From contig NZ_CP020700.1 in NCBI RefSeq assembly GCF_003932715.1, forward strand, positions 2,936,501 to 3,000,500: 64,000 bases of DNA. Reading direction: 5' to 3'. Both the position numbers and the translations under genes were made by a program. Source of the stretch: Streptomyces tsukubensis. Lineage in GTDB: Bacteria; Actinomycetota; Actinomycetes; Streptomycetales; Streptomycetaceae. The notes below the pieces were generated by a model that made no database searches, was not told where the DNA came from, and saw only the letters and a list, made by a program, of their open reading frames with translations. Shown piece by piece: positions 1-64,000 of this stretch. Position 1 is the stretch's first letter; the number at the start of each line of letters is the position of its first letter.

Positions 1-774
1 GCGCAGGCGGCGCATCCCGACGAAGAGGAGCACGACCGTGCCGGTGAGGGCGGCGGCGAGCGCGGGCCGGGATACGAGGGTGGTGGACGCGGTGGCTTCG
101 GCGCGGGTGCCGGGCCCCGCGGTGGCGGTGACCTGGACGGAGACGGAGTCCAGGAAGGGGCGTTCGCCCCAGGTCTCGGTGCGGGTGACGCGGTGGCCGG
201 GGCGGAGTTCGGCGGGGGTGGTGCGGGCGGTGCGGCGGTGGGCGGTGCCGAGGAGCCCGTCGGCGGAGAGTTCCACCCGGGGCCGCAGGACGGTGTTGCC
301 GCGGTTGACGAGGGTGTAGCGGACGGTGGGTCCTTCGGTGCTGACGTCCTCGACGGAGAGCGCGGCGACGGCGGGGCCGGTGATCCGGAGGTGGAGCCGG
401 ACGGCGGCGGTGCGTCCGGCGGGGCGGGTCGCGGCGGCGGTGACGGCCGTGGTGCGTTCACCGGGTGGTGTGCCGGGCGGGACGGTGACCGTCAGGGGGA
501 TGTCGGCGCGGGTGCGCGGGGGCACGGTGACGGTGGTCGCGGCGAGCGCCACCCAGGCGCCGGTCCCGAGCCGGACGGTCAGGGGTGCGGTGCCGGGGTT
601 GGTCAGGGTCAGCCGGTCCTCCAGTACGGCGCCGGGCGCGCCCTCCGCGTAGACGTACGGCCGTCCGCCGCCGGGCGCGGGCGCCAGGGTCCAGTCGGGG
701 GCGGCGTGGGCGGGCGTGCCGAGGAGACCCGGCAGCAGGACCGCCAGGGCGGCCGTGCGCAGGCGGGCCGCCAT
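1..774 (-). CDS. Secreted/membrane-anchored Ig-like domain protein (3' end beyond window)
   Basis: The gene runs off the left edge. The visible product starts with a short cationic N-terminus and a hydrophobic stretch ending in an Ala-rich signal-peptidase-type site (PAHAAPDW). About 200 residues of beta-rich sequence follow, with repeated phrases such as LTLTNPGTAPLTV and VRYTLVNRGNTVL that are typical of NEW3/DUF916-like Ig folds in Gram-positive envelope proteins. A hydrophobic segment (LAAALTGTVVLLFVG) followed by MRRLR near the window edge looks like a C-terminal membrane anchor. The ATG lies 3 nt after the stop of the upstream LPRTG gene, so the two form an operon. The family assignment rests on sequence character only; exact function is unknown. 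Confidence 0.7.
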   Translation of the reverse strand, partial: MAARLRTAALAVLLPGLLGTPAHAAPDWTLAPAPGGGRPYVYAEGAPGAVLEDRLTLTNPGTAPLTVRLGTGAWVALAATTVTVPPRTRADIPLTVTVPPGTPPGERTTAVTAAATRPAGRTAAVRLHLRITGPAVAALSVEDVSTEGPTVRYTLVNRGNTVLRPRVELSADGLLGTAHRRTARTTPAELRPGHRVTRTETWGERPFLDSVSVQVTATAGPGTRAEATASTTLVSRPALAAALTGTVVLLFVGMRRLR

Positions 775-777
775 GGT

Positions 778-1446
778 TCAGGCGGCGGTGCGCCGGGCGC
801 CGCGGCGGGTCAGCCAGAGGACTCCGGCGACACCGGTGAGGACGACGGTTCCGCCGAGGGTGGCGAGGGCGGCGGCGGAGTCGAGGGGCCCGGTCCTGGG
901 AAGTTCACTGCCGCCGGCTGCACTGTCCTGCTCCCCGCCCCCACCGGCCGCCGTCACATCGAGTTCCAGTGCGGGCCCGGGGTTGTTGGTGGGTTTGCAG
1001 AGCGTCTTGGTGCCGAGGGCCGTGATGGTCAGTTCCCCGGCGGTGAAGGTGACCTTGCCGCTCTTCTCCGGGGTCCAGGTCCCGGTGAGCCTGCCGATGG
1101 TGATGGGCGAGTTGGCGGGCACCGCCTGCGGATTGGGCACCCCCTTGACGGCGACCTGCCCGGACCCGGCCCCGCCGACGGTGAGCCGGGCGCTCGGATT
1201 CATGGCGCCCTTGCCGAGTTCGATGGGGCTGGACGAGACGCCCTTCTCGAAGGACATGGTGATCCGGTAGCCGCTGCCGCTCTTCTCGGCCGTGATGCCG
1301 ACGGGCGAGACCGCGCTCTTGACGCCGATGGGCGTTTCGCAGCGGTAGTTCACGTCGACGACGGCGGCCCGTGCGGCGGGGGCGGCGAAGAGCACCACCG
1401 GCCCGGCAACCGCGGCGACCGCGAGAGCTGTCCGTATCCGGTACAT
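778..1446 (-). CDS. Secreted LPXTG-type surface protein (DUF6801-like)
   Basis: The 222-aa product has a signal peptide (MYRIRTALAVAAVAG, cleavage near ARAAVV) and an approximately 150-residue beta domain with two Cys (YRCET and LCKPT). A C-terminal sorting signal follows: ELPRTG, a hydrophobic helix and the positive tail TRRGARR. LPRTG fits sortase anchoring. The start at MYRIRT is chosen because GGAAGGGG lies upstream; a longer ORF exists but adds residues before the signal peptide. The domain resembles the actinobacterial DUF6801 fold (from memory, not searched). It is the first gene of a two-gene envelope operon. Confidence 0.75.
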   Translation of the reverse strand: MYRIRTALAVAAVAGPVVLFAAPAARAAVVDVNYRCETPIGVKSAVSPVGITAEKSGSGYRITMSFEKGVSSSPIELGKGAMNPSARLTVGGAGSGQVAVKGVPNPQAVPANSPITIGRLTGTWTPEKSGKVTFTAGELTITALGTKTLCKPTNNPGPALELDVTAAGGGGEQDSAAGGSELPRTGPLDSAAALATLGGTVVLTGVAGVLWLTRRGARRTAA

Positions 1447-1566
1447 CACCTCGTGCCCCTTCCAACAGAACTGACGGAACATCAGATCGCCGGTCAAGGT
1501 ACGCCCGGCACCCGATGGAAGGAAGACACAGAGCGCGCCTTGTTGACGCGCCCTCCAAAAGAATCG

Positions 1567-1581
1567 TTCCGACGTTCGGAA
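1567..1581. promoter_or_regulatory. 15-bp perfect palindrome upstream of the surface protein operon
   Basis: TTCCGA-CGT-TCGGAA is a perfect inverted repeat about 120 nt upstream of the LPRTG gene start and downstream of the regulator stop. It may be an operator. No regulator is assigned. Confidence 0.3.
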
Positions 1582-1692
1582 GTTGCAGCGATGGGAGCGG
1601 ATCCATTCCGTCGCCGGAGGAGATCAGGCTGCACCGGCCGGGACAGGCCCACATCCCGGACACCGACCAGGAGCCATAGGCGGCTCCCCGGG

Positions 1693-3057
1693 TCAAGCAA
1701 GGAAGAGAGAGGCCCGCTCGTCCAACTCGTTGGCTGCGGTGACGCCGCGACTCTTGAACTGGGCGAGACTTTTACGCATGTCCTGCACCGCGCGGCGGGT
1801 CCGCACGGACCGTACCCCGGCCATGCTGTCGAGGGCCCTGCCCCAGGTGCTGCACGCCTGCTCGATTCCGCCCTCGGCGAGTTCCATCTTGGCCTGTGCG
1901 ACGAGGTCGAGCGCATGGATGCGGGCGTACGTAGTGGACGGCCTGCTCGCAGCGGCTGCCGCATAATTCTCGGCGGCACCCCTGCGGTCGCCGAGCCGGG
2001 AGAAGACTTTCGCCGAGCGGGAGTTGACCGTGGCGCGGGCCGGGCCCCAGGAGCGCGCCCAGTACGGCATGTCGTCACTGTCGGCCGCGTCGAGGAGATC
2101 CCGGGCCCGTTGGACAGCCCGCACGGCGGGGCGACGCTGGTTGGTCGCGGCCAAGCCGTGAGCATGGGTGACGGTGAAAAGGGCTTCGGTCGCGGCATCC
2201 AGGCGGCCGACGACGCGTGACAACGCCGTCTCGGACAGGGCAAAGGTCTGAGAGGGATGCCGGAGCTTCATGCCCTGCTGGGCCAGGGTCCGCAGGACGA
2301 ACGCGTCGTGGCCGACGATCCCGGACTCGACGGCGAGGGCGTACGACTGGTGGTAGTACCGCTGCGCGAGCCCCTGCTCCCCGGCGTCGTAAGCCTTCCA
2401 TCCGGCGAGGTGCACGCCGACCGCCGCTGCCGACAGCATCTGCCGACGGTCCTCGTGGGTGCGGAACGAGCCCCGGCACAGGGCAGCCACGTCGGAACTG
2501 AGGTACTGGATCAGAGCGGAGCGTCCGTGCCGGCCTCCGTGGCGTTCGTCGATCTCGGTGAACATGCTGATCATGTCGCGGACGGCGGCGACCTCGGCGC
2601 TCCCGGCAACGGCGCCGCGGCGGACAGCGGCTGTGCGCTCGGCTCCCTCACCGACGTACTCCAGCGGCAGGTGCATGGCAGCAACGGAATATGCCGAGGT
2701 GGCAAGGAATTTACGACGGTCCAAGTCAGCCCTCCACACCCGCGCGAGGACACGCATCGGGTCGGGGCCGATGATCAGCCCGAGGCCCGGATCGGATTCG
2801 TCCATCGACCGTAACCCGAGTTCGGCAGGGGAGTAGATCCGTCCCGTCTTGCGGAACAGGGCCTCGCAGACGAACGCGGCGGTATCGCCGTCGGGTTCAG
2901 CCCCCCGCAACCACTTGTGCACCGTCGAGGGGTTCGTCCTTAGATGCACTCCGACTTCGGCCGCTGCCCGAACCACACCGCGGGCGAGTGCGTCGAACGT
3001 CATACCTGCGTCGGTGATGGCTGCCTCTAGCTGCCGGTTCGTCACGGCATTGGCCAT
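1693..3057 (-). CDS. XRE-type regulator with C-terminal TPR-like region
   Basis: The 454-aa product has an N-terminal helix-turn-helix (about residues 5-60, with NPSTVHKWLRGAEP as the recognition region). It then carries the Tat-like phrase DRRKFLATSAYSVAAMHLPL near residue 110, typical of a large Streptomyces regulator family, followed by an all-helical TPR-like region to the end. The ATG has AAAGGGAC upstream. One Leu codon (plus-strand 2812-2814) is TTA, so translation should depend on bldA. It is divergent from the ATPase/kinase cassette and probably controls it. Sensing through the TPR region is inference. Confidence 0.8.
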   Translation of the reverse strand: MANAVTNRQLEAAITDAGMTFDALARGVVRAAAEVGVHLRTNPSTVHKWLRGAEPDGDTAAFVCEALFRKTGRIYSPAELGLRSMDESDPGLGLIIGPDPMRVLARVWRADLDRRKFLATSAYSVAAMHLPLEYVGEGAERTAAVRRGAVAGSAEVAAVRDMISMFTEIDERHGGRHGRSALIQYLSSDVAALCRGSFRTHEDRRQMLSAAAVGVHLAGWKAYDAGEQGLAQRYYHQSYALAVESGIVGHDAFVLRTLAQQGMKLRHPSQTFALSETALSRVVGRLDAATEALFTVTHAHGLAATNQRRPAVRAVQRARDLLDAADSDDMPYWARSWGPARATVNSRSAKVFSRLGDRRGAAENYAAAAASRPSTTYARIHALDLVAQAKMELAEGGIEQACSTWGRALDSMAGVRSVRTRRAVQDMRKSLAQFKSRGVTAANELDERASLFLA

Positions 3058-3085
3058 GGCCTGTCCCTTTCTCAGTACCGGGTGG

Positions 3086-3101
3086 CGGTAAACACGGTAA
3101 A
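3086..3101 (-). promoter_or_regulatory. Direct repeat CGGTAAA x2 upstream of the regulator
   Basis: Two copies of CGGTAAA start 9 nt apart (3086 and 3095), about 30 nt before the regulator's ATG and inside the 224-nt divergent promoter region. The position suits an autoregulatory operator or promoter element; function is inferred. Confidence 0.3.
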
Positions 3102-3281
3102 GACGCCGGACGCTTCTCAGCGGAGACTTCGGAAATCGAACGCCGGTTGACTTGATGTCGGCCGCCCTGGCCCGAGCCGATGCGGCTCGGGGCAACCCCC
3201 GGGTGGCTGAATCCGAATGCTGCCGCCCTGACGGCCCCCGCCGTCCGGAATCAGCAGCCCTTGCGACCGGGAGAGCGGGCC

Positions 3282-3707
3282 GTGACAACCCACCAACCGA
3301 TCAGAAGCGTACCGATCGTGCGGCCCACGACGGTTTCGCTGCCGTACGAGCCGCAGTCCGCCTCGGCGGCCCGCCGACTCGTACGCGACGTACTCGCCGA
3401 CTGGGAACTGGAGCACTTATCCGATGACGCCGAACTCGTCGTCACCGAACTGGTCTCCAATGCCACCAAGACCGGATGCCGCACCTCCATGCTGGTCAGC
3501 GCGGCACGGGTAGACAACCGGGCCGGCCGGGTCGTGCGGTTCGCGGTGCGGGACGGCTCCCGTACCCTGCCGGTCCTGATCCCCCGGGCAACCGGCGACT
3601 CCGGCCGGGGCCTGGCCCTGGTGGACCACCTCGCCGCGTTCTGGGGCGTCGACATGGAGCCCCACGGCAAGACGATCTGGGCCGACCTCCGGGTGGATCG
3701 GACGTGA
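3282..3707 (+). CDS. ATP-binding anti-sigma-type regulatory protein (HATPase_c_2)
   Basis: The 141-aa product is a stand-alone GHKL ATPase domain of the RsbW/SpoIIAB type: N box ELVVTELVSNATK, G1 box FAVRDGS, G2 region GDSGRGLALVDHLA. Such proteins bind sigma factors or anti-sigma antagonists; many in Streptomyces have unknown partners. The GTG at 3282 is preferred over the upstream ATG at 3180 because it follows a purine-rich site and removes a non-conserved leader. Leu46 is TTA (3417-3419), so bldA is needed. Its stop overlaps the GTG of the next small ORF. Confidence 0.8.
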   Translation: MTTHQPIRSVPIVRPTTVSLPYEPQSASAARRLVRDVLADWELEHLSDDAELVVTELVSNATKTGCRTSMLVSAARVDNRAGRVVRFAVRDGSRTLPVLIPRATGDSGRGLALVDHLAAFWGVDMEPHGKTIWADLRVDRT

Positions 3708-3883
3708 GCGCCCGGCACCGGGGCGAGCAGCGCGACTCTCTCGGCGACGCCCTGACCGCCCTGGGGATCCTCGGTCACACGATCGCCCTCGGTCTGTTGA
3801 CCGACCTGATCGTGAACCACGACCGGGCTGACGCCGTGGAGCGTGCTCCCTCGGCCGCCGCGCCGGACAACCCGGCCTTCTGA
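3704..3883 (+). CDS. Small hypothetical protein (59 aa), coupled to the ATPase
   Basis: The start GTG overlaps the previous stop (GTGA), a classic coupling signal. The product has a central amphipathic/hydrophobic helix (LTALGILGHTIALGLLTDL) and a charged, Pro/Ala-rich tail. No known family is recognised. Codon use is GC3-biased as in its neighbours, which supports coding. It could be a partner of the ATPase; that is inference. Confidence 0.6.
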   Translation: MSARHRGEQRDSLGDALTALGILGHTIALGLLTDLIVNHDRADAVERAPSAAAPDNPAF

Positions 3884-3959
3884 CCGCCCCTGTTCTCCCC
3901 GCCCGCGCCGCCGCCTACAGCCTGCCGGACGGAATCCGTCGCACCGAAGGAGCTTCGCC

Positions 3960-4559
3960 ATGCCACAAACCGCCGCACCGCCCCCGGAAGGCCCGCAGCC
4001 TCCGCCGTCGTGCCCGACCCCGTCCGTCACCATCGCGTTCAGTGGGCCGGACAACGTGGGCAAGACCAAGCAGATCGGCATCCTGGCTCGCAGGATCGGC
4101 CCGGCGGCCTGCGCCACGGGTCGGCTGGACGACTACGACCCGCGCTGGAACGCAATCAAGACCGCGGGCATGGGTGCCTGGTGGTTCGGACGCGGGGCAA
4201 TCGAGGAGGTAGCCGATGTCCTGGCCTGCTCCTACCTGGAACGTTCCCGCCGGGGAGTCACCGCACCGGTACGACTGGTGGACCGGGGCATCCCCATGCT
4301 GGAAGCCTCCCTCGCCGCCACAGTCGCAGTACGCGAACGTCTGACGGCGGACCAGGCCGCCGACCGGGCACGGATCCTCCTGGAGCCCCTCCGCCGACCT
4401 ACGGGCGGCGGAGGCCGTCGAGCACGGCATCGTGCTGCTCCACGACGAGGACCTCGCAATCGGAACCTCACGCAGCCTCTCCCACGAGCGACATGTCACC
4501 CCGTCCTATGCGGACTACCAGCGGCACCTGCACTTACAGATGCACCGTCTGACCGGTGA
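3960..4559 (+). CDS. P-loop nucleotide (thymidylate-like) kinase, N-terminal part of a frameshifted gene
   Basis: From ATG 3960 the frame encodes a dTMP-kinase-like domain: Walker A GPDNVGKT near residue 25, then VRLVDRGIPMLEASL resembling the DRG segment of nucleoside monophosphate kinases. Around 4391-4400 the frame breaks. Beyond ILLEPLRR this frame turns into Arg/Gly-rich nonsense to the stop at 4559, while the +1-offset frame continues sensibly as DLRAAEAVEHGIVLLHDED into the next ORF. The two ORFs are therefore most likely one gene of about 645 codons with a single extra base, either a sequencing error or a real mutation. Confidence 0.65.
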   Translation: MPQTAAPPPEGPQPPPSCPTPSVTIAFSGPDNVGKTKQIGILARRIGPAACATGRLDDYDPRWNAIKTAGMGAWWFGRGAIEEVADVLACSYLERSRRGVTAPVRLVDRGIPMLEASLAATVAVRERLTADQAADRARILLEPLRRPTGGGGRRARHRAAPRRGPRNRNLTQPLPRATCHPVLCGLPAAPALTDAPSDR

Positions 4560-5904
4560 GGGCAGGTGGGGGAAGGCGGTCGTGATCGGTGAGCGCCGGG
4601 TGATGGCCGTGCAGGACGAGATCCGCCGACACCTGCACCCGCTCACACCCCTCGTCCCGCCCGGGGCGCTGGCGGGCTTGCGGGTCGTAGCCCTTGGGGG
4701 GATGTCGGAGAGTGGCAAGAGCACGGCCGGCGAGTACCTGCGGAACCGGCACGGATACGGCCGTCTCAAGATCGGATACCTGATCGAAGATGCGGCCCAC
4801 CGGGCAGGCATTGCCGACCCTTACCAGATCCCGTCCGTGGTTCGGGCCGAGCTGCTGGTCGACGGCCTCGACCGATACTGCGCGGCCCACCACTTCCTGA
4901 ACCAGGTGACCATCGAATCCCTGCACGACCAGGACGCGGCCTCCGAGCTACGGCGGATGCTGGGCGGCCAACTGAACATCGTCTACCTGGACACCACCCC
5001 CGAGCTCCGGGCCGAACGCGGCACCGCCGGGCCGAACGACGTCGCGGCTCGCGACGTGGTCAAGGCCCGGCGAGGGGCGGCCCAGATCGCCTCCTTCGCG
5101 CACGAGGTCATCGACAACAATGGCAGCCGCCTGCAACTGGAACGACGACTCGACGGGATCGCGCTGGCCCACCGCCGTCCACCGCGAAAGCCGACCACCG
5201 TGCCGGTGAACGCGCTGGGCTTACCCGTGCACCTGGAGTCCTATCTGTCCGCGCTGCTGGACCGCACCACAGTCCAGCAGCCACCCGTAATCGACCTGCT
5301 CGCGGTTACCGGCAGCGGTGCGCGCGGCAAGTACCAGCACGGCTGGTCCGACCTGGACGTTTTCGTCATCGCCGGCCAGGACAGCATCCCCGCCCTCCGC
5401 CGGGCTCTGGCCGAACTGGAAACCGAACTCGGCGGGGTCAAGCTCGGTCTCACAGTGCTGACCGAGGACGAGTGCCGCACCGGCGCCGTCACCTCCCGGC
5501 TGCTGCACGTTCTCGCCTTGATCGGTTCGGGCGCTCTTGCCCCGCTGTGGTGCCGTCCCGGCCTGGCTCTCCCCGTCCCGGACGCTGCCACCGACGTCGC
5601 CGCCGCCGTCGAGTCCGGGGTGCAGGCCGCTGTCGAGATCCGCCGCCAGCTCCTCAAGGGCGCCACGGACCTGCGGGCCCTGTTCAAGATCACCGCACTG
5701 CTGGCCAAGGTGATGCTCCGTTTCGAGGGCACCGAGTGCGCCTCGGACAACGACGCCCTGGCCGTCTTCCTGGACCGCGACCCGGCCGTTGAAGCCGCCC
5801 TTGGGCTCGAAGCCCGCGAGGACCGGGACAAGGCGGTGGAGCTGGCCACCATCGTGCTCGGCCACTGGCTGGCCACCCTCGCCCTCCCCACGAGCCGCGC
5901 ATGA
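4432..5904 (+). CDS. Adenylate-kinase-like P-loop plus minimal nucleotidyltransferase (C-terminal part of frameshifted gene)
   Basis: The product has two recognisable domains. Near residue 90 there is a second P-loop (GGMSESGKSTAGEYL) with a kinase-like body ending around residue 235. Near residue 290 there is a minimal nucleotidyltransferase motif (GSGARGKYQHGWSDLDVFVI, the GS...SDxDxxV signature). A helical tail follows. Homologous sequence extends upstream of the GTG at 4432 in the same frame, so this is not the natural start. Two Leu codons are TTA (4534 and 5221). The stop overlaps the ATG of the phosphotransferase (ATGA). Substrates are unknown; it may nucleotidylate or phosphorylate a small molecule. 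Confidence 0.7.
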   Translation: MLLHDEDLAIGTSRSLSHERHVTPSYADYQRHLHLQMHRLTGEGRWGKAVVIGERRVMAVQDEIRRHLHPLTPLVPPGALAGLRVVALGGMSESGKSTAGEYLRNRHGYGRLKIGYLIEDAAHRAGIADPYQIPSVVRAELLVDGLDRYCAAHHFLNQVTIESLHDQDAASELRRMLGGQLNIVYLDTTPELRAERGTAGPNDVAARDVVKARRGAAQIASFAHEVIDNNGSRLQLERRLDGIALAHRRPPRKPTTVPVNALGLPVHLESYLSALLDRTTVQQPPVIDLLAVTGSGARGKYQHGWSDLDVFVIAGQDSIPALRRALAELETELGGVKLGLTVLTEDECRTGAVTSRLLHVLALIGSGALAPLWCRPGLALPVPDAATDVAAAVESGVQAAVEIRRQLLKGATDLRALFKITALLAKVMLRFEGTECASDNDALAVFLDRDPAVEAALGLEAREDRDKAVELATIVLGHWLATLALPTSRA

Positions 5905-7031
5905 ACTCCCCTGCCGCTCCGCGGCCGGTCTTCCGCAAGGCCATGGACCCGGCGAAGGCCGACGCCGAGATCCGAGGCTGGCAGGCCGTCGCCCGCGTCC
6001 TGCCGGTGCCCGAGTTACTGGGCCGCACTGAACTCCCGGACCGGCACCTGGTGGCCTACGAGGACGTGTTTGCAGGCGGCCGGTGCAGCTCTCTGCTGGG
6101 CGATCTCATCGCCACCGCCGACCGCGACCGCAAGGCCCTGCCCAAGCTCACCACGCTGATCGACGCCGTCTGCGACAGCTGGTTGGCCGGCATCTCCGAC
6201 ACGGGCCGGGCCGAGCCGCTGGAAGCCTGTGTGCCCGGCCTCTACCTGGACCGCATCCGTCCCGGGGGCCGGATCGACACCTGGTACCTGTCCGACCGTC
6301 TGAGCGTCCCGGCACCGCGCACCGGCACACCGATCCCGCTGAGATCCCTCACAGGCCACGACTTCGTCGTCAACACCATTCCGCTGCAGTTCGACCTCCC
6401 GGCCGCTGTTCGGCAGGCACGGGAGACTCTCACTCCGGGCAGCCGCTGGACCACCGCTCTCACCCAGGGCGACCCGACAGAGCCGAACATCGCAGACCCG
6501 CTGTGCTGGCTCGACTTCGAGTACGCCGGCCGGAACGCCGTTGCGGGGGAGATCGCCGTCCTCCTCTGGTATCTGCTCGGTATGGGCGGCTGGCTCGTGC
6601 CGACCTACCAGCCGGACATATACGACCGCACTCTGCCGCTCCACCTGCCGCCCATCGCCACCCCTCGGCTGGAACACTACGGCTACGACGAGCGCCACCA
6701 CCGCCTGGAGATCCGCTACAGCTGGCTGGTCGGGACCGGGCGCCAGGCAGCGATCGCCCGTCTGCTGGAGCGCGTGCGGACCGACCTCGCACCGGCCTCC
6801 GGTCTCGGATCGGAACGCCTCCTCTCCCAGCTCCGGCACTTCCTCACCGTGCGCATACTCGGGGTGGTCCCGCCCTGCCTCCTGAGCGGCGACGACTTGC
6901 TCCTGCTGCTGGCCAAGCTGGCGGAGATCCAACATCCCGACACCGTCGGTGGAGTCTTCACCCATACCCGGCCCGTCCTGACGACCGGCCCCGGCGATTG
7001 GACAGTTGATGACGACAACCACACGGTTTGA
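5901..7031 (+). CDS. Aminoglycoside-phosphotransferase-like kinase
   Basis: The 376-aa product has the APH/ChoK-type catalytic signature: QGDPTEPNIAD (equivalent of HGDxxxxN) followed by WLDFEYAGRNA (the DxE/DFG-like metal-binding segment), at about residues 190-215. The preceding part resembles a small N-lobe (LVAYEDVFAGG). The canonical catalytic-loop His is replaced by Gln. One Leu codon is TTA (6015-6017). It is coupled to the kinase/nucleotidyltransferase by ATGA and overlaps the SDR gene by 23 nt, so the products probably act in one pathway. The substrate is unknown; antibiotic resistance is not implied. Confidence 0.7.
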   Translation: MNSPAAPRPVFRKAMDPAKADAEIRGWQAVARVLPVPELLGRTELPDRHLVAYEDVFAGGRCSSLLGDLIATADRDRKALPKLTTLIDAVCDSWLAGISDTGRAEPLEACVPGLYLDRIRPGGRIDTWYLSDRLSVPAPRTGTPIPLRSLTGHDFVVNTIPLQFDLPAAVRQARETLTPGSRWTTALTQGDPTEPNIADPLCWLDFEYAGRNAVAGEIAVLLWYLLGMGGWLVPTYQPDIYDRTLPLHLPPIATPRLEHYGYDERHHRLEIRYSWLVGTGRQAAIARLLERVRTDLAPASGLGSERLLSQLRHFLTVRILGVVPPCLLSGDDLLLLLAKLAEIQHPDTVGGVFTHTRPVLTTGPGDWTVDDDNHTV

Positions 7032-7803
7032 CCGGTCCATTGCCGTGCTCCCGCTCCAGGGCAGGGTCGCGCTGGTCACTGGTGGAGCCACCGGCATCGG
7101 CGCCGCAATCAGCCGGGCTCTGGCAGCCGCCGGGGCCGATGTCGCCGTCAACCACCTCGCCCAGATCTCCGAGGCACGGGCGGTCCTCGGAGATGTACAC
7201 CGCGAGGGGCGCACAGGCATCGAGGTCAGTGCCGACCTCACCGACCCCGACGCCGTCATTGCGCTGGCCGATCAGATCGAATCGGAGCTCGGCCCGATCG
7301 GTGTCCTCGTCAACAACGCGGGCACTTACCCTCGTACCCCGTGGGACGAACTCGGCGAGGACCAGTGGGCCCGCGCCATCGAGTCCAACCTGACGATCCA
7401 CTACCGCGCCTGTCGGGCCGTCATTCCCAGCATGGCTGACCGCCGATGGGGCCGGATCGTCAGTATCGGCAGCATCAACGCCCGCGCCGGGCGCCCAGGA
7501 CTGACCGCCTACAGCACCGCGAAGGCCGGACTGATCGGCCTCACACGTTCACTGGCCAGGGAACTCGGTCCCGCCGGAGTCTGCGTGAACACTGTCCTGC
7601 CCGGCGCCATCCAGGTCGAAGCGGAGAACTGCCTGCCCGCCCACCACCGCGCCCGGCCTCAGGACCAGATCCGCCGCCAATGCGTCCAGCGCCGGGGACG
7701 CCCGGAGGACGTCGCCGCCGCGGTCGCTTTCCTCGCCGGCCCCAGTGCGTCCTTCGTCACCGGCCAGTCGTTGCACGTCGACGGAGGCTGGCTCCTCCAC
7801 TGA
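7009..7803 (+). CDS. Short-chain dehydrogenase/reductase (FabG-like)
   Basis: The 264-aa classical SDR has cofactor motif TGGATGIG, NNAG (VLVNNAGTYP), a catalytic Ser in VSIGSINA, the YSTAK catalytic Tyr/Lys and a C-terminal VTGQSLHVDGGW. The family reduces carbonyls or oxidises alcohols with NAD(P). The ATG at 7009 lies inside the end of the phosphotransferase gene. No TTA codon was found here. Its place between a phosphotransferase and a Nudix hydrolase suggests tailoring of a sugar or nucleotide-like compound; that is inference. Confidence 0.85.
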   Translation: MTTTTRFDRSIAVLPLQGRVALVTGGATGIGAAISRALAAAGADVAVNHLAQISEARAVLGDVHREGRTGIEVSADLTDPDAVIALADQIESELGPIGVLVNNAGTYPRTPWDELGEDQWARAIESNLTIHYRACRAVIPSMADRRWGRIVSIGSINARAGRPGLTAYSTAKAGLIGLTRSLARELGPAGVCVNTVLPGAIQVEAENCLPAHHRARPQDQIRRQCVQRRGRPEDVAAAVAFLAGPSASFVTGQSLHVDGGWLLH

Positions 7804-7841
7804 CCGGACCGTCCCCACCGAACAGAAAGCAGAGCACCACC

Positions 7842-8267
7842 ATGCAGAAGCGAGTCCGCGCCGTTCTCATCACCCCGAACGACACCATGCTGCTGATCAA
7901 ACGCGTCCGCCCCGGCATCCCCGTGTACTGGGTAACCGTCGGAGGCAAGGTCGAGCCGGCGGATGCCTGCCCTGATGACGCGCTGCGGCGCGAGGTCCGC
8001 GAGGAGATCGCCGGCGAGGCCGAGATCGTCGGTCTCCTCCACACCATCGAGACCGAAGACGAGCGACAGGACTTCTACCTGGCCAGGGTCGAGAAATGGA
8101 ACTTCGACGACCGCACCGGCCCCGAGTTCAGCCAGGAAGGCCGGGGCGAATACCTGCTGGAGGAGATTCCCCTGACCACCTCGGCCGTCGACGCCGTCAA
8201 CCTCCTCCCCCGGCAGTTCGCCGCCGTACTGCGTGAGGCGATCGCACTTGGCGAACTGCTGACCTGA
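7842..8267 (+). CDS. Nudix hydrolase
   Basis: The 141-aa protein is one Nudix domain: VTVGGKVEPADACPDDA then LRREVREEI, with the REVREE helix that binds metal. The loop before it is slightly longer than the strict GX5EX7REUXEE spacing. Nudix enzymes hydrolyse nucleoside diphosphates linked to another group. It is the last gene of the cassette, 38 nt after the SDR stop, and is followed by a hairpin. Confidence 0.85.
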   Translation: MQKRVRAVLITPNDTMLLIKRVRPGIPVYWVTVGGKVEPADACPDDALRREVREEIAGEAEIVGLLHTIETEDERQDFYLARVEKWNFDDRTGPEFSQEGRGEYLLEEIPLTTSAVDAVNLLPRQFAAVLREAIALGELLT

Positions 8268-8278
8268 CCCCGCTGACC

Positions 8279-8297
8279 CCGGCGGTCGGGCCGCCGG
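8279..8297. terminator. Hairpin between convergent Nudix and TetR genes
   Basis: CCGGCGG-TCGGG-CCGCCGG forms a perfect 7-bp stem with a 5-nt loop, 12 nt after the Nudix stop. There is no U-tract, as is common in Streptomyces terminators. Confidence 0.5.
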
Positions 8298-8376
8298 AGC
8301 CCGCGCCCGTCGACCCGGGCCGGGAACCGGCCTCACCGGGGCGGCCTCTCCGCAGGCGCCGGTGCACCAAGAGCGC

Positions 8377-8988
8377 TCAGCTTCCGGGCCGCGCCAACAG
8401 GCCCTCGACCAGATGTTCCAGCGCATCCACCGCCTCCGCGCGCGCCGCATCGGGGTCGTCCGCGTGGGCCACCATCAGGGCCGCCTCGTCCAGGGCGCCG
8501 AGGAGGATATGGGCCAGGGGCGGTACGGGCCTGGGGGGCATCGCCCCGGAGGCCATCGCCGACTCCAGGGCCGCCGTGACCACCCCGAGGCCGTGCTCCT
8601 GGCCGATCTCGCGCCATCGCCGCCAGCCCAGCACGCCCGGCGCGTCCAGCAGCAGGATGCGCTCCACGTCCGGTTCAGCAAAGGCGTCGAGAAAGGCGCG
8701 CGCACCCGTCTTCAGCGCCTGCACCGGATCCGCCGCGGATGCCGTGATCCGCCCGGCGATCCGCTCGGTCAGCTCCGCCTCGACCGTCTGCACCGTGGCG
8801 TCGAACAGATCGGTCTTGTCGCGGAACTGGTGGTAGAGCGCACCCCGGGTCACCCCGGCGGCCCGGACGATCTCCTCGGTCCCCACCCCCGCGTAGCCGC
8901 GTTCGGCGAACAGCGTCCGGGCGGCGGAGACAAGAGCCGCCCGGGTCGCCCGGGACCGCTGGGTGTGCTTGGTGCCGGTCGGTTCCAT
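8377..8988 (-). CDS. TetR/AcrR family repressor
   Basis: The 203-aa product has an N-terminal TetR helix-turn-helix (ALVSAARTLFAERGYAG ... VTRGALYHQFRDKTDLF, residues about 15-65) and a helical ligand-binding domain. ATG 8988 follows AAGGGGG. It is divergent from an alpha/beta hydrolase across an 84-nt gap holding a 19-bp palindrome, so it very likely represses itself and the hydrolase. The ligand is unknown. Confidence 0.9.
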   Translation of the reverse strand: MEPTGTKHTQRSRATRAALVSAARTLFAERGYAGVGTEEIVRAAGVTRGALYHQFRDKTDLFDATVQTVEAELTERIAGRITASAADPVQALKTGARAFLDAFAEPDVERILLLDAPGVLGWRRWREIGQEHGLGVVTAALESAMASGAMPPRPVPPLAHILLGALDEAALMVAHADDPDAARAEAVDALEHLVEGLLARPGS

Positions 8989-9006
8989 CCTGCCCCCTTG
9001 AGTTCC

Positions 9007-9049
9007 GTACAGTCTGCATGCCACTGTACGTACATACAGTCTGTATGTA
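9007..9049. promoter_or_regulatory. TetR operator: perfect 19-bp palindrome plus a second site
   Basis: TACATACAG-T-CTGTATGTA (9031-9049) is a perfect palindrome. A second copy of its core, TACAGTCTGCATG (9008-9020), lies 27 bp to the left with one change from TACAGTCTGTATG (9035-9047). A further inverted repeat GTACAGT/ACTGTAC (9007-9013, 9023-9029) links them. The position between the divergent TetR and hydrolase genes makes this the probable operator of both. Confidence 0.75.
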
Positions 9050-9072
9050 ATTTTGACGCGAGGGGCGCAGCC

Positions 9073-9933
9073 ATGCCACAGCTCACGCTCGACCAGGGAA
9101 CCGTCCACTACCGGGACACCGGTGAAGGCGAGCCGGTGCTCCTTCTGCACGGCTACCTCATGGACAGCAGACTCTGGGAACCCGTCGTCGAACGGCTCGC
9201 CCCGGACTTCCGGTGCATCACTCCCGACCTGCCCCTGGGCGCCCACCGCATCCCGATGAACCCCGGCGCGGACCTCAGCCTGGCGGGGATCGCCCGGATG
9301 GTCGTCGATCTGATCGCCGGGCTCGGTCTGCCCCGGGTGACCCTGGTCGGCAACGATCTCGGCACGGCCGTCGCGCAGTTGGTCGCCGCCCGCCACCCCG
9401 AGCGGATCGGCCGTCTCGTCCTCACCAACGGCGAGTGCTTCGACAACTGCCCCTCGCCCTGGTTCAGATCACTCGGCCCCGCCTCCCGGGTGCCCGGGCT
9501 GCTCGCCCTGACCTTCCGGGGCCTGCGGTTGCGTGCGGTCCGCCGGATGCCCTTCGCGTTCGGGCTGCTGACCAAGGGTGCACTGCCCCATGAGCTGATC
9601 GACGACTGGCTGGGGGCCTTCTTCACCGACCCCGGGGTCCGGCGGGACTGCATCAAGGTCACCCGTGGGATCGTCCCCACGGCCCTGCTCGAACCGGCGG
9701 TGCGGCTCGCCTTCTTCGACCGGCCCACTCTGCTCGTCTTCGCCCGCGAGGACCGGCTCTTCCCGTATGCGCACGGCGAGCGGCTGGCCGCGCTCGTGCC
9801 CGGCGCCCGGCTGGAGACGGTTCTCGACAGCCGGACCTGGCTGATGCGCGATCAGCCCGAGCTGACGGCCCGGCTCATCGGGGACTTCATCCGCAGCACC
9901 CCCGTGGACGCGGCACCGGCGGAGATGAGCTAG
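9073..9933 (+). CDS. Alpha/beta hydrolase with Asp in the nucleophile position
   Basis: The 286-aa alpha/beta-hydrolase fold has the oxyanion region LLLHGYLMD and a nucleophile elbow reading VGNDLGTAV, with Asp where esterases have Ser. The acid region is FAREDRLFP. The late catalytic His seen in most members (GH...) is replaced in DSRTWLMRDQPE. Asp nucleophiles occur in haloalkane dehalogenases, but the missing His argues against simple dehalogenase chemistry. It is probably controlled by the divergent TetR protein. The substrate is unknown. Confidence 0.8.
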   Translation: MPQLTLDQGTVHYRDTGEGEPVLLLHGYLMDSRLWEPVVERLAPDFRCITPDLPLGAHRIPMNPGADLSLAGIARMVVDLIAGLGLPRVTLVGNDLGTAVAQLVAARHPERIGRLVLTNGECFDNCPSPWFRSLGPASRVPGLLALTFRGLRLRAVRRMPFAFGLLTKGALPHELIDDWLGAFFTDPGVRRDCIKVTRGIVPTALLEPAVRLAFFDRPTLLVFAREDRLFPYAHGERLAALVPGARLETVLDSRTWLMRDQPELTARLIGDFIRSTPVDAAPAEMS

Positions 9934-9953
9934 ACCACAGGAACGCGGTCTAG
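9930..9953. terminator. Inverted repeat carrying both convergent stop codons
   Basis: CTAGACC (9930-9936) and GGTCTAG (9947-9953) form a perfect 7-bp stem. The TAG of the hydrolase lies in one arm and the TAG of the opposing ATPase in the other. It is probably a bidirectional terminator in a 16-nt gap. Confidence 0.45.
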
Positions 9954-10471
9954 GACATCGCCAGTTCGGCCCAGACCGTTTTGCCGGGGGCGCCGGGGGT
10001 GCGGACGACGCCCCAGTCGAGGCAGAGGCGCTGGACGATGAACATGCCGTGGCCGCCGGGGCGGCCGGCCCGGTGCGGGGTGCGGGGGGCCGGCTGGCCC
10101 GCGCCCCCGTCGGAGACCTCCAGGCGCAGCACCTTGCCGTCGCAGGCGACCCGCAGTTCGTCGGGGCCCTCCGCGTGCAGGCAGGCGTTGGTGACCAGTT
10201 CGGAGACGACGAGGAGTACGTCCTCGGCGGCGGCCCGGCGGTCGGCGGATGCGGCGGGCAGCCAGCCCCAGTCGTAGAGCGCCTGGCGGGTGAAGTCGCG
10301 GGCCAGCGGCACGATCCCGGCGGCGCCGGCCAGCGCCAGCCGCCGCACCTGGCGCACGGGGCGGGCAGCACCGTGCGGTGCCGTGTCGTACGGCGCGGTG
10401 GGGGCGCTGCGCCCCCCGGCGTCGCTCGGCTCGGGGCCGAGGTCGCCCGGCTGCGGCCGGGTGGTGCTCAT
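9950..10471 (-). CDS. Anti-sigma factor-type ATP-binding protein (RsbW-like)
   Basis: The 173-aa product has a disordered Pro-rich N-terminus of about 40 residues, then a GHKL ATPase domain: N box LLVVSELVTNACLHA, G1 LEVSDGGAG, G2 GGHGMFIVQRL and a terminal KTVWAELA. RsbW-type proteins hold a sigma factor inactive and phosphorylate a STAS partner. The STAS gene and a SigB-type sigma gene lie immediately to the right, so all three parts of a partner-switching module are present. Confidence 0.8.
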   Translation of the reverse strand: MSTTRPQPGDLGPEPSDAGGRSAPTAPYDTAPHGAARPVRQVRRLALAGAAGIVPLARDFTRQALYDWGWLPAASADRRAAAEDVLLVVSELVTNACLHAEGPDELRVACDGKVLRLEVSDGGAGQPAPRTPHRAGRPGGHGMFIVQRLCLDWGVVRTPGAPGKTVWAELAMS

Positions 10472-10642
10472 CGGCGCTTCACCTCACCCAATCACCAGAT
10501 CGCCTGCTTGCTGGACATCAGAGTGCCCGACGGCGCACGCTCCGTGCGGGACCTGTGGAAACTCTTCTGCCCCGCGGATCAGTGACAACACTCACCCGTG
10601 CCGTCGAAGGAAAAACCTGCGGAATCGCGCGGGAGGTGCTGC

Positions 10643-11014
10643 TCAGCGGCCGAGGGCCGCGTCGACCGTCTCGTGGAGGGTGAAGACCGCGCCCGCTCCG
10701 GTGATCTCCAGCACCCTCGCCACCACCGGCTGCATCGCGGCCAGATGGACTCCGCCGCCGGCGGCCTCGGCTTTGAGCCGGGCGGTCAGCAGGACGTTCA
10801 GTCCGGTGGAATCGCAGAATTCGAGCTGCGAGCAGTCGAGGACGAGCCGGGAACGCCCTTCGGCGAGGGCTTCGTCCAGCGGGACGCGGAGCAGTTCGGC
10901 CGTATGGTGATCCAGCTCACCGGCCGGTGCGATGACCGCGCTGCGGCCCTCGGTCCTGACCTCGACCCGGAGGCGGCCCTGACTGACGCCGCCCGTGGCG
11001 GTACCGCGGTCCAT
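10643..11014 (-). CDS. STAS-domain anti-sigma factor antagonist
   Basis: The 123-aa STAS domain contains FCDSTGLNVL with the usual phosphorylatable Ser of SpoIIAA/RsbV proteins. ATG 11014 has AAGGGG upstream. When unphosphorylated, such proteins bind the anti-sigma ATPase and free the sigma factor. It is divergent from the sigma factor gene and 171 nt upstream of the ATPase gene on the same strand. Confidence 0.85.
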   Translation of the reverse strand: MDRGTATGGVSQGRLRVEVRTEGRSAVIAPAGELDHHTAELLRVPLDEALAEGRSRLVLDCSQLEFCDSTGLNVLLTARLKAEAAGGGVHLAAMQPVVARVLEITGAGAVFTLHETVDAALGR

Positions 11015-11130
11015 GTACGCCCCTTCGCGCCTGTGATGTGCCCCGAACCTTACGCCTTATTGGCGCGCGCCAGCCATGCGGCACCCCCCAGAAAACTCAA
11101 CAAAACAGACATAAGCCTCAATTAACATTT

Positions 11131-11155
11131 GCATCCACCCGGGATAACCGGGTAG
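11131..11155 (+). promoter_or_regulatory. SigB-type promoter candidate
   Basis: GCAT, 15 nt, then GGGTAG. This fits the Streptomyces SigB-type consensus GNNT-N14-16-GGGTAC/T with one mismatch at the last base. It lies 114 nt before the sigma factor start, so the sigma factor may drive its own gene. Confidence 0.4.
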
Positions 11156-11268
11156 GGCTTGTAAGGACAACGCAACGGGACCGTCCCACGACCGGCATTG
11201 GAGGCGCCGCTCACCGCAGCTCGCACTGGGCTTCGGCAGCCACATGCCGAGAACGATGGAGGAGACGC

Positions 11269-12231
11269 ATGTCACCCCGGCTCGACGCAACGGTTACCCC
11301 CACCACCGCCACGTCGGCACAGGAAGCATCCGTAACACCGACCGCAGCAACGGCCACCACGGCGGCGCCCGGCACGGATCCCGTGCCCCCGGTGGCCACG
11401 GAGACCGCCGCCCCGCAGGACCCGCTCGCCGATCTCGACCTTCCCGAGGTCCCCTTCGACGAGGTCGCTCCGCTCGACGCGCGAGCCCTGTCGAAGACGC
11501 TCTTCGCCCGCCTCCAGGAGCTGGAGGAGGGCACCCACGAGTACGCATACGTCCGCAACACCCTCGTCGAACTGAACATCGCCCTGGTCAAGTTCGCCGC
11601 CTCCCGCTTCCGCTCCCGCAGCGAGCCGATGGAGGACATCATCCAGGTCGGCACGATCGGCCTGATCAAGGCGATCGACCGGTTCGAACTGGCGCGCGGA
11701 GTGGAGTTCCCCACCTTCGCGATGCCGACGATCATCGGCGAGATCAAGCGCTTCTTCCGGGACACCAGCTGGTCCGTCCGGGTGCCGCGCCGCCTCCAGG
11801 AGCTCCGCCTCGACCTCGCCAAGGCCGGTGACGAACTGTCCCAGCGCCTCGACCGCTCCCCCACGGTCGCCGAACTGGCCGAGCACCTCGGGCTCTCCCG
11901 CGAAGAGGTCGTGGAGGGCATGGCCGCGAGCAACGCCTACACGGCGAGCTCGCTGGACGCCCAGCACGAGGAGGACGACAGCGAGGGCACCCTCGCCGAC
12001 CGGATCGGCTACGAGGACCACGGTCTGGAAGGCATCGAGTACATCGAGTCCCTCAAGCCCCTCATAGCAGGACTGCAGCCGCGGGACCGTAAAATCCTGT
12101 CTCTGCGCTTCGTCGCGAACATGACGCAGTCGGAGATCGGTGAGGAACTCGGCATCTCCCAGATGCATGTGTCCCGGCTGCTCTCCCGCACGCTGGTGCG
12201 GCTGCGCAAGGGACTGACGCTGGAGGAGTGA
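11269..12231 (+). CDS. SigB/SigF/SigG-family RNA polymerase sigma factor
   Basis: The 320-aa sigma factor has a Thr/Pro/Ala-rich N-terminal extension of about 55 residues. Region 2 follows (NIALVKFAAS, DIIQVGTIGLIKAIDRF, FPTFAMPTIIGEIKRFFRD), then region 3 (SPTVAELAEHLGLSREEV) and region 4 (QPRDRKILSLRF, MTQSEIGEELGISQMHVSRL). ATG 11269 has GATGGAGGAGA upstream; the longer ORF from 11038 is not needed. The organisation matches stress and differentiation sigma factors governed by partner switching with the two genes on its left. Which paralogue it is cannot be fixed without a search. Confidence 0.9.
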   Translation: MSPRLDATVTPTTATSAQEASVTPTAATATTAAPGTDPVPPVATETAAPQDPLADLDLPEVPFDEVAPLDARALSKTLFARLQELEEGTHEYAYVRNTLVELNIALVKFAASRFRSRSEPMEDIIQVGTIGLIKAIDRFELARGVEFPTFAMPTIIGEIKRFFRDTSWSVRVPRRLQELRLDLAKAGDELSQRLDRSPTVAELAEHLGLSREEVVEGMAASNAYTASSLDAQHEEDDSEGTLADRIGYEDHGLEGIEYIESLKPLIAGLQPRDRKILSLRFVANMTQSEIGEELGISQMHVSRLLSRTLVRLRKGLTLEE

Positions 12232-12301
12232 CGCCGGAGACCGTCCGGCGCCACGGCCGCCGGACGGCACGGCGCGGAGCCACCCGCTCCGCCCCCGACG
12301 C

Positions 12302-12333
12302 GCAGGGCCCCTCCCACCCGGGAGGGGCCCTGC
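12302..12333. terminator. Strong terminator hairpin after the sigma factor
   Basis: GCAGGGCCCCTCCC and GGGAGGGGCCCTGC form a perfect 14-bp stem with a 4-nt loop, 70 nt after the sigma factor stop. Confidence 0.75.
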
Positions 12334-12409
12334 TCCGTCGTTGTCCGTTCGTCATTGACGGAGCGCCCGCAGTGGTCCACATTGGCGACGGGTTCTTGGG
12401 GGGACGGAA

Positions 12410-13912
12410 ATGGCTCAAGGGGAGGGCCGGCCTTCGTCCGTTTCATCCTCGGCGCCGTACGCGGCGATCGAGGAGATGATGCGGGCCAGGCTGGGCCGTG
12501 AATGTCTGTACGTACCGTCGTGCCGGCTCGGCATGTACCTGGCGCTGCGGCACTGGGTGAAACCGGGCGGCCGGGTGCTGATGGCGCCGGTCAACGACGA
12601 CGTCATCTTCTTCGTCGTGCTCGCCGCCGGACTCCGTCCGGTGATGGCCCCCGTCCACCACGAGGACGGCTCCATCGACATGGCCGCCATCCCGGACTCC
12701 ACCTGGGAAGGCCTGTCCGCCGTCCTCACGGTCAATATCTACGGCAACCCCGACCCCGTCATGGAGCTGCGTTCCCGCTGCCATCTGATGGGCATCCCGC
12801 TGATCGAGGACTGCGCCCACGCCATCGGCACCAGCGTCGGCGGACGGCTCGTCGGCACCTTCGGCGAGGCGTCCACCTACAGCCTCGGCAAGCACCTCGG
12901 CGCCCGAACCGGCGGCATCCTGTCGATCGCCGACCCGTCGCAGCGCCGCGCCCTCGAAGCCGCCAGGGACGAACTGCTCTCCTCGGGAAGCTTCCTCTCC
13001 GAGCTGGCGTACGGCATCCGCCCCTACCTGGAGACGGCGGTACGGGGACTGCGGCTCACGTCGTTGGCGTGGGCCGTGGTAAGGATGCTCGGGATGGAGG
13101 AACGCGGCCCCGAGATCCGGATGCCGCTCCGCGCCGCACGGCTGGTGGAGGCCCTGAACCACACCCCGTCGCTGCTCCCCTTCAACGACTGGGTGAAGGT
13201 GGACATGCACGACTACCGGATGCGGCCCGGCCCCCTGCGGCTCCGCCGCACGGAACGCATGCTCGCCGAACTGGACACCCTGCTGCGGGCCTACCGCGAG
13301 GGGACGGCGAAGCTGCTGGCCTCCCGCTGGGCGATCAGCCGGCCCGGCCCCGTACAACCGCTGTTCCAGGTGCCGCTGCTGGTCGAGGACCGGGAGGGGA
13401 CCAGGGAGCTGCTGCACCGCAACCGGATCAACACCGGCTATCTCTACGACCCGCCGCTGGACGTGTACGCCGCCGCCTTCACCGAGCACTCCCGGACCCC
13501 GGAGGCGGCCGAATGGTTCGGCCGGCACGCGATGCCCGCCGACCCGCTGAAGGCGGACCGGATCCTCAAGGTCCTCGACAAGGCCGGGGTGGCCCCCGCG
13601 CCGCCGTTCTCCCCCCGCCAGGTCACCCGGCACCCGCTGTCGACCGGCCGCAAGGTGCGGCGGCCGTCGTCGCGCACCCTCACCACCGAGGCGTTCAGCA
13701 CCTTCCCCACGTTCCCCGAGGCACCGGCCGCGCCCGGCCCCGTCTCCGTCCCGGCGGACCCCCCCGACACCTCAGCCCCGGGCGTCCCGCCCGGCTACCA
13801 CGAGCAGTCCACCATGCAGCTCCGCGCGGCCGATCTGTTCCCCGAGGACCACACGGTGCAGATACGGACCCCGGCCGCCCCGGGTCACTTCCCGGGCGAG
13901 CCGCGTGCCTGA
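12410..13912 (+). CDS. DegT/DnrJ/EryC1/StrS-type aminotransferase family protein
   Basis: The 500-aa product has a PLP fold type I core of about 380 residues: AVLTVNIYGNP, LIEDCAHAIGT (Asp that contacts the pyridine nitrogen) and TYSLGKHLGARTGG with the candidate Schiff-base Lys. About 110 Pro-rich residues follow at the C-terminus, an unusual tail for the family. These enzymes aminate keto-sugars. As first gene of the polysaccharide locus it probably supplies an amino sugar or acts on a lipid-linked precursor. It overlaps the flippase gene by 8 nt. Confidence 0.75.
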   Translation: MAQGEGRPSSVSSSAPYAAIEEMMRARLGRECLYVPSCRLGMYLALRHWVKPGGRVLMAPVNDDVIFFVVLAAGLRPVMAPVHHEDGSIDMAAIPDSTWEGLSAVLTVNIYGNPDPVMELRSRCHLMGIPLIEDCAHAIGTSVGGRLVGTFGEASTYSLGKHLGARTGGILSIADPSQRRALEAARDELLSSGSFLSELAYGIRPYLETAVRGLRLTSLAWAVVRMLGMEERGPEIRMPLRAARLVEALNHTPSLLPFNDWVKVDMHDYRMRPGPLRLRRTERMLAELDTLLRAYREGTAKLLASRWAISRPGPVQPLFQVPLLVEDREGTRELLHRNRINTGYLYDPPLDVYAAAFTEHSRTPEAAEWFGRHAMPADPLKADRILKVLDKAGVAPAPPFSPRQVTRHPLSTGRKVRRPSSRTLTTEAFSTFPTFPEAPAAPGPVSVPADPPDTSAPGVPPGYHEQSTMQLRAADLFPEDHTVQIRTPAAPGHFPGEPRA

Positions 13913-16199
13913 CACCGACACCACCCAACTGCGCATCCCGCCGGACCCTTCCGACACCATGATGCTGCGCCGGGTCCCCTGGTCCGCGGCCGTCTCCGCA
14001 CCGCACCGGCCGCCCGCCGGGAAGGGCGAAGGCGACGGCGACGGCAGCGGTACGGAGGAGGACAGCGGCGGCGACTCCCTCTTCCGCAACGCCTACGCCC
14101 TGATGCTGTCGACCGCCGTGTCGGCGGCCCTCGGGCTCGGCTTCTGGCTGGTCGCCGCCCGCTTCTACTCGAAGGAGGCCGTCGGCGAGGGCTCCGCCGC
14201 CATCGCCGCGATGCGGCTGCTGGCCTCGGTCGCCGCCACCACGATGATCGGCGCGGTGGTGCGGTACGTGCCCCGCGCCGGGCGCCGCACCGGGCCGCTG
14301 GTGTGGCGGATGTACGTCGTCGCCTCCGTCGTCGTCGCGGTCTCGTCGACCGGCTTTCTGCTGACCCTGCCGCTGTGGGGCGAATCGTACGAACCACTGG
14401 GCGGGCTCTGGCCCGGACTCTGCTTTGTGCTGTCCTGCGTCGGCTGGGCGCTGCTCACCCTCCAGGACGGGGTGCTCACCGGGCTGCGCCAGGCCTTCTG
14501 GGTGCCCCTCGGCAACGCCGTGTTCTCCATCGGCAAGCTGCTGCTGCTCGCCGCGTTCGCGGGCGCGCTGCCCGTCCTCGGGATCTTCGTCTCCTGGGGC
14601 GCCGCGATCGCCCTGTCGACGGTGCCGCTGGCCTGGCTGATCTTCCGGAAGCTGATCCCCCGCCAGGCCGCCGCCGACCGGGACCGCGAACCGCCCCGGC
14701 TGAAGGAGATCGGCCGCTTCCTCGCGGGCGACTCGGTCGGCGCGATGTTCTCCCTGGCGATGATCAACCTGCTGCCGGTGATGGTCGCCGTCCGCTTCGA
14801 CTCCACCCTCAACGGCTACTTCTACATCGCGTACACCGTCGGCGGCACGATGGAGTTCATGGCCATCAACATGGCCTCCTCGCTGACCGCGCACGCCTCC
14901 CACAGCCCCGAGACGCTCGCCGCCGGGGTGCGCGGCGCGCTGCGCCGGATGGCGCTGCTGCTGGTGCCGGTGGTCGGGATCCTGGTGCTGTTCGCGCCGC
15001 TGATCCTGGCCCCCTTCGGCTCGTCGTACGCGGAGAACGGCACCACCGTGCTGCGGCTGCTGGCCGCGGCGGCGCTGCCCCGGGTCGCGGTCGAGCTGTA
15101 CATCGGGGTGCTGCGGGTCCAGGGCAGGACCGGCATGCTCGCCGTCGTCCAGGGGCTGATGTGCGCCATGGTGCTCGGCAGCGCCGCGATGCTGACCGGC
15201 CCGGCGGGGATCGCGGGCGCGGGCTGGGCGATGCTGCTGTCCATGCTGGTGATGGCCGTGGTGGTGGCGCCCGGTCTGCGCGGCGCGCTGGCGGGCCGGG
15301 AGCCCGAGCCGTCGAAGCTGTGGACGCGGCTGGTCGCCCGGGGCGCCGCGAAGGAGGCCGAGTACGGCACGGACTGGGCGCGGAAGACCGCCGAGCGGCG
15401 GGAGCGGGTGGCCCGGGACGAGGAGGAGTACGGCGCGGCCGCCTACGGGTGGAGCGGGCACGATACGGCGACTCCCGCGTTCGGCATCCCCGTCTTCGTA
15501 CCGCCCGAGCCGAAGGAGACCACGCCCGTCACCGGCCCGGCGGCCCCGGCAGGACCCACCGAATCGCGGATCGCGCTCGCCCTCTGGCTGCTGCTGGGGC
15601 TCGCGGCGACGCTGTTCTGGGGTCCGCTGCTGTCCGCGCCCGACCTTCCCGCGGCCCAGGTGCTGTCCGGCAAGGAGCTGCTGAAGGCCCTGCCGCCGCT
15701 GACGGTGACCGCGGTGGTGCTGCTGATCGTGGTGCACAGCGCCGCGCTGTCGCTGCTCCGGCCGCGGACCGGACTGCTGTCGGCGGCGATGCTGATGACG
15801 TTCGCCGCCCTGCACACCGCGCCCGCCGCGCTGGGCTGGGAGCCGGAGCCCGCGGACGGCGTCCTGTACGAGACGGTGGCGCGCTTCCTGGGGGCGGCGG
15901 CCGGTTTCGGGGACACCGAGGGCCTGTTGCGCTGGCTGCCGACGGTCGCGCAGTTGCTGCTGCTGGTGGCCGTGATGGCCGTACTGCGGACCCTGACGGT
16001 GCCCGAGCCCGCGCAGTGGGGGATTCTGTGGGTGCTCACGGTGTGCGGCTGGGCGCTCCAGCGTCCGCTGGCCCCGGTCGCGCTGCCGCTGTACCTGGCG
16101 GTGGCCGTCCTCGCCGCGGTGCTGGTGTGGCGGGCCGTACGACGGCCCCGTGCCCCCGCCGCGGCCTTCGGACGGCCGGACGCGCGGGCGGGCGATTGA
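13905..16199 (+). CDS. Polysaccharide flippase-like (Wzx/MVF-type) membrane protein
   Basis: The 764-aa product has about 60 hydrophilic N-terminal residues. Ten or more membrane helices follow (e.g. LMLSTAVSAALGLGFWLVAA, MFSLAMINLLPVMVAVRF, VVLRLLAAAALPRVAVELYI), with the pattern of oligosaccharide flippases. After a cytoplasmic linker (about residues 460-540) there are four to six further helices. The GTG start overlaps the aminotransferase stop. It probably exports a lipid-linked glycan. The additional C-terminal membrane domain is unusual for a Wzx protein. Confidence 0.75.
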   Translation: MPDTDTTQLRIPPDPSDTMMLRRVPWSAAVSAPHRPPAGKGEGDGDGSGTEEDSGGDSLFRNAYALMLSTAVSAALGLGFWLVAARFYSKEAVGEGSAAIAAMRLLASVAATTMIGAVVRYVPRAGRRTGPLVWRMYVVASVVVAVSSTGFLLTLPLWGESYEPLGGLWPGLCFVLSCVGWALLTLQDGVLTGLRQAFWVPLGNAVFSIGKLLLLAAFAGALPVLGIFVSWGAAIALSTVPLAWLIFRKLIPRQAAADRDREPPRLKEIGRFLAGDSVGAMFSLAMINLLPVMVAVRFDSTLNGYFYIAYTVGGTMEFMAINMASSLTAHASHSPETLAAGVRGALRRMALLLVPVVGILVLFAPLILAPFGSSYAENGTTVLRLLAAAALPRVAVELYIGVLRVQGRTGMLAVVQGLMCAMVLGSAAMLTGPAGIAGAGWAMLLSMLVMAVVVAPGLRGALAGREPEPSKLWTRLVARGAAKEAEYGTDWARKTAERRERVARDEEEYGAAAYGWSGHDTATPAFGIPVFVPPEPKETTPVTGPAAPAGPTESRIALALWLLLGLAATLFWGPLLSAPDLPAAQVLSGKELLKALPPLTVTAVVLLIVVHSAALSLLRPRTGLLSAAMLMTFAALHTAPAALGWEPEPADGVLYETVARFLGAAAGFGDTEGLLRWLPTVAQLLLLVAVMAVLRTLTVPEPAQWGILWVLTVCGWALQRPLAPVALPLYLAVAVLAAVLVWRAVRRPRAPAAAFGRPDARAGD

Positions 16200-16246
16200 C
16201 GTGTCGGAGCCGACGATGACGACGGCGGCACACCGCGGGCGGCCGT

Positions 16247-16340
16247 AAGACCGTGCCGTACCGAAGCCGTACAAGCCGTGCCGTACCGAAGCTGTGCCCG
16301 ATAGCTGTGCCGTACTCCCCGAGCTGTGCCGAACTCTGAG
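16247..16340 (+). repeat. Short imperfect direct repeats (TGTGCCGTACCGAAG family)
   Basis: Four imperfect copies of C(C/T)GTGCCGTACCGAAG-like units lie in the 169-nt gap between the flippase and the next membrane protein gene. No regulatory role is known. Confidence 0.5.
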
Positions 16341-16368
16341 CAGGACCGAGAACCATCCGAGGTGAAGC

Positions 16369-18366
16369 GTGCGACGACCACCCACCGAATCCGGCAGACC
16401 GGTGCCGCAGCCGGGTCCCGGCCGTCCCGACCCCGGCGGTCGGCGCCGGCGGGACGGCGGAACGGCGGGAGCCGGGGTGGACCAGCCGACCATGGGGCTC
16501 TCCGTGGCGGGTCTGCGCGCCGCGGTCGCCGCCGCGGCCCCGGCGGGCGGTGAACCGGGCGGGCCCCGGCGGCCCGGCCGCCTCCCCGGGGTGGAGATAC
16601 CCGACCGCCGCACGCTGATCACCCTGGGCGGCCCGCTCGCCGTCGCCCTGCTGCTGTGGGCAATCGCGGTGGCGACCGTCGACGTCTCCGACCTCTCCGC
16701 CTTCGGCCTCACCAAGGAACTCCCGCTCGTCTACTGGCTGGGACTGGCCGTGCTGACGGGCGGCTTCTGGCACTGCGTCCGCGACCCCCTGCGCAGCAAC
16801 CTCTGGCCGCTGGCGTACACCGTCGGTCTGCTGGTCTTCGAACGCGCCACCCAGGCCGTGGTCTATCCGACGCCGCTGTACGCCTGGGCCTGGAAGCACG
16901 ACGCCGTCATCGAGCACCTGATCGACGCGGGGCGGCTCCAGCGCGGCCCCGAACTCGCCGAGATGGCCGTCTACGACCAGTGGCCCGGCTTCTTCGCCGC
17001 CCAGGCCGCGGTGGTCAAGCTGACCGGGGCCGAGAACGCGCTGGCGTTCATGGCCTGGTGGCCGCTGCTCTCCAGCCTGCTGATGGTGCTGCCGCTGCTG
17101 CTGATCTACCGCACCTTCACCCAGGACCGGCGGCTCGTCTGGACCGGCGTGTGGATCTTCTCCGTGGCGAACTGGGTGGGGCAGGACTACTTCTCGCCGC
17201 AGTCGATGGCGTTCCTGCTCTACCTGGGGGTGATCGCGGTGGCGCTGCGGCGGGCCGAGGCGCCCGCGCCGGGCCGCCGGGCCCGGCAGATCGTCTGGAC
17301 CGCGCTGCTGGTGCCGCTGATCGCCGCGATCGTGGTCTCCCACCAGCTCACCCCCGTGATGCTGGTGGTCAGCCTGGCGGCGCTGTGCGTGATGGGCCGC
17401 TACCGCGACTGGACCCTGGTGATCGTCCTGGTCCTGGTCTTCGCCGCCTGGAACCTCACCGCCTCGCTGCCGTTCCTCCGCGAGGCCGTGCCCGACATGA
17501 TCAAGTCCTTCGGCGATGTGAGCAGCAATCTGGAGCGGGGCTACGGTTCGGTGCCGACGGGCAGCGGGGCGCTCTTCGCCTCCTGGGCCGCGCGGATCCT
17601 GTCGGCGCTGGTGGTCCTGCTGGCCGCGGCCGGGGTCTTCCTCGGCGGAAAGCCGCTGCGGACCCGGGCCCGGCCGCTGCTGCTGCTCGCCGGGGTGCCG
17701 CCGCTGCTGGCGATCGCCAACGGCTACGGCAGCGAGATGATCTTCCGGGTGCTGATGTTCATGCTCCCGTTCCTGGCGTTCTTCGCGGCCGCGGCGCTGC
17801 TGCCGGTGACCCGGGCCGCCGGAACCTCCCGGGCCGCCGCGGGCGCCGACCGGCCGCGGCCCGCGACGGGCGTACGGTACGCGCTGGTCCCGGCCGTGGT
17901 GCTGACGGTGCTGACCGCGCTGTTCGTCCCGAGCTACATGGGCAAGGACCGGCTGAGCTACTTCCCGCCGGACGAGGTGAAGCTGGTCAAGGACCTGCTG
18001 CGGACGGCCCCGAAGGGCTCCATGGTGGTCGCGGCGCACCGCAACTACCCGGCCGCCTACGACCGGTACTGGGACGTGAGCCACTACTGGTTCCTCGACG
18101 ACGCCAGGTTCCACGTGGACCAGATCGTGAAGGAGCCGGCGAAGACGCTGGCGAGTGATATGTCCGGGGTCCGGGCGCCGGGTGAGGCGTACTTCCTGTA
18201 CACGCGCGCCCAGGTGGCGAACTCGGAGATGAACGGGCTGCTCACGGTCGAGCAGATGCAGAGCATCGAGAAGGACGTGGCGGCGTCGCCGCTGTTCGAG
18301 AAGGTCGCGAGCAACAGCGCCGGGGCCGTGTACCGGTTGAAGAGCTCGGCGGGGAGGGCGTCATGA
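16369..18366 (+). CDS. Polytopic membrane protein, probable glycan polymerase/glycosyltransferase
   Basis: The 665-aa product has about 80 Pro/Gly/Arg-rich residues, then around 12 hydrophobic segments (TLGGPLAVALLLWAIAVATV, LIAAIVVSHQLTPVMLVVSL, IFRVLMFMLPFLAFFAAAAL) and an extracytoplasmic C-terminal portion. Large loops with Trp- and Asp-containing stretches (AVYDQWPGFFAAQA, SVANWVGQDYFSPQS) recall GT-C or O-antigen polymerase-like proteins. Its place after a flippase supports a role in surface polysaccharide assembly. GTG 16369 is chosen by frame; an upstream GTG (16362) is out of frame. The stop overlaps the next ATG. Confidence 0.65.
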   Translation: MRRPPTESGRPVPQPGPGRPDPGGRRRRDGGTAGAGVDQPTMGLSVAGLRAAVAAAAPAGGEPGGPRRPGRLPGVEIPDRRTLITLGGPLAVALLLWAIAVATVDVSDLSAFGLTKELPLVYWLGLAVLTGGFWHCVRDPLRSNLWPLAYTVGLLVFERATQAVVYPTPLYAWAWKHDAVIEHLIDAGRLQRGPELAEMAVYDQWPGFFAAQAAVVKLTGAENALAFMAWWPLLSSLLMVLPLLLIYRTFTQDRRLVWTGVWIFSVANWVGQDYFSPQSMAFLLYLGVIAVALRRAEAPAPGRRARQIVWTALLVPLIAAIVVSHQLTPVMLVVSLAALCVMGRYRDWTLVIVLVLVFAAWNLTASLPFLREAVPDMIKSFGDVSSNLERGYGSVPTGSGALFASWAARILSALVVLLAAAGVFLGGKPLRTRARPLLLLAGVPPLLAIANGYGSEMIFRVLMFMLPFLAFFAAAALLPVTRAAGTSRAAAGADRPRPATGVRYALVPAVVLTVLTALFVPSYMGKDRLSYFPPDEVKLVKDLLRTAPKGSMVVAAHRNYPAAYDRYWDVSHYWFLDDARFHVDQIVKEPAKTLASDMSGVRAPGEAYFLYTRAQVANSEMNGLLTVEQMQSIEKDVAASPLFEKVASNSAGAVYRLKSSAGRAS

Positions 18367-20138
18367 GACCCGGCAACGGTTGGGACGACGAGGGCGACGG
18401 GGCGTCGCGGCGGCGGGATCAGGATCCGGATCGGGATCGGGATCGGGATCAGCGGTACGGCACGGGTGACGGCGACGGGGCGTCGCGACGCCCGGAGCGG
18501 GCCCCGGAGCGGGATCCGGGGCCGTACGGGACGGACGGAGGCGGCTGGTTCGCCTCCGGCGCCGGCGGCGGGCCCGAGGGCTCCGCCCGGTACGACGGTA
18601 CGGGTCCCGGGCCCGGAATCCTGCCGGTCCCGCCGCGCGCGCCCGGCCGCAGGCGCCGCCCGGAATCCGCGCCCGGGGTCGGCAGCGGCACCGGCACCGG
18701 CACCGGCACCGGAGAGACGCCCCGGGCCGACGGCCTGCCCGTGCCCGGATACGGCACCGGGGCCGGGACCGGGAACCTGCCGGGCACCGCGGCCTCGCCC
18801 GGCCGACGGCACCGTCCGGGGTCCCCGCCCGGTGACGCAGAGGTCTCCAGGACCACCGGCCCGCCCACACCCGCATACGACACCGGGGCCGGGGACCTGC
18901 CGGGCAACATGCCCGTGCCCGGGGACCAACCCGCAGCCGCATACAACACCGGGGACGGGGATCTGCCCGGCGCTACGGCCGCGCCCGGCCGACGGCGCCG
19001 TCCGGGGTCCCCGCCCGGGGCCGGGTCCGACGCCGGGGACCTGCCCGTGCCCGGCCCGGAGGCCCGGCCGCAGTTCGGTCCCGGGTCCTCACCCGGGTAC
19101 GGCGCCGGGGACGGAACCCCGGCCGACAGCCCGCGCGCACCCGGCCGCCGACGCCGCCCGGGGTCCCCGCCCGGTGACGCAGAGGTCTCCAGGACCACCG
19201 GCCCGCCCACACCCGCATACGGCACCGAAGCCGGAGACCTGCCGGGCAACATGCCCGCGCCCGGGGACCGGCCCGCAGCCGGATACAACACCGGGGACGG
19301 CAACCTGCCGGACACCACACCCGCGCCCGGCCGCCGACGCCGCCCGGGGTTCCCGCCCGGGGACGGGTCCGTCGCCGGGGACCTGCCCGGCCCCGAGGCC
19401 CGGCCGCAGTTCGGGTCCGGGCCCGCATCCGGCGACGGAACCCGGGCCGACAGCCCGTTCACGCCCGGCGCCGGGCCACGGCGGAACCGGCGTGCGGACC
19501 GCTTCGGCGCCGGGACCGGCGAGGTCCCCGTACCGCCGCCGTACACGCCCCCGGCACCCCCGGCGCCCCCCGTACCGCCCGTCTCTCCCCCGCCGGAGGC
19601 GACCCCGCGCCGCGCCCGCCGGGCCGCCCGCCCCGCGCCCCTGCCGGGTGAAGGGCCCGGCACGGCACCCTTCCCGGCGCCCGCCGCCGCCCCCCGCTCC
19701 CTCCCCCGGGAGTCCCCCGCCGTCCGGTTCGGGCCGGTCGCCGCCGGGCTCGTCGCCCTGCTCGCGACCCTCCTCCCGGACGGGAACCCGCTGCGCTGGC
19801 TGCCCGTCGTGCTGTTCCTCGTCGCCGGTCCCGGTATCGCCGTCCTCCGGGTCTGCGAGCCCCGGCTGCGCCGGGACAGCGCCGTCGGCCCCGAGGACGA
19901 CTGGGAGCACGGTTTCAGCCGCGACTCCGACCGGCTCGAACTGCTGATGCTCGCCGTGTTCCTGAGCGTCTCCCTGGTTGTGCTCGGCGCCACCGCGCTG
20001 ATCGCGCTGAAGTTCTTCAGCGGTACGGGTCTGCTGCTCCTCCTCACCGGCACCACCGCGGTCGCCGCCGCATGCCCGAGGCTTCCCGAGGGCAGACATC
20101 GGTACGAAACCCCCGCAACACCACCCCAGGAGGGGTGA
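18363..20138 (+). CDS. Repeat-rich disordered protein with C-terminal membrane helices
   Basis: The 591-aa product is unusual. About 450 N-terminal residues are disordered and dominated by Gly, Pro, Arg, Asp and Thr, with recurring phrases PGRRRRPGSPPG and AGDLPGNMP. The C-terminal 140 residues hold at least four hydrophobic helices (VAAGLVALLATLLPDG, WLPVVLFLVAGPGIAVL, LLMLAVFLSVSLVVLGATAL, GTGLLLLLTGTTAVAAA). The start is ATGA-coupled to the upstream membrane protein. No family is recognised. The membrane part may be the conserved functional module, with the N-terminus expanded by DNA repeats. Confidence 0.65.
   Translation: MRPGNGWDDEGDGASRRRDQDPDRDRDRDQRYGTGDGDGASRRPERAPERDPGPYGTDGGGWFASGAGGGPEGSARYDGTGPGPGILPVPPRAPGRRRRPESAPGVGSGTGTGTGTGETPRADGLPVPGYGTGAGTGNLPGTAASPGRRHRPGSPPGDAEVSRTTGPPTPAYDTGAGDLPGNMPVPGDQPAAAYNTGDGDLPGATAAPGRRRRPGSPPGAGSDAGDLPVPGPEARPQFGPGSSPGYGAGDGTPADSPRAPGRRRRPGSPPGDAEVSRTTGPPTPAYGTEAGDLPGNMPAPGDRPAAGYNTGDGNLPDTTPAPGRRRRPGFPPGDGSVAGDLPGPEARPQFGSGPASGDGTRADSPFTPGAGPRRNRRADRFGAGTGEVPVPPPYTPPAPPAPPVPPVSPPPEATPRRARRAARPAPLPGEGPGTAPFPAPAAAPRSLPRESPAVRFGPVAAGLVALLATLLPDGNPLRWLPVVLFLVAGPGIAVLRVCEPRLRRDSAVGPEDDWEHGFSRDSDRLELLMLAVFLSVSLVVLGATALIALKFFSGTGLLLLLTGTTAVAAACPRLPEGRHRYETPATPPQEG
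18801..19484 (+). repeat. Two tandem copies of a 342-bp coding repeat
   Basis: GGTGACGCAGAGGTCTCC occurs at 18831 and again at 19173, exactly 342 bp (114 codons) apart, with long matching flanks. The period is a multiple of three, so frame is kept. It accounts for much of the disordered region. Confidence 0.8.
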
Positions 20139-20193
20139 ATCCGCCCCGGCAGGGGCGGCCCGGACACCGAGGGAAGGCCGATCAGCGCACGTG

Positions 20194-21231
20194 ATGAACC
20201 ACGGAAGGCTGTGGGCACTGTCCACAGCCCTCGTGGGGGCTCTGCTCCTGGGCTTCGTCGCCCTGGAGGACACCACCCCGCGCACCGACGCCCGCCCGTC
20301 CCCCGATGCCCCCGAATGCCGGGTGACGGCGAAGCTGGTGCCGCCGTGCGGTGCCTGGTTCGGGGCGTACGTCCGGCACGAGAAGCCGGATCTTGAGGAG
20401 AAGGTCCTCGCCTACGAGAAGCGGATCGGCCGCAAGCTGGACATCGTGTACGCGTACCACGACATGTCCACGGACGATCTCGAAGGGCAGCTGGTCACCG
20501 AGCAGGAGCGGAAGGTCGGGCAGGAGCGGATGCTGCTGCTGTCCTGGGAGAGCAAATGGTGGGGCGGTACGGACGCCCAGCAGCCGCGCTGGACCGATAT
20601 CGCCTCCGGCGCGTTCGACGAGAGCGTGATCGACGTCCAGGCGCGGCGCATCAAGGAGTACGGGAAGCCGCTGTTCCTCTCCTTCGATCTGGAGATGGAC
20701 ACCCGGATCCCCGACGACGGCACCCCGGAGGAGTTCACGGCCGCCTGGCGGCACATCCACGACCGGTTCCGGGAGCTGGGGGTCACCAATGTGGTGTGGA
20801 CCTGGACCGTCACCGGCTATCCGGGCTACAACGAGCTGGTCCCGAAGCTGTATCCGGGGGACGCGTACGTCGATTGGATCGCGTACAACCGCTACAACTA
20901 CTACCGGTGCCACGACACCGATTGGGTCTCCTTCGGGGAGACCCAGCGCGATGTCCACCGGTGGATCCGGGAGAACATCTCGGACCGCAAACCGCTGATG
21001 CTCTCCGAGTTCGGCTCGGCGGACGATCCGTCGCGGCCGGACCGGCAGGCCGAGTGGTACGCGGAGGTCCCGTCGGTGGTGAAGGAGCTGGACGGGGTGC
21101 ACGCCGCGCTCCAGTGGAACTGGCGCGACCCCGGCCCGTACTGCGATCTCTCCCTGGCCCGTGACTCGTCCTGGAAGAGCCTGGGCGACGCCGTCGCGGA
21201 CCCGTTCTTCCGGCAGAACCGCCCCTGGTAA
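20194..21231 (+). CDS. Secreted glycoside hydrolase (GH26-like)
   Basis: The product has an N-terminal signal peptide or anchor (LWALSTALVGALLLGFVAL) and a TIM-barrel-like glycosidase domain. Candidate catalytic acids are Glu in LSFDLEMDTR and Glu in MLSEFGSAD, which match the acid/base and nucleophile positions of GH26/GH-A enzymes. VVWTWTVTGYPG and WIAYNRYNYY look like substrate-binding strands. A GTG at 20191 is an equally possible start. It is the last plus-strand gene of the polysaccharide locus and may trim the polymer. Confidence 0.75.
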   Translation: MNHGRLWALSTALVGALLLGFVALEDTTPRTDARPSPDAPECRVTAKLVPPCGAWFGAYVRHEKPDLEEKVLAYEKRIGRKLDIVYAYHDMSTDDLEGQLVTEQERKVGQERMLLLSWESKWWGGTDAQQPRWTDIASGAFDESVIDVQARRIKEYGKPLFLSFDLEMDTRIPDDGTPEEFTAAWRHIHDRFRELGVTNVVWTWTVTGYPGYNELVPKLYPGDAYVDWIAYNRYNYYRCHDTDWVSFGETQRDVHRWIRENISDRKPLMLSEFGSADDPSRPDRQAEWYAEVPSVVKELDGVHAALQWNWRDPGPYCDLSLARDSSWKSLGDAVADPFFRQNRPW

Positions 21232-21251
21232 AGCCACCGGGCCGCTGGGCC

Positions 21252-22067
21252 TCAGCCCGCGAAGACCGGTCCGCGGACGGCCGCCCTGGCCCGCCGGTAC
21301 CAGCGCCAGCCGGCCGTTTTGAACGATTCGGGGAACGGCGCCACCGGCACCCCGGTCCCGGCGAGCCACGCCTCGACGTCGGCGACCGTATGCGTCCGGC
21401 GCACGATCAGCCGGGCGATGCGGTAGGTGTCGTCGGTCTGGGAGCTGAGCGCGTGCCGGACGGCGACCGCGGAGGTGTAGCCCGCGCGCAGGGCGGCCTT
21501 CCGCACCCCCCGGCTGCTGTAGCCGTGCGGATAGGCGAGATGGGTCACCTCGTGCCCGAGGAGGTCCTCCAGCACCGCGCGCGGTTCCCGCAGTTCGCGT
21601 TCGAGGGCGTCCCGGCGCAGGGTGTCGAGCTGGGGGTGGGTGACGGTGTGGGTGCCGATCTCCATGCCGTACTGCTCCAGGAGCGGCACCTGGTCGAGGG
21701 TCATCATCGGCGCGGGCGGCAGCAGGCTCCGGCCGCCGGGGGTGATCGCGCCCGTCGTCAGATAGGCCGTGGAGGGCAGGGAGCGCTCCGCGAGCGCTTC
21801 GGCCGTCGGCCCGGGCAGATCGGCGAAGCCGTCGTCGATGGTGAGGATGACCGGCCGTTCGGGCAGCGGCGCGCCGGCGGTGAGGTGGGCCACGAACGTG
21901 CCGACGGTCACCGGGGTCCGCCCGGAGGCCACGACGGCGTCGAGTTGGGCGGTGAACTCCCGGGGCGTGACGGTGAACTCGGCGATCCACGCCGGGGGGT
22001 CGTCCATGACGGCGTGGTACAGCAGGACCGGAATATACGGTCTGCCCGGCGTCGTCGGGTCGTTCAT
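21252..22067 (-). CDS. Polysaccharide deacetylase (CE4 family)
   Basis: The 271-aa NodB-homology protein shows motif 1 TIDDGFAD (catalytic Asp and metal Asp), motif 2 GTHTVTHPQL (metal-binding His pair) and motif 3 AYPHGYSSR. There is no obvious signal peptide. ATG 22067 has AAGGAG upstream and is ATGA-coupled to the GT2 gene. It probably removes acetyl groups from a glycan made by this locus. Confidence 0.85.
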   Translation of the reverse strand: MNDPTTPGRPYIPVLLYHAVMDDPPAWIAEFTVTPREFTAQLDAVVASGRTPVTVGTFVAHLTAGAPLPERPVILTIDDGFADLPGPTAEALAERSLPSTAYLTTGAITPGGRSLLPPAPMMTLDQVPLLEQYGMEIGTHTVTHPQLDTLRRDALERELREPRAVLEDLLGHEVTHLAYPHGYSSRGVRKAALRAGYTSAVAVRHALSSQTDDTYRIARLIVRRTHTVADVEAWLAGTGVPVAPFPESFKTAGWRWYRRARAAVRGPVFAG

Positions 22068-23863
22068 GGCTGCTCCTTGCCCCGTGGCTCCCACGGCGGC
22101 CGTACGCCCCGCACCCTGCGGCGCGCCCTGGCATAGCCGAGGGGTCCGGCGAGCATGCCCCGCCGCTCCAGCTTCGACAGCTGCCGTGGCCACGGATAGT
22201 CGTGCGTGCCGTGCGCCCCGGGCACGGCCCCGGCGCCGGAATCCCGGTGCGGACGCGGCTGGGTGTCCGCGGGTACGGAGTCCCGGTGTGCCGTGATCGT
22301 ACGGGCGTGGGCCAGGCCGCGGGGCAGTTTGCGCAGCAGCGACGGCAGCAGGGAGGGGTGCCGGACCAGCAGGGCGGTCAGATAGGCGGTGAGCCCGGCG
22401 CCGTAGCCGTACGCCTGGTTCGTCAGGTCCTGCCAGGTCTCGCGGTGGTGGTGCCAGACCAGTGCCTCGGGGCTGTAGCGCAGCCGGTGGCCTGCGGCGA
22501 GGACGCTGACGAAGGCGTAGAGGTCGTCGCCGCCGCGGGCGGGGGTGCCGGTGCCGGTGGCCGGGTCGAAGCCCCCGGCGGCGCGCAGGGCGGCGGCGCG
22601 GAAGGCCATGTTGGCGCCGGAGCCGAAGCTGCCCGCGGTGAACGGGAACAGCGGTTCGTCGGCGGGCGGAAGCGCCGGATCGTACGTCTTGGCCGCGAAG
22701 CCCTTGGCGAAGCCGCCGTGGCTCTCCAGCAGGATCTGGGCGGGGGTGCCGAGCAGGGCGGGGAGGATCAGGCCGGTGGTGCAGCCGAGCCGGGGGTCGT
22801 CGGCGAAGGGCCGGGTGAGCGCGGTCAGCCACTGCGGATCGGCGATGACGTCGTCGTCGGTGAAGGCGACGATCTCGCCGTCGGCGGCGGCCACGCCCCG
22901 GTTGTGGGCGATCGCGAGTCCGGGCACGGGCTCGGTGACGTACCGCACGGGCACGTCCCGGTGCGCGTACTTCTCGACCAGATCCCGGGTCGCGGTGGTC
23001 GCGGGCGCGTTGTCGACGACGACGATCTCGTAGTCGGGGTGGTCCTGTTCGAGGAGGGAGTCGAGGGCCCGGGCGAGCTGGTCGGCGCGTTCCCGGGTGG
23101 CGACGACGACGCTGGTACGGGGCGGGGTGCCGGTGGCGTCCGGGGCGGCGGGCAGTCCGGTGCGGGCGAGCCGGGCGCGGGCATGGGCAGCGACGGCGTC
23201 GGCGGGGTTCTTGCCCGCGGGGACCGTGCAGACCACGGTGGCGACGGGCCTGCCGTGCACCCGGACCAGGGCGTAGACGTCGTCGCCGCTCTCGATGGGC
23301 ACGGCGGGCGGCAGGGCGGGCCCGAAGGAGACGACCTCGCCGTCGGGTCCGGCCAGGTCGAGCTGGGCGACCCGGATCGGGGTCGGCGGTGCGGGCGCGG
23401 CGGGGGCGGCAGGCGGCGGGGGCTGGGGTGTCACGGGTGCGGGTTCTTTCTTCGGTTTCTTCGGTACGGGGCCGCTCGGCGCGGCGGGGTGTCCTGCGGA
23501 CGGCTCCGGGGGTACGGCGGCGGGGCCGGGTGGTCCCGGTCCGTCGTCCGACGGACCCGGCTCGGACCGCGCCCGGGCGGTTCGGCCTCCGGTCCCGAGT
23601 GACGCCTCCGGGGCGGAATCCCGGGCCGGTCCCGGGCCGGAATCCCCGGCCCGGTTCCAGGGCTCCGGCCCCGGCGGCATCGACCGGCGCGCAGCGTCCG
23701 GTCCCTGCCCCGGGGACCGGACCACAGGTCCCGGACCGGGATCCGGGCCGGACGGCCCGCCGGCCGGAGGGCGGCCGCCGCCCCGGGCGCCCGGGCGGGA
23801 CCCGGCCCGCCCCGGACCGAGGCCCGGCCCGGCATCCGGCGGGACCATATGCGTCGGTCTCAT
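22064..23863 (-). CDS. Family 2 glycosyltransferase with long disordered N-terminus
   Basis: In the 599-aa product the first 150 or so residues are Pro/Gly-rich. The GT2 (GT-A) domain then begins at about residue 250 (TSVVVATRERADQLARALDS, EIVVVDNAP). It has the DxD-type FTDDDVIADP, an acceptor region FPFTAGSFGSGANMAFR and a GGDDLYAF catalytic-base segment. No membrane helices are obvious. It is the middle gene of a three-gene minus-strand operon (acetyltransferase, GT2, deacetylase). Confidence 0.85.
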   Translation of the reverse strand: MRPTHMVPPDAGPGLGPGRAGSRPGARGGGRPPAGGPSGPDPGPGPVVRSPGQGPDAARRSMPPGPEPWNRAGDSGPGPARDSAPEASLGTGGRTARARSEPGPSDDGPGPPGPAAVPPEPSAGHPAAPSGPVPKKPKKEPAPVTPQPPPPAAPAAPAPPTPIRVAQLDLAGPDGEVVSFGPALPPAVPIESGDDVYALVRVHGRPVATVVCTVPAGKNPADAVAAHARARLARTGLPAAPDATGTPPRTSVVVATRERADQLARALDSLLEQDHPDYEIVVVDNAPATTATRDLVEKYAHRDVPVRYVTEPVPGLAIAHNRGVAAADGEIVAFTDDDVIADPQWLTALTRPFADDPRLGCTTGLILPALLGTPAQILLESHGGFAKGFAAKTYDPALPPADEPLFPFTAGSFGSGANMAFRAAALRAAGGFDPATGTGTPARGGDDLYAFVSVLAAGHRLRYSPEALVWHHHRETWQDLTNQAYGYGAGLTAYLTALLVRHPSLLPSLLRKLPRGLAHARTITAHRDSVPADTQPRPHRDSGAGAVPGAHGTHDYPWPRQLSKLERRGMLAGPLGYARARRRVRGVRPPWEPRGKEQP

Positions 23864-23879
23864 CCCCCTGGCCTCCGCG

Positions 23880-25049
23880 TCAGCGGCCCGCGCGGCCCGC
23901 GCGGAGCTTCCCGAGGCCGTTCAGCGTGCGCTGTGCCTGCGCCGCGAGCTTCGGGCGTTCGCGGACGAAGCCGTGGGCGCGGCGCGGCGGCTCGCGCAGC
24001 AGCCAGTGCAGCGCGGCCCCGGGCCCCGGCCGCAGTACCGCGCCCTCGTGGACCCGGAGTTCCCCGGTGTGCAGCGAATCCTTGTACTCCGCGTCGCCGC
24101 GCCCCAGGTCGAGCAGGCCGATCCCGGCCGCCGCCGCGCCCTCCGCCATCCGCAGATGCAGCACCAGGCCCGGCGAGTACTTGGCGAACGCCGGGTCGTA
24201 GGAGGGGAACCAGCAGGCGAGGAGGGTTTCGGAGCGGAGGCCGAAGTGCGCGGCGACCGGGCGGTCGGCCACGTACAGCACGGACAGCACTCCGGAGCAG
24301 CCCGGATCGTCGGAGGCGTGCAGCCGCCGGACGAGTTCGGCGATCCACTCCCTGGCGAAGCGGTCGCCGCGGCCGGTGCGGCGGTACTGCGCGGACTTCC
24401 ACTCCATGAGCGTCGCCAGCGCCGCCGGGTCGCGTTCGTCGAAGACGAAGCGGACCTCCCCGGCCTGCCGGGCGAGTCTGCGCTCCTTGGCGAGGGTGGT
24501 TTTGAGGAACTTCGGCGCCCGGACCCGCAGCACGTCCTCGTAGGCCGGATAGCCGCCGGAGACGTCGATCACCGGCGAGCGAAAGGATTCGGCAGCGGGA
24601 CCGGAACCGGCGGGGACGAACAGCTCCTGGCCGTCCTCCAGATTGTCGAACTCGAACACCGAGAGCCCGCAGGCGGCGAGCAGCTCGCGGCCGGTGAGCC
24701 CGAGACCGGGGGCGAGCACCGCGCCCTGGCAGTCGGAGACGCCGAGGCCGACGGCCCGGCCGCGGCCGAACGCGGAGCGTTCGAAGGGCAGGAACCCCAC
24801 GGGTTCGGCCGCTTCGCCGTCTCTCCACAGAACCGCCACGCGGGTCTCCGGCCGGACCCGGCCGACGGCCAGGGTGAACCCCGGCTCCATGAAGGGACTG
24901 GCGGGCGCCCCTTCGGCGATCATGGCCCGGCGCAGTGCCCGCCAGGCCTCCAGTTCGCGCTCACCCAGCTCGGCGGGTGTCACTATCCGGACACGGACAC
25001 CACGCGCGGTTCCGGTGGCGGTTGCGCCCGGCGCGTCGACGAGGCTCAT
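23880..25049 (-). CDS. CelD/BcsL-type GNAT acyltransferase
   Basis: The 389-aa protein belongs to the GNAT_CelD group: central KFLKTTLAKERRLARQAG, then the acyl-CoA-binding region VLYVADRPVAAHFGLRS and LLDLGRGDAEYKDSLHTG. Such proteins occur in cellulose and exopolysaccharide loci, where they acylate a sugar or lipid-linked intermediate. It is the first gene of the minus-strand operon, with 16 nt to the GT2 gene. A 400-nt divergent region separates it from the conservon. Confidence 0.8.
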   Translation of the reverse strand: MSLVDAPGATATGTARGVRVRIVTPAELGERELEAWRALRRAMIAEGAPASPFMEPGFTLAVGRVRPETRVAVLWRDGEAAEPVGFLPFERSAFGRGRAVGLGVSDCQGAVLAPGLGLTGRELLAACGLSVFEFDNLEDGQELFVPAGSGPAAESFRSPVIDVSGGYPAYEDVLRVRAPKFLKTTLAKERRLARQAGEVRFVFDERDPAALATLMEWKSAQYRRTGRGDRFAREWIAELVRRLHASDDPGCSGVLSVLYVADRPVAAHFGLRSETLLACWFPSYDPAFAKYSPGLVLHLRMAEGAAAAGIGLLDLGRGDAEYKDSLHTGELRVHEGAVLRPGPGAALHWLLREPPRRAHGFVRERPKLAAQAQRTLNGLGKLRAGRAGR

Positions 25050-25450
25050 CGGACCCCCGGCCTCCCCTGAGTTCTCCCGGGACAGGACGGTACCGGGCCA
25101 TTGCCGACAGGATAGACAGCCCCGGCGAGGTGTGCCGTTGCTGTGAAGACTTGGGGAGGACGTTACCCCCGGGAAGTCCGTTTCCTCCCCGGGGTGGGGA
25201 ACGAGCGCGCCCCGGCTTGACCAACTGATATTCGAACACGGTCGGTTGATCGTAGGATTCTTACGCTTCCGTCCCCCTGCGGGAGTCCGACGTGTCCGGG
25301 AAGGACTCTGTCTCCAGTGACCTCTTCAGCGCTCGTCGCCCATATACGTCAGATACACCAGATGCGCCAGATGCGTCCGGCATTCTCCGCGTCCGCACCG
25401 CTTTGCAGTCATGTACCCGGCTTCATGGATTCACCGGCGCCGGGCCGCAG

Positions 25451-27364
25451 ATGGTGAGCCGGGACACCCGGGCGACCGCCCGGACCCCTTCGCCCTCTCC
25501 TTCCCCTTCTTCTTCCGCGTCCCCTTCTTCCCCTTCTTCCCCTTCTTCTTCGCCTTCGGTACGGACTCCGGTCTGGTGGCCCCTGCTGACCCTCGTGGCC
25601 GTCGCCGCGGCGGCTGCGGGCGCCGCCGAGTACACCCCCGTCGACTGGCGCCGGATCGTCACGGGTGCCGCCGCGGGCGCCGCGGTGCTGCTGTTCTTCT
25701 GGGTGCTGCTGCTGGCACGGCTGCTGCGCCGGCAGCGCCTCCGTCACGCCGCGGACCGGCGCACCGACGAGGCGCGCGCCGCCGAGGTGGCGCATCTGGC
25801 CTCCGTACGGGTCCCGGCGATCGCCGAGCGGCGGCGCGAGGGCCGCGGGCTGGACGACGTCCCTGGCCCCCTCTCACCGGCCGCCGACACCGGTGAGGAC
25901 TTCGCCGCCGCGCTGGACCTGATCGTCGCCGCGCTCGGCTCGGACGAGGCGGTCCGCCGCGAGCGGGCGCTGCGCGACGCGGTCCAGGCGGCCTTCGAGT
26001 CCGTCGCCCGCCATATGCACGCCATGGCCACGGTCCAGCAGCAGGTGCTGGACGAGGTGGAGCAGAGCATCGAGGACCCCGAGCTGATGTCCGGGGTGAT
26101 GAAGGCGGACCACGCCGCCGCGCAGATGACCCGCAAGGCGCAGACGCTGCTGGTGATGTGCGGGGTGTGGCCGGCCCGCCGGGAGAACCGCCCGGTGTCG
26201 CTGTACGACTGCGTGCGCGGCGCGCAGTCGCGGATCGTGGAGTTCGCCCGGGTCGAGGTGCACGGCGGCCAGTCGCTGTACGTCGTACCGCCCGCCGTCG
26301 AGGGCGTGATGCACGCGATCGCGGAACTGCTGGAGAACGCCACCGTGTTCTCGCCCTCGCGCACCCAGGTCGTCGTCACGGTCCGGGAGGTGGGCTCGGG
26401 GGCGGTCGTGGAGATCGACGACGCGGGGCTGGGGATGGCCCCGGACGTCCTGGACCAGGCCACGGCCAGGATCCGCGACGAACTCGACCTGGCGAACCTG
26501 GGCGCGGTGCCGAAGCTGGGGCTGGCGTGCGTCGGCCGCTGGACCCGGGAGCTGGGGTTCAGCGTGGAGCTTTCGGCGGCCTCGGCGTACGGCGGGACCC
26601 GGGCGGTGGCGTTCCTGCCGTACCGGCTGCTGACCGAGCCGCTGTCGCACTTCGCACAGGGCGGTACGGGCGCGGGCGCGGGCGTGGGCACGGGCGCGTA
26701 CGGCCGGGGTCCGGGTGCCCGGGAGGCCGCGGGGTCCGGGGCGGGGGCCGGGATGTCCGCGGGCCGTGCTCCGGCGGCGTACGGCGCCCCGGAGGTCGGC
26801 GGGCGCTCCGCCCGTACGGCCTATCCGTACGGCAACCGCCCGCCGGAGGCGCGTTCCTGGGGCGTGTCGGACGGTCCGGCCGGGGACACCCGGGCGGCCC
26901 TGCCGCGCCGCCGCAGCAGGCGGGGCGCGGCGGTCGAGGCGGCGGCCCAGCAGGCGCTGGGCCCGCGGGTGCCGCCCGCCGAACGCCCCCTGCACCCGGC
27001 GCCGCAGCCCCCGATCCCGCCCGCGCCCGCGATGCCGGAACGGGCCGCGGGCTGGAGCCCGGAGGATGCGCGGGCTTCGGTGGCGAACGTCCTGTCGGGC
27101 ACGCGCCGGGGCCGGGCGACGGTCGCGGAAGCGCGGGAGCGGGCCCGGGCGGAGGCGGAAGCATGGCCGGGGACGGGGCCGGGCGACGACGGGTACGGGG
27201 ACGCCGGTTACGAGGAGGCCGCGCCCGCCGCGTACGAGCCGCCGTACGACTCCCGCACCCACCACACGTACAACACGACCTACGACACCTCGTACGACCC
27301 CCGTACGGACGGCGGCGCACCCCGTCCCCCCGAACCAGACGTCCATCATGGAGGCAGACCGTGA
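25451..27364 (+). CDS. cvnA: Conservon sensor-like ATP-binding protein (CvnA)
   Basis: The 637-aa product has a Ser/Pro-rich start, two membrane helices (WWPLLTLVAVAAAAAGAA, GAAAGAAVLLFFWVLLLARLL) and a helical dimerisation-like region. A GHKL ATPase domain follows (N box HAIAELLENATVFS, G1 VEIDDAGLGM, G2 LGLACVGRWTR), then a long Pro/Arg-rich tail. This is the CvnA pattern of Streptomyces conservons, which resemble eukaryotic GPCR-like switches. ATG 25451 is chosen because codons before it, back to the GTG at 25292, lack GC3 bias. The stop overlaps cvnB (GTGA). Confidence 0.85.
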   Translation: MVSRDTRATARTPSPSPSPSSSASPSSPSSPSSSPSVRTPVWWPLLTLVAVAAAAAGAAEYTPVDWRRIVTGAAAGAAVLLFFWVLLLARLLRRQRLRHAADRRTDEARAAEVAHLASVRVPAIAERRREGRGLDDVPGPLSPAADTGEDFAAALDLIVAALGSDEAVRRERALRDAVQAAFESVARHMHAMATVQQQVLDEVEQSIEDPELMSGVMKADHAAAQMTRKAQTLLVMCGVWPARRENRPVSLYDCVRGAQSRIVEFARVEVHGGQSLYVVPPAVEGVMHAIAELLENATVFSPSRTQVVVTVREVGSGAVVEIDDAGLGMAPDVLDQATARIRDELDLANLGAVPKLGLACVGRWTRELGFSVELSAASAYGGTRAVAFLPYRLLTEPLSHFAQGGTGAGAGVGTGAYGRGPGAREAAGSGAGAGMSAGRAPAAYGAPEVGGRSARTAYPYGNRPPEARSWGVSDGPAGDTRAALPRRRSRRGAAVEAAAQQALGPRVPPAERPLHPAPQPPIPPAPAMPERAAGWSPEDARASVANVLSGTRRGRATVAEARERARAEAEAWPGTGPGDDGYGDAGYEEAAPAAYEPPYDSRTHHTYNTTYDTSYDPRTDGGAPRPPEPDVHHGGRP

Positions 27365-27807
27365 CCGGGTTCATTTCGACACTCCCCGACGTGGGCTGGA
27401 TGCTCAGGCCGTTGATCGAAATCCCGGGTGTCCGGCACGCCGTCGTCGTCTCGGAGGACGGCCTGCGGCTGGGCCACGCCTCGGCGCAGCGGCTCCGCGG
27501 CCCGGTCGGTGAGCTGAGCGTGGCGCAGGCCGAATCGCTCTCGGCGGCCTGCGCGGCGATGAACATGACGGGCAGGTCCACCGCGTCGCTGCTGTTCGGC
27601 GCGGGGGCCGGCATGCGGCAGCTGATGCTGGAGTCCGAGCACGGCTTCGTCCTCTTCTCGCAGGCCGGGGTGGGCGCGCATCTGGCCGTGGCGACGGGCA
27701 CCGACGCCGACGTCGGCCTGGTCGCCCAGCAGATGCAGCTGCTGGTGGCCAAGATCGGGGCGCACTTGAGCAGTCAGCCGAGGGACCCCGTGGCCGACAC
27801 ACGATGA
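27361..27807 (+). CDS. cvnB: Roadblock/LC7 protein (CvnB)
   Basis: The 148-aa roadblock/LC7 fold has the typical GVRHAVVVSEDGLRLGHAS strand-turn and the LMLESEHGFVLFSQAG segment. Roadblock proteins act as GTPase partners, like MglB. It is the second gene of the conservon, coupled at both ends (GTGA before, ATGA after). Confidence 0.9.
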   Translation: MTGFISTLPDVGWMLRPLIEIPGVRHAVVVSEDGLRLGHASAQRLRGPVGELSVAQAESLSAACAAMNMTGRSTASLLFGAGAGMRQLMLESEHGFVLFSQAGVGAHLAVATGTDADVGLVAQQMQLLVAKIGAHLSSQPRDPVADTR

Positions 27808-28187
27808 CGGACCTTCCGGAGGAACGCCCCGGGCAGGGTCCGGAACAGCGGACCACCCCGGCGGTCAGGCCGTATGTGATCACCCAGGGTCGCGCGGGCA
27901 CCGGTGCCGAACCGCTGCCGTGGGAGACCCTGGTGATGGCGACGGATGCCGCGTTCCCCGCGTCCCTCCAGCCGGAGCACCACATGATCCTCCGGCAGTG
28001 CCAGGGGCTGCTCTCGGTCGCCGAGGTGGCCGCGTACCTCGGGCAACCGCCCTCCGTGGTGCAGGTACTGCTGGCCGACCTCGTCGACTGGGGCCTGGTG
28101 GTGCTCCGTCCCCCCATTCCGCCGGCCGACCGCACCGATGTGACCATGCTGAGAAAGGTCCTCCATGGCCTCGAACACCGTCTCTGA
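27804..28187 (+). CDS. cvnC: DUF742 protein (CvnC)
   Basis: The 127-aa winged-helix-like DUF742 protein carries VRPYVITQGR and the helix-turn-helix-like SVAEVAAYLGQPPSVVQVLL. It is the third conservon gene, ATGA-coupled to cvnB and overlapping cvnD by 23 nt. Confidence 0.9.
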   Translation: MTDLPEERPGQGPEQRTTPAVRPYVITQGRAGTGAEPLPWETLVMATDAAFPASLQPEHHMILRQCQGLLSVAEVAAYLGQPPSVVQVLLADLVDWGLVVLRPPIPPADRTDVTMLRKVLHGLEHRL

Positions 28188-28902
28188 CCCCCGGGACCGG
28201 GACACCCCCGGTGAGCGGGGCCCGGGACACGGCCCGGGACACCGGAGCCAGTCCGCTCCCGCCGCCCTTCCCGCTCCTCCTCCTGCCCCCGCCGACGGCG
28301 ACGCTCCCGGGAAGTACGTCCCGGCGAGCGTCAGGGGCGCGGCCAAGATCCTGGTCGTCGGCCCGCTGGGGGTCGGGAAGACCACGCTGATCGGCACGGT
28401 CTCGGAGATCAAACCGCTCTCCACGGAGGCGGTGATGACCCAGGCGGGGGCGGAGGTCGACACCCTGGTGCGGGCCGGGAAGACCACCACGACCGTGGCG
28501 CTCGACTTCGGCCGGATGACCATCGACGGCGCGCTGGTGCTCTATATCTTCGGCACGCCGGGGCAGCAGCGGTTCCTGCCCGCCTGGCGGGAGCTGGCCC
28601 GGGGCGCGCTCGGTGCGCTGGCGCTGGTCGACACCCGTAACCTGGCGGCGTCCTTCGACGCGCTGGGCAATCTGGAGGATCTGGGGCTGCCGTTCGCGGT
28701 GGCGGTCAACGACTTCCCGGGCAGCCCGCGCTATCCGGAGGAGGAGCTGCGCGGGGCGCTGGACCTGCTGCCGGGCACCCCGCTGGTGTACTGCGACGCA
28801 CGGGACCTGCGGTCGTCCGTGGGGGCGCTCATCGCGCTGCTGGAGCATCTGATCGACGACGACGCCCCGGGCCGGGACACGGCCGCGGGCGGCCCTCGGT
28901 GA
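28165..28902 (+). CDS. cvnD: Small Ras/MglA-like GTPase (CvnD)
   Basis: The 245-aa GTPase has a 50-residue disordered N-terminus, Walker A GPLGVGKTT, switch region TTTVALDFGRM, G3 FGTPGQQRF and a NDFPG segment in place of NKxD. It is the fourth conservon gene and probably cycles with the roadblock protein. It ends in a GTGA overlap with the P450 gene. Confidence 0.9.
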   Translation: MASNTVSDPRDRDTPGERGPGHGPGHRSQSAPAALPAPPPAPADGDAPGKYVPASVRGAAKILVVGPLGVGKTTLIGTVSEIKPLSTEAVMTQAGAEVDTLVRAGKTTTTVALDFGRMTIDGALVLYIFGTPGQQRFLPAWRELARGALGALALVDTRNLAASFDALGNLEDLGLPFAVAVNDFPGSPRYPEEELRGALDLLPGTPLVYCDARDLRSSVGALIALLEHLIDDDAPGRDTAAGGPR

Positions 28903-30152
28903 CCTATCCCCCGCAGCATGCCTACCCCGCGTCCCGTACCCCCGGCGGCCGGTGTCCGGTGGCGCCGTCGCTCTACGGTCCGGAGCCGGACGGCAATGCG
29001 CTGCCCGCGTTCTACGAGGAGCTGCGGCGCGAGTACGGGCCGGTGGCACCGGTCACGGTGGCGCCCGGGGTCCCGGCGTGGCTGGTGATCGGGCACCGCG
29101 AGGTGCTCCACCTCACCCGTGAGGAGGGGGACTTCTCGCACGATCCGCGCCGCTGGTCGCTGCTGCGGGAGGGGCGGGTGCTGCCGGAGTCTCCGATCAT
29201 GCCGCTGGTCGGCTGGCGTCCGGCACTGCTGTACGCGGACGGGCAGCAGCACCGGCGGATGCGGGCGGCCGTGTCGGAGGCGATCGCCCGGATCGACGGC
29301 CATGAACTGCGGCGCAGCGTACGGGCGACGGCGGAGGAGCTGATCGTGTCGTTCGCCGCGCGCGGGGAGGCGGACCTCGTCGCCCACTATGCGCAGAAGC
29401 TGCCGTCCCAGGTGATCATCCGGCTGCTCGGTCTGGACGAACGCACCGGCCAGCAGCTGATCTGGGCGATCACGGGCACGGTCGCGGCGAACGCGGACTC
29501 CGTGAACGCCAGCCGGCGGATGGGGGCGATCCTCTCCGAACTGGTCGCCGAGAAGCGGTCCCGTCCGGGCGATGACCTCACCTCCACCCTGCTGGGCCAC
29601 CCCGCGCGGCTCACCGACGAGGAGGTGGTGCACAACCTGGCGGTGATGTTCCTGGCGGGCAACCACACGACGGTGAACTGGATCTCCGCGACGCTGCGCG
29701 TACTGCTCTCCGACCCGGCGTTCCGCTCCTCCCTCGCGGGCGGCCATCTGACCGTGGACGACGCCCTGGACCTGGTGCTCTGGCGCCACCCCCCGACCCA
29801 GCACTTCCCGGCCCGCTACGCCACCCGCGACCTCACCCTGGGCGGTCGCGCGATCCGCGCGGGCGACATGCTGCTGCTGGGCCTGGCGGGCGCCAACCAG
29901 GACCCGGCGATCCTCCCGCCGGACGGCGCCCCGGTGGTGGGCAACCGCTCCCATCTGGCATTCGGCGCGGGCCCGCACGCCTGCCCGGCCCAGGACCCGG
30001 CGCGCCTGATCACCCGCACGGCGGTCGACACCCTCCACCACCGCCTCCCGGACCTGCGCCTGTCCGTCCCGGAATCCCAGCTGACGTGGCTCCGCTCCCC
30101 GTGGAGCAAGGGCCTGGCGGCGCTGCCGGTGAGATTCGGGCCGAGGCGGTAG
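28899..30152 (+). CDS. cvnE: Conservon cytochrome P450 lacking the ExxR motif (CYP157-like, CvnE)
   Basis: The 417-aa P450 has the heme-ligand segment FGAGPHACPAQDP. The I-helix reads FLAGNHTTVNW, where the usual acidic residue before TT is His. The K-helix reads LDLVLWRHPP, so the Glu of ExxR is absent. Loss of ExxR is known for the Streptomyces CYP157 family, which lies in conservons. This agrees with the genomic position, GTGA-coupled to cvnD. It may act as an output or a redox sensor; its substrate is unknown. Confidence 0.85.
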   Translation: MTYPPQHAYPASRTPGGRCPVAPSLYGPEPDGNALPAFYEELRREYGPVAPVTVAPGVPAWLVIGHREVLHLTREEGDFSHDPRRWSLLREGRVLPESPIMPLVGWRPALLYADGQQHRRMRAAVSEAIARIDGHELRRSVRATAEELIVSFAARGEADLVAHYAQKLPSQVIIRLLGLDERTGQQLIWAITGTVAANADSVNASRRMGAILSELVAEKRSRPGDDLTSTLLGHPARLTDEEVVHNLAVMFLAGNHTTVNWISATLRVLLSDPAFRSSLAGGHLTVDDALDLVLWRHPPTQHFPARYATRDLTLGGRAIRAGDMLLLGLAGANQDPAILPPDGAPVVGNRSHLAFGAGPHACPAQDPARLITRTAVDTLHHRLPDLRLSVPESQLTWLRSPWSKGLAALPVRFGPRR

Positions 30153-30172
30153 CGCCGGATCCGCGAGACCGG

Positions 30173-30679
30173 TCAGCTTGGCCGGTACGCCCCGTGCGCC
30201 ACCGCACGCCCCCACACCGCAACGAAGGCGTCCCGGCACAGCCGGACCACGGCGGGATCGGTGACGGCTTCCTCCCCGGTCATGGTTCCGTCGCCCGCGA
30301 AGTGGTTGAAGAGGACCGTCGTACCGTCGAACAGCCAGAAGTCATTGCCGGGGAGCGCGATGTCGGACGCCTGCCGTCGCGGCAGCCAGCGCACGTCCTC
30401 ACCGGCCTTGAGGTTGTGTCCCGCGGTCAGTTCGTACTCGTACCGTACGTAGGCGGAGACGGGCTCCGAGACGATGCGCGCCCGGTGCACCGCAACCCCA
30501 CGGTCCACGCCTGACCGGACCAGCTCAATCCACCAGGGCCAGCGCTCCGCCGGATCGAACCGGTCCCCGCGCACCCATTCCCGGTAGTCGTCGTCCAGCC
30601 CGTAAGCGTCTCGCATCTCCAGGTGGTGAGCACTGCGCCGGGCGCCCCGGAACAGCTCCTCGAACCGTGACTCGGACAC
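30173..30679 (-). CDS. DUF6879-family protein
   Basis: The 168-aa hydrophilic protein matches the Streptomyces DUF6879 pattern: N-terminal FEELFRGARRSAHHLEMRD, FDPAERWPWWIELV, VRYEYELTAGHN, DFWLFDGTTVLFNHF. The GTG at 30679 follows GGAGGTG; the longer frame to 30796 adds poor codons. Members often sit near XRE regulators but function is unknown. It faces the conservon P450 with only 20 nt between the stops. Confidence 0.7.
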   Translation of the reverse strand: MSESRFEELFRGARRSAHHLEMRDAYGLDDDYREWVRGDRFDPAERWPWWIELVRSGVDRGVAVHRARIVSEPVSAYVRYEYELTAGHNLKAGEDVRWLPRRQASDIALPGNDFWLFDGTTVLFNHFAGDGTMTGEEAVTDPAVVRLCRDAFVAVWGRAVAHGAYRPS

Positions 30680-30923
30680 CGTGCACCTCCGGGAGAAGCC
30701 TGCGCGATCGGCAAGGACAACGAGTCCTTGCCCCGCCACGGACCGAGTACGCAGCTCCCGGATCCGACACTCGGGCCAGAGATCCCCGAACCGCACCCCG
30801 CTGACCCGGTGATCGAAAAGCGACCCACCGGGACCGATGAGTTTCGGTACGGTCCCCGGTCAGAGATCATGACTGGCGCACCACCCGAGGGTGGGCCGGA
30901 CCCGAGACCCCGAGGAACCACAG

Positions 30924-31496
30924 ATGCGCACTCTGATCAGCACCGCCTTCATCTCTCTCGACGGTGTCGTGGAGGCCCCGGGCGGCGAGCCCGGCTACCG
31001 GAACTCCGGCTGGACCTTCAAGCACACCGACTTCCTGCCCGAGGCCTTCGCCATCAAGGGCCGCGAGCAGGACGAGGCCACGGCCATACTGCTGGGCCGC
31101 ACCAGCTACGAGGCCTTCAGCCAGGTCTGGCCGACGATGGAGGAGTTCGCGCAGTACAAGGAGATGCCGAAGTACGTCGTCTCCACCACCTTCGGCGAGG
31201 GCGATCTGGTGTCCAACTGGGGCGAGACCACGATCCTGCGCTCGGTGGACGAGGTCGCCGCGCTCAAGGAGACCGACGGCGGCCCGATCATCGTCCACGG
31301 CAGCGCCACCCTGAACCACGCCCTCTCGGACGCCGGTCTGATCGACCGCTACCACCTGCTGGTCTTCCCGCTGCTCCTGGGCGCGGGCAAGCGGCTCTTC
31401 AGCACGACGGACAAGGACGTCCAGAAGCTGCAGCTGGTCGAGCACGAGGCCTACGCCAACGGCCTCCAGCTCAATGTCTTCGACGTCGTCCGCTGA
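30924..31496 (+). CDS. RibD C-terminal/dihydrofolate reductase-like protein
   Basis: The 190-aa DHFR-like fold has TAFISLDGVVEAPGG at the N-terminus, ILLGRTSYEAF, YVVSTTF and the cofactor-binding PIIVHGSATLNHAL. It lacks a deaminase domain, like the many stand-alone RibD_C reductases of actinobacteria. ATG 30924 has GAGGAA upstream. The substrate is unknown. Confidence 0.85.
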   Translation: MRTLISTAFISLDGVVEAPGGEPGYRNSGWTFKHTDFLPEAFAIKGREQDEATAILLGRTSYEAFSQVWPTMEEFAQYKEMPKYVVSTTFGEGDLVSNWGETTILRSVDEVAALKETDGGPIIVHGSATLNHALSDAGLIDRYHLLVFPLLLGAGKRLFSTTDKDVQKLQLVEHEAYANGLQLNVFDVVR

Positions 31497-31547
31497 CCGG
31501 CAGGTCCGGAGGCAGCGGGCTGCCTCGTCCCAGGGCGTCCGCAGATG

Positions 31548-32741
31548 TCAGGAAGCCGAGAGCGCCAGGTCGGGCATCCACGGATGCCGCAGGTACTGGC
31601 CCTCGGCGGAAATGTGCAGGGTAAAGGTATCCGGGGCCGGGTTCTCGGCCGCGTCGTAGGCGTCGAGGGTGCGCTCGATGAGCTGCCACAGCTTGACCGG
31701 CCCCCCTTCCCGCACGTCCCAATGGCCGTCTGTGGGGGTGAGGGTCGCAGCGGACCCGGTGGCAACGTCGACCAGATGCACCACGTCACCGATGGTGATC
31801 ATCTGGGCGGTGGGTACGGCACTCTGCGCGAGGAAGCGGAGATGAAACGCTTCCTCACTTGCGGCATTGAGCCGATCGGGGCTGTGCCGGGCCGTGCGGG
31901 CCGCTTTCGGCAGGTCGGAGGTCCAGTGGGCGGGGTTGCCGAAGGCCGGAGCGGCATGGGTGCGGGCCGACATGAACGAGACGGTGCCCGGTAGGAGCGG
32001 GCCCTGGGCGGTGCCGTCCCCGTTCACGGTGAGCAGCACTCGGGCGTATCCGTACAGCCAGCCGGAGAGGGTGAGGAGGATCTTTCCGCCGGGGCGGGTC
32101 TGGGCGATCAAAGCGGGTGGAACATGGCGGAAGGAGCAAGCGGCGACGACGCGGTCGAAGGGGCCTTCGGGCCAGTATCCGTAGAGGCCGTCCGACGTGG
32201 CCAGCGTGGGCGTGTAGCCGAGGCCGTAGAGGGCGTTCGCCGCCTGTTCGAGGCGGTGAGGGTCGACTTCGACGCTCGTGATGCCGGCGGAGCCGAGGCG
32301 CTCACAGGCGAGCGCGGTGGAGTAGCCGGTTCCGGTGCCGATTTCCAGGATCGTCTGCCCCTCGGTGACATCGGCGTCCGCCCACATGCGCAGGACCAGG
32401 GACGGCAGGGTGGACGAGGAGGTGGGGGCGCCGCCATGTCGTACGGCGGGCTGTGCCCAGTCCGGTTCGTCGTTGTCGAATTGCGTGATCAGGGTTTCGT
32501 CGGCGTAGGCGGCGCTGAGCCACCGGACCGGGTCGAGGTCGGCCGTGACGGGCTCCCAGACCGTGAGCCCATGTACGTCGACCCGGTCGGCTGGAAGGTA
32601 GAAACCGGGAACGAAACGGTGCCGCGGCACCGTTTCCACGGCAGCCCGCCAGGCCGGATCGAGGGCTCCTCTGTCGGTGAGGATCTTTGCCATGTCCGCG
32701 CGGAGGCGTGCAGCCTCGGTCTCCAGATCGGCGGGCGTCAT
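31548..32741 (-). CDS. PIMT-like SAM methyltransferase of the RiPP-associated type
   Basis: The 397-aa protein has a PIMT-like N-terminus (VPRHRFVPGFYLPAD), SAM motif I ILEIGTGTGYSTAL and motif SVEVDPHRLEQA. A long C-terminal region includes GGPVKLWQLIERTLDAYDA and PDTFTLHISAEGQYLRHP. That C-terminus resembles methyltransferases of ATP-grasp or FxLD peptide systems. No ATP-grasp or lanthionine gene is nearby, so the peptide link is tentative. It is ATGA-coupled to a 55-aa Cys-containing protein and an ATP-binding protein. Confidence 0.75.
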   Translation of the reverse strand: MTPADLETEAARLRADMAKILTDRGALDPAWRAAVETVPRHRFVPGFYLPADRVDVHGLTVWEPVTADLDPVRWLSAAYADETLITQFDNDEPDWAQPAVRHGGAPTSSSTLPSLVLRMWADADVTEGQTILEIGTGTGYSTALACERLGSAGITSVEVDPHRLEQAANALYGLGYTPTLATSDGLYGYWPEGPFDRVVAACSFRHVPPALIAQTRPGGKILLTLSGWLYGYARVLLTVNGDGTAQGPLLPGTVSFMSARTHAAPAFGNPAHWTSDLPKAARTARHSPDRLNAASEEAFHLRFLAQSAVPTAQMITIGDVVHLVDVATGSAATLTPTDGHWDVREGGPVKLWQLIERTLDAYDAAENPAPDTFTLHISAEGQYLRHPWMPDLALSAS

Positions 32742-32905
32742 CGTGCCTCGTCTCCTTTCGTGCTCAGGATGTCGGCGAAGGCCTCGGCGTACCGGACCGC
32801 GTTCTCCACCCAGCGGACCGGCACCGGCGCGTAGGTGATCCGGCCGCACCGCAGACAGTTCGCCGTCAGCGGGCACGGCGCGGGACCGGTGAGCGCGGTC
32901 GCCAT
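32738..32905 (-). CDS. Small Cys-rich protein (55 aa)
   Basis: The short product has three Cys in its N-terminal half (PCPLTANCLRCG) and an amphipathic helical C-terminus (VENAVRYAEAFADIL). Start and stop each overlap the neighbours by ATGA, so it lies in a fully coupled three-gene operon. It could bind zinc or be a peptide substrate of the downstream methyltransferase. Neither can be decided here. Confidence 0.6.
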   Translation of the reverse strand: MATALTGPAPCPLTANCLRCGRITYAPVPVRWVENAVRYAEAFADILSTKGDEAR

Positions 32906-33321
32906 CACGGATACGTTTCCGGCGGTACGGACAGCTCCGCCCAGACGTACTTCCCGGGCCCCACCCGGTCCTCCACCCCCCACCGGTCGGCCAGCTCCGC
33001 CACCAGCCACAGCCCGCGCCCGCCGTCCGCGTCGGGCGCGGGCATCCTCAGCGAGGGCCGTCCGGCCCCGGTGTCATGGACCTCGATGCGCAGCCCGCCG
33101 GGGGTGCGGGCGCACCGGGTTTCGATCTGGCGCCCGGCCGCCGCACCGTACCGAACCGCGTTCGTCACCAGCTCGGAGAGAACCAGGGTGGCGGAGTGCT
33201 CGATGGCCGAGAGCCCCCAGCCCGCGAGCGCCTTGCGCAGCCCGAGCCGGGCTCTGCCGACGCTCCGGGCGTGGCGGTTCCACCGGGCGATCCATGTGCC
33301 GCCGCTGCAAGGCCCGTTCAT
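32905..33321 (-). CDS. ATP-binding anti-sigma-type protein
   Basis: The 138-aa GHKL domain has N box LVLSELVTNAVRYGAA, G1 IEVHDTGAG and G2 DGGRGLWLVAELADRWG, plus a terminal KYVWAEL. It is the third such ATPase in the window. It leads the operon with the 55-aa protein and the methyltransferase, and is divergent from an XRE/DUF5753 regulator. Its partner is unknown. Confidence 0.8.
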   Translation of the reverse strand: MNGPCSGGTWIARWNRHARSVGRARLGLRKALAGWGLSAIEHSATLVLSELVTNAVRYGAAAGRQIETRCARTPGGLRIEVHDTGAGRPSLRMPAPDADGGRGLWLVAELADRWGVEDRVGPGKYVWAELSVPPETYP

Positions 33322-33387
33322 GTCTGCGCCGCTCCTCTGAGTACCCGCACAAAAGCGGAGGAACCTCTATCAACTAACCGGAATCAT

Positions 33388-33407
33388 CTGATCCTTAGTC
33401 GGATCAG
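33388..33407. promoter_or_regulatory. Inverted repeat CTGATCC-N6-GGATCAG
   Basis: Perfect 7-bp arms spaced by 6 nt lie mid-way in the 188-nt divergent region between the ATPase operon and the XRE regulator. It is a candidate operator for both. Confidence 0.45.
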
Positions 33408-33474
33408 GTGAATTGCACTGCACTTGATGGTTCCAGCATGAGGGTGCGGCGTTAGCTTCACCAGGTCGGAAGCA

Positions 33475-33495
33475 GTGACACCAAGGGGGTGTCAC
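33475..33495. promoter_or_regulatory. Inverted repeat GTGACACC-N5-GGTGTCAC
   Basis: Perfect 8-bp arms spaced by 5 nt end just before the GAGGGGAG ribosome-binding site of the XRE gene. It may be an autoregulatory operator or an RNA hairpin affecting translation. Confidence 0.5.
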
Positions 33496-33509
33496 GAGGG
33501 GAGACGGCC

Positions 33510-34454
33510 ATGGGGCGACGCCACGACAACTCCGGAGCAGCAGCGACGTCGGCGGCACTCTTCGGGGAGCTGTTGAGACACCACCGCGAGCGGGCGAACC
33601 TCTCACAGGAGCAGCTCGCGGCCCGGATTCCGTGCGACCGGTCGCTGGTCACGAGGGTGGAGGCGGGTACGCGGGTGCCTCAACTGCCGTTCGTCACCCG
33701 CTGCGACGAGCTGTTGGGTGCGGACGGGATGCTGGTGTCCCTCTGGTCGCGGGTGAACTGGTATCCCCAGGTGGACCATCCGGACTGGTTTCGTCGGCGG
33801 GCCGAGATGGACGCCCAGGCCGAGGCCGTACACGTCTACCAGAGTCAATTCATGCCGGGCCTGCTGCAATCCGACGACTACGCCCACGCCCTGCTTGCGC
33901 CGACGCTGGGCGCGAAGTTGGCCCGGGACTTGACCACAGCCCGGCTGAGTCGGCAGCAGCGCTTCTTCGTTCCCGACGGCCCGTTGCTGTTCGTCGTTCT
34001 GGACGAGAGCGCACTGCGGAACGTGGTCGGCAGCCCATCAATAATGCGGGACCAGTGCGCGTTTCTGCTGGCAGCAGGCAAACGGCCGAACATTCGCATC
34101 CAAGTGGCCCCATCCGAAAGCCCTCTGGACCTTCCTGCGGCATCCTTCTCGATGATCACGTTGCCCGGGGGTGAGCGGTGGATCTACTCCGAGTCCCTGG
34201 ACCGGGGGCACTTCAGCAACGATCCGGCCGTCCACACCCGTCACGCCCGAACCTATGATGTGCTCAGGGCCGACGCCCTCTCCGCACTCGAATCCGCGGC
34301 TCTGATCACCGGCTTCATGGAAGGGTACTCAGGGGATGGACAACGGCTTCACCTCGGAAACCTGGGTCAAGAGCAGCTACAGCGGCCCCAACGGCGGCGA
34401 CTGCGTCGAGGTGGCCCACGTATCCGGGGACACCGCCGCCGTCGCCGTACGTGA
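33510..34454 (+). CDS. XRE regulator with DUF5753 domain
   Basis: The regulator has an N-terminal HTH (NLSQEQLAARIPCDRSLVTRVEAG, residues about 25-60) and a DUF5753 domain (WYPQVDHPDWFRRRAEMDAQ, YQSQFMPGLLQSDDYAHALL, PAASFSMITLPGG). ATG 33510 has GAGGGGAG upstream. The last 40 codons read in a second frame through the DUF397 gene and end in an Arg-rich tail (RRRLRRGGPRIRGHRRRRRT). This suggests the original stop near 34336 was lost. Confidence 0.8.
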   Translation: MGRRHDNSGAAATSAALFGELLRHHRERANLSQEQLAARIPCDRSLVTRVEAGTRVPQLPFVTRCDELLGADGMLVSLWSRVNWYPQVDHPDWFRRRAEMDAQAEAVHVYQSQFMPGLLQSDDYAHALLAPTLGAKLARDLTTARLSRQQRFFVPDGPLLFVVLDESALRNVVGSPSIMRDQCAFLLAAGKRPNIRIQVAPSESPLDLPAASFSMITLPGGERWIYSESLDRGHFSNDPAVHTRHARTYDVLRADALSALESAALITGFMEGYSGDGQRLHLGNLGQEQLQRPQRRRLRRGGPRIRGHRRRRRT

Positions 34455-34542
34455 CAGCAAGAACCCCGCCGGCCCCCGTCTCCACCTCACCCCCCGGGCC
34501 TTCGCCGGCCTCGTCGAGTACGCCAGAGGTGCCTCACTCTGA
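34336..34542 (+). CDS. DUF397 protein
   Basis: The 68-aa DUF397 protein shows the family signature WVKSSYSGPNGGDCVEVA, VAVRDSKNPAGP and FAGLVEYARG. DUF397 genes nearly always follow an XRE/DUF5753 gene, as here, and are involved in developmental control (BldB/WhiJ-type systems). It overlaps the regulator ORF by 119 nt and the opposing flavin reductase by 9 nt. Confidence 0.85.
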   Translation: MDNGFTSETWVKSSYSGPNGGDCVEVAHVSGDTAAVAVRDSKNPAGPRLHLTPRAFAGLVEYARGASL

Positions 34543-35178
34543 GGCGCGGGGCGTCTGCGACCTGGAGCTGTGGCCCAGTTCGCGGCCCAGGCCGAAGTAG
34601 TGGCGGAAGTTGTAGACGAGCGGGCTCCAGGCCACAGGCTCGATGTACTGGGTGCCGGGCACCGTGATGCCCGGTGCCGCGTGGACCCGCACGACATGCG
34701 CCTCGACGATCAGGAACTCTCCCTCGCCGTCGTACCGCACCGCCGCCGCCCTGGCCTCCATCTGGAGGGGACACTCCGCGACCCGCGGCGGGGCGATCAG
34801 CTCCGAGGGGACGGGCGTGAGGCCGGCGGCGGTGAACTTGTCGGGCTCGTGGGTGACCCGGCCGCGCGGGTCACCGGGAAACGGCGGGCGGCCGGTCAGT
34901 CCGCCCAGCAGCTCCACCTGCGGCCACAGCTCGGGGCCCGGCAGGCCGACGGCCAGGTCGCGGCGTCCGGCGAGCAGATTCTCACCGGTCCGGCCGTCGG
35001 GGCCCAGCCCGAGGACCAGCGTCTGCCCGAGCGCCCAGGCGGAGGAGATCGGTGCGAGGTTGTCCGTGCCGTCCTCGTTGCGGGTGGTGAGCAGGGCGAC
35101 CGGGGTGCCGAAGTAGAGGATGCTGGGCGTGATCACCCGGGTGGCGGCGGCGGACTCCGGGAGTGCAGTTGTTTCCAT
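34534..35178 (-). CDS. Flavin reductase-like FMN-binding protein
   Basis: The 214-aa split-barrel flavin-binding protein has ILYFGTPVALLTTRNEDG, APISSAWALGQTLVLGLG and an AECPLQMEARA segment. It ends with YNFRHYFGLGRELGHS. ATG 35178 is the start closest to the conserved part. Related proteins bind FMN and protect or reduce flavin. It is divergent from an ArsR-type regulator 65 nt away, which probably controls it. A broken copy of its C-terminus lies at 41.1 kb. Confidence 0.8.
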   Translation of the reverse strand: METTALPESAAATRVITPSILYFGTPVALLTTRNEDGTDNLAPISSAWALGQTLVLGLGPDGRTGENLLAGRRDLAVGLPGPELWPQVELLGGLTGRPPFPGDPRGRVTHEPDKFTAAGLTPVPSELIAPPRVAECPLQMEARAAAVRYDGEGEFLIVEAHVVRVHAAPGITVPGTQYIEPVAWSPLVYNFRHYFGLGRELGHSSRSQTPRASE

Positions 35179-35243
35179 GGCCCGAACCGTAGGCACGCGG
35201 CGTTTCGGCAGGCGCCGAAGTATCACGGGGAGAGAATCGGTGG

Positions 35244-35957
35244 ATGGACCCCCGAGAATCCGGCCGCGACCTCGCCGCCGTCGCCTCCCTGCTCGCCGAC
35301 CCCACCCGGGCGGCGATCTGTCTGGCGCTGCTCGACGGGCGGTCCTGGAGTGCGGGGGAACTCGCCCGGCATACGGGTGTGGCGCCGTCGACCGCCACCG
35401 GGCATCTCCACCTCCTGGTCGCCGCCGGACTGCTGGCGGAGCAGCGCCAGGGGCGGCATCGGTACGTGGCCCTGGCGGGCCCGGACGTCGCGGACGTGGT
35501 GGAGACCCTGGCCGCGCTCGCCCCGCAGTCCCCGCGGCCCGCGCCCCGGTCGCTGCGGTCCGCCCGCACATCCCGGGCCCTCGCCCGGGGCCGTACCTGC
35601 TACGACCACCTGGCGGGAGAACTCGGCATCGGCATCACCGACGCACTGGCCCGCCGGGGCCTGCTCGACGACCGCGGCGGTCTGGCACTGACCCCCGACG
35701 GCCGGGCATTCCTCACCGGCCTGGGCATCGACCTTCCGGTCACCCGCAGACCCGCGGTGCGGTCCTGTCTCGACCTCACCGAACGCCGTCCGCATCTCGC
35801 GGGCGCGGTCGGCGCCGCCCTCTGCCGTCATGCCTTCGACGAGGGCTGGATCACCCGGATCGACTCGACCCGGGCCGTCGCCGTCACCGAGGTCGGCGCC
35901 CGGGAGTTCCGCCGCCACCTCGGGCTCGAAACGGCGAGCGCCCGTACGGCCGCCTGA
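35244..35957 (+). CDS. ArsR-family winged-helix regulator
   Basis: The 237-aa protein has an N-terminal ArsR HTH (LADPTRAAICLALLDGRSWS, ELARHTGVAPSTATGHLHLL, QGRHRYVAL) and a C-terminal half found in larger ArsR proteins (CYDHLAGELGIGITDALARR, RHAFDEGWI). The Cys residues do not form a classic metal site. It is divergent from the flavin reductase gene. The 3' end forms part of a terminator stem. Confidence 0.85.
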   Translation: MDPRESGRDLAAVASLLADPTRAAICLALLDGRSWSAGELARHTGVAPSTATGHLHLLVAAGLLAEQRQGRHRYVALAGPDVADVVETLAALAPQSPRPAPRSLRSARTSRALARGRTCYDHLAGELGIGITDALARRGLLDDRGGLALTPDGRAFLTGLGIDLPVTRRPAVRSCLDLTERRPHLAGAVGAALCRHAFDEGWITRIDSTRAVAVTEVGAREFRRHLGLETASARTAA

Positions 35958-35980
35958 CGGGGACGGCCGTACGGGCGCTC
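35936..35980. terminator. 17-bp bidirectional terminator overlapping the ArsR stop
   Basis: GAGCGCCCGTACGGCCG (35936-35952) and CGGCCGTACGGGCGCTC (35964-35980) pair perfectly. The loop contains the ArsR stop codon, and the stem ends 7 nt before the stop of the opposing gene. Confidence 0.8.
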
Positions 35981-35987
35981 AGCGGCT

Positions 35988-36584
35988 TTACGTCAGGCCG
36001 AAGGAGCTGGCCTGGTCGTTCATCGCATTCCCGACATACGACGTGTCGGCGGTGTAGAACTGGCGCGCGCCCTGGAAATAGGCCGCCGAGAACAGTTCGA
36101 CATAGCAGTTGCTCGCGGTCTTCAGCGAACTGGTCCGGTCATTGAAGTTGACCTGGCTGAGGTTGTCGTGATGCCCGTTCCAGAAACCGTCGTCCCGGCA
36201 TCCACCGGGGCCGTAGTTGATATAGGAACTGCCACCGTAGTTGGCGTCCTCGAAGAGGATGACGCGAATGTAGTTCGCCTGATTGGCGGCCCCGAATGAA
36301 CCCTTCTTGGCGGCCGAGGACTTGATGGACGCGTTGAGCTTGTTGATGAACTGCTTGTCCTTGCCCGCCTTCGCCTGGGTCGGGACGTCGGTGACCCGGC
36401 TGCCGGTCACGGCTGCGACAGCCTCGCGGAAGGTGCCGTAACAAGTAGTCGTCTGCGTACCGGAATTATTGATGCAGTGGGACTCTCGCTCCGCCTGGGG
36501 AGCCGCCACGGCCGTCGCCGGTGACATCAGAACGCCCGCGCACGCAGCGGCCACCAGTCCGGTCACAGCAGTTCTTACTCTCAA
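35988..36584 (-). CDS. Secreted peptidase inhibitor family I36/beta-gamma-crystallin-like protein
   Basis: The 198-aa product has a signal peptide (MRVRTAVTGLVAAACAGVLM, cleavage near AVAAPQ). A mature domain follows with an I36/crystallin-like Greek-key pattern (VILFEDANYGGSSYINYG and CYVELFSAAYFQGARQFYTA). Four Cys could form two disulfides. Streptomyces secrete proteinase inhibitors of this type during development. The inhibitor role is family-based inference. Codon use is less GC3-biased than its neighbours. Confidence 0.7.
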   Translation of the reverse strand: MRVRTAVTGLVAAACAGVLMSPATAVAAPQAERESHCINNSGTQTTTCYGTFREAVAAVTGSRVTDVPTQAKAGKDKQFINKLNASIKSSAAKKGSFGAANQANYIRVILFEDANYGGSSYINYGPGGCRDDGFWNGHHDNLSQVNFNDRTSSLKTASNCYVELFSAAYFQGARQFYTADTSYVGNAMNDQASSFGLT

Positions 36585-36946
36585 GGCTTCCTCATTTCTA
36601 CAAAGGTGCGGCCAACACTCTTAACCGGTACGGCCGTTCACCCGGCGGTCCTTTCGGAACAGGAGAGGGAGTCACCACCCGGAAGGTTGCCTCGTGGTGC
36701 GGGAATCCGCCTCACATCAGCATTCAAGGATCCGGGTCGACCCATTTCCATCGGACCGGAACCGAAACGGACGAGGCTGCATCCGCACCGCTCCGGACGC
36801 CCGTCCCGACCACCGCAAGCCGCGGCCGGAGCTGCCACGGCCCGACGGCACGGTGAAGGTGCCGACCAACCTCCCCCGTAACGGACCGTTATGCGATGAT
36901 CCGCTCATTCGTTCGTCTTGGAGTGCGGAAAACGGGGGTTCGCTCA
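36585..36946. other. Divergent intergenic region, no gene seen
   Basis: This 362-nt stretch separates the I36-like gene and the first TerD-domain gene. Small overlapping ORFs here show no coding signature. It must hold both promoters; no clear operator was recognised. Confidence 0.5.
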
Positions 36947-38737
36947 ATGACGGAGCTGCTGCGGGGTGCCATCTGCCCGATCCCGGTCGCGTCGCTGCGC
37001 ATCGGGGTGATGCCGGAGTTGCCGGTCGGGGTGACCCTGTCCACGCCGGACGAACCCTCCGGTAGTGAGAACGCGTTCTGGGTCACCGACGAGCAGCCCG
37101 TGCACCCGTCCGGTGCCGTACGTCTGGTGGGACCGCACGACGGGGCACAGTGGCTCCAGGTCGATGTCCCCTGTCTGGACGGGGCGGTCGACACCGTCAA
37201 CATCATGGGGCTGGCGGGGCCGGGCCTCGCCGAAGCAGCTATCGGGGTGGTCGCCCCCGACGACTCCCTCATCGCCCGGCACACGGTCACCGGCGCCCCC
37301 GAAGGGGACGGCCTCTTCCTGGGGCAGCTCATCCGCCGCGACGGCTCCTGGTCCTTCCGCGCCGTCGGACAGTGGCTGACGGCCGAAGCAGAGACCACGA
37401 CCGCGACCGCCGAAGAGACCGAGACCGAACCGGAGACCGAGCCGGAGACCGAACCCGCCCCCGTGCCCCGGGCGCCCGACGGGTCCTGGCAGCCCGGCGC
37501 GGTCTTCGAGCCGTACACCGTCGAAGGCCGGGGCAAGGACGTGATCAACGCGCCCGCCTGGCTGCCGCCGGGGCTCGTCGTCGTCGAGCTGCAGTCCGAC
37601 GACAGCAAGGGATACGCCGCCGTACGCAGCCTCGACCGGTCCAACAAGACCTCCTCCCTCTTCAGTTCGAGCAGCACCCGCAAGAGCCGCCACCGCGCCG
37701 TCACCGAAGTCCCGGTGCACGGGCGGCTGCGGCTGCTCGTCGAGGACGAACGGGCCTGGACGCTCCGGATCCTCCCGCTGTCCGCCGCCGAACGGCTCGA
37801 CGGCACGGTCAAGGGCCGGGGCAATGACGTCTTCCTGTACGACGCACCGCTCGCCGACCTCACCTGCCGTTCCGACGGCCACCACTGGATCCGCCTCCAC
37901 CGGAACGCGAACCGGAAGAACTACGACAGCCTCAGCGGCGACAGCGAGGAGACCAATCCGCTGCCGGACGGGCGGTTGCTGCTGACCATCGACTGCGAGA
38001 AGGCGTGGGAGCTGAAGGTCACCCCCGTCGAGGACGCCGGTGAGCGGACCGCCGACGACTCCGGGGGGAAGCCCGAGCCCCGACTCCGCGCCAAGGGCGA
38101 AGGGGAGGCTCCGGAGCCGCTCTACGCAGGGTCCGGCGACACCTGGCCCTTCGCCCACTTCGAGACCTTCACCACCGAGGGCAAGGGCGAGCAGGTGGTG
38201 TCCGCTCCCGGCGGGCTCCCCAACGGCCCGGTCCTGGTCCAATTCGAGGCCGCCGGGAAGCGTTCGTACACGAGCATCTACTCCCTCAACCGCTGGCACA
38301 AGGACGAAGACAACCTCCTCAGCTCCGAGGTCATGAACCCCTGCCACCTCTTCCTCGCCGAGGAGCCGCCGATGCGGCGCCTCCGGATGCGGGTCACCGA
38401 CCAGAAGTACGAGAGCAACCCGCGGCCGTGGACCGTGCGGATCCTGCCGGTCACCGCCGCCCCGCGGCTCGATGCCGCGCCCCGGCAGGGCCGTGGCCAT
38501 GCGGTCTTCCTCTACAGCGGACCGCTCGCCGATCTGCGGCTGCGGACCGTCGAGGGCGACGAGCACTACGTCCACGTCCGGGCGTACGAGAACGCGGACA
38601 CCAGCGAGTCCGGCACCTGGCACTCCGTGCTCTCCGGCGACGGCGGAGGTACCGCCCCGCTGCCCGCCTGCAAGGTGCTGCTGGTGGTGCAGACCGACGC
38701 CCGCTGGGAGATCGAGGCCCGGCCCGTCACCGACTGA
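36947..38737 (+). CDS. TerD-domain protein with two C-terminal repeat modules
   Basis: The N-terminal 145 residues resemble the TerD stress-protein domain (LRIGVMPELPVGVTLS, HPSGAVRLVGPHDGAQWLQV, LGQLIRRDGSWSFRAVGQ). After an acidic Glu/Thr linker (ETEPETEPETEP) come two modules of about 190 residues. Each module begins FEPYTVEGRGKDVINAPA or FETFTTEGKGEQVVSAPG and ends in a WTLRILP/LADL unit. The acidic Ca-binding cluster of classical TerD is poorly kept. ATG 36947 has an AACGGGGG site. It is followed by a shorter paralogue. Function may be stress-related; the modules are undescribed to me. Confidence 0.7.
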   Translation: MTELLRGAICPIPVASLRIGVMPELPVGVTLSTPDEPSGSENAFWVTDEQPVHPSGAVRLVGPHDGAQWLQVDVPCLDGAVDTVNIMGLAGPGLAEAAIGVVAPDDSLIARHTVTGAPEGDGLFLGQLIRRDGSWSFRAVGQWLTAEAETTTATAEETETEPETEPETEPAPVPRAPDGSWQPGAVFEPYTVEGRGKDVINAPAWLPPGLVVVELQSDDSKGYAAVRSLDRSNKTSSLFSSSSTRKSRHRAVTEVPVHGRLRLLVEDERAWTLRILPLSAAERLDGTVKGRGNDVFLYDAPLADLTCRSDGHHWIRLHRNANRKNYDSLSGDSEETNPLPDGRLLLTIDCEKAWELKVTPVEDAGERTADDSGGKPEPRLRAKGEGEAPEPLYAGSGDTWPFAHFETFTTEGKGEQVVSAPGGLPNGPVLVQFEAAGKRSYTSIYSLNRWHKDEDNLLSSEVMNPCHLFLAEEPPMRRLRMRVTDQKYESNPRPWTVRILPVTAAPRLDAAPRQGRGHAVFLYSGPLADLRLRTVEGDEHYVHVRAYENADTSESGTWHSVLSGDGGGTAPLPACKVLLVVQTDARWEIEARPVTD

Positions 38738-38778
38738 CGCGGTGGGGAACAGAGAGACCGAAAGGTGAGGAGCAGGAG

Positions 38779-40056
38779 ATGACGGACCTTCTCAAGGGAG
38801 CGAACTCCTTTGTGCCGTCGGTGCCGTTGCGGGTCGGAGTCATGCAGGGGCTGAACGCCTCCGTGCTGCTGGTGACCGCACAGGGACGGGTCCGGGGCGG
38901 CGCCGACCTGGTGTTCCAGGGGCAGCCCGGGCACCCGTCCGGCGCCGTACGCCATCTCGGGCCGCACGACGGCGCCGACTGGCTCCAGGTGGACCTGCCC
39001 GCGGTCGAGGCCGGGGTGGACCGGATCGTGATCGCCGCATCGTCCGGGGGCGGGCCGCTCGGCACGGCCGCGCCCACGGTGGCGGCGTTCGCGCCCGACG
39101 GCACGATGGTCGTCCGGTACGCCCTCATCGACGCGACCACCGAGACCGCCTGCGTCCTGGGCGAGTTCTACCGGCGGGCCGGCGGCTGGAAGTTCCGTGC
39201 GGTGGGGCAGGGCTGGGACGACGGACTCGCCGGGCTGGCCGCCGACCACGGCCTGGAGGCCGCCCGTACGGGAGCCCCGCCCCCGGTCCCCGCGCCCATA
39301 CCCCCGCAGCCCTTCCCGCGGTCCGCGGCCCCCGTCGCCCCCGCCTTCGCCGCGCTCCTACGGCACCCGGCGAAGACCGGATACGAAGCCGCCGCCGCGC
39401 AGGTACAGCAGGTGCAGCAGCTCCGCAGCGGGCCGCCCGTCCCCCCGGCGCCCGCCCCCGCAGCGCCCACCGCCCCCGGCGGCTGGGACTTCGGCGCCGA
39501 GTTCCAGCCCTACGCCGTACAGGAACGCGGCAGCCAGGTCGTCACCGTGCCGTCGAACGTGCCGCCCGGACCGGTGATCGTCGAGTTCGAGACCAGCGGT
39601 GACGACTACATCTGCGTCTACACCCTCGACGACCGGAACAAGGACGCCGACCTCCTCGTCAACACCACCCTCAGGGACCCGCGGCACCGCGCGCTCGCCG
39701 TCGCCCCCGAGGGCCGCCGCCTGAGGATCAGGGTCTCCTGCGAACGGCGCTGGACCCTCAAGGTCCTGCCGCTGAGCGCCGCCGCGCTGCTCGACGGCCC
39801 GCTGGAAGGCCGCGGCGACGACGTCGTCCGCTACACCGGACCACTGGCCGACCTGGTCTTCCGGGCGAAGACGGACAGCAACGTCACGGTGTACGGCTAC
39901 GAGGTCGGGGACGGCGGGACCGAGCTGCCGGAGAACGACATCCTGCTGGTCAACGAGATCGGCAAGGTCCGCAGCAGCAGTCCGATGCCCCCGGGGCCGC
40001 TGCTGTTGAAGCTGAGCGCGGACGGCACCTGGACCATGCGGGCACGGCCGGTGTAA
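38779..40056 (+). CDS. TerD-domain protein, shorter paralogue with one repeat module
   Basis: The 425-aa product has an N-terminal TerD-like domain (LRVGVMQGLNASVLLV, GADLVFQGQPGHPSG, LGEFYRRAGGWKFRAVGQGW), a Pro/Ala-rich linker and one C-terminal module (FQPYAVQERGSQVVTVPS, YTLDDRNKDADLLVN, WTLKVLPLSAAALLDG). AGGAG lies just before the ATG, 41 nt after the upstream paralogue. The pair likely arose by tandem duplication and forms an operon. Confidence 0.75.
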   Translation: MTDLLKGANSFVPSVPLRVGVMQGLNASVLLVTAQGRVRGGADLVFQGQPGHPSGAVRHLGPHDGADWLQVDLPAVEAGVDRIVIAASSGGGPLGTAAPTVAAFAPDGTMVVRYALIDATTETACVLGEFYRRAGGWKFRAVGQGWDDGLAGLAADHGLEAARTGAPPPVPAPIPPQPFPRSAAPVAPAFAALLRHPAKTGYEAAAAQVQQVQQLRSGPPVPPAPAPAAPTAPGGWDFGAEFQPYAVQERGSQVVTVPSNVPPGPVIVEFETSGDDYICVYTLDDRNKDADLLVNTTLRDPRHRALAVAPEGRRLRIRVSCERRWTLKVLPLSAAALLDGPLEGRGDDVVRYTGPLADLVFRAKTDSNVTVYGYEVGDGGTELPENDILLVNEIGKVRSSSPMPPGPLLLKLSADGTWTMRARPV

Positions 40057-40151
40057 CCCGCGGGCGGCGCCCGGACTGCACGGTAAGCGCCGATCGCGGA
40101 CACTGGCCCCGTACACCGCCGTACGCCCACCCCGCCGGAAGGACAGCCGCC

Positions 40152-41048
40152 ATGAGCAGCACCACCCCCGCCGATTCCGGCGCCGCCCCCGTCATCGCCG
40201 TAACCGGGGCCTCCGGGCGGCTCGGCGGCCGGGTCGCCAAGGGGCTCGCGGAGCGCGGGGCGGCGGTCCGGCTGATCGGGCGGGATCCGGCACGGCTGCC
40301 CGAACTGACCGGGGGCAGCAAGGCCCGGATCGGGTCGTACGGCGACGAGGAGGGCGTGCGGCGGGCCTGCGACGGCGTCGGGACCCTCTTCCTGGTCTCC
40401 GGTCACGAGGACCCGGGCCGGGTGCGGGAGCACCAGATCGCGGTGGACTCGGCGCTCGCGGCCGGGGTGGAGCGGGTGGTGTACGTGTCGTTCCTGGGCG
40501 CCTCCCCGAAGGCGACGTTCACCTTCGCCCGCGACCACTGGTACACCGAGGAGTACATCCGCGGCTCGTCCCTGCGGTACACGTTTCTGCGGGACAGCTT
40601 CTACCAGGAGGGGCTGGCCGGGATGGCGGGGGCCGACGGGGTGATCCGGGGCCCGGCGGGGCAGGGCCGGGTGTCGGCGGTCTCCCTGGACGATGTGGCG
40701 GACGCGGCCGTCGCCGTACTGCTCGGCGAGGGGCACGACAGCGCGGTGTACGACCTCACCGGCCCGTCGGCGCTCACCCTGGCACAGGCCGCGGAGCAGC
40801 TCTCGCGGTTCTCCGGCCGGACGGTGACGTACGTACCGGAGAACCACGACGAGGCGTACGCCTCCCGTGCCTCCTTCGGCGCCCCGGAGTGGGAGGTCGA
40901 GGGCTGGGTCAGCTCCTACGAGGCGATCGCGGCGAGCGAGCTGGCCCTGGTCTCGGACGCCGTGCCCCGGCTGACGGGGCGCCCGGCGCAGTCGTTCGCG
41001 GAGTTCCTGGAGGCCCGTCCGGAGACGTACGCGCATCTGCGCTTCTGA
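40152..41048 (+). CDS. NmrA-like/atypical SDR NAD(P)-binding protein
   Basis: The 298-aa protein has N-terminal TGASGRLGGRVAKGL (NAD(P)-binding GxxGxxG), VVYVSFLGASPKATF and HWYTEEYIRGSSLRYTFLRD, typical of NmrA/QOR-like SDRs. It lacks a classical YxxxK pair at the expected place, as in regulatory or atypical members. The last 58 bp, including the stop, are repeated exactly at 42492-42549. Confidence 0.8.
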   Translation: MSSTTPADSGAAPVIAVTGASGRLGGRVAKGLAERGAAVRLIGRDPARLPELTGGSKARIGSYGDEEGVRRACDGVGTLFLVSGHEDPGRVREHQIAVDSALAAGVERVVYVSFLGASPKATFTFARDHWYTEEYIRGSSLRYTFLRDSFYQEGLAGMAGADGVIRGPAGQGRVSAVSLDDVADAAVAVLLGEGHDSAVYDLTGPSALTLAQAAEQLSRFSGRTVTYVPENHDEAYASRASFGAPEWEVEGWVSSYEAIAASELALVSDAVPRLTGRPAQSFAEFLEARPETYAHLRF

Positions 41049-41084
41049 CATCCGGCGGGCCGCCGGGTTACCGAGGGGCCCCGG

Positions 41085-41165
41085 TGCGCGGGGCGTCCGG
41101 GACCGTGGGCTGCGTCCGAGTTCGGCTCCGAGGCCGAAGTAGTGGCGGAAGTTGCAGACCAGGGG
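41085..41165 (-). pseudogene. Remnant of a flavin reductase C-terminus
   Basis: The reverse strand reads PLVCNFRHYFGLGAELGRSP..., matching the end of the flavin reductase (PLVYNFRHYFGLGRELGHSS) over about 27 residues. It has no start and no stop at the equivalent position, so it is a gene fragment. The source or its relative lies at 34534-35178. Confidence 0.75.
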
Positions 41166-41536
41166 CCCGGCCGGCCCAGCCCTCTGACCACTTCCGGCGC
41201 CTACACCCTCGGAAACGGTTGAATTCGACACGACCGACAGAGTGCGGAATGGTTATCGGGCCAGTTGGCCGGCCATCCCAGCCATTCCCTCCCCGGCGCC
41301 GCACCCACCTCCCCCTGCGTGAAGTTCCGCTTCCCCGAACATCGGCAGGCCAGTTCCTGCTCACCCCTTGAAGCGGAATTCCCCGCAGTAGCACGCAATC
41401 TCTCCCCATGACCCTTCAGGCGTGATACTCGTTGCCCTGGAAAATGCGGTTCCATAGACTCTCGGCAAGCCCGGAGATAAATCCCCGGGTCGGGCATTTG
41501 CAAGCCCACGCACCAAAAACGGAGGACGAGACACCT
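41166..41536. other. Intergenic, lower GC, no gene seen
   Basis: Between the flavin reductase remnant and the secreted protein. ORFs here lack GC3 bias. It presumably contains the promoter of the secreted protein gene. Confidence 0.4.
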
Positions 41537-42076
41537 GTGCAGCCACATGTTCATCGACGGATAATCGCCGCGACCGGAACCGCCTTAGCGATATCGCTGA
41601 TGGCGATTCCGCAATCCGCCCAGGCCGAAACCGGAACCGAGGAGCCGGCCGAGGTCTCCGCGCCGATCGGCCCCGGCCCCCATGAGCTGGCCCTGGTCCC
41701 GGAGGTCGTCGAAGGCGAGCCCCCTCCCGTATCCGGAAACAGCGCAACGAAGTGCACACCCAACGGCGACACCTGCCAGATCCTCAAAGGCTCGGGTCTC
41801 AGGGTCGACAAGTGGTGGAGCACCGCGTACCAGTTCCCGGCCGACGGACGAAAGTGCAATATCCTCGCCACGTTCAAGTACAACACGACACATCCCTCGG
41901 GACCCAACGTCTGGGCCGTCGCCATCTTCCCGGGTTGCGCGACCGCACGCCCCGGAACCTTCATCAGATGGAAGACCGATGACGTGGGACCTGTTGTCTT
42001 CAGCAGGAACACCCATGTCAACGTGTCCTGGACCAACGGCTTCGGCACCACTCCGAACGCCCACGTTCACCGCTGA
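41537..42076 (+). CDS. Secreted hypothetical protein with a TTA codon
   Basis: The 179-aa product has a signal peptide (cationic MQPHVHRRII, hydrophobic ATGTALAISLMAI, cleavage after SAQA). A mature part with three Cys follows (KCTPNGDTCQ, KCNILATF, FPGCATA) and many Trp/Thr/Asn residues. GTG 41537 has GGAGGACGAG upstream. Leu17 is TTA (41585-41587), so expression should need bldA. No family is recognised; a terminator follows. Confidence 0.65.
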   Translation: MQPHVHRRIIAATGTALAISLMAIPQSAQAETGTEEPAEVSAPIGPGPHELALVPEVVEGEPPPVSGNSATKCTPNGDTCQILKGSGLRVDKWWSTAYQFPADGRKCNILATFKYNTTHPSGPNVWAVAIFPGCATARPGTFIRWKTDDVGPVVFSRNTHVNVSWTNGFGTTPNAHVHR

Positions 42077-42085
42077 TCCATGATC

Positions 42086-42121
42086 CCGGCCATGCCGCCG
42101 CAACAGTGGCGGCATGGCCGG
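42086..42121 (+). terminator. 14-bp hairpin after the secreted protein
   Basis: CCGGCCATGCCGCC and GGCGGCATGGCCGG pair perfectly across an 8-nt loop, 9 nt after the stop. Confidence 0.75.
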
Positions 42122-42153
42122 AACTCTTCGCCGTTTCATGGAAAAGTGAAACA

Positions 42154-42354
42154 ATGGCGACCATGGCGAAAAAGGTATCCATCACCGGTGAAATCGTTCC
42201 GAGGACTCTGCCGAGGGAAATGATGAGGAAGGTCGCGCATCTCCCGGGCGTCTTCCACATGATCACGTGGGCCGACGCGTCCGTCCCCCTGCTCCGCAAT
42301 CGGATCGGCGCTCTGGTGGACGGCCCCGCCAAGCGCGACCGTACGCCTGCCTGA
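42154..42354 (+). CDS. Possible small protein (66 aa)
   Basis: An ORF from ATG 42154 encodes MATMAKKVSITGEIVPRTLP and a basic C-terminus (PAKRDRTPA). GC3 bias is modest and no ribosome-binding site is strong. It lies in a region of gene fragments and may itself be a remnant. Confidence 0.3.
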   Translation: MATMAKKVSITGEIVPRTLPREMMRKVAHLPGVFHMITWADASVPLLRNRIGALVDGPAKRDRTPA

Positions 42355-42380
42355 GGCCGTCGAATCCGGGGCGCGGACCA

Positions 42381-42488
42381 GGGCAAGGGGAGCAGGTCGT
42401 GTCCGCTCCCGGCGCGCTCCCCAACGGCTCGGTCCTGGTCCAGGTCGAGGCCACCGGCAAGCGCTCGTACACGAGCATCTACTCCCTC
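42381..42488 (+). pseudogene. Fragment of the TerD-paralogue repeat module
   Basis: About 108 bp match 38179-38287 in the first TerD-domain gene, with one deleted base and about 8 differences in 99 aligned bases. It is translatable as GEQVVSAPGALPNGSVLVQV but has no start and is joined directly to a different gene fragment. Confidence 0.8.
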
Positions 42489-42491
42489 GCG

Positions 42492-42549
42492 GTCGTTCGC
42501 GGAGTTCCTGGAGGCCCGTCCGGAGACGTACGCGCATCTGCGCTTCTGA
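42492..42549 (+). pseudogene. Exact 58-bp copy of the NmrA gene 3' end
   Basis: All 58 bases including the TGA are identical to 40991-41048. It follows the TerD fragment after 3 nt and in a different frame, so the junction is a recombination scar, not a fusion gene. Confidence 0.85.
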
Positions 42550-42575
42550 CGCCCGCCGGAGCCCGCCGGGGAAGC

Positions 42576-43427
42576 TCAGGTGAAGTGGTAGCCGTGCAGG
42601 TCGGTGATCCGGTCATAGCCGAGGCGCCGGTAGAGCGCGTTGCTGGTGGGGTTCGCCGGGTCGGTGTAGAGGACGACGTCCGTGGCGCCCGCGGCCAGCG
42701 CCGTCCTGCTGATCTCGGCCGTCACGGCCGCCGCATAGCCGCGGCCCCGGAGCGGGGCCGGGGTGTAGACGGGGTCGATCCGGACCATGCCCGCGACCAT
42801 CGTCGTCGCGGCGGCTATCGAGGCGGGGGTGCCGTCCGGGGTCTCCCAGAAGGTGAAGTGCCGGTCCGCGAACCGGGTCCCGGCCCAGTTGCCGCTGTCG
42901 GGTACGGGAGTCTCCCCGACGCTCTCGCAGAACTCGCCGCACATGCGGATCACGTCCCCCAGGTCCGGTCCGCCCGCGCGGCGGCCCCGGCCCGCCGGGA
43001 AGGGATCCGGCGGTGTCAGCTCCCCGAGGCGGTAGAGGTGCCACCGCTGGTGGAGCACCGCCGTCGCGCCCGTATGCCGCTGCCAGGCCTCGGTGAAGGC
43101 GTCGGCGGTCCCGTCCTCCGCGGTGATTCCGGTGAGCGTGAGACCGAGGTCGGCCAGGTACGTGGCGAGGGTTCCGGCCTGCTCGGGCGAGAGCCGGGTG
43201 ACGCCCAGACGACGGGTCGGCGGACGGTAGAGGACCGCACGGACCTCGCCGTCCGCCGTCTCCAGCCGACCGAGGAGGGTGGCCTCGGTGCCGGATTCCG
43301 GCTTTCGCAGTTTCTCTATGGTCGTCAGCGGGGTGTTGTGGAGAGCGGGGCGGGAGCGCAGGAAGTCTCCGGCCCGGTCCAGGAACTCCTCGACGTCTTC
43401 GGTGAGGTGCCATTCTTCGGATCGCAT
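42576..43427 (-). CDS. GNAT-family N-acetyltransferase
   Basis: The 283-aa protein has a C-terminal GNAT domain: GMVRIDPVYTPAPLRGRGYA with the acetyl-CoA pyrophosphate-binding RGRGYA, then DVVLYTDPANPTSNALYRRL and GYDRITDL. The N-terminal 130 residues are a degenerate second GNAT-like half. It is a single gene. The substrate is unknown. Confidence 0.85.
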   Translation of the reverse strand: MRSEEWHLTEDVEEFLDRAGDFLRSRPALHNTPLTTIEKLRKPESGTEATLLGRLETADGEVRAVLYRPPTRRLGVTRLSPEQAGTLATYLADLGLTLTGITAEDGTADAFTEAWQRHTGATAVLHQRWHLYRLGELTPPDPFPAGRGRRAGGPDLGDVIRMCGEFCESVGETPVPDSGNWAGTRFADRHFTFWETPDGTPASIAAATTMVAGMVRIDPVYTPAPLRGRGYAAAVTAEISRTALAAGATDVVLYTDPANPTSNALYRRLGYDRITDLHGYHFT

Positions 43428-43463
43428 GCCACATGATCACCGACGATGCGGGGGCCCGGAGGT

Positions 43464-43574
43464 TCAGTACGGCTCCCGGCTTCCCTTCTCGGCGACGGTG
43501 ACGGCGACGGCCCGGAGGGATCCGGTCCTGACGATCCGGCCCTCGTCGAAGGCATGCCGGCCGAGCGCCGCACC
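43464..43574 (-). pseudogene. Remnant of an ArsR-regulator C-terminus
   Basis: The reverse strand reads AALGRHAFDEGRIVRTGSLR then AVAVTV, closely matching AALCRHAFDEGWITRIDSTR then AVAVTE near the end of the ArsR gene at 35.2 kb, also at DNA level. There is no HTH part. It sits in a 314-nt gap between the GNAT gene and the exporter; nothing else was seen there. Confidence 0.75.
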
Positions 43575-43741
43575 CCTCTGCGGGCATCCGGCTCCGGCCG
43601 AGCCGCCGCTCTCCGGTTCCGGCGGCGCCTCGTCTCCGCTCAACGAGCTTCCCGACGCGCCCTGTTGAGCTCCGGAAAACCTGTTGACCGGGGGCGGCGG
43701 GAGCATGAGAGCGTCGCCCTCGGCGGCATCAACGGGGGACG

Positions 43742-45004
43742 GTGGACGTGACCGGTACGGATGTGACGCGCGGTCTGCGGGCTGAGGACATTCCGCCCGG
43801 TCAGGGGCTGTGGACGCCGGACTTCCGGCTGTTCTTCACCGCCCGCACCGCCTCGCTGCTGGGGGACGCGATGCTCCCCGTCGCGATCACGGCCGCCGTG
43901 CTGCGGGCGGGATACGGAACGAGCGGGGTGGGGTATGCGCTCGCTGCGCTCGTCGCGCCGTTCGCCGCGCTGATCATTTTCGGCGGGGTGATGTCCGACC
44001 GCTTCGGCGCCCGGCGGCTGATGATCATCTCCGATGTCGCCCGGCTGGGCTCCCAGGGAGTGCTTGCGCTGCTGTTCCTGCTGGGCACACCGCCGTTGTG
44101 GCAGATCCTGGCGCTGCTGGCCCTGATCGGTGCGGGCAGCGCGCTCTTCCAGCCGGGTGTCGCCACCGTCACCCCGCTGATCGCCCATGACGTGCAGAAG
44201 GCCAATGCCACGCTGCGGGTCGCGGAGTCCGTCGCCGTGGTCATCGGGCCGTCCGTGGCCGGCCTCCTGCTGGTGGTCTCCTCACCGGCGGTGGTGGTCG
44301 GCGTCGACGCTCTGACCTACGCGGTGAGCGGCGTCTGCCTGCTCCGGCTCCGTTCGGTCCCGATGGGTCCGGCCGGACGGGCCGGCGCGTCGACGTTCCG
44401 GGCCGATCTGGTGGAGGGCTGGCGGGAGTTCCGGGCCAGGACCTGGCTGTGGAGTGTCATTGTCGTCTTCATGCTCTGGCAGCTGGCCGGGGCCGGGCCG
44501 ACCACGACCCTCGGCAACAGCACACTCGTCACCGACCACGGGGCATCGGTGTTCGGCCTGGTCATGTCGTCCCTCGGGGCGGGAAGCGTCGTGGGCGGGC
44601 TCGTCGCGATGAGGTTCCGCCCGCGGTATCCGCTCCGGGCCGGCGCCCTCTCCATGGTCCTCTGGGTGCCGATGCCGCTGAGCGTCGCCCTCGGCCTTCC
44701 CGCGCCGCTCATCGCGGTCTGCTACGGGGTGAGCGGCGTGGGCATGGCGTTCTGGGTCGTCATGTTCCACACGAGCGTGCAGACGCATGTTCCGCACAAC
44801 GTCCTCGGGCGGGTGCACGCCTATGACGCGGCCGGTTCGCTGGTGATGAAGCCCGTCGGGCAGGCGGTGGCCGGCCCGCTCGCGCTCGTCGTGGGGACCG
44901 TGCAGCTGCTGTACGTGTCCGCCGCCATGGCGCTGGTCGTCAGCGCCCTGCTGCTGGCGATCCCGGCCGTGCGCGGCCTGAAGCGCGCGCCGGGCATGCC
45001 CTGA
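43742..45004 (+). CDS. MFS transporter (MFS_3/EntS-like)
   Basis: The 420-aa product has 10-12 membrane helices. The MFS loop 2-3 motif GVMSDRFGARRLMIISD follows helix 2, and the second half repeats it weakly. It resembles EntS/MFS_3 exporters. Start GTG 43742; a second GTG at 43748 is also possible. No partner gene reveals the substrate. Confidence 0.85.
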   Translation: MDVTGTDVTRGLRAEDIPPGQGLWTPDFRLFFTARTASLLGDAMLPVAITAAVLRAGYGTSGVGYALAALVAPFAALIIFGGVMSDRFGARRLMIISDVARLGSQGVLALLFLLGTPPLWQILALLALIGAGSALFQPGVATVTPLIAHDVQKANATLRVAESVAVVIGPSVAGLLLVVSSPAVVVGVDALTYAVSGVCLLRLRSVPMGPAGRAGASTFRADLVEGWREFRARTWLWSVIVVFMLWQLAGAGPTTTLGNSTLVTDHGASVFGLVMSSLGAGSVVGGLVAMRFRPRYPLRAGALSMVLWVPMPLSVALGLPAPLIAVCYGVSGVGMAFWVVMFHTSVQTHVPHNVLGRVHAYDAAGSLVMKPVGQAVAGPLALVVGTVQLLYVSAAMALVVSALLLAIPAVRGLKRAPGMP

Positions 45005-45023
45005 CGGAACCGGGAAGAGGCGC

Positions 45024-46211
45024 TCAGGTCAGGACGCCCGCCCGCCACACCTCCCGGACCAGCGGCACCCCCGGCCGGTAGGCCAGATGGACATGGCTGG
45101 GGGCGTCCAGCAGGACGAGATCGGCGCGGGCGCCGACCGCGATCCGGCCGATGTCGCTGCGGCGCAGCGCCGCCGCGCCGCCCGCGGTCGCGGACCAGAC
45201 CGCCTCGTCGGGCGTCATGCCCATGTCCCGTACCGCGAGGGCGATGCAGAACGGCATGGACGAGGTGAACGACGAGCCGGGGTTGCAGTCCGTGGAGAGG
45301 GCGACCGTCGCGCCCGCGTTCAGCAGGCGGCGGGCGTCCGGCCAGGGCGCGCGGGTCGAGAACTCGGCGCCGGGCAGCAGGGTGGCGACCGTGGTGCCGT
45401 TTGCCAGGGCGTCGACGTCGGCGTCCGTCAGATGGGTGCAGTGGTCGGCGCTGGCGGCGCCCAGTTCGACCGCGAGCTGTACGCCGGGGCCGTGGCCGAG
45501 CTGGTTGGCGTGGACGCGCGGGACCAGCCCCTTCGCCGCTCCGGCGGTGAGGACGGCCCGCGCCTGGTCGCCGTCGAAGGCGCCCTTCTCGCAGAAGACG
45601 TCCACCCAGCGGGCGTGCGGGGCGCAGGCGTCGAGCATGGGGCCGGTGACGAGGTCGACGTATCCGGCGGGGTCGTCGGCGTACTCGGGGGCGACGATAT
45701 GGGCGCCGAGATAGGTGGTCTCCTCGGTGTGCCGGGCGGCGATCCGCAGCGCGCGGGCCTCGTCCTCGACGGTGAGGCCGTAGCCGGACTTGGTCTCGAA
45801 GGTGGTGGTGCCCTGCCGCAGCGCCTCGGTGAGATAGCGGGTGACGTTGGCGTCGAGTTCGTCGTCGGTCGCGGCGCGGGTGGCGGCGACCGTGGTCCGG
45901 ATGCCGCCCGCCCGGTAGGCGTGGCCGGACATCCGGGCGTTGAACTCGGCGGTGCGGTCGCCCGCGAAGACGAGGTGGGAGTGGGAGTCGACGAAGCCGG
46001 GGATCGCGGCCCGGCCCCCGGCGTCGTACCGTTCGTCGGCCTCGGGCGCCCGGTCCGCGGGGCCCGCCCAGACGAACCGGCCCCCGGCCATGACGACGGC
46101 GGCGTCGGGGAGCAGCCCGAGGGGGGTGGCGGCGTCGCCGGTGCCGGGGGTGTTGGTGACGAGGCTGCCGATGTTGGTGACGAGGGTGGTGGGGGCGGGA
46201 GTGGGGTTCAC
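45024..46211 (-). CDS. hutI: Imidazolonepropionase
   Basis: The 395-aa amidohydrolase opens imidazolone-5-propionate to N-formimidoyl-L-glutamate, step 3 of histidine degradation. It shows the metal-binding [42 protein letters not shown] and the terminal metal Asp in [10 protein letters not shown]. Start is GTG 46211. It is the last gene of the hut operon, 99 nt after hutF. Confidence 0.95.
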
Positions 46212-46310
46212 GGGGTTGCTCCGTTCATTCGTGGGAGGGGCGGCGGTACGGCGGCGGTATGCGCCGGGGCGCGCGTACCGCCCGTACCGCCTGCACCGGG
46301 CGCGCCGCCG

Positions 46311-47693
46311 TCATCTCGTCACCGCCGCGATCGCCCGCGCCAGCTCCCCCGCCGTGTCCGGTACGGTCCGGTGGACTCCCCCGGCGACCACGGTCCGGCC
46401 GCCGACCACCACGTCGCGGACGTCCGCCGCCGTCCCCGCGAAGACGACCGCTTCGGCGGCGAGCCGGGGCACCGGGCCCGCCGTCCGTACGGTGTCGAGG
46501 GCGACGGTCGTGAAGTCCGCGGGCGCGCCGGGCTCCAGTCGGCCCGCGCCGGGGCGGCCCAGCGCGGCATGCCCGTCCCCGGCGGCGGCCCGCAGCAGGG
46601 CGGCGGCCGTCCAGTGGCCGCGGGTGCGGGTCCGCAGCCGTTCGTCCAGCTCCATCGCGCGGGCCTCTTCGAGGAGGTCGATCACGGCGTGGCTGTCGCT
46701 GCCGAGGCTCAGGGGGCTGCCCGCCCGCTGGAGCGCGGCGGCGGGTCCGATGCCGTCCGCGAGGTCGCGTTCGGTGGTGGGGCACATGCAGACGCCCGCG
46801 CCGGAGCCGCCGAGGATCCGGATGTCGTCGTCGGTGAGATGGGTGGCGTGGACGGCGGTGGTGGTGGGCTTCCAGAAGCCGTGGCGGTCGAGGAGCGCCG
46901 TCGGGGTGACCCCGTGGACCGCGAGGCACGCCTCGTTCTCGGCGGGCTGTTCGGAGAGGTGGACATGGACGGGGACGCCGTCGGTGCGTTCCGCGAAGGC
47001 CGGGTATCCGTCGCTCTCGGCGAAGGCGCGGACCGAGTGGACGGCCGCGCCGACTGTGACGCGGTCGCCGTCGGCCCGCTCCCGGAGCCGGGTCCACCGC
47101 TCGTACCAGGCGTCCGCTGAGCCGTCGCCGAACCGGATCTGGGGTCCTTCGAGGGGCCGGTGGCCGTCGGCTGTGAGGCCGCCGTGGAGGTAGACGGTGT
47201 CCAGGAGGGTGATCCGGACGCCCGCGTCCCGGGCGGCTTCGATCAGCGCCTCGCCCATGGCGTTGGGGTCGGCGTACGGGGTGCCGTCGGGGCTGTGGTG
47301 CAGGTAGTGGAACTCACCGACCGCGGTGATGCCCGCGAGCGCCATCTCGGCATAGGCGGCGCGGGCGAGGGCGTGGTACGTGTCGGGGGTGAGCCGGGCC
47401 GCGACCCCGTACATGACCTCGCGCCAGGTCCAGAAGGTGCCGGAGCCGGTCTGGACGGTGCCGCGCAGGGCCCGGTGGAAGGCGTGGGAGTGGGCGTTGG
47501 CGAGCCCGGGGAGGGTGAGTCCGCGCAGCGGTACGGCGCCGGGCGGCGGCGCGTCGGGTCCGGGCCGTACGGTACGGATCAGCCCGTCGCTCCCGGTGTC
47601 GAGCACCACCCCGGGCTCGACCCGGTCCCCGAGCCACGCGTACTCGGCCCAGAAGGTCCGGCCGCCGGAGGACGGGGTCAGCGGCTCCCGCAT
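46311..47693 (-). CDS. hutF: Formimidoylglutamate deiminase
   Basis: The 460-aa amidohydrolase has the metal site NAHSHAFHRALRG, VGEFHYLHH, HVHLSEQPAENE, HATHLTDDD and GSDSHAVIDL. HutF deiminates N-formimidoylglutamate to N-formylglutamate. Its ATG lies 16 nt inside the end of the amidohydrolase gene, so the operon is coupled. A HutG-type deformylase was not recognised in this window. Confidence 0.95.
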   Translation of the reverse strand: MREPLTPSSGGRTFWAEYAWLGDRVEPGVVLDTGSDGLIRTVRPGPDAPPPGAVPLRGLTLPGLANAHSHAFHRALRGTVQTGSGTFWTWREVMYGVAARLTPDTYHALARAAYAEMALAGITAVGEFHYLHHSPDGTPYADPNAMGEALIEAARDAGVRITLLDTVYLHGGLTADGHRPLEGPQIRFGDGSADAWYERWTRLRERADGDRVTVGAAVHSVRAFAESDGYPAFAERTDGVPVHVHLSEQPAENEACLAVHGVTPTALLDRHGFWKPTTTAVHATHLTDDDIRILGGSGAGVCMCPTTERDLADGIGPAAALQRAGSPLSLGSDSHAVIDLLEEARAMELDERLRTRTRGHWTAAALLRAAAGDGHAALGRPGAGRLEPGAPADFTTVALDTVRTAGPVPRLAAEAVVFAGTAADVRDVVVGGRTVVAGGVHRTVPDTAGELARAIAAVTR

Positions 47694-48910
47694 GCCAGGC
47701 CCTCCAGTACGTCCGCCAGGGCCAGGACCCCGGCCGTGCAGTCGTCCTCGGACGCCGACTCCGCCGGGGAGTGGGAGACGCCCGTCGGATTGCGGACGAA
47801 GAGCATCGCGGTCGGTACGGAGCCGGAGAGGATGCCCGCGTCATGGCCCGCGCCCGTGCCGAGGACCGGGACGGAGCCGCCGAGCAGTCCGGCGAGTTCG
47901 TCGCGCAGGGCGTGGGCGAACTCGACGACGGGGGTGAAGGACTCCCGTACCAGCGTCACCTCGACGCGGTCGTGCGCCGCGCGCTCCCGGGCGGCGGACT
48001 CGACGGCGGCCACCACCTCGTCCAGCACCTGCGGGTCGGCGGCGCGGGCGTCCAGCCAGCCGCGGACCAGTGACGGGATGGCGTTGACGCCGTTCGGTTC
48101 GACCGCGACCCGGCCGAAGGTGGCGACCGCGCCGGTGTCCTCGGCGGCCCGGCGGGCGGCGAGCACGGTCGCGGCGAAGCCGAGCATCGGATCGCGGCGG
48201 TCGGTGATACGGGTGGTGCCCGCGTGGTTGGCCTCGCCCGCGAAGTCGAAGCGCCAGCGGCCGTGCGGCCAGATCGCGGAGGCGAGGCCGATCCGGTCGC
48301 CGGAGAGGTCGAGGGCGCGGCCCTGTTCGATGTGGAGTTCGACGAACGCGCCGATACGGGAGAGCCGTACGGGGTCGGGGCCGATGGCTTCGGGGTCGTA
48401 GCCCGCGTTCTCCATGGCCTCGGGCAGGGTGACGCCGTCCGCGTCCTGGAGCCGGTACGCGGCCTCCCTGGTGAGCACACCGGCGGTGAGGCGGGAGCCG
48501 GTGCAGGCCAGTCCGAAGCGGGCGCCCTCCTCGTCCCCGAAGTTGACGATGCCGACGGGGCGGCGGAACGCGGCTCCCCGCAGCCGGAGTTCGTCGAGGG
48601 CGGCGAAGGCGGAGACCACGCCGAGGGGCCCGTCGAAGGCGCCGCCGTCCGGTACGGAGTCCAGGTGCGAGCCGGTGACCACGGCGTTCCCGGCGGTGGG
48701 ATCGCCCAGCCAGGCCCACTGGTTGCCGTTGCGGTCGGTCTCGTACGCGAGTCCGCGGGTCTCGGCCTGCTCCTGGAACCAGGTACGGCAGTCGGCGTCG
48801 GCGCCGGTCCAGGCGTGGCGCCGGTAGCCGCCGGTACGGGTATCGCGGCCGATCGGGGCCAGCTCCTTCCACATGGTGTGGAAGGAGGGGCCGACTGGGG
48901 ATGCGGTCAT
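47678..48910 (-). CDS. Allantoate amidohydrolase/N-carbamoylase family metallopeptidase (M20)
   Basis: The 410-aa M20 protein has metal-binding [42 protein letters not shown] and [17 protein letters not shown]. The family hydrolyses allantoate or N-carbamoyl amino acids. Lying between hutU and hutF in a coupled operon, it may act on N-formylglutamate or another N-acyl intermediate and so fill the missing deformylase step; this is inference. ATG 48910 overlaps the hutU stop. Confidence 0.85.
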
Positions 48911-50625
48911 GTCCGGTCCCCCTCGCCGGATTCCGCTGGGCCCCCGAGGTCCCCGCCTTCGCGCATCGGGATCCGTACCCCCTTCTCCTCCGCGACCGTC
49001 TCCGCCGTCCCGTACCCCGCGTCGACGTGCCGGATCACGCCCATCCCCGGGTCGTTGGTCAGCACCCGCCGGATCTTCTCCCCCGCCAGGGCCGTACCGT
49101 CGGCGACGGTGACCTGTCCGGCGTGGAGGGAGCGGCCCATGCCGACGCCCCCGCCGTGGTGGAGGGAGACCCAGGACGCGCCGGAGGCGACATTGACCAT
49201 GGCGTTCAGCAGCGGCCAGTCCGCGATGGCGTCGGAGCCGTCGAGCATCGCCTCGGTCTCGCGGTACGGGGAGGCCACCGAGCCGCAGTCGAGGTGGTCG
49301 CGCCCGATGACGACCGGCGCGGCCAGCTCCCCGCTCGCGACCATGTCGTTGAAGCGTTCCCCGGCGCGGTCCCGCTCCCCGTACCCCAGCCAGCAGATCC
49401 GGGCGGGCAGCCCCTGGAACCGGACGCGTTCGCCCGCGAGTTTGATCCACCGGGCGAGGGATTCGTTCTCCGGGAAGAGGTCGAGGACCGCCCGGTCGGT
49501 CTTCGCGATATCGGCGGGGTCGCCGGAGAGTGCGGCCCAGCGGAACGGGCCCTTGCCCTCGCAGAACAGGGGCCGGATATAGGCCGGTACGAAACCGGGG
49601 AAGGCGAACGCCCGTTCGTATCCGGCGAGTTTCGCCTCGCCCCGGATGGAGTTTCCGTAGTCGAAGACCTCGGCGCCCGCGTCCTGGAAGCCGACCATCG
49701 CCTCCACATGCCGGGCCATGGACTGGCGGGCCCGGTCGGTGAATCCGGCCGGGTCCTTCGCGGCGGCGTCCGCCATCTCGCCGAAGTCCAGCCCGGCGGG
49801 GAGGTAGGAGAGGGGGTCGTGGGCGGAGGTCTGGTCGGTGACGATATCGACCGGGGCGCCCTCCGCGAGCAGCCTCGGGAGTATCTCGGCGGCGTTGCCG
49901 AGGAGTCCGACGGAGAGGGGGCGGCGGGCGTCGCGAGCCTCGACGGCCAGCTTCAGCGCCTGCTCGACGGAGTCGGCGCGGACATCGAGATAGCGGTGGG
50001 CGATCCGGCGTTCGATGGCGCGCGGATCGCAGTCGACGCAGATCGCGACGCCGTCGTTCATGGTGACGGCGAGCGGCTGGGCGCCGCCCATACCGCCCAG
50101 TCCTGCGGTGAGGGTGATGGTCCCGGCGAGGGTGCCGCCGAAGCGTTTCGCGGCGACGGCGGCGAAGGTCTCGTAGGTGCCCTGGAGGATGCCCTGGGTG
50201 CCGATGTAGATCCACGAGCCCGCGGTCATCTGCCCGTACATGGTGAGGCCGAGGGCTTCGAGGCGGCGGAACTCCTCCCAGTTGGCCCAGTCCCCGACGA
50301 GGTTGGAGTTGGCGATCAGGACCCGCGGGGCCCATTCGTGGGTCTGCATCACACCGACCGGGCGGCCCGACTGGACGAGCATCGTCTCGTCGGCCTTGAG
50401 GGTGGTCAGGGTGCGGACCATGGCGTCGTAGGAGCGCCAGTCACGGGCCGCCTTGCCGGTGCCGCCGTAGACGACGAGCCGGTCGGGGTGCTCCGCGACC
50501 TCGGGGTCCAGATTGTTGGCGAGCATGCGCAGGGCGGCCTCCTGCGGCCAGCCCGCGGCGGTCAGTTCCGTACCGCGGGCGGCTCGGACGGGCCGGGGCC
50601 CGGGTCCGGGTGCGGCTCCTGACAT
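48907..50625 (-). CDS. hutU: Urocanate hydratase
   Basis: The 572-aa enzyme matches urocanase along its length: [21 protein letters not shown]-binding [17 protein letters not shown], active-site Cys region [29 protein letters not shown] and [20 protein letters not shown]. It hydrates urocanate to imidazolonepropionate, step 2 of histidine use. It is the first gene of the operon. hutH is not in the operon. Confidence 0.95.
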
Positions 50626-50697
50626 GGTGTGCCTCCTGTTTCCCGCTGGGGGCCCGGCGTCTCCGGCCCCGGGGCCACTGCCCTGCTCCGACTCGAA

Positions 50698-50724
50698 CTA
50701 TTCACATCCTGATCTCATGAATAG
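50698..50724. promoter_or_regulatory. Inverted repeat CTATTCA-N13-TGAATAG upstream of hutU
   Basis: A perfect 7-bp inverted repeat in an AT-richer patch of the hutU promoter region. A near-copy (CTATTCA-N14-TGAATGA) lies upstream of the RpiR-type regulator gene, so it may be that regulator's binding site. Confidence 0.45.
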
Positions 50725-50774
50725 GCCTAGTCAACAGTCGCGCCCGGCCACCGGCGGATGGTTGGCTGAACCAC

Positions 50775-52115
50775 ATGACTCTCGAAGGACCTGAACGCGC
50801 CCGCCGCCGGGACGCGGCCGTACGCGCCGCCGTCGAACAGGGGCTGCTCGACGGGGACCAGATGGTCGCCGCGCTGCTCGACACCGCCGGAATACGTGCC
50901 TCCGCCGCCGCGCTGCGGTCCGCTTTCGCGGCCGTGACGGACGCACCCGTCCTGCACGCCTTCGCCGTGAAGGCCGCGCCGCTCGTGCCCGTGCTGACCC
51001 TGCTGAACGCCGAGGGCATCGGCGCGGAGGTGGCGAGCCCGGGCGAACTCGCCCTGGCCCGGGCGGCCGGGATCCCGCCGGAGCGGACCGTGCTGGACTC
51101 CCCGGCCAAGACCATGGCCGAGCTGCGCGAGGCGCTGGCGCTGGGCATCGCGCTCAACGCCGACAACGCGCAGGAGGTGGACCGGCTGGACGGTCTGGTG
51201 GCGGCCGCGGGGGCCGGCACCGTACCGCCGCTGGGTCTGCGGGTGAACGCGCAGGTCGGCGCGGGGGCGATCGGCGCGCTGTCGACGGCGACCGCGACGT
51301 CCAAATTCGGTTTCGCGCTCCAGGACGAGGGCGCCAGGAAGGCGCTCGTCGGGCTCTGCCTGGACCGGCCGTGGCTGACCCGGCTGCACACCCACTCCGG
51401 TTCGCAGGGCGTGCCGCTCGCCCGGATGGTCGCGGGCGTACGGGAGGTGTACGCCCTGGCCGAGGAGATCAACGCGGCGGCCGGGCGGCAGCAGATCGAC
51501 ACGATCGACATCGGCGGCGGACTGCCGGTGAACTTCGGCTCCGACGAGGAGACTCCGTCGTACGCGGAGTACGCCCGGCTGCTGCGGGCGGAGGTCCCCG
51601 GGCTGCTGGACGGGCGGTACGGCCTGGTCACCGAGTTCGGCCGGTCGCTGCTGGCCAAGCACGGCCTGATCCTCGCCAGGGTCGAGTACGCGAAGGTGTC
51701 CGGGGGCCGCCGGATCGCCCTGACCCACGCGGGGGTCCAGGTCGCCACCAGGACGGTGTACGACCCGGATTCCTGGCCGCTGCGGATCGCCGCCTACGAC
51801 GGCACGGGCCGGCCCAAGACCGGGCCCGAGGTGGTGCAGGACGTGGCGGGACCGGCCTGCTTCGCCGGGGATCTGCTGGCGCGGGAGCGGGCGCTGCCGG
51901 AGCTGGCCGCGGGGGACGTGGTCGCCGCGCTGGACACCGGGGCGTACTACTTCTCGAACCACTACGGCTACAACAGCCTGCCGCGGCCGGGGGTGTACGG
52001 CTTCCGGGAGACGGGGCCGGACGGGCGGGTGTCGTTCGCGACCGTACGGGAAGCACAGACGGTGGCGGAGATCGTCGCGGAGTCGGGCGGGGCGCACCGG
52101 GACGCGCTGCTGTAG
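50775..52115 (+). CDS. Diaminopimelate decarboxylase-like PLP enzyme (fold type III)
   Basis: The 446-aa protein shows PLP-binding Lys in HAFAVKAAPL, GAEVASPGELALARAAG, TSKFGFALQ, LHTHSGSQG with PLP-phosphate contact IDIGGGLPVNFG, and GAYYFSNHYGYN at the C-terminus. It belongs to the ornithine/DAP decarboxylase superfamily but is divergent. The substrate is not clear; a biosynthetic lysA is not implied. It is divergent from the hut operon over 149 nt. Confidence 0.8.
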   Translation: MTLEGPERARRRDAAVRAAVEQGLLDGDQMVAALLDTAGIRASAAALRSAFAAVTDAPVLHAFAVKAAPLVPVLTLLNAEGIGAEVASPGELALARAAGIPPERTVLDSPAKTMAELREALALGIALNADNAQEVDRLDGLVAAAGAGTVPPLGLRVNAQVGAGAIGALSTATATSKFGFALQDEGARKALVGLCLDRPWLTRLHTHSGSQGVPLARMVAGVREVYALAEEINAAAGRQQIDTIDIGGGLPVNFGSDEETPSYAEYARLLRAEVPGLLDGRYGLVTEFGRSLLAKHGLILARVEYAKVSGGRRIALTHAGVQVATRTVYDPDSWPLRIAAYDGTGRPKTGPEVVQDVAGPACFAGDLLARERALPELAAGDVVAALDTGAYYFSNHYGYNSLPRPGVYGFRETGPDGRVSFATVREAQTVAEIVAESGGAHRDALL

Positions 52116-52267
52116 GCGCGGGGCTCGGCGGGGCGGGCACTCTATCGGTCCCGGGCATGTTCCGTTGGAAAATGCCGCAACTCCCGCCGGGGCCCACCAC
52201 GTTGCGTAGTGTTCTGGTCACTGTCGTGCCGTGGCGCGCGGACCCGCGCGCGGGGAGGAGACGACTG

Positions 52268-52657
52268 GTGGCAGCCGAGGAGAACGTACTCGACGAACTC
52301 AGACGGCTGAGACTGCGCATGCCACAGCTCACCGGGGCCCTCGCGGCAGGCACCAACGGCCTGGTGCTCGGGGCCGACGCGGGGAACCCGGAGGGTGTGG
52401 CCGCGCTGACCGCCGCGGCGCTCGGGGTCTGCGTCCGGCTCACCGAGGCGGGCGGCCAGGGCCGGTTCCAGGAGCTGCTGGTCCGCGGCGAGCGGGGGTA
52501 CGTCGCCAGCTATGCGGCGGGCTCGTCGGCGGTCCTGACCCTGCTGGCCGGGCCGCGTGTCAACATCGACCGCCTCCACCGGGAGGCCCGCCGCTCCGGC
52601 GCCCGCATCGGCGACCTGCTCGACGGGCGCACGCACCGCGCGTGCCCGGGCCCATGA
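52268..52657 (+). CDS. Roadblock/LC7-domain protein
   Basis: The 129-aa protein resembles roadblock proteins: LDELRRLRLRMPQLTGALAA, NGLVLGADAGNPEGVAALTA and RGYVASYAAGSSAVLTLLAG. GTG 52268 follows GGGGAGGAG. No GTPase gene is adjacent. The stop overlaps an ATG (52654) that opens into a repeat array. Confidence 0.75.
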   Translation: MAAEENVLDELRRLRLRMPQLTGALAAGTNGLVLGADAGNPEGVAALTAAALGVCVRLTEAGGQGRFQELLVRGERGYVASYAAGSSAVLTLLAGPRVNIDRLHREARRSGARIGDLLDGRTHRACPGP

Positions 52658-52854
52658 GGGGCAGGCGCCGCGAAAGGCGGCCGACCTCGACGAACGCGAG
52701 CCGCGAAAGGCAACGGGCCGTGACGATCACGCACCGCGGAAGGCGACCGGCCGTGAGGGGCAGGCGCCGCGGAAGGCGGCTTGCCCTGACGGTCGCGTGC
52801 CGCGGAGGGCGACCGGCCCTGACGGTCCTCCGCTGCGGAAGGCGGGTCCGATGA
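52654..52854 (+). CDS. Possible Arg-rich repeat peptide (66 aa)
   Basis: ATG 52654 overlaps the roadblock stop (ATGA) and the TGA at 52852-52854 overlaps the next ATG (ATGA). The reading frame in between is built entirely from 33-bp repeats and encodes MRGRRRERRPTSTN and similar Arg-rich units. It may be a by-product of repeat expansion and not a real gene. Confidence 0.3.
   Translation: MRGRRRERRPTSTNASRERQRAVTITHRGRRPAVRGRRRGRRLALTVACRGGRPALTVLRCGRRVR
52668..52850 (+). repeat. 33-bp minisatellite, 5.5 copies
   Basis: CCGCGAAAGGC-like cores start at 52668, 52701, 52734, 52767, 52800 and 52833, exactly 33 bp apart. A longer match (GTGAGGGGCAGGCGCCGCG) recurs 99 bp from ATGAGGGGCAGGCGCCGCG. 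Two of the reading frames stay open through the array. Confidence 0.9.
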
Positions 52855-53060
52855 CCGCGGGAGGGGGTCTGGGCGACCGCCGCGCGGACTGGGTGGACCC
52901 CCGCTACGGGGAACTGGCGGAGCACGTGGACCGCGAGATCAGCCGCGCGTTCCGCAGACCCGACCCGACACCGTGCCCCGAATGCGGCGCGCTGGGCGTC
53001 CACGTCCTGCTGACGGAGGGCACCCGGGGGCCGGTCTCGGTCCCCTGCCTGGCGTGCTGA
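52851..53060 (+). CDS. Small zinc-ribbon-like protein
   Basis: The 69-aa product ends with two Cys pairs, PCPECGALGV and VPCLAC, a possible zinc ribbon. Its N-terminal part is charged (DWVDPRYGELAEHVDREIS). ATG 52851 is the first in-frame start after the repeat array. The same frame is also open through the repeats, so a longer form is possible. Confidence 0.65.
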   Translation: MTAGGGLGDRRADWVDPRYGELAEHVDREISRAFRRPDPTPCPECGALGVHVLLTEGTRGPVSVPCLAC

Positions 53061-53124
53061 ACGGCGGCGCCGCCGGGACGGCCGGCGGGCGCACGGACCG
53101 GCCCCGGGGAGCAGGCGGAAGGGG

Positions 53125-53706
53125 TCAGCGGCGCTTCGGCGCGGCCGTCCGGCGGCGGGCGCCGCCCGGGACCGCGTCGCCCGCGGCGATGCCCGTCGTA
53201 CGGAAACCCTTCGCCTGCTTGCCGACCGGGCCGCGGGACATCCAGTCCGTACGGACCCAGAGCAGCGTCTCGGTGTCCCGCTCCCGGCGGCCCAGCCAGA
53301 GCGCCTTCGTCCACAGGCCCGCACCGGCTCCGGCCAGCAGCAGGCCCAGCGTGCCGGGCAGGGCGAAGGAGCTGACGACCGCCGCGGCGAAGGCGCCGAG
53401 CAGCCACCAGCGCAGGGCCCGGCGGCGCAGCTTCAGCGTCACCGCCCGGTCCTGGAGGACGTCGGAGCGCCCGGCGCGGGTCGCCGCGTCCGCGAAGTGG
53501 GTGTAGCGGCTTCGGCGGGCGACGGAGGTGACCGCCAGGGCCACCAGGAACAGCGCGGCCCCGGCCAGCAGGCCGATCCGGCGGCCCGTCAGACCGGGCA
53601 CCAGGCCGCCGACGGCCGCGCCGAGCAGCCCGAGCCACCACAGGGGCGCCGCTCCCGCCCGTACGACGACCGCCACTCTCGCCAGCGACTGCGCCCCGCG
53701 TCCCAC
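53125..53706 (-). CDS. Small membrane protein
   Basis: The 193-aa product has four hydrophobic segments in two hairpins (LWWLGLLGAAVGGLVPGL, IGLLAGAALFLVALAVTSV, WWLLGAFAAAVVSSFALPG, LGLLLAGAGAGLWTKALWL), then a basic C-terminal tail. No family is recognised. Start is GTG 53706. Confidence 0.7.
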   Translation of the reverse strand: MGRGAQSLARVAVVVRAGAAPLWWLGLLGAAVGGLVPGLTGRRIGLLAGAALFLVALAVTSVARRSRYTHFADAATRAGRSDVLQDRAVTLKLRRRALRWWLLGAFAAAVVSSFALPGTLGLLLAGAGAGLWTKALWLGRRERDTETLLWVRTDWMSRGPVGKQAKGFRTTGIAAGDAVPGGARRRTAAPKRR

Positions 53707-53815
53707 TCCGTACCCCTTCCACCGCCGTGCCTCTGCCGTTGCTTCCGGGGGAGGTTAGCGGCGGTTTCTGAGCGCCGCCTGAGAACGCCGGTTTGCCCCT
53801 TTACTGCCCGCCGGG

Positions 53816-54685
53816 CTATTCCACGAAGAGGCCGCGGGCCGCCGCGCCCGAGTCGAACTCCTCCAGCCGCGCCTGGGCGTCCGGCAGCTCGTCGCACATG
53901 GCCTCCAGCAGCACCCGGCCGAGCAGCATGGGGGCGCAGGCGGTGTCGAAGGAGAGGCCGGTGCCCACGGCGGCGGGGATCAGCACCTCGCTGACGGCGG
54001 CGACCGGGGCGAACGCGGAGTCCGCGACGGTGACGACGGTCAGCCCGGCGGTACGGGCGTGCCGGAGGGCGTCCACCACCTCGCGGGGGTGGCGGGGCAG
54101 CGCGAAGCAGAGCAGGGCGGTGGCGCCCGCGCGGCGGGCGTGGTCGATCCGGTCGGTGAGCAGGGAGCCGCCCTCGTCGAGGAGGCGGACGTCGGGGTGG
54201 ACCTTGGCCGCGAAGTAGGCGAAACCGCGGGCCTGGGCGGCGGCGGCCCGCAATCCGAGGACGGGCAGCGGGCGGGAGGCCGCGAGGAGCCGGGCGGCGC
54301 GGACCACGGGCGACGGGTCGGCGAGGAGTTCGCCGAGGTGCTTCAGGTTCTCGATTTCGGCGCGGACCGCCTGCTGGTACTCGTTGAGGTCGTCCCCGGC
54401 GGGACCCGGGCCGGGCGGGACGATCTCGCGCAGATACTTGCGCAGCGCCGGATAGCCGTCGAAGCCGAGCGCGACGGCGAACCGGGTGACGGAGGGCTGG
54501 CTGACCCCGGCGACCTCGGCCAGCTCCACACTGGACAGGAAGGGCACGTCGGCGGCGCGGCGGACCATGCTGTGGGCGATCCGCCGCTGGGTGGGGGTGA
54601 GCCGGTGCCCCTCGAAGAGCTGCTGCAGCCGCGCGGCGGGACTGCCCGTCGCACCCGTCGCACCCGTCGTGCCCGTCATGCCCAT
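53816..54685 (-). CDS. MurR/RpiR-family regulator (HTH_6 + SIS)
   Basis: The 289-aa product has an N-terminal HTH_6 (LTPTQRRIAHSMVRRAADVPF, LAEVAGVSQPSVTRFAVALG, residues about 30-75) and a C-terminal SIS domain (PVLGLRAAAAQARGFAYF, ALLCFALPRHPREVVDAL). Its start codes for tandem GT/GAT repeats (MGMTGTTGATGATG). The SIS domain binds phosphosugars or other small ligands. A shared inverted motif upstream of this gene and of hutU makes it a candidate hut regulator. Confidence 0.85.
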   Translation of the reverse strand: MGMTGTTGATGATGSPAARLQQLFEGHRLTPTQRRIAHSMVRRAADVPFLSSVELAEVAGVSQPSVTRFAVALGFDGYPALRKYLREIVPPGPGPAGDDLNEYQQAVRAEIENLKHLGELLADPSPVVRAARLLAASRPLPVLGLRAAAAQARGFAYFAAKVHPDVRLLDEGGSLLTDRIDHARRAGATALLCFALPRHPREVVDALRHARTAGLTVVTVADSAFAPVAAVSEVLIPAAVGTGLSFDTACAPMLLGRVLLEAMCDELPDAQARLEEFDSGAAARGLFVE

Positions 54686-55015
54686 GGTCCTCGTCTTCTG
54701 CTGGTCTCGTGGCGCGCGGATCCGTCCGGGTGCCCGCCGCGCCGCCGCGGTCGCGGTCCATCATGGGCCGCCGGGCACCGGTGATGCGGCCGGACGGCGG
54801 GATCCGGACTGCGTGATACGGGCTCCGCCGACCAGCGGGCCGGTCCCCGCACCCGCTCCGCTATTCAGCCACACCCCCCACTGAATGACCATATACAGCA
54901 GCCCGGCCGGGTACGGCACGGGTACGGTCCGGGCCCGGCCTTCCGGGAGCCCCGCCCGGGAAGACGGGGGTTACCCCCACTGACGCGTGCGGGGCGGGAA
55001 CGTAGCGTGGTGGGC
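54686..55015. other. Divergent intergenic region between RpiR-type and membrane protein genes
   Basis: A 330-nt gap holding the CTATTCA-type inverted motif and both promoters. No coding signature was seen. Confidence 0.5.
54861..54888. promoter_or_regulatory. CTATTCA-N14-TGAATGA motif upstream of the RpiR-type gene
   Basis: It shares both half-sites with the hutU promoter repeat at 50698-50724, with one extra base of spacing and a partly changed right arm (TGAATGA for TGAATAG). It may be the autoregulatory site. Confidence 0.4.
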
Positions 55016-55456
55016 ATGGAAGCCCGCGACCCAGAGCTGAAAAGAGAACTCGACGCGACGCTGCACGCGCGCCGCGAACTGGGCGAGGAGTACGAGTCCG
55101 CGCTCGTCGACTCGTTCCTGGAGAAGGTGGAGCAGCGTGTGGACGGTACGGTCGACCGTCGTGTCCGCAGACAGCTGGCGGAGCAGCAGATGGTCGTGGC
55201 GCGCGGCGCCCGCCCCCAGCAGCCGGTCGACTCGAACTTCGGCGAGCGGTTCGGCTTCGGGATCATCTCGATGATCCTGGCGGTGCCGCTGACTGCGATA
55301 GGCGTGGTCAACGCCGGGTTCAAGGGCCTGGTGGTGGCGTGGCTGGGCATTGTCGGGGTGAACTTCGTCCATGCGGCCCGGGGCAGCTTCCCGTGGCGCC
55401 GCCGGTCGGACGGGGACCGGGGCAAGGACGGTTCGGGCTCCGGCTGGGAGGGCTGA
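55016..55456 (+). CDS. Small membrane protein with N-terminal coiled coil
   Basis: The 146-aa product has about 65 charged helical residues (LKRELDATLHARRELGEEYE), then two hydrophobic helices (FGFGIISMILAVPLTAIGVV, LVVAWLGIVGVNFVHAA) and a basic tail. It resembles conserved Streptomyces integral membrane proteins of unknown function. No ribosome-binding site is strong; a TAGCGT-like element 10 nt before the ATG suggests a leaderless mRNA. Confidence 0.7.
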   Translation: MEARDPELKRELDATLHARRELGEEYESALVDSFLEKVEQRVDGTVDRRVRRQLAEQQMVVARGARPQQPVDSNFGERFGFGIISMILAVPLTAIGVVNAGFKGLVVAWLGIVGVNFVHAARGSFPWRRRSDGDRGKDGSGSGWEG

Positions 55457-55902
55457 CCGGCACCCGCCCCGGCACCCGGGCCCGGTCCCGGCACCCCTGC
55501 TTCGGGGCCGTTCACGGGTGGGAGGCGCGCCACCGGTCCCCGTACGAGCACGGGCGCCGTACGGGAGCTGTGAGAAGTACGCGGGGGCCGCCGCACACCC
55601 CGGGCCGCCTGCCCGGGGGCGGGACGACGGCGGTCCCCGCGTAGGACGCGGCCGGACCGGGCCGTTTCCGGCCGGTCACCACCGCGTCGGGCGCCTACGG
55701 GTCCGGGAGCCGCTCCGGAGGATCCAAGACGCCGGCTTGGCGTCGGCGGGGGCCCACCTGGCCAGGCCCCCGAGCCGACACCTCCACTCTCCCCGATCAG
55801 TGTTAACCGGGTGCTGCGGCGGTGTGAAAGCCGTGTTCCAGCCCGGTGAACCGGCCCGGCGGATCCCCGGGTACGGCACCGGCCTCCCGCTGCCGCCTCC
55901 TG
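55457..55902. other. Convergent intergenic region, no gene seen
   Basis: 446 nt between the small membrane protein and the cystathionine beta-synthase stop. It contains two hairpins and no ORF with coding character. Confidence 0.5.
55728..55771. terminator. Two hairpins in the convergent gap
   Basis: GACGCC-GGCTT-GGCGTC (55728-55744) and GGGGGCC-N10-GGCCCCC (55748-55771) lie side by side and could stop transcription from both sides. Confidence 0.5.
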
Positions 55903-57303
55903 CTACTTCGCGCCGTCCGCGAGGAAGGAGAGCAGGTCCTGGCGGCTGACGACGCCCATGGGCTTCCCCTCCACCAGCACGATCGCCGCATCCGCCGCGC
56001 TGGCGCTGTCGCTCAGCACCGCCATCAGGTCCGATACCGGCTCCCCGGAGCCGACCTGCGGCAGCGGGGCGCTCATGTGCTTCTCCAGCGGGTCGGTGAG
56101 GACGGCCCGCCCGGTGTAGAGGGCGCCCAGCAGCTCCCGCTCCACCACCGAACCGATGACCTCGGCAGCCATCACGTCCGGATGACCGGCGCCCGGCTTG
56201 ACGATGGGCATCTGGGAGACCGCGTACTCCCGCAGCACGTCGATCGCCTCGCCCACGGTCTCCTCCGGGTGCATATGCACCAGGCTGGGGATCTTCCCGC
56301 GCTCCTTGTGGCGCAGGACGTCGCCGACGGAGGCGGCGGGACCGGCCTCCTCCAGGAACCCGTAGTCGGCCATCCACTCGTCGTTGAAGATCTTCGACAG
56401 ATAGCCGCGCCCGCTGTCGGGCAGCAGGACGACCACCACGTCGTCGGGGCCGAGCCGCTCCGCGACCCGCAGCGCCGCGACCACGGCCATCCCGCAGGAG
56501 CCGCCGACCAGCAGGCCCTCCTCCTTGGCGAGGCGGCGGGTCATCTGGAAGGAGTCCTTGTCGGAGACGGCGACGATCTCGTCCGTCACCGTCGCGTCGT
56601 AGGCGGTCGGCCAGAAGTCCTCACCGACGCCCTCGACGAGGTACGGACGGCCCGAGCCGCCGCTGTAGACCGAGCCCTCCGGGTCGGCGCCCACGATCCG
56701 GACCCGGCCGTCACTGGCTTCCTTGAGATAGCGGCCGGTGCCGGAGATCGTGCCGCCGGTACCGACGCCCGCGACGAAATGGGTGATCTTTCCCTCGGTC
56801 TGTTCCCAGAGTTCGGGACCGGTGGTCTCGTAGTGCGAGCGGGGGTTGTTCGGGTTGGAGTACTGGTCGGGCTTCCAGGCCCCCGGGGTCTCCCGGACCA
56901 GCCGGTCGGAGACGTTGTAATACGAATCCGGGTGCTCGGGGTCGACTGCGGTGGGGCAGACGACGACCTCGGCACCGTAGGCCCGCAGCACGTTGATCTT
57001 GTCCGTGGACACCTTGTCCGGGCAGACGAAGATGCACTTGTAGCCCTTCTGCTGGGCCACGATCGCCAGGCCGACCCCGGTGTTTCCGCTGGTCGGCTCC
57101 ACGATCGTGCCCCCGGGCAGCAGGGCGCCGCTCTCCTCCGCCGCTTCGATCATGCGCAGCGCGATCCGGTCCTTGACCGAGCCGCCGGGATTGAAGTACT
57201 CGACCTTGGCCAGGACGGTCGCCCGAATGCCCTCGGTCACGCTGTTCAGCTTCACCAGCGGGGTGTTGCCGACCAGGCTGATCATCGAATCGTGGAAGCG
57301 CAC
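55903..57303 (-). CDS. Cystathionine beta-synthase
   Basis: The 466-aa product has a PLP fold type II domain (NPGGSVKDRIALRMIE with the PLP Lys, VEPTSGNTGVGLAI, GVGTGGTISGTGRYLKE, PDSGRGYLSKIFND), then a C-terminal pair of CBS domains from about residue 335. This is the architecture of cystathionine beta-synthase, which joins serine and homocysteine in reverse transsulfuration. GTG 57303 follows GGAGAAC; no ATG fits better. Confidence 0.92.
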   Translation of the reverse strand: MRFHDSMISLVGNTPLVKLNSVTEGIRATVLAKVEYFNPGGSVKDRIALRMIEAAEESGALLPGGTIVEPTSGNTGVGLAIVAQQKGYKCIFVCPDKVSTDKINVLRAYGAEVVVCPTAVDPEHPDSYYNVSDRLVRETPGAWKPDQYSNPNNPRSHYETTGPELWEQTEGKITHFVAGVGTGGTISGTGRYLKEASDGRVRIVGADPEGSVYSGGSGRPYLVEGVGEDFWPTAYDATVTDEIVAVSDKDSFQMTRRLAKEEGLLVGGSCGMAVVAALRVAERLGPDDVVVVLLPDSGRGYLSKIFNDEWMADYGFLEEAGPAASVGDVLRHKERGKIPSLVHMHPEETVGEAIDVLREYAVSQMPIVKPGAGHPDVMAAEVIGSVVERELLGALYTGRAVLTDPLEKHMSAPLPQVGSGEPVSDLMAVLSDSASAADAAIVLVEGKPMGVVSRQDLLSFLADGAK

Positions 57304-57441
57304 AATTGTTCTCCGGGATCTCCGACTGAGGGGTGCTGAAGGGCAGCCCATTGAGGGTGCGGTAAAGCGTATGCGGAGGTGACGGTGATTGGGCGGTGCC
57401 GGTTACCGGGCAGTTAGCTCTTTGACGACAGGAGGTGGGCG

Positions 57442-58518
57442 GTGTCGGGAGCGAGAGTGGCACGGCGGATCGCCGCGGGCGCGGCCTACGGCGGGGGCGG
57501 CGTCGGCCTGGTCGGTGTCGCCGCGGTGGGTGTGCTGCTGGCGGAGGTCCAGCTGGCGAAGCGCTCGGTCGGCGGTGGTGTCGCCCCGCTGCCGCCGCGC
57601 GGCGACGGGCTGTACGGCCTGGCCTTCGGACGGTCCCGGCCACTCTTCCTGGGACTGCTCGGCGACTCCACGGCGGCCGGACAGGGCGTGCGCCGGGCCG
57701 GACAGACCCCGGCGGCCCTGCTGGCCTCCGGTCTGGCCGCGGTCGCCGAGCAGCCGGTGGACGTGGTCAATGTCGCCCTGCCGGGGGCCCGCTCCGACGA
57801 TCTCGACCGCCAGGTGACCCTGCTGCTCTCGGACACCTCCCGGCTGCCCGACGTCTGCGTGATCATGATCGGGGCCAATGACGTCACGCACCGGATGCCG
57901 CCGACGGAGTCCGTCCGGCATCTCGCGGCGGCGGTCCGGCGGCTCCGTACCGCGGGCGCGGAGGTGGTCGTCGGCACCTGCCCGGATCTGGGCACCATCG
58001 AGCCGGTGTACCAGCCGCTGCGCTGGCTGGCCCGCCGGGTCTCGCGCCAGCTGGCCGCGGCCCAGACGATCGTGACGGTCGAGCAGGGCGGCCGGACGGT
58101 ATCGCTGGGGGATCTGCTGGGGCCGGAGTTCGCGGCGAATCCGCGGGAGATGTTCTCCGTCGACAACTACCACCCCTCGGCGGAGGGGTACGCGACGGCG
58201 GCCATGGCGATGCTTCCCACGCTCTGCGCGGCCCTCGGCCTCTGGCCGGAGCCGGACCGGCCGGACGCATCGCGGGACGAGAGCGTCCTCCCGGTGGCCC
58301 AGGCGGCGGCCACCGCGGCCAGGGAGGCGGGCACCGAGGTCACCCCGTCCCGCGCCCCCTGGGCCCTCCTCAAACACCGCCGCCGCCGTCGCCTCCCGGA
58401 GGAGTCCGCGGCGGCCGGGGAAGCCGGGGAAGAAGCGGAATCCGCCGGGCCCGCGGCCGGTCGCCCCGGCGCGGCCCCCTCCGCCCACCGGTCGGGCTTC
58501 CGGGTGCACCGCCGCTGA
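57442..58518 (+). CDS. SGNH/GDSL hydrolase
   Basis: The 358-aa product has an N-terminal membrane anchor or signal (AAYGGGGVGLVGVAAVGVLL), then an SGNH domain: block I LLGDSTAAGQG, block II ALPGARSDDL, block III IGANDVTHR and the catalytic VDNYHPSAEG. A basic Pro/Arg/Ala-rich tail follows. It is probably an extracytoplasmic esterase or lipase. Start is GTG 57442. Confidence 0.85.
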   Translation: MSGARVARRIAAGAAYGGGGVGLVGVAAVGVLLAEVQLAKRSVGGGVAPLPPRGDGLYGLAFGRSRPLFLGLLGDSTAAGQGVRRAGQTPAALLASGLAAVAEQPVDVVNVALPGARSDDLDRQVTLLLSDTSRLPDVCVIMIGANDVTHRMPPTESVRHLAAAVRRLRTAGAEVVVGTCPDLGTIEPVYQPLRWLARRVSRQLAAAQTIVTVEQGGRTVSLGDLLGPEFAANPREMFSVDNYHPSAEGYATAAMAMLPTLCAALGLWPEPDRPDASRDESVLPVAQAAATAAREAGTEVTPSRAPWALLKHRRRRRLPEESAAAGEAGEEAESAGPAAGRPGAAPSAHRSGFRVHRR

Positions 58519-58640
58519 ACCCGGAGCATGCGGTGAGCGGGCGCTTAGAATTGAGGTGACCGTCACACTCCGGCACCCGTGACCCTGTGGCTACCTAGCG
58601 GTAGCTTCCATCCCGTCCGCCCTCTTCACCTGGAGCCGTG

Positions 58641-59861
58641 ATGCCCGAAGCCGTCATCGTTTCCGCCGCCCGCAGCCCGATCGGCCGGGCCTTCAAGGGC
58701 TCCCTGAAGGAGCTGCGGGCCGATGATCTGACCGCGACGATCATCGGGGCCGCCCTGGCGAAGGTGCCGGAGCTGGACCCCGCCGAGATCGACGACCTGA
58801 TGCTCGGCTGCGGTCTGCCCGGCGGCGAGCAGGGCTACAACCTCGCGCGGATCGTCGCCGTCCGGATGGGCCTGGACCAGCTCCCGGGCTGTACGGTCAC
58901 CCGCTACTGCTCCTCCTCCCTGCAGACCTCCCGGATGGCGCTCCATGCCATCAAGGCCGGCGAGGGCGACGTCTTCGTCTCGGCCGGGGTCGAGATGGTG
59001 TCGCGCTTCACGAAGGGGTCGTCCGACGGCCTGCCGGACACCCAGAACCCGGTCTTCGCCGAGGCGCAGGCCCGTACCGAGAAGGTCGCGGAGGGCGGCG
59101 CCGACGGCTGGCACGACCCGCGCGAGGACGGGCTGCTGCCCGACCCCTATATCGCGATGGGCCAGACCGCGGAGAACCTGGCCCGCCTCAAGGGCGTCAC
59201 CCGCCGCGAGATGGACGAGTTCGGCGTACGGTCGCAGAACCTCGCGGAGGCGGCCATCGCGGCGGGATTCTGGGAGCGCGAGATCACCCCGGTGACCACG
59301 CCCGACGGCACGGTCGTCAGCGCCGACGACGGCCCCCGCGCGGGCGTCACCCTGGAGGGCGTCGAGGCGCTGAAGCCGGTGTTCCGGCCGGACGGCCTGA
59401 TCACCGCGGGCAACTGCTGCCCGCTGAACGACGGCGCCGCCGCGCTGGTGATCATGAGTGACACCAAGGCCCGGGAGCTGGGGCTGACCCCGCTGGCGCG
59501 GATCGTCTCCACGGGCGTCTCGGCGCTCTCGCCGGAGATCATGGGGTACGGCCCGGTGGAGGCGTCGAAGCAGGCGCTGGCCCGTGCCGGGCTGACGATC
59601 GGCGATATCGACCTGGTCGAGATCAACGAGGCCTTCGCCGCGCAGGTCATCCCCTCCTACCGGGACCTCGGGGTCGACCTCGACAAGCTGAACGTCAACG
59701 GCGGCGCGATCGCGGTGGGCCACCCGTACGGAATGACGGGCGCCCGGATCACGACCACCCTGATCAACAGCCTCCAGTTCCACGACAAGCAGTTCGCGCT
59801 GGAGACGATGTGTGTGGGTGGGGGGCAGGGAATGGCGATGGTGCTGGAGCGGCTGAGCTGA
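58641..59861 (+). CDS. Acetyl-CoA acetyltransferase (thiolase)
   Basis: The 406-aa thiolase has active-site Cys in [15 protein letters not shown], the NEAFAAQ segment, [16 protein letters not shown] with catalytic His and [10 protein letters not shown] with the second Cys. It condenses or cleaves acetyl-CoA units. ATG 58641 is used; the GTG at 58638 is adjacent. The 3' end is the first part of a 100-bp repeat. Confidence 0.93.
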
Positions 59862-60162
59862 GCGGCAGCGGAGGGTAGGGGTCGTCCGAGGAACGAGGAC
59901 GGCACCTGCCTGCAGCGAACGCGAAGCTCAACGCGACCAACTAAACCGGCGGATGAGCTGAGCGGCAGCGGAGGGTAGGGGTCGTCCGAGGAACGAGGAC
60001 GGCACCTGCCCGCAGCGAACGCGAAGCTCAACGCGACCAACAAAACCGGCGGCTGAGCTGAGCGGCAGCGGAGGGTAGGGGTCGCCCGAGGAACGAGGAC
60101 GGCACCTGCCCGCAGCGAACGCGAAGCTCAACACGACCAACAAAACCGGCGGCTGAGCTGAG
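59853..60162 (+). repeat. 100-bp tandem repeat, three copies plus a partial one
   Basis: The unit TGAGCTGAGCGGCAGCGGAG... repeats with exact 100-bp spacing (AGCGGCAGCG at 59861, 59961, 60061), with only a few base changes. A fourth copy breaks off after GAGCTGAGCG. The first copy includes the thiolase stop. Each contains a small CGTCC/GGACG-type hairpin. Confidence 0.9.
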
Positions 60163-60477
60163 CGCGGAACCCGGGAAAACCTGCGGAGAACCGGCGGGGA
60201 AGAGTTCGCGCCGGAATCGGGCAAAGGCCCGGTTTCCGGCGCCTTCCCTCTCCGGGACCGGAAAATGAGGCACGTTCTCCAGCCGTGATAGAAACAGCCC
60301 CAGGCTGTGATCTAACCCCTCCCTCTGCTACATTTCCGCAGGTCAGCAACGTCTGCACGGTAAACCCCGGGCCAAAAGTCCTGTCCAATTCGTGACGTAT
60401 TGCACTGACAGGACCGGCATCCCCCTTGCAAGCTGATGTAGGAAGTCGGGGGTGTCGACGAAACCGGGAGTACGTCA
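60163..60477. other. Intergenic region upstream of the secreted conserved protein
   Basis: 315 nt with lower GC at the right (TTGCAC, GTGATC, AATTCG patches). It likely holds a promoter for the next gene. No ORF shows coding bias. Confidence 0.4.
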
Positions 60478-61401
60478 GTGAGCGCTCTGTCACTTGCTCT
60501 GCTGCTGACCACGGCCGCTGCCACGGTCGTGGGCGCCGCGTCCCTGCACGCCGCCCGCGGCCTGCGCCGCCAGGTCACCGCCCTGCGCACCGAGCTGTCC
60601 GCCGCCACCGTCGCCGCCCGGGCCACCACGGCCGCCGCGACCGCCGCCGCTTCCGTACCGCAGGCACGGCACACCCCGGCCGCCGAGATACGCGCGGCCG
60701 TCGCCGAGGCACTCGCCGAGGAGCGTGAGCGCGAACTGGCGGAGGCCAGGGCGTTCTGGGCCGCCCAGGAGGCGCGGGACGCCGCCGATGCGCCCGCACC
60801 GCTCGTGGGCGGGGTGTCGGCGCCCGCTCCGGCCGGCGCTCCCGGCGACGAGCTGCCCTTCTACGTACCGCGGCAGGCGGATCTCGTGGGCCTGGAGGCC
60901 CTGGAGGCCGTCGACTACGACATGGCGGAGGCGCTGGACGAGCTGGCGGACCTGGCCGATATCGCCGACGGGCCCGACGCCCTCGACGCCACCGACGCCC
61001 TCGATGCCACCGAGTATGCAGAGGACTCCCCCGAGCTGGCCGCCGCCCGCCGCCGGCACCCTTCGCACCCCGATTTCGTCCCGGCGCAGTCGCCGGTCTC
61101 CACGGACCACGAGCGCACGGTGGCCCGGCTGGAGGAGCTGGCCGACTCCGGGACCGAACTGGCCGACGTACGGCCCGGACCGCTCGGCACCCTCGACGTG
61201 TACGTCTTCGTGGACGGTACGACGCTCTGCATGACCCCCGGCCACCGGGAGACCGCCGAACGCCTCGCGCAGGCCCTGCGCGACGGTGACACGCCCTTCC
61301 TGCTGGGCGGCTCCGGGGTCTCCGGGGCGTACGCGCTGACCTTCCTCTGCGGTGACGAGCCCGTCTACATCCTCGCGGACCGGGTCATCGCGTCCCTCTG
61401 A
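60478..61401 (+). CDS. Membrane-anchored hypothetical protein
   Basis: The 307-aa product has an N-terminal hydrophobic helix (SLALLLTTAAATVVGAASL), an Ala/Glu-rich helical stretch (AAVAEALAEERERELAEARA) and an acidic Asp/Ala repeat (DALDATDALDATEY). A C-terminal globular domain (GTLDVYVFVDGTTLCMTPGH, FLLGGSGVSGAYALTFLCGD) is followed by VYILADRVI. It looks like a Streptomyces-conserved protein of unknown function. GTG 60478 is preceded by GGGAG. Confidence 0.7.
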   Translation: MSALSLALLLTTAAATVVGAASLHAARGLRRQVTALRTELSAATVAARATTAAATAAASVPQARHTPAAEIRAAVAEALAEERERELAEARAFWAAQEARDAADAPAPLVGGVSAPAPAGAPGDELPFYVPRQADLVGLEALEAVDYDMAEALDELADLADIADGPDALDATDALDATEYAEDSPELAAARRRHPSHPDFVPAQSPVSTDHERTVARLEELADSGTELADVRPGPLGTLDVYVFVDGTTLCMTPGHRETAERLAQALRDGDTPFLLGGSGVSGAYALTFLCGDEPVYILADRVIASL

Positions 61402-61427
61402 GCCGGCCCTCACGGCCCTCACGGCCC

Positions 61428-61766
61428 TCAGGGAAAGGCGCGGCGCTTCGCCGCGACGATCAGTGCCACGGCCTCGTCCAGGTCCGCCGCCCCCGCGGCG
61501 GCCCCCGCGGACGGGGCCGTTCTCAGTGCCTCGGAGAAATCCGTTCCGGCCACGAGCAGTTGGTCCGCGACCGCGAACAGTCCCGCGTCCGGCAGGGTCC
61601 GCGGCGGCCGGGCGGGCTCTTCCAGGAGCTGGGCACGCCGTGCCAATTCCCTGGCCAGCCCGAGGCCTTCCGCCGCCGCACCGCGCGCGAGGCGGCTCTG
61701 CGGGGCCGCGCGCAGGGCGTCGGCGAAGCGGTCGAGGGCATCGAGCAGGGGGGTCGTATCGAGCAC
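61428..61766 (-). CDS. Small helical hypothetical protein
   Basis: The 112-aa Ala/Leu/Arg-rich helical protein (LLDALDRFADALRAAPQS, FAVADQLLVAGTDFSEALR, AVALIVAAKRR) has no recognised family. The start is uncertain: GTG 61766 is preferred because codon bias falls upstream. It is convergent to the membrane-anchored protein. Confidence 0.55.
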   Translation of the reverse strand: MLDTTPLLDALDRFADALRAAPQSRLARGAAAEGLGLARELARRAQLLEEPARPPRTLPDAGLFAVADQLLVAGTDFSEALRTAPSAGAAAGAADLDEAVALIVAAKRRAFP

Positions 61767-61864
61767 AGCGCAGCCTATGCACACTCCGCGGACTGTTGCC
61801 AATACGCGAACCCTCGGGCACGGTGTCGGGAAGGAGCACACGCGCAACGCGTCCGGAGGCGCCC

Positions 61865-62101
61865 ATGTCCCCAGCCCCTGTCTTCTCCGAAGAGACCCAT
61901 CGGAATCTGCTCTCCCGTATCCCCCATTGCACCGGCCGTGAGATCGCGGAATGGCTGCACACCGTCGAGGAAGGCCCTTCTCTCCTCCGTTTCGAGGAGA
62001 AGGTGAGCTGGCTCCGGAGTGAGCACCACCTGTCGTACGGCCATGCGAAGGCGATCATCCACGAGTACGACCTGCGGCGGGCCGCGCGCAGACTGCTGTA
62101 G
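61865..62101 (+). CDS. DUF4287-domain protein
   Basis: The 78-aa helical protein matches DUF4287: FSEETHRNLLSRIPHCTGRE, IAEWLHTV, LRSEHHLSYGHAKAIIHEYD. Members are stand-alone or fused to DUF5655; function is unknown. ATG 61865 is divergent from the small helical protein. Confidence 0.75.
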   Translation: MSPAPVFSEETHRNLLSRIPHCTGREIAEWLHTVEEGPSLLRFEEKVSWLRSEHHLSYGHAKAIIHEYDLRRAARRLL

Positions 62102-62167
62102 ACCGTGGCCATGGAGCGGGACCCAGGAACCGATGGAACGGATAGAGCGGACAACGGGGGAAACGGA

Positions 62168-62231
62168 AAGGGCCCGCAGGCGCGATGCCCGCGGGCCCTT
62201 CGTCACCGGCCGGGTGCGGTACCCGGCCGGT
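62168..62231. terminator. Two hairpins between convergent genes
   Basis: AAGGGCCCGC/GCGGGCCCTT (62168-62200) and ACCGGCCGGGT/ACCCGGCCGGT (62205-62231) are both perfect inverted repeats. They lie between DUF4287 and the BI-1 protein and probably terminate both transcripts. Confidence 0.75.
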
Positions 62232-62256
62232 CCGTCATCGGATGATCAGGGACTGA

Positions 62257-63144
62257 TCAGTCGTCGCCCTGGAGGATCGACAGCACCCGGAGCATCTCCA
62301 GGTAGATCCACACCAGCGTCATCGTGAGGCCGAAGGCGGCGAACCAGGCCTCCCGGCGCGGAGCGCCGTAGGTGATGCCGTCCTCGACCTGCTTGAAGTC
62401 GAGGGCGAGGAAGCAGGCACCGAGGATGATGCCGATGACACCGAAGAGGATGCCGAGGCCACCGCTGCGCAGGCCCAGACCGTCGCCGCCGCCGATCAGG
62501 GCGACGAGGAGGTTGACGGCCATGAGCAGCATGAAGCCGATCGCGGCACCGATCACAAAGCCGTAGAAGCGGCGGTTGACCCGGATCCAGCGCATCTTGT
62601 ACGCGACCAGCACTCCGGCGAAGACCGCCATCGTGCCGAGCACGGCCTGGGCGACGACGCCCGGGCTGATGTAGGTGCTGACGGCGTTCGAGATCACACC
62701 GAGGAAGACGCCCTCGAAGGCCGCGTAGGCGAGGATCAGCGCCGGGACCGGCTTGGCCTTGAAGGACTGGACCATCGCGAGGACGAAGGCCACCAGCGCG
62801 GCGCCGATCGCGATGCCGTACGACTTGCCGAGGTTGTTCTCGTCGACCGGGAGCAGCATCCAGGCGAGCGCGGCGGTGACCACGACGGTACCGAGCGTCA
62901 TCGCGGTCCGCGAGACGACGTCGTCGATGGTCATCGCGCCGGAGCGCGTCGGCTGACCGCCGTCGACCGGTGCGGTGGTCGGGGCGTACGGGTTGGTGGC
63001 GTACGGGTTGCCCGTGACGGTGCCCTGGGCGTACGGGTTGGTTCCTACGGCGGCGCCCCCGGCCTGCGGCTGCGCGTTGAAGCCCGCCATGCCGTTGTCG
63101 CGGCTGAACCCCCGTCGCGAGAAGACCGGGTTACTGCTCCTCAT
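62257..63144 (-). CDS. Bax inhibitor-1/YccA-like membrane protein
   Basis: The 295-aa product has a 65-residue Asn/Pro/Tyr-rich N-terminus with NPYA repeats, then seven membrane helices of the BI-1/YccA type (e.g. LGTVVVTAALAWMLL, ALILAYAAFEGVFLGVIS, FVIGAAIGFMLLMAVNLL). It ends after ITYGAPRREAWFAAFGLTMT with an acidic DD. BI-1 proteins are pH-regulated ion leak channels. AGGAGTGAA precedes the ATG. It lies between two hairpins and the bldA upstream region. Confidence 0.88.
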   Translation of the reverse strand: MRSSNPVFSRRGFSRDNGMAGFNAQPQAGGAAVGTNPYAQGTVTGNPYATNPYAPTTAPVDGGQPTRSGAMTIDDVVSRTAMTLGTVVVTAALAWMLLPVDENNLGKSYGIAIGAALVAFVLAMVQSFKAKPVPALILAYAAFEGVFLGVISNAVSTYISPGVVAQAVLGTMAVFAGVLVAYKMRWIRVNRRFYGFVIGAAIGFMLLMAVNLLVALIGGGDGLGLRSGGLGILFGVIGIILGACFLALDFKQVEDGITYGAPRREAWFAAFGLTMTLVWIYLEMLRVLSILQGDD

Positions 63145-63200
63145 TTCACTCCTTCATGGCCGCCCTGCGCGGCCTTAGCGACAAGAGTAATCGGAGGGCA

Positions 63201-63232
63201 AAGATCCGGCCCTCGTGCCAACGGAGGATCTT
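63201..63232. promoter_or_regulatory. Inverted repeat AAGATCC-N18-GGATCTT upstream of the BI-1 gene
   Basis: A perfect 7-bp inverted repeat about 60-90 nt before the BI-1 start. The flanks add CCGGATC. It may be an operator. Confidence 0.3.
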
Positions 63233-63550
63233 TCCGGATCGTGACCCTTTTCTCAGATCGTTTTGACCTGCCGGGGGCCCTTTCGGTGCCGTACGGCGGC
63301 ATGCCGTGCCACCGGGCCCGGCAGACGGACCGGCCGGGGCGATCACACGGACGGGTCGCGGTGATCGCACGGACCTGCCGGGGGCGATCGGGGGAGGCGG
63401 CCGGGCGGGTCCGGCGGGGTGCGGACAGGGCGGCGGCAGGGGCCCGCGGACGGAGCGGCGGGCCCGGCGGCGCGGGGCCGGCCGGACCGGGGTTCGGCCC
63501 CGGCTGACCGTTCGGAATTCAACGAGTTTTCCGCTCCCCGAGGGCGGCTG
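63233..63550. other. GC-rich intergenic region, no gene seen
   Basis: Between the BI-1 promoter region and bldA. ORFs here are repetitive Arg/Gly/Ala readings with no coding signature. Confidence 0.5.
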
Positions 63551-63636
63551 TGCCCGGAGCCGGACTCGAACCGGCACGCCCTCGGAAGGGGCAGCGAGGT
63601 TTAAGCTCGCCGTGTCTACCGTTCCACCATCCGGGC
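63551..63636 (-). tRNA. bldA: tRNA-Leu (UAA anticodon), the bldA gene
   Basis: The minus strand folds as a class II tRNA. Acceptor stem GCCCGGA/TCCGGGC pairs fully with discriminator A. The anticodon stem GCGAG/CTCGC carries loop CTTAAAC with anticodon TAA (plus-strand TTA at 63601-63603), then a long variable arm and T-arm GGTTCGAGTCC. It reads TTA (UUA) leucine codons and matches the known Streptomyces bldA pattern. No CCA is encoded. In Streptomyces this tRNA controls development and secondary metabolism because TTA is rare. Confidence 0.95.
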
Positions 63637-64000
63637 CTGGCGAGCGGCTTCGCTACGGGGGATGAGCCTAGCCTCGGACGACCCGTCAGCGGCCGTGCCA
63701 TGGCCCGATGTTGTCTGATTTCATTACCGTCTGAAAGAACGTCAGTGCAGGTCAGGGCGGCGCGTCTGTACATGTCCCGACAGATGGTCACTCTCACGAC
63801 TTCATGCGATTGACGGAAAGTCGACGCCCGTGCCCCTTACCGGCGCACGGCCGTCCTCGCGGTGCCCCGGAAGTGCGCCGCGCGCCCCCCTGCGTCTCTC
63901 CTGTGTCTCCGCTGTATCCCTCCTGTGTCCGCCCGACGGCCGACCGGCCTCGGGGGCGGGGTCATACCCAAGGAGGAGAACCGGGGCCCGGGGTGCGACC
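63637..64000. other. Upstream region of bldA, no gene seen
   Basis: About 364 nt to the window edge. It should hold the bldA promoter; only a weak -10-like TAGGCT (63668-63673 on the minus strand) was noticed. No ORF looks coding. Confidence 0.4.

What the first reader, a model, noticed from the sequence alone, without database searches (positions are those of the whole stretch)
3282..8267. Kinase/nucleotidyltransferase/phosphotransferase/SDR/Nudix cassette of unknown purpose
Seven tightly packed ORFs join an anti-sigma-like ATPase, a 59-aa protein, two P-loop kinase domains, a minimal nucleotidyltransferase, an APH-like kinase, an SDR and a Nudix hydrolase. Overlaps (GTGA, ATGA, 23 nt) show co-translation. 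The enzyme set fits phosphorylation, nucleotidylation, redox change and pyrophosphate cleavage of one small molecule, but I know no described pathway with this combination.
Basis: partly seen in the sequence, partly recalled or inferred. Interest (0 to 1): 0.75.

Follow-up and report, generated by a model that had tools for sequence, protein, structure and literature searches.

The report
Mobile kinase-nucleotidyltransferase-Nudix operon, broken copy
This is a real, repeatedly conserved but seemingly unstudied set of enzyme genes that moves between soil bacteria and probably builds or alters a nucleotide-like small molecule; in this strain its central enzyme gene is split by a small deletion, so the copy may not work.

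Summary
The gene set is real and is a unit, but the parts list needs correction. (1) In the 51 relatives aligned, the 'two kinases' and the nucleotidyltransferase are one protein ('KKN'). The window is 2 bases shorter than nine relatives there, which splits the gene into two overlapping frames. (2) The core is KKN-APH-SDR-Nudix; the HATPase and 59-aa genes belong to the nearest clade. (3) A divergent NsdA-family regulator belongs to it. Of 31 database loci with KKN, 29 carry the APH, 29 the Nudix, 27 the SDR, in one order. With the APH as anchor, 12 of 13 genomes (own included) also match KKN. Two rearranged operons hold the same set; one adds a phosphoribosyltransferase, a GT9 glycosyltransferase and a histidine phosphatase. 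In 7 of 8 relatives the site is empty: the window carries an 8.5-kb insert. Relaxase genes lie near the cassette in 6-7 loci, integrase-like genes in 4. Best reading: a horizontally moved operon that makes or tailors a phosphorylated, nucleotide-like small molecule. Neither substrate nor product is shown. No family library or paper search that I ran names the set.

The parts
1693..3057 (-). NsdA-family TPR-like regulator, divergent from the operon
   Evidence: NCBIfam NF053720 371.8 bits against a cut-off of 75; a match lies upstream on the other strand in 19 of 31 database loci, close in 4 (87-88%) and about 25-34% in the rest
3086..3104 (.). candidate operator: two CGGTAAA at 3086 and 3095; GTAAACACGGTAAAGAC at 3088-3104
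   Evidence: the 17-nt stretch is identical in the window and 4 of 4 close relatives aligned; binding not tested
3282..3707 (+). HATPase_c_2 protein (anti-sigma-like), clade-specific accessory
   Evidence: Pfam PF13581 33.5 bits, cut-off 27.4; upstream of KKN in L009-L012, weakly (35%) in L029
3704..3883 (+). 59-aa protein, clade-specific
   Evidence: GTGA overlap; tblastn match in L009, L010 and L011 only among the 31 database loci
3960..4559 (+). 5' part of the KKN gene: thymidylate-kinase-fold domain; homologous reading ends near 4391, the rest of the frame is out of register
4432..5904 (+). 3' part of the KKN gene: adenylate-kinase-related domain, nucleotidyltransferase domain and C-terminal helices (start codon not credible)
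4380..4400 (+). place where the window is 2 nt shorter than nine relatives (frame break in KKN, gap placed at about 4391)
   Evidence: DNA alignment; the genome search sees the match break at profile position 136
5901..7031 (+). APH-fold small-molecule kinase (QGDxTExN ... GGWLVPxY)
7009..7803 (+). classical SDR, glycine motif and Ser/Tyr/Lys present
   Evidence: PF13561 1.2e-54; alignment
7842..8267 (+). Nudix hydrolase with the stretch DRTGPEF....RGEY
   Evidence: PF00293 2e-12; stretch kept with small changes in the relatives aligned
1483..9949 (.). block absent from the same site in 7 of 8 relatives fetched; besides the cassette it holds a TetR gene (8377-8988 -) and an alpha/beta-hydrolase gene (9073-9933 +)

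Best explanation
A horizontally acquired accessory operon that makes or tailors a phosphorylated, nucleotide-like small molecule. Shown by tools: the gene set, its conservation, its presence as an insert, the folds. Inferred: the APH-fold kinase phosphorylates a hydroxyl of a sugar- or nucleoside-like acceptor; the two P-loop domains of KKN phosphorylate nucleotide-like intermediates in turn; its nucleotidyltransferase domain transfers an NMP; the SDR changes an oxidation state; the Nudix enzyme cleaves a diphosphate, to release product or clear a side product. The divergent NsdA-like TPR regulator controls it. The related longer operon adds a phosphoribosyltransferase, a GT9 transferase and a histidine phosphatase, which would make the nucleotide from a base and PRPP, glycosylate it and remove the last phosphate. 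In the window strain KKN is split, so the pathway is probably off.
Against: No substrate, product or activity is known. No exporter gene recurs beside the core. The nucleotidyltransferase domain scores just under Pfam's cut-off (20.1 against 21) and was barely tested by the structure comparison; a Lys sits where I would expect a third carboxylate (recalled). Foldseek ranks an antibiotic kinase first for the APH. SDR is missing in 2 of 29 loci, and S. rimosus-type loci keep KKN alone, so not every step is obligatory. Loci carry apparent lesions (KKN in 3 plus one partial, SDR in 4, APH in 1), so the product is dispensable, or draft sequence is faulty. Correlated distances also follow from vertical descent.
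Confidence: 0.5

Rival explanations
1. The cassette serves the mobile element: the enzymes alter nucleotides to block or exclude other elements or phages, as a defence or conjugal-immunity module.
For: Relaxase-like and integrase-like neighbours; NsdA-like regulators and Nudix genes are reported on actinomycete ICEs, and the Nudix protein Pif of pSAM2 gives conjugal immunity (PMC3218068, passages and section 13). Neighbours match 54 PADLOC families at 1e-10 against 5 in a control set.
Against: For the cassette itself PADLOC gives two generic hits: Nudix PDC-S07 4.4e-8, KKN PDC-M05A 0.0066. The PADLOC contrast counts families, not proteins (14 of the 25 shown are models of one family), and the control is mostly one core region repeated over relatives. 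No nuclease, protease or membrane effector is in the core. Homology to Pif was not tested.
Confidence: 0.25
2. The enzymes inactivate a nucleoside-like or aminoglycoside-like toxin made by competitors (a detoxification operon).
Confidence: 0.12
3. The genes are neighbours by chance or the set is an artefact of ORF listing.
For: In the window KKN is split, and the HATPase and 59-aa genes are clade-specific.
Against: Same order in 29 of 31 loci (27 with SDR), and APH-anchored recovery 12 of 13.
Confidence: 0.02
4. The frame break in KKN is a programmed frameshift or a sequencing error, so the cassette works here.
For: A relative named S. tsukubensis has an intact 648-aa protein, 95% identical; the frames of the other three genes are open.
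Against: None of nine relatives shares the 2-nt difference, so no conserved recoding site is seen; error against mutation cannot be told without reads.
Confidence: 0.2

Closest known systems
mdp-nud-xre gene cluster of actinomycete ICEs (Ghinet et al. 2011, PMC3218068; passages and section 13 read)
   Same: small accessory set on mobile elements with a Nudix gene and an XRE regulator; that paper also reports NsdA-like regulators on such elements
   Different: has an HD-type phosphohydrolase; KKN, APH and SDR are not mentioned in what I read
pif (Nudix) of pSAM2, conjugal immunity
   Same: Nudix gene on a Streptomyces mobile element (PMC3218068, passages)
   Different: homology to this Nudix not tested; no KKN, APH or SDR partner known to me (recalled)
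Ter-type 'nucleoside-like metabolite' modules (Anantharaman et al. 2012; title seen in reference lists, content recalled; paper not held)
   Same: a PRTase-containing set proposed to make a nucleoside-like compound; the PRTase of the longer relative hits PF15609 PRTase_2 just under its cut-off (28.2 against 28.8) and PF00156 above it
   Different: ATP-grasp and Ter genes were not searched for; the window form has no PRTase
Thymidylate kinase; adenylate-kinase-related protein 3lw7; 5-methylthioribose kinase
   Same: folds of kinase 1, kinase 2 and the APH
   Different: 9-20% identity in those alignments; kinase 1 carries W74-W75, invariant in 15 sequences; kinases 1 and 2 fused to a nucleotidyltransferase

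Membership tests
NsdA-family TPR-like regulator (NF053720) | score above NCBIfam cut-off | tested here: met
   371.8 bits, cut-off 75
Transcriptional repressor NsdA itself (NF050130 equivalog) | score above cut-off 830 | tested here: not met
   88.3 bits
Thymidylate kinase | TMPK fold with P-loop | tested here: met
Thymidylate kinase | dTMP as acceptor | not testable with these tools
   needs an enzyme assay; no Pfam family was reported for the kinase-1 frame at E up to 1
Adenylate-kinase-related P-loop kinase (3lw7) | fold and P-loop | tested here: met
NTP_transf_2 nucleotidyltransferase | Pfam gathering score | tested here: inconclusive
   20.1-20.6 bits against 21 in three proteins; GSGARG...WSDLD largely conserved
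APH/choline-kinase superfamily | fold, catalytic-loop D and N, metal-site D (roles recalled) | tested here: met
   Q189 G190 D191, N196 and D205 invariant in 47 sequences; the His of HGD is Gln
Aminoglycoside resistance enzyme | aminoglycoside as substrate | not testable with these tools
   assay needed
Actinomycete ICE (self-mobile element) | integrase, replication and TraB genes within the insert | tested here: not met
   the nine genes called in 1483-9949 are those of the parts list; none has an integrase, relaxase or transfer domain in Pfam
Pif-type conjugal immunity | homology to Pif and immunity phenotype | not tested
   Pif sequence was not fetched
Known antiphage system (PADLOC) | several genes of the operon matching models of one system | tested here: not met
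   two of seven proteins scanned have a hit, to unrelated candidate families

The most novel reading that the evidence does not exclude
A mobile element carries a dedicated enzyme set that makes a new nucleotide-like signal or modified nucleotide which its own NsdA-like TPR regulator senses: a chemical switch that tells the element, or competing elements, when to transfer, hide or attack. The relatives with PRTase and GT9 would make variants of the same molecule, one chemical dialect per operon type.
Probability: 0.12. Interest if true: 0.85.

Novelty: new variant of a known kind. Interest (0 to 1): 0.55.

Why it matters
KKN relatives occur in 28 of 295 same-genus genomes sampled, and the set appears in at least three operon layouts, yet sources name its proteins mostly 'hypothetical' or 'nucleotidyltransferase domain-containing'. 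If it makes a nucleotide-like product, it is a compact, tractable route to a new intracellular signal, antibiotic or modified nucleotide, and would explain why such enzyme cargo sits with NsdA-like regulators and mobility genes.

Tried and rejected
Rejected: two separate kinase genes in the window; HATPase and 59-aa gene as core; scattered genes; a phage gene set (no match of KKN at 1e-5 or Nudix at 1e-6 in 50,697 phage records); a plasmid gene set (KKN in part on 3 Streptomyces plasmids, with weak hits on 2 other plasmids; APH on 2; of 72,556). The window's Ala in place of the Glu of the Nudix box is not taken as a lesion: L009, L010, L012 and L030 have Ala there too.

Led nowhere: PDB sequence searches for the APH and the GT9 (no hit); for the Nudix, MutT/NudI-type chains at E 2e-4 to 3e-3 and ubiquitin-containing chains that I take as spurious; direct repeats of 10 nt or more between 1401-1700 and 9901-10000 (none). 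Paper searches: enzyme-set terms, 0 papers at the thresholds set; DUF4254, 1 paper, one passage read; NsdA, 4 papers, listing only; nucleotide-conflict terms, 6 papers, passages of one read; septacidin, 10 of 21 listed, listing only; tsukubensis/island, 10 of 61 listed, listing only; nucleoside-like neighbourhoods, 11 papers, passages of two read, none describing this set. In the VIA list for KKN no nucleotidyltransferase appears, but that part was barely tested.

Limits: 133 of 320 neighbour proteins within 6 kb (nearest four per locus, at most 700 aa, then nine dropped by hand) went into; the control was 133 of 179 proteins from the window, its flanks and orthologous regions of relatives. 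Gene starts in loci are from my own codon-usage caller, which missed or merged genes in L071 and L073. Homologue lists show the best 120 of 290, 242 and 251. The 51 and 47 aligned sequences were picked by me from those lists. One search used 18 of the 20 loci with all four frames scored intact. The operon type of the 28 genomes is judged from match spans; neighbours were read only for some. The eight relatives were picked from 24 same-genus genomes. Genus and species of G handles are not given; Streptomyces is inferred.

Full report
What is in the window. Seven open frames lie head to tail from 3282 to 8267. The quoted overlaps are right. The frames 3960-4559 and 4432-5904 overlap by 128 nt out of register. 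The 120 listed relatives of the second frame (of 290) are 518-682 aa long, against 490 for that frame. In 51 of them that I aligned, the kinase-1 part precedes the kinase-2 part in one protein, though some records start late, inside kinase 1. DNA alignment with nine relatives shows the window 2 nt shorter, with the gap placed near 4391. GTG 4432 has no clear ribosome-binding site in the printed 15 nt, while ATG 3960 has GGAG. So this is one gene, KKN, with a frame break. The nearest relative, named S. tsukubensis, has an intact 648-aa protein, 95% identical. Whether the break is a mutation or an error cannot be told here.

Conservation. A scan of genome contigs with an alignment of 15 KKN proteins gave 31 loci. 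APH is present in 29, Nudix in 29, SDR in 27; the SDR is absent in a Kribbella and a MAG. Of the two loci without APH, L034 was read on both sides and L039 is cut by the end of its stretch. A match to the NsdA-like regulator lies upstream in 19 of 31; the HATPase is upstream in four close relatives and weakly in one more. Apparent lesions: KKN in L024, L026 and L035 (L039 partial), SDR in L021, L026, L028 and L032, APH in L030; no Nudix lesion in 29. Draft errors are not excluded. Protein distances of the four genes correlate at 0.95-0.99 in 18 loci. This agrees with co-inheritance but would also follow from vertical descent.

Independent anchor. The APH of the longer relative was sought in 197 genomes of the order: 13 have it at 1e-20, the window's own among them. 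In 12 of these 13 a KKN profile also matches; the thirteenth, G400, has a GT9-like match and a fragmented SDR and phosphatase. All 12 loci read (one genome's locus was not fetched) have SDR matches next to the APH. The genus sample gave KKN matches in 28 of 295 genomes, own included. By match span 14 look like the window type, 9 like the longer operon with separate kinase 1, one is a third layout, two are KKN alone, two are fragments.

Other layouts. Longer operon (read in full in L069, L070 and L074; L071 and L073 with gaps or merged genes from my caller): Nudix, kinase 1, DUF4254-kinase 2-nucleotidyltransferase, phosphoribosyltransferase, GT9, APH, SDR, histidine phosphatase. Families were named by Pfam for L069 only; its PRTase has the loop MLLVDDEVTTG. 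Third layout, seen in one genome (L076): SDR, KKN, a thymidylate-kinase-like gene, APH, Nudix. Profile comparison supports one APH family in all three (hhalign E 1.6e-37 and 2.6e-17). KKN alone lies between ribosomal and elongation-factor genes in L034, L072 and L075. On a plasmid of Streptomyces sp. NBC_01001 SDR and Nudix are one 418-aa frame beside an APH and a short KKN remnant.

Mobility. In 7 of 8 relatives the genes left (778-1482) and right (9950-10471) of the block are 0.2-0.65 kb apart; in the window they are 8.5 kb apart. In the eighth no left gene was found. The insert also holds a TetR gene and an alpha/beta-hydrolase gene. Apart from the S. tsukubensis record (95%), the window's KKN is closest to Kitasatospora proteins (most of those listed near the top at 76-87%) and to S. 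tateyamensis (83%) and Streptomyces sp. CBMA123 (81%); most other Streptomyces records listed are at 60-77%. A relaxase-like protein lies in the stretches read of 7 loci, 6 of them above Pfam's cut-off; an integrase-like one in 4, 3 with a domain above its cut-off. No integrase or relaxase is seen in the window block itself.

How it may work. See Best explanation. Shown: genes, order, folds, motifs, presence as an insert. Inferred: every catalytic step and the product. The PRTase and phosphatase of the longer relative are the best hint to a nucleoside-like product; the lack of a recurring exporter speaks for an intracellular role, but this is weak. The strongest rival is a role for the element itself; reports of NsdA-like regulators, Nudix genes and Pif on actinomycete ICEs (PMC3218068: passages and section 13) make that plausible. 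A high share of pseudogenes in such cargo is reported (PMC9513070: passages), which fits the broken copy here.

Novelty. Pfam, NCBIfam, PADLOC and PDB sequences give only generic families for the core enzymes. The paper searches returned no paper, and those of 46, 47 and 103 none that describes the set in the listings and passages that I saw. Most subscription papers are not held, so a description elsewhere is possible.

Noticed in passing
window 8377-9933: TetR regulator and divergent alpha/beta-hydrolase gene (Pfam) share the insert but did not recur with the cassette in the neighbour clustering
   Followed up: partly
window 3086-3104: two CGGTAAA repeats 9 nt apart in a stretch kept in five close loci, upstream of the NsdA-like gene: candidate operator
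   Followed up: partly
L108:9050-10306: SDR and Nudix read as one 418-aa frame on a Streptomyces plasmid, with KKN reduced to a short remnant
   Followed up: yes
L069:8810-10570: DUF4254 domain N-terminal to kinase 2-nucleotidyltransferase, near a GT9 gene; PMC9425974 links DUF4254 to a heptosyltransferase gene in flavobacteria (one passage read)
   Followed up: partly
L034, L072, L075: lone KKN gene between tuf/fus-side and ribosomal-protein genes in S. rimosus-type genomes
   Followed up: no
L026:10611-10980: KKN match interrupted by about 370 nt in another strain; frame breaks also in L024 and L035
   Followed up: no
L073, L074: longer operon lies near XRE, isochorismatase (Pfam for L074), FAD-reductase-like and second Nudix-like genes by sequence reading
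   Followed up: no
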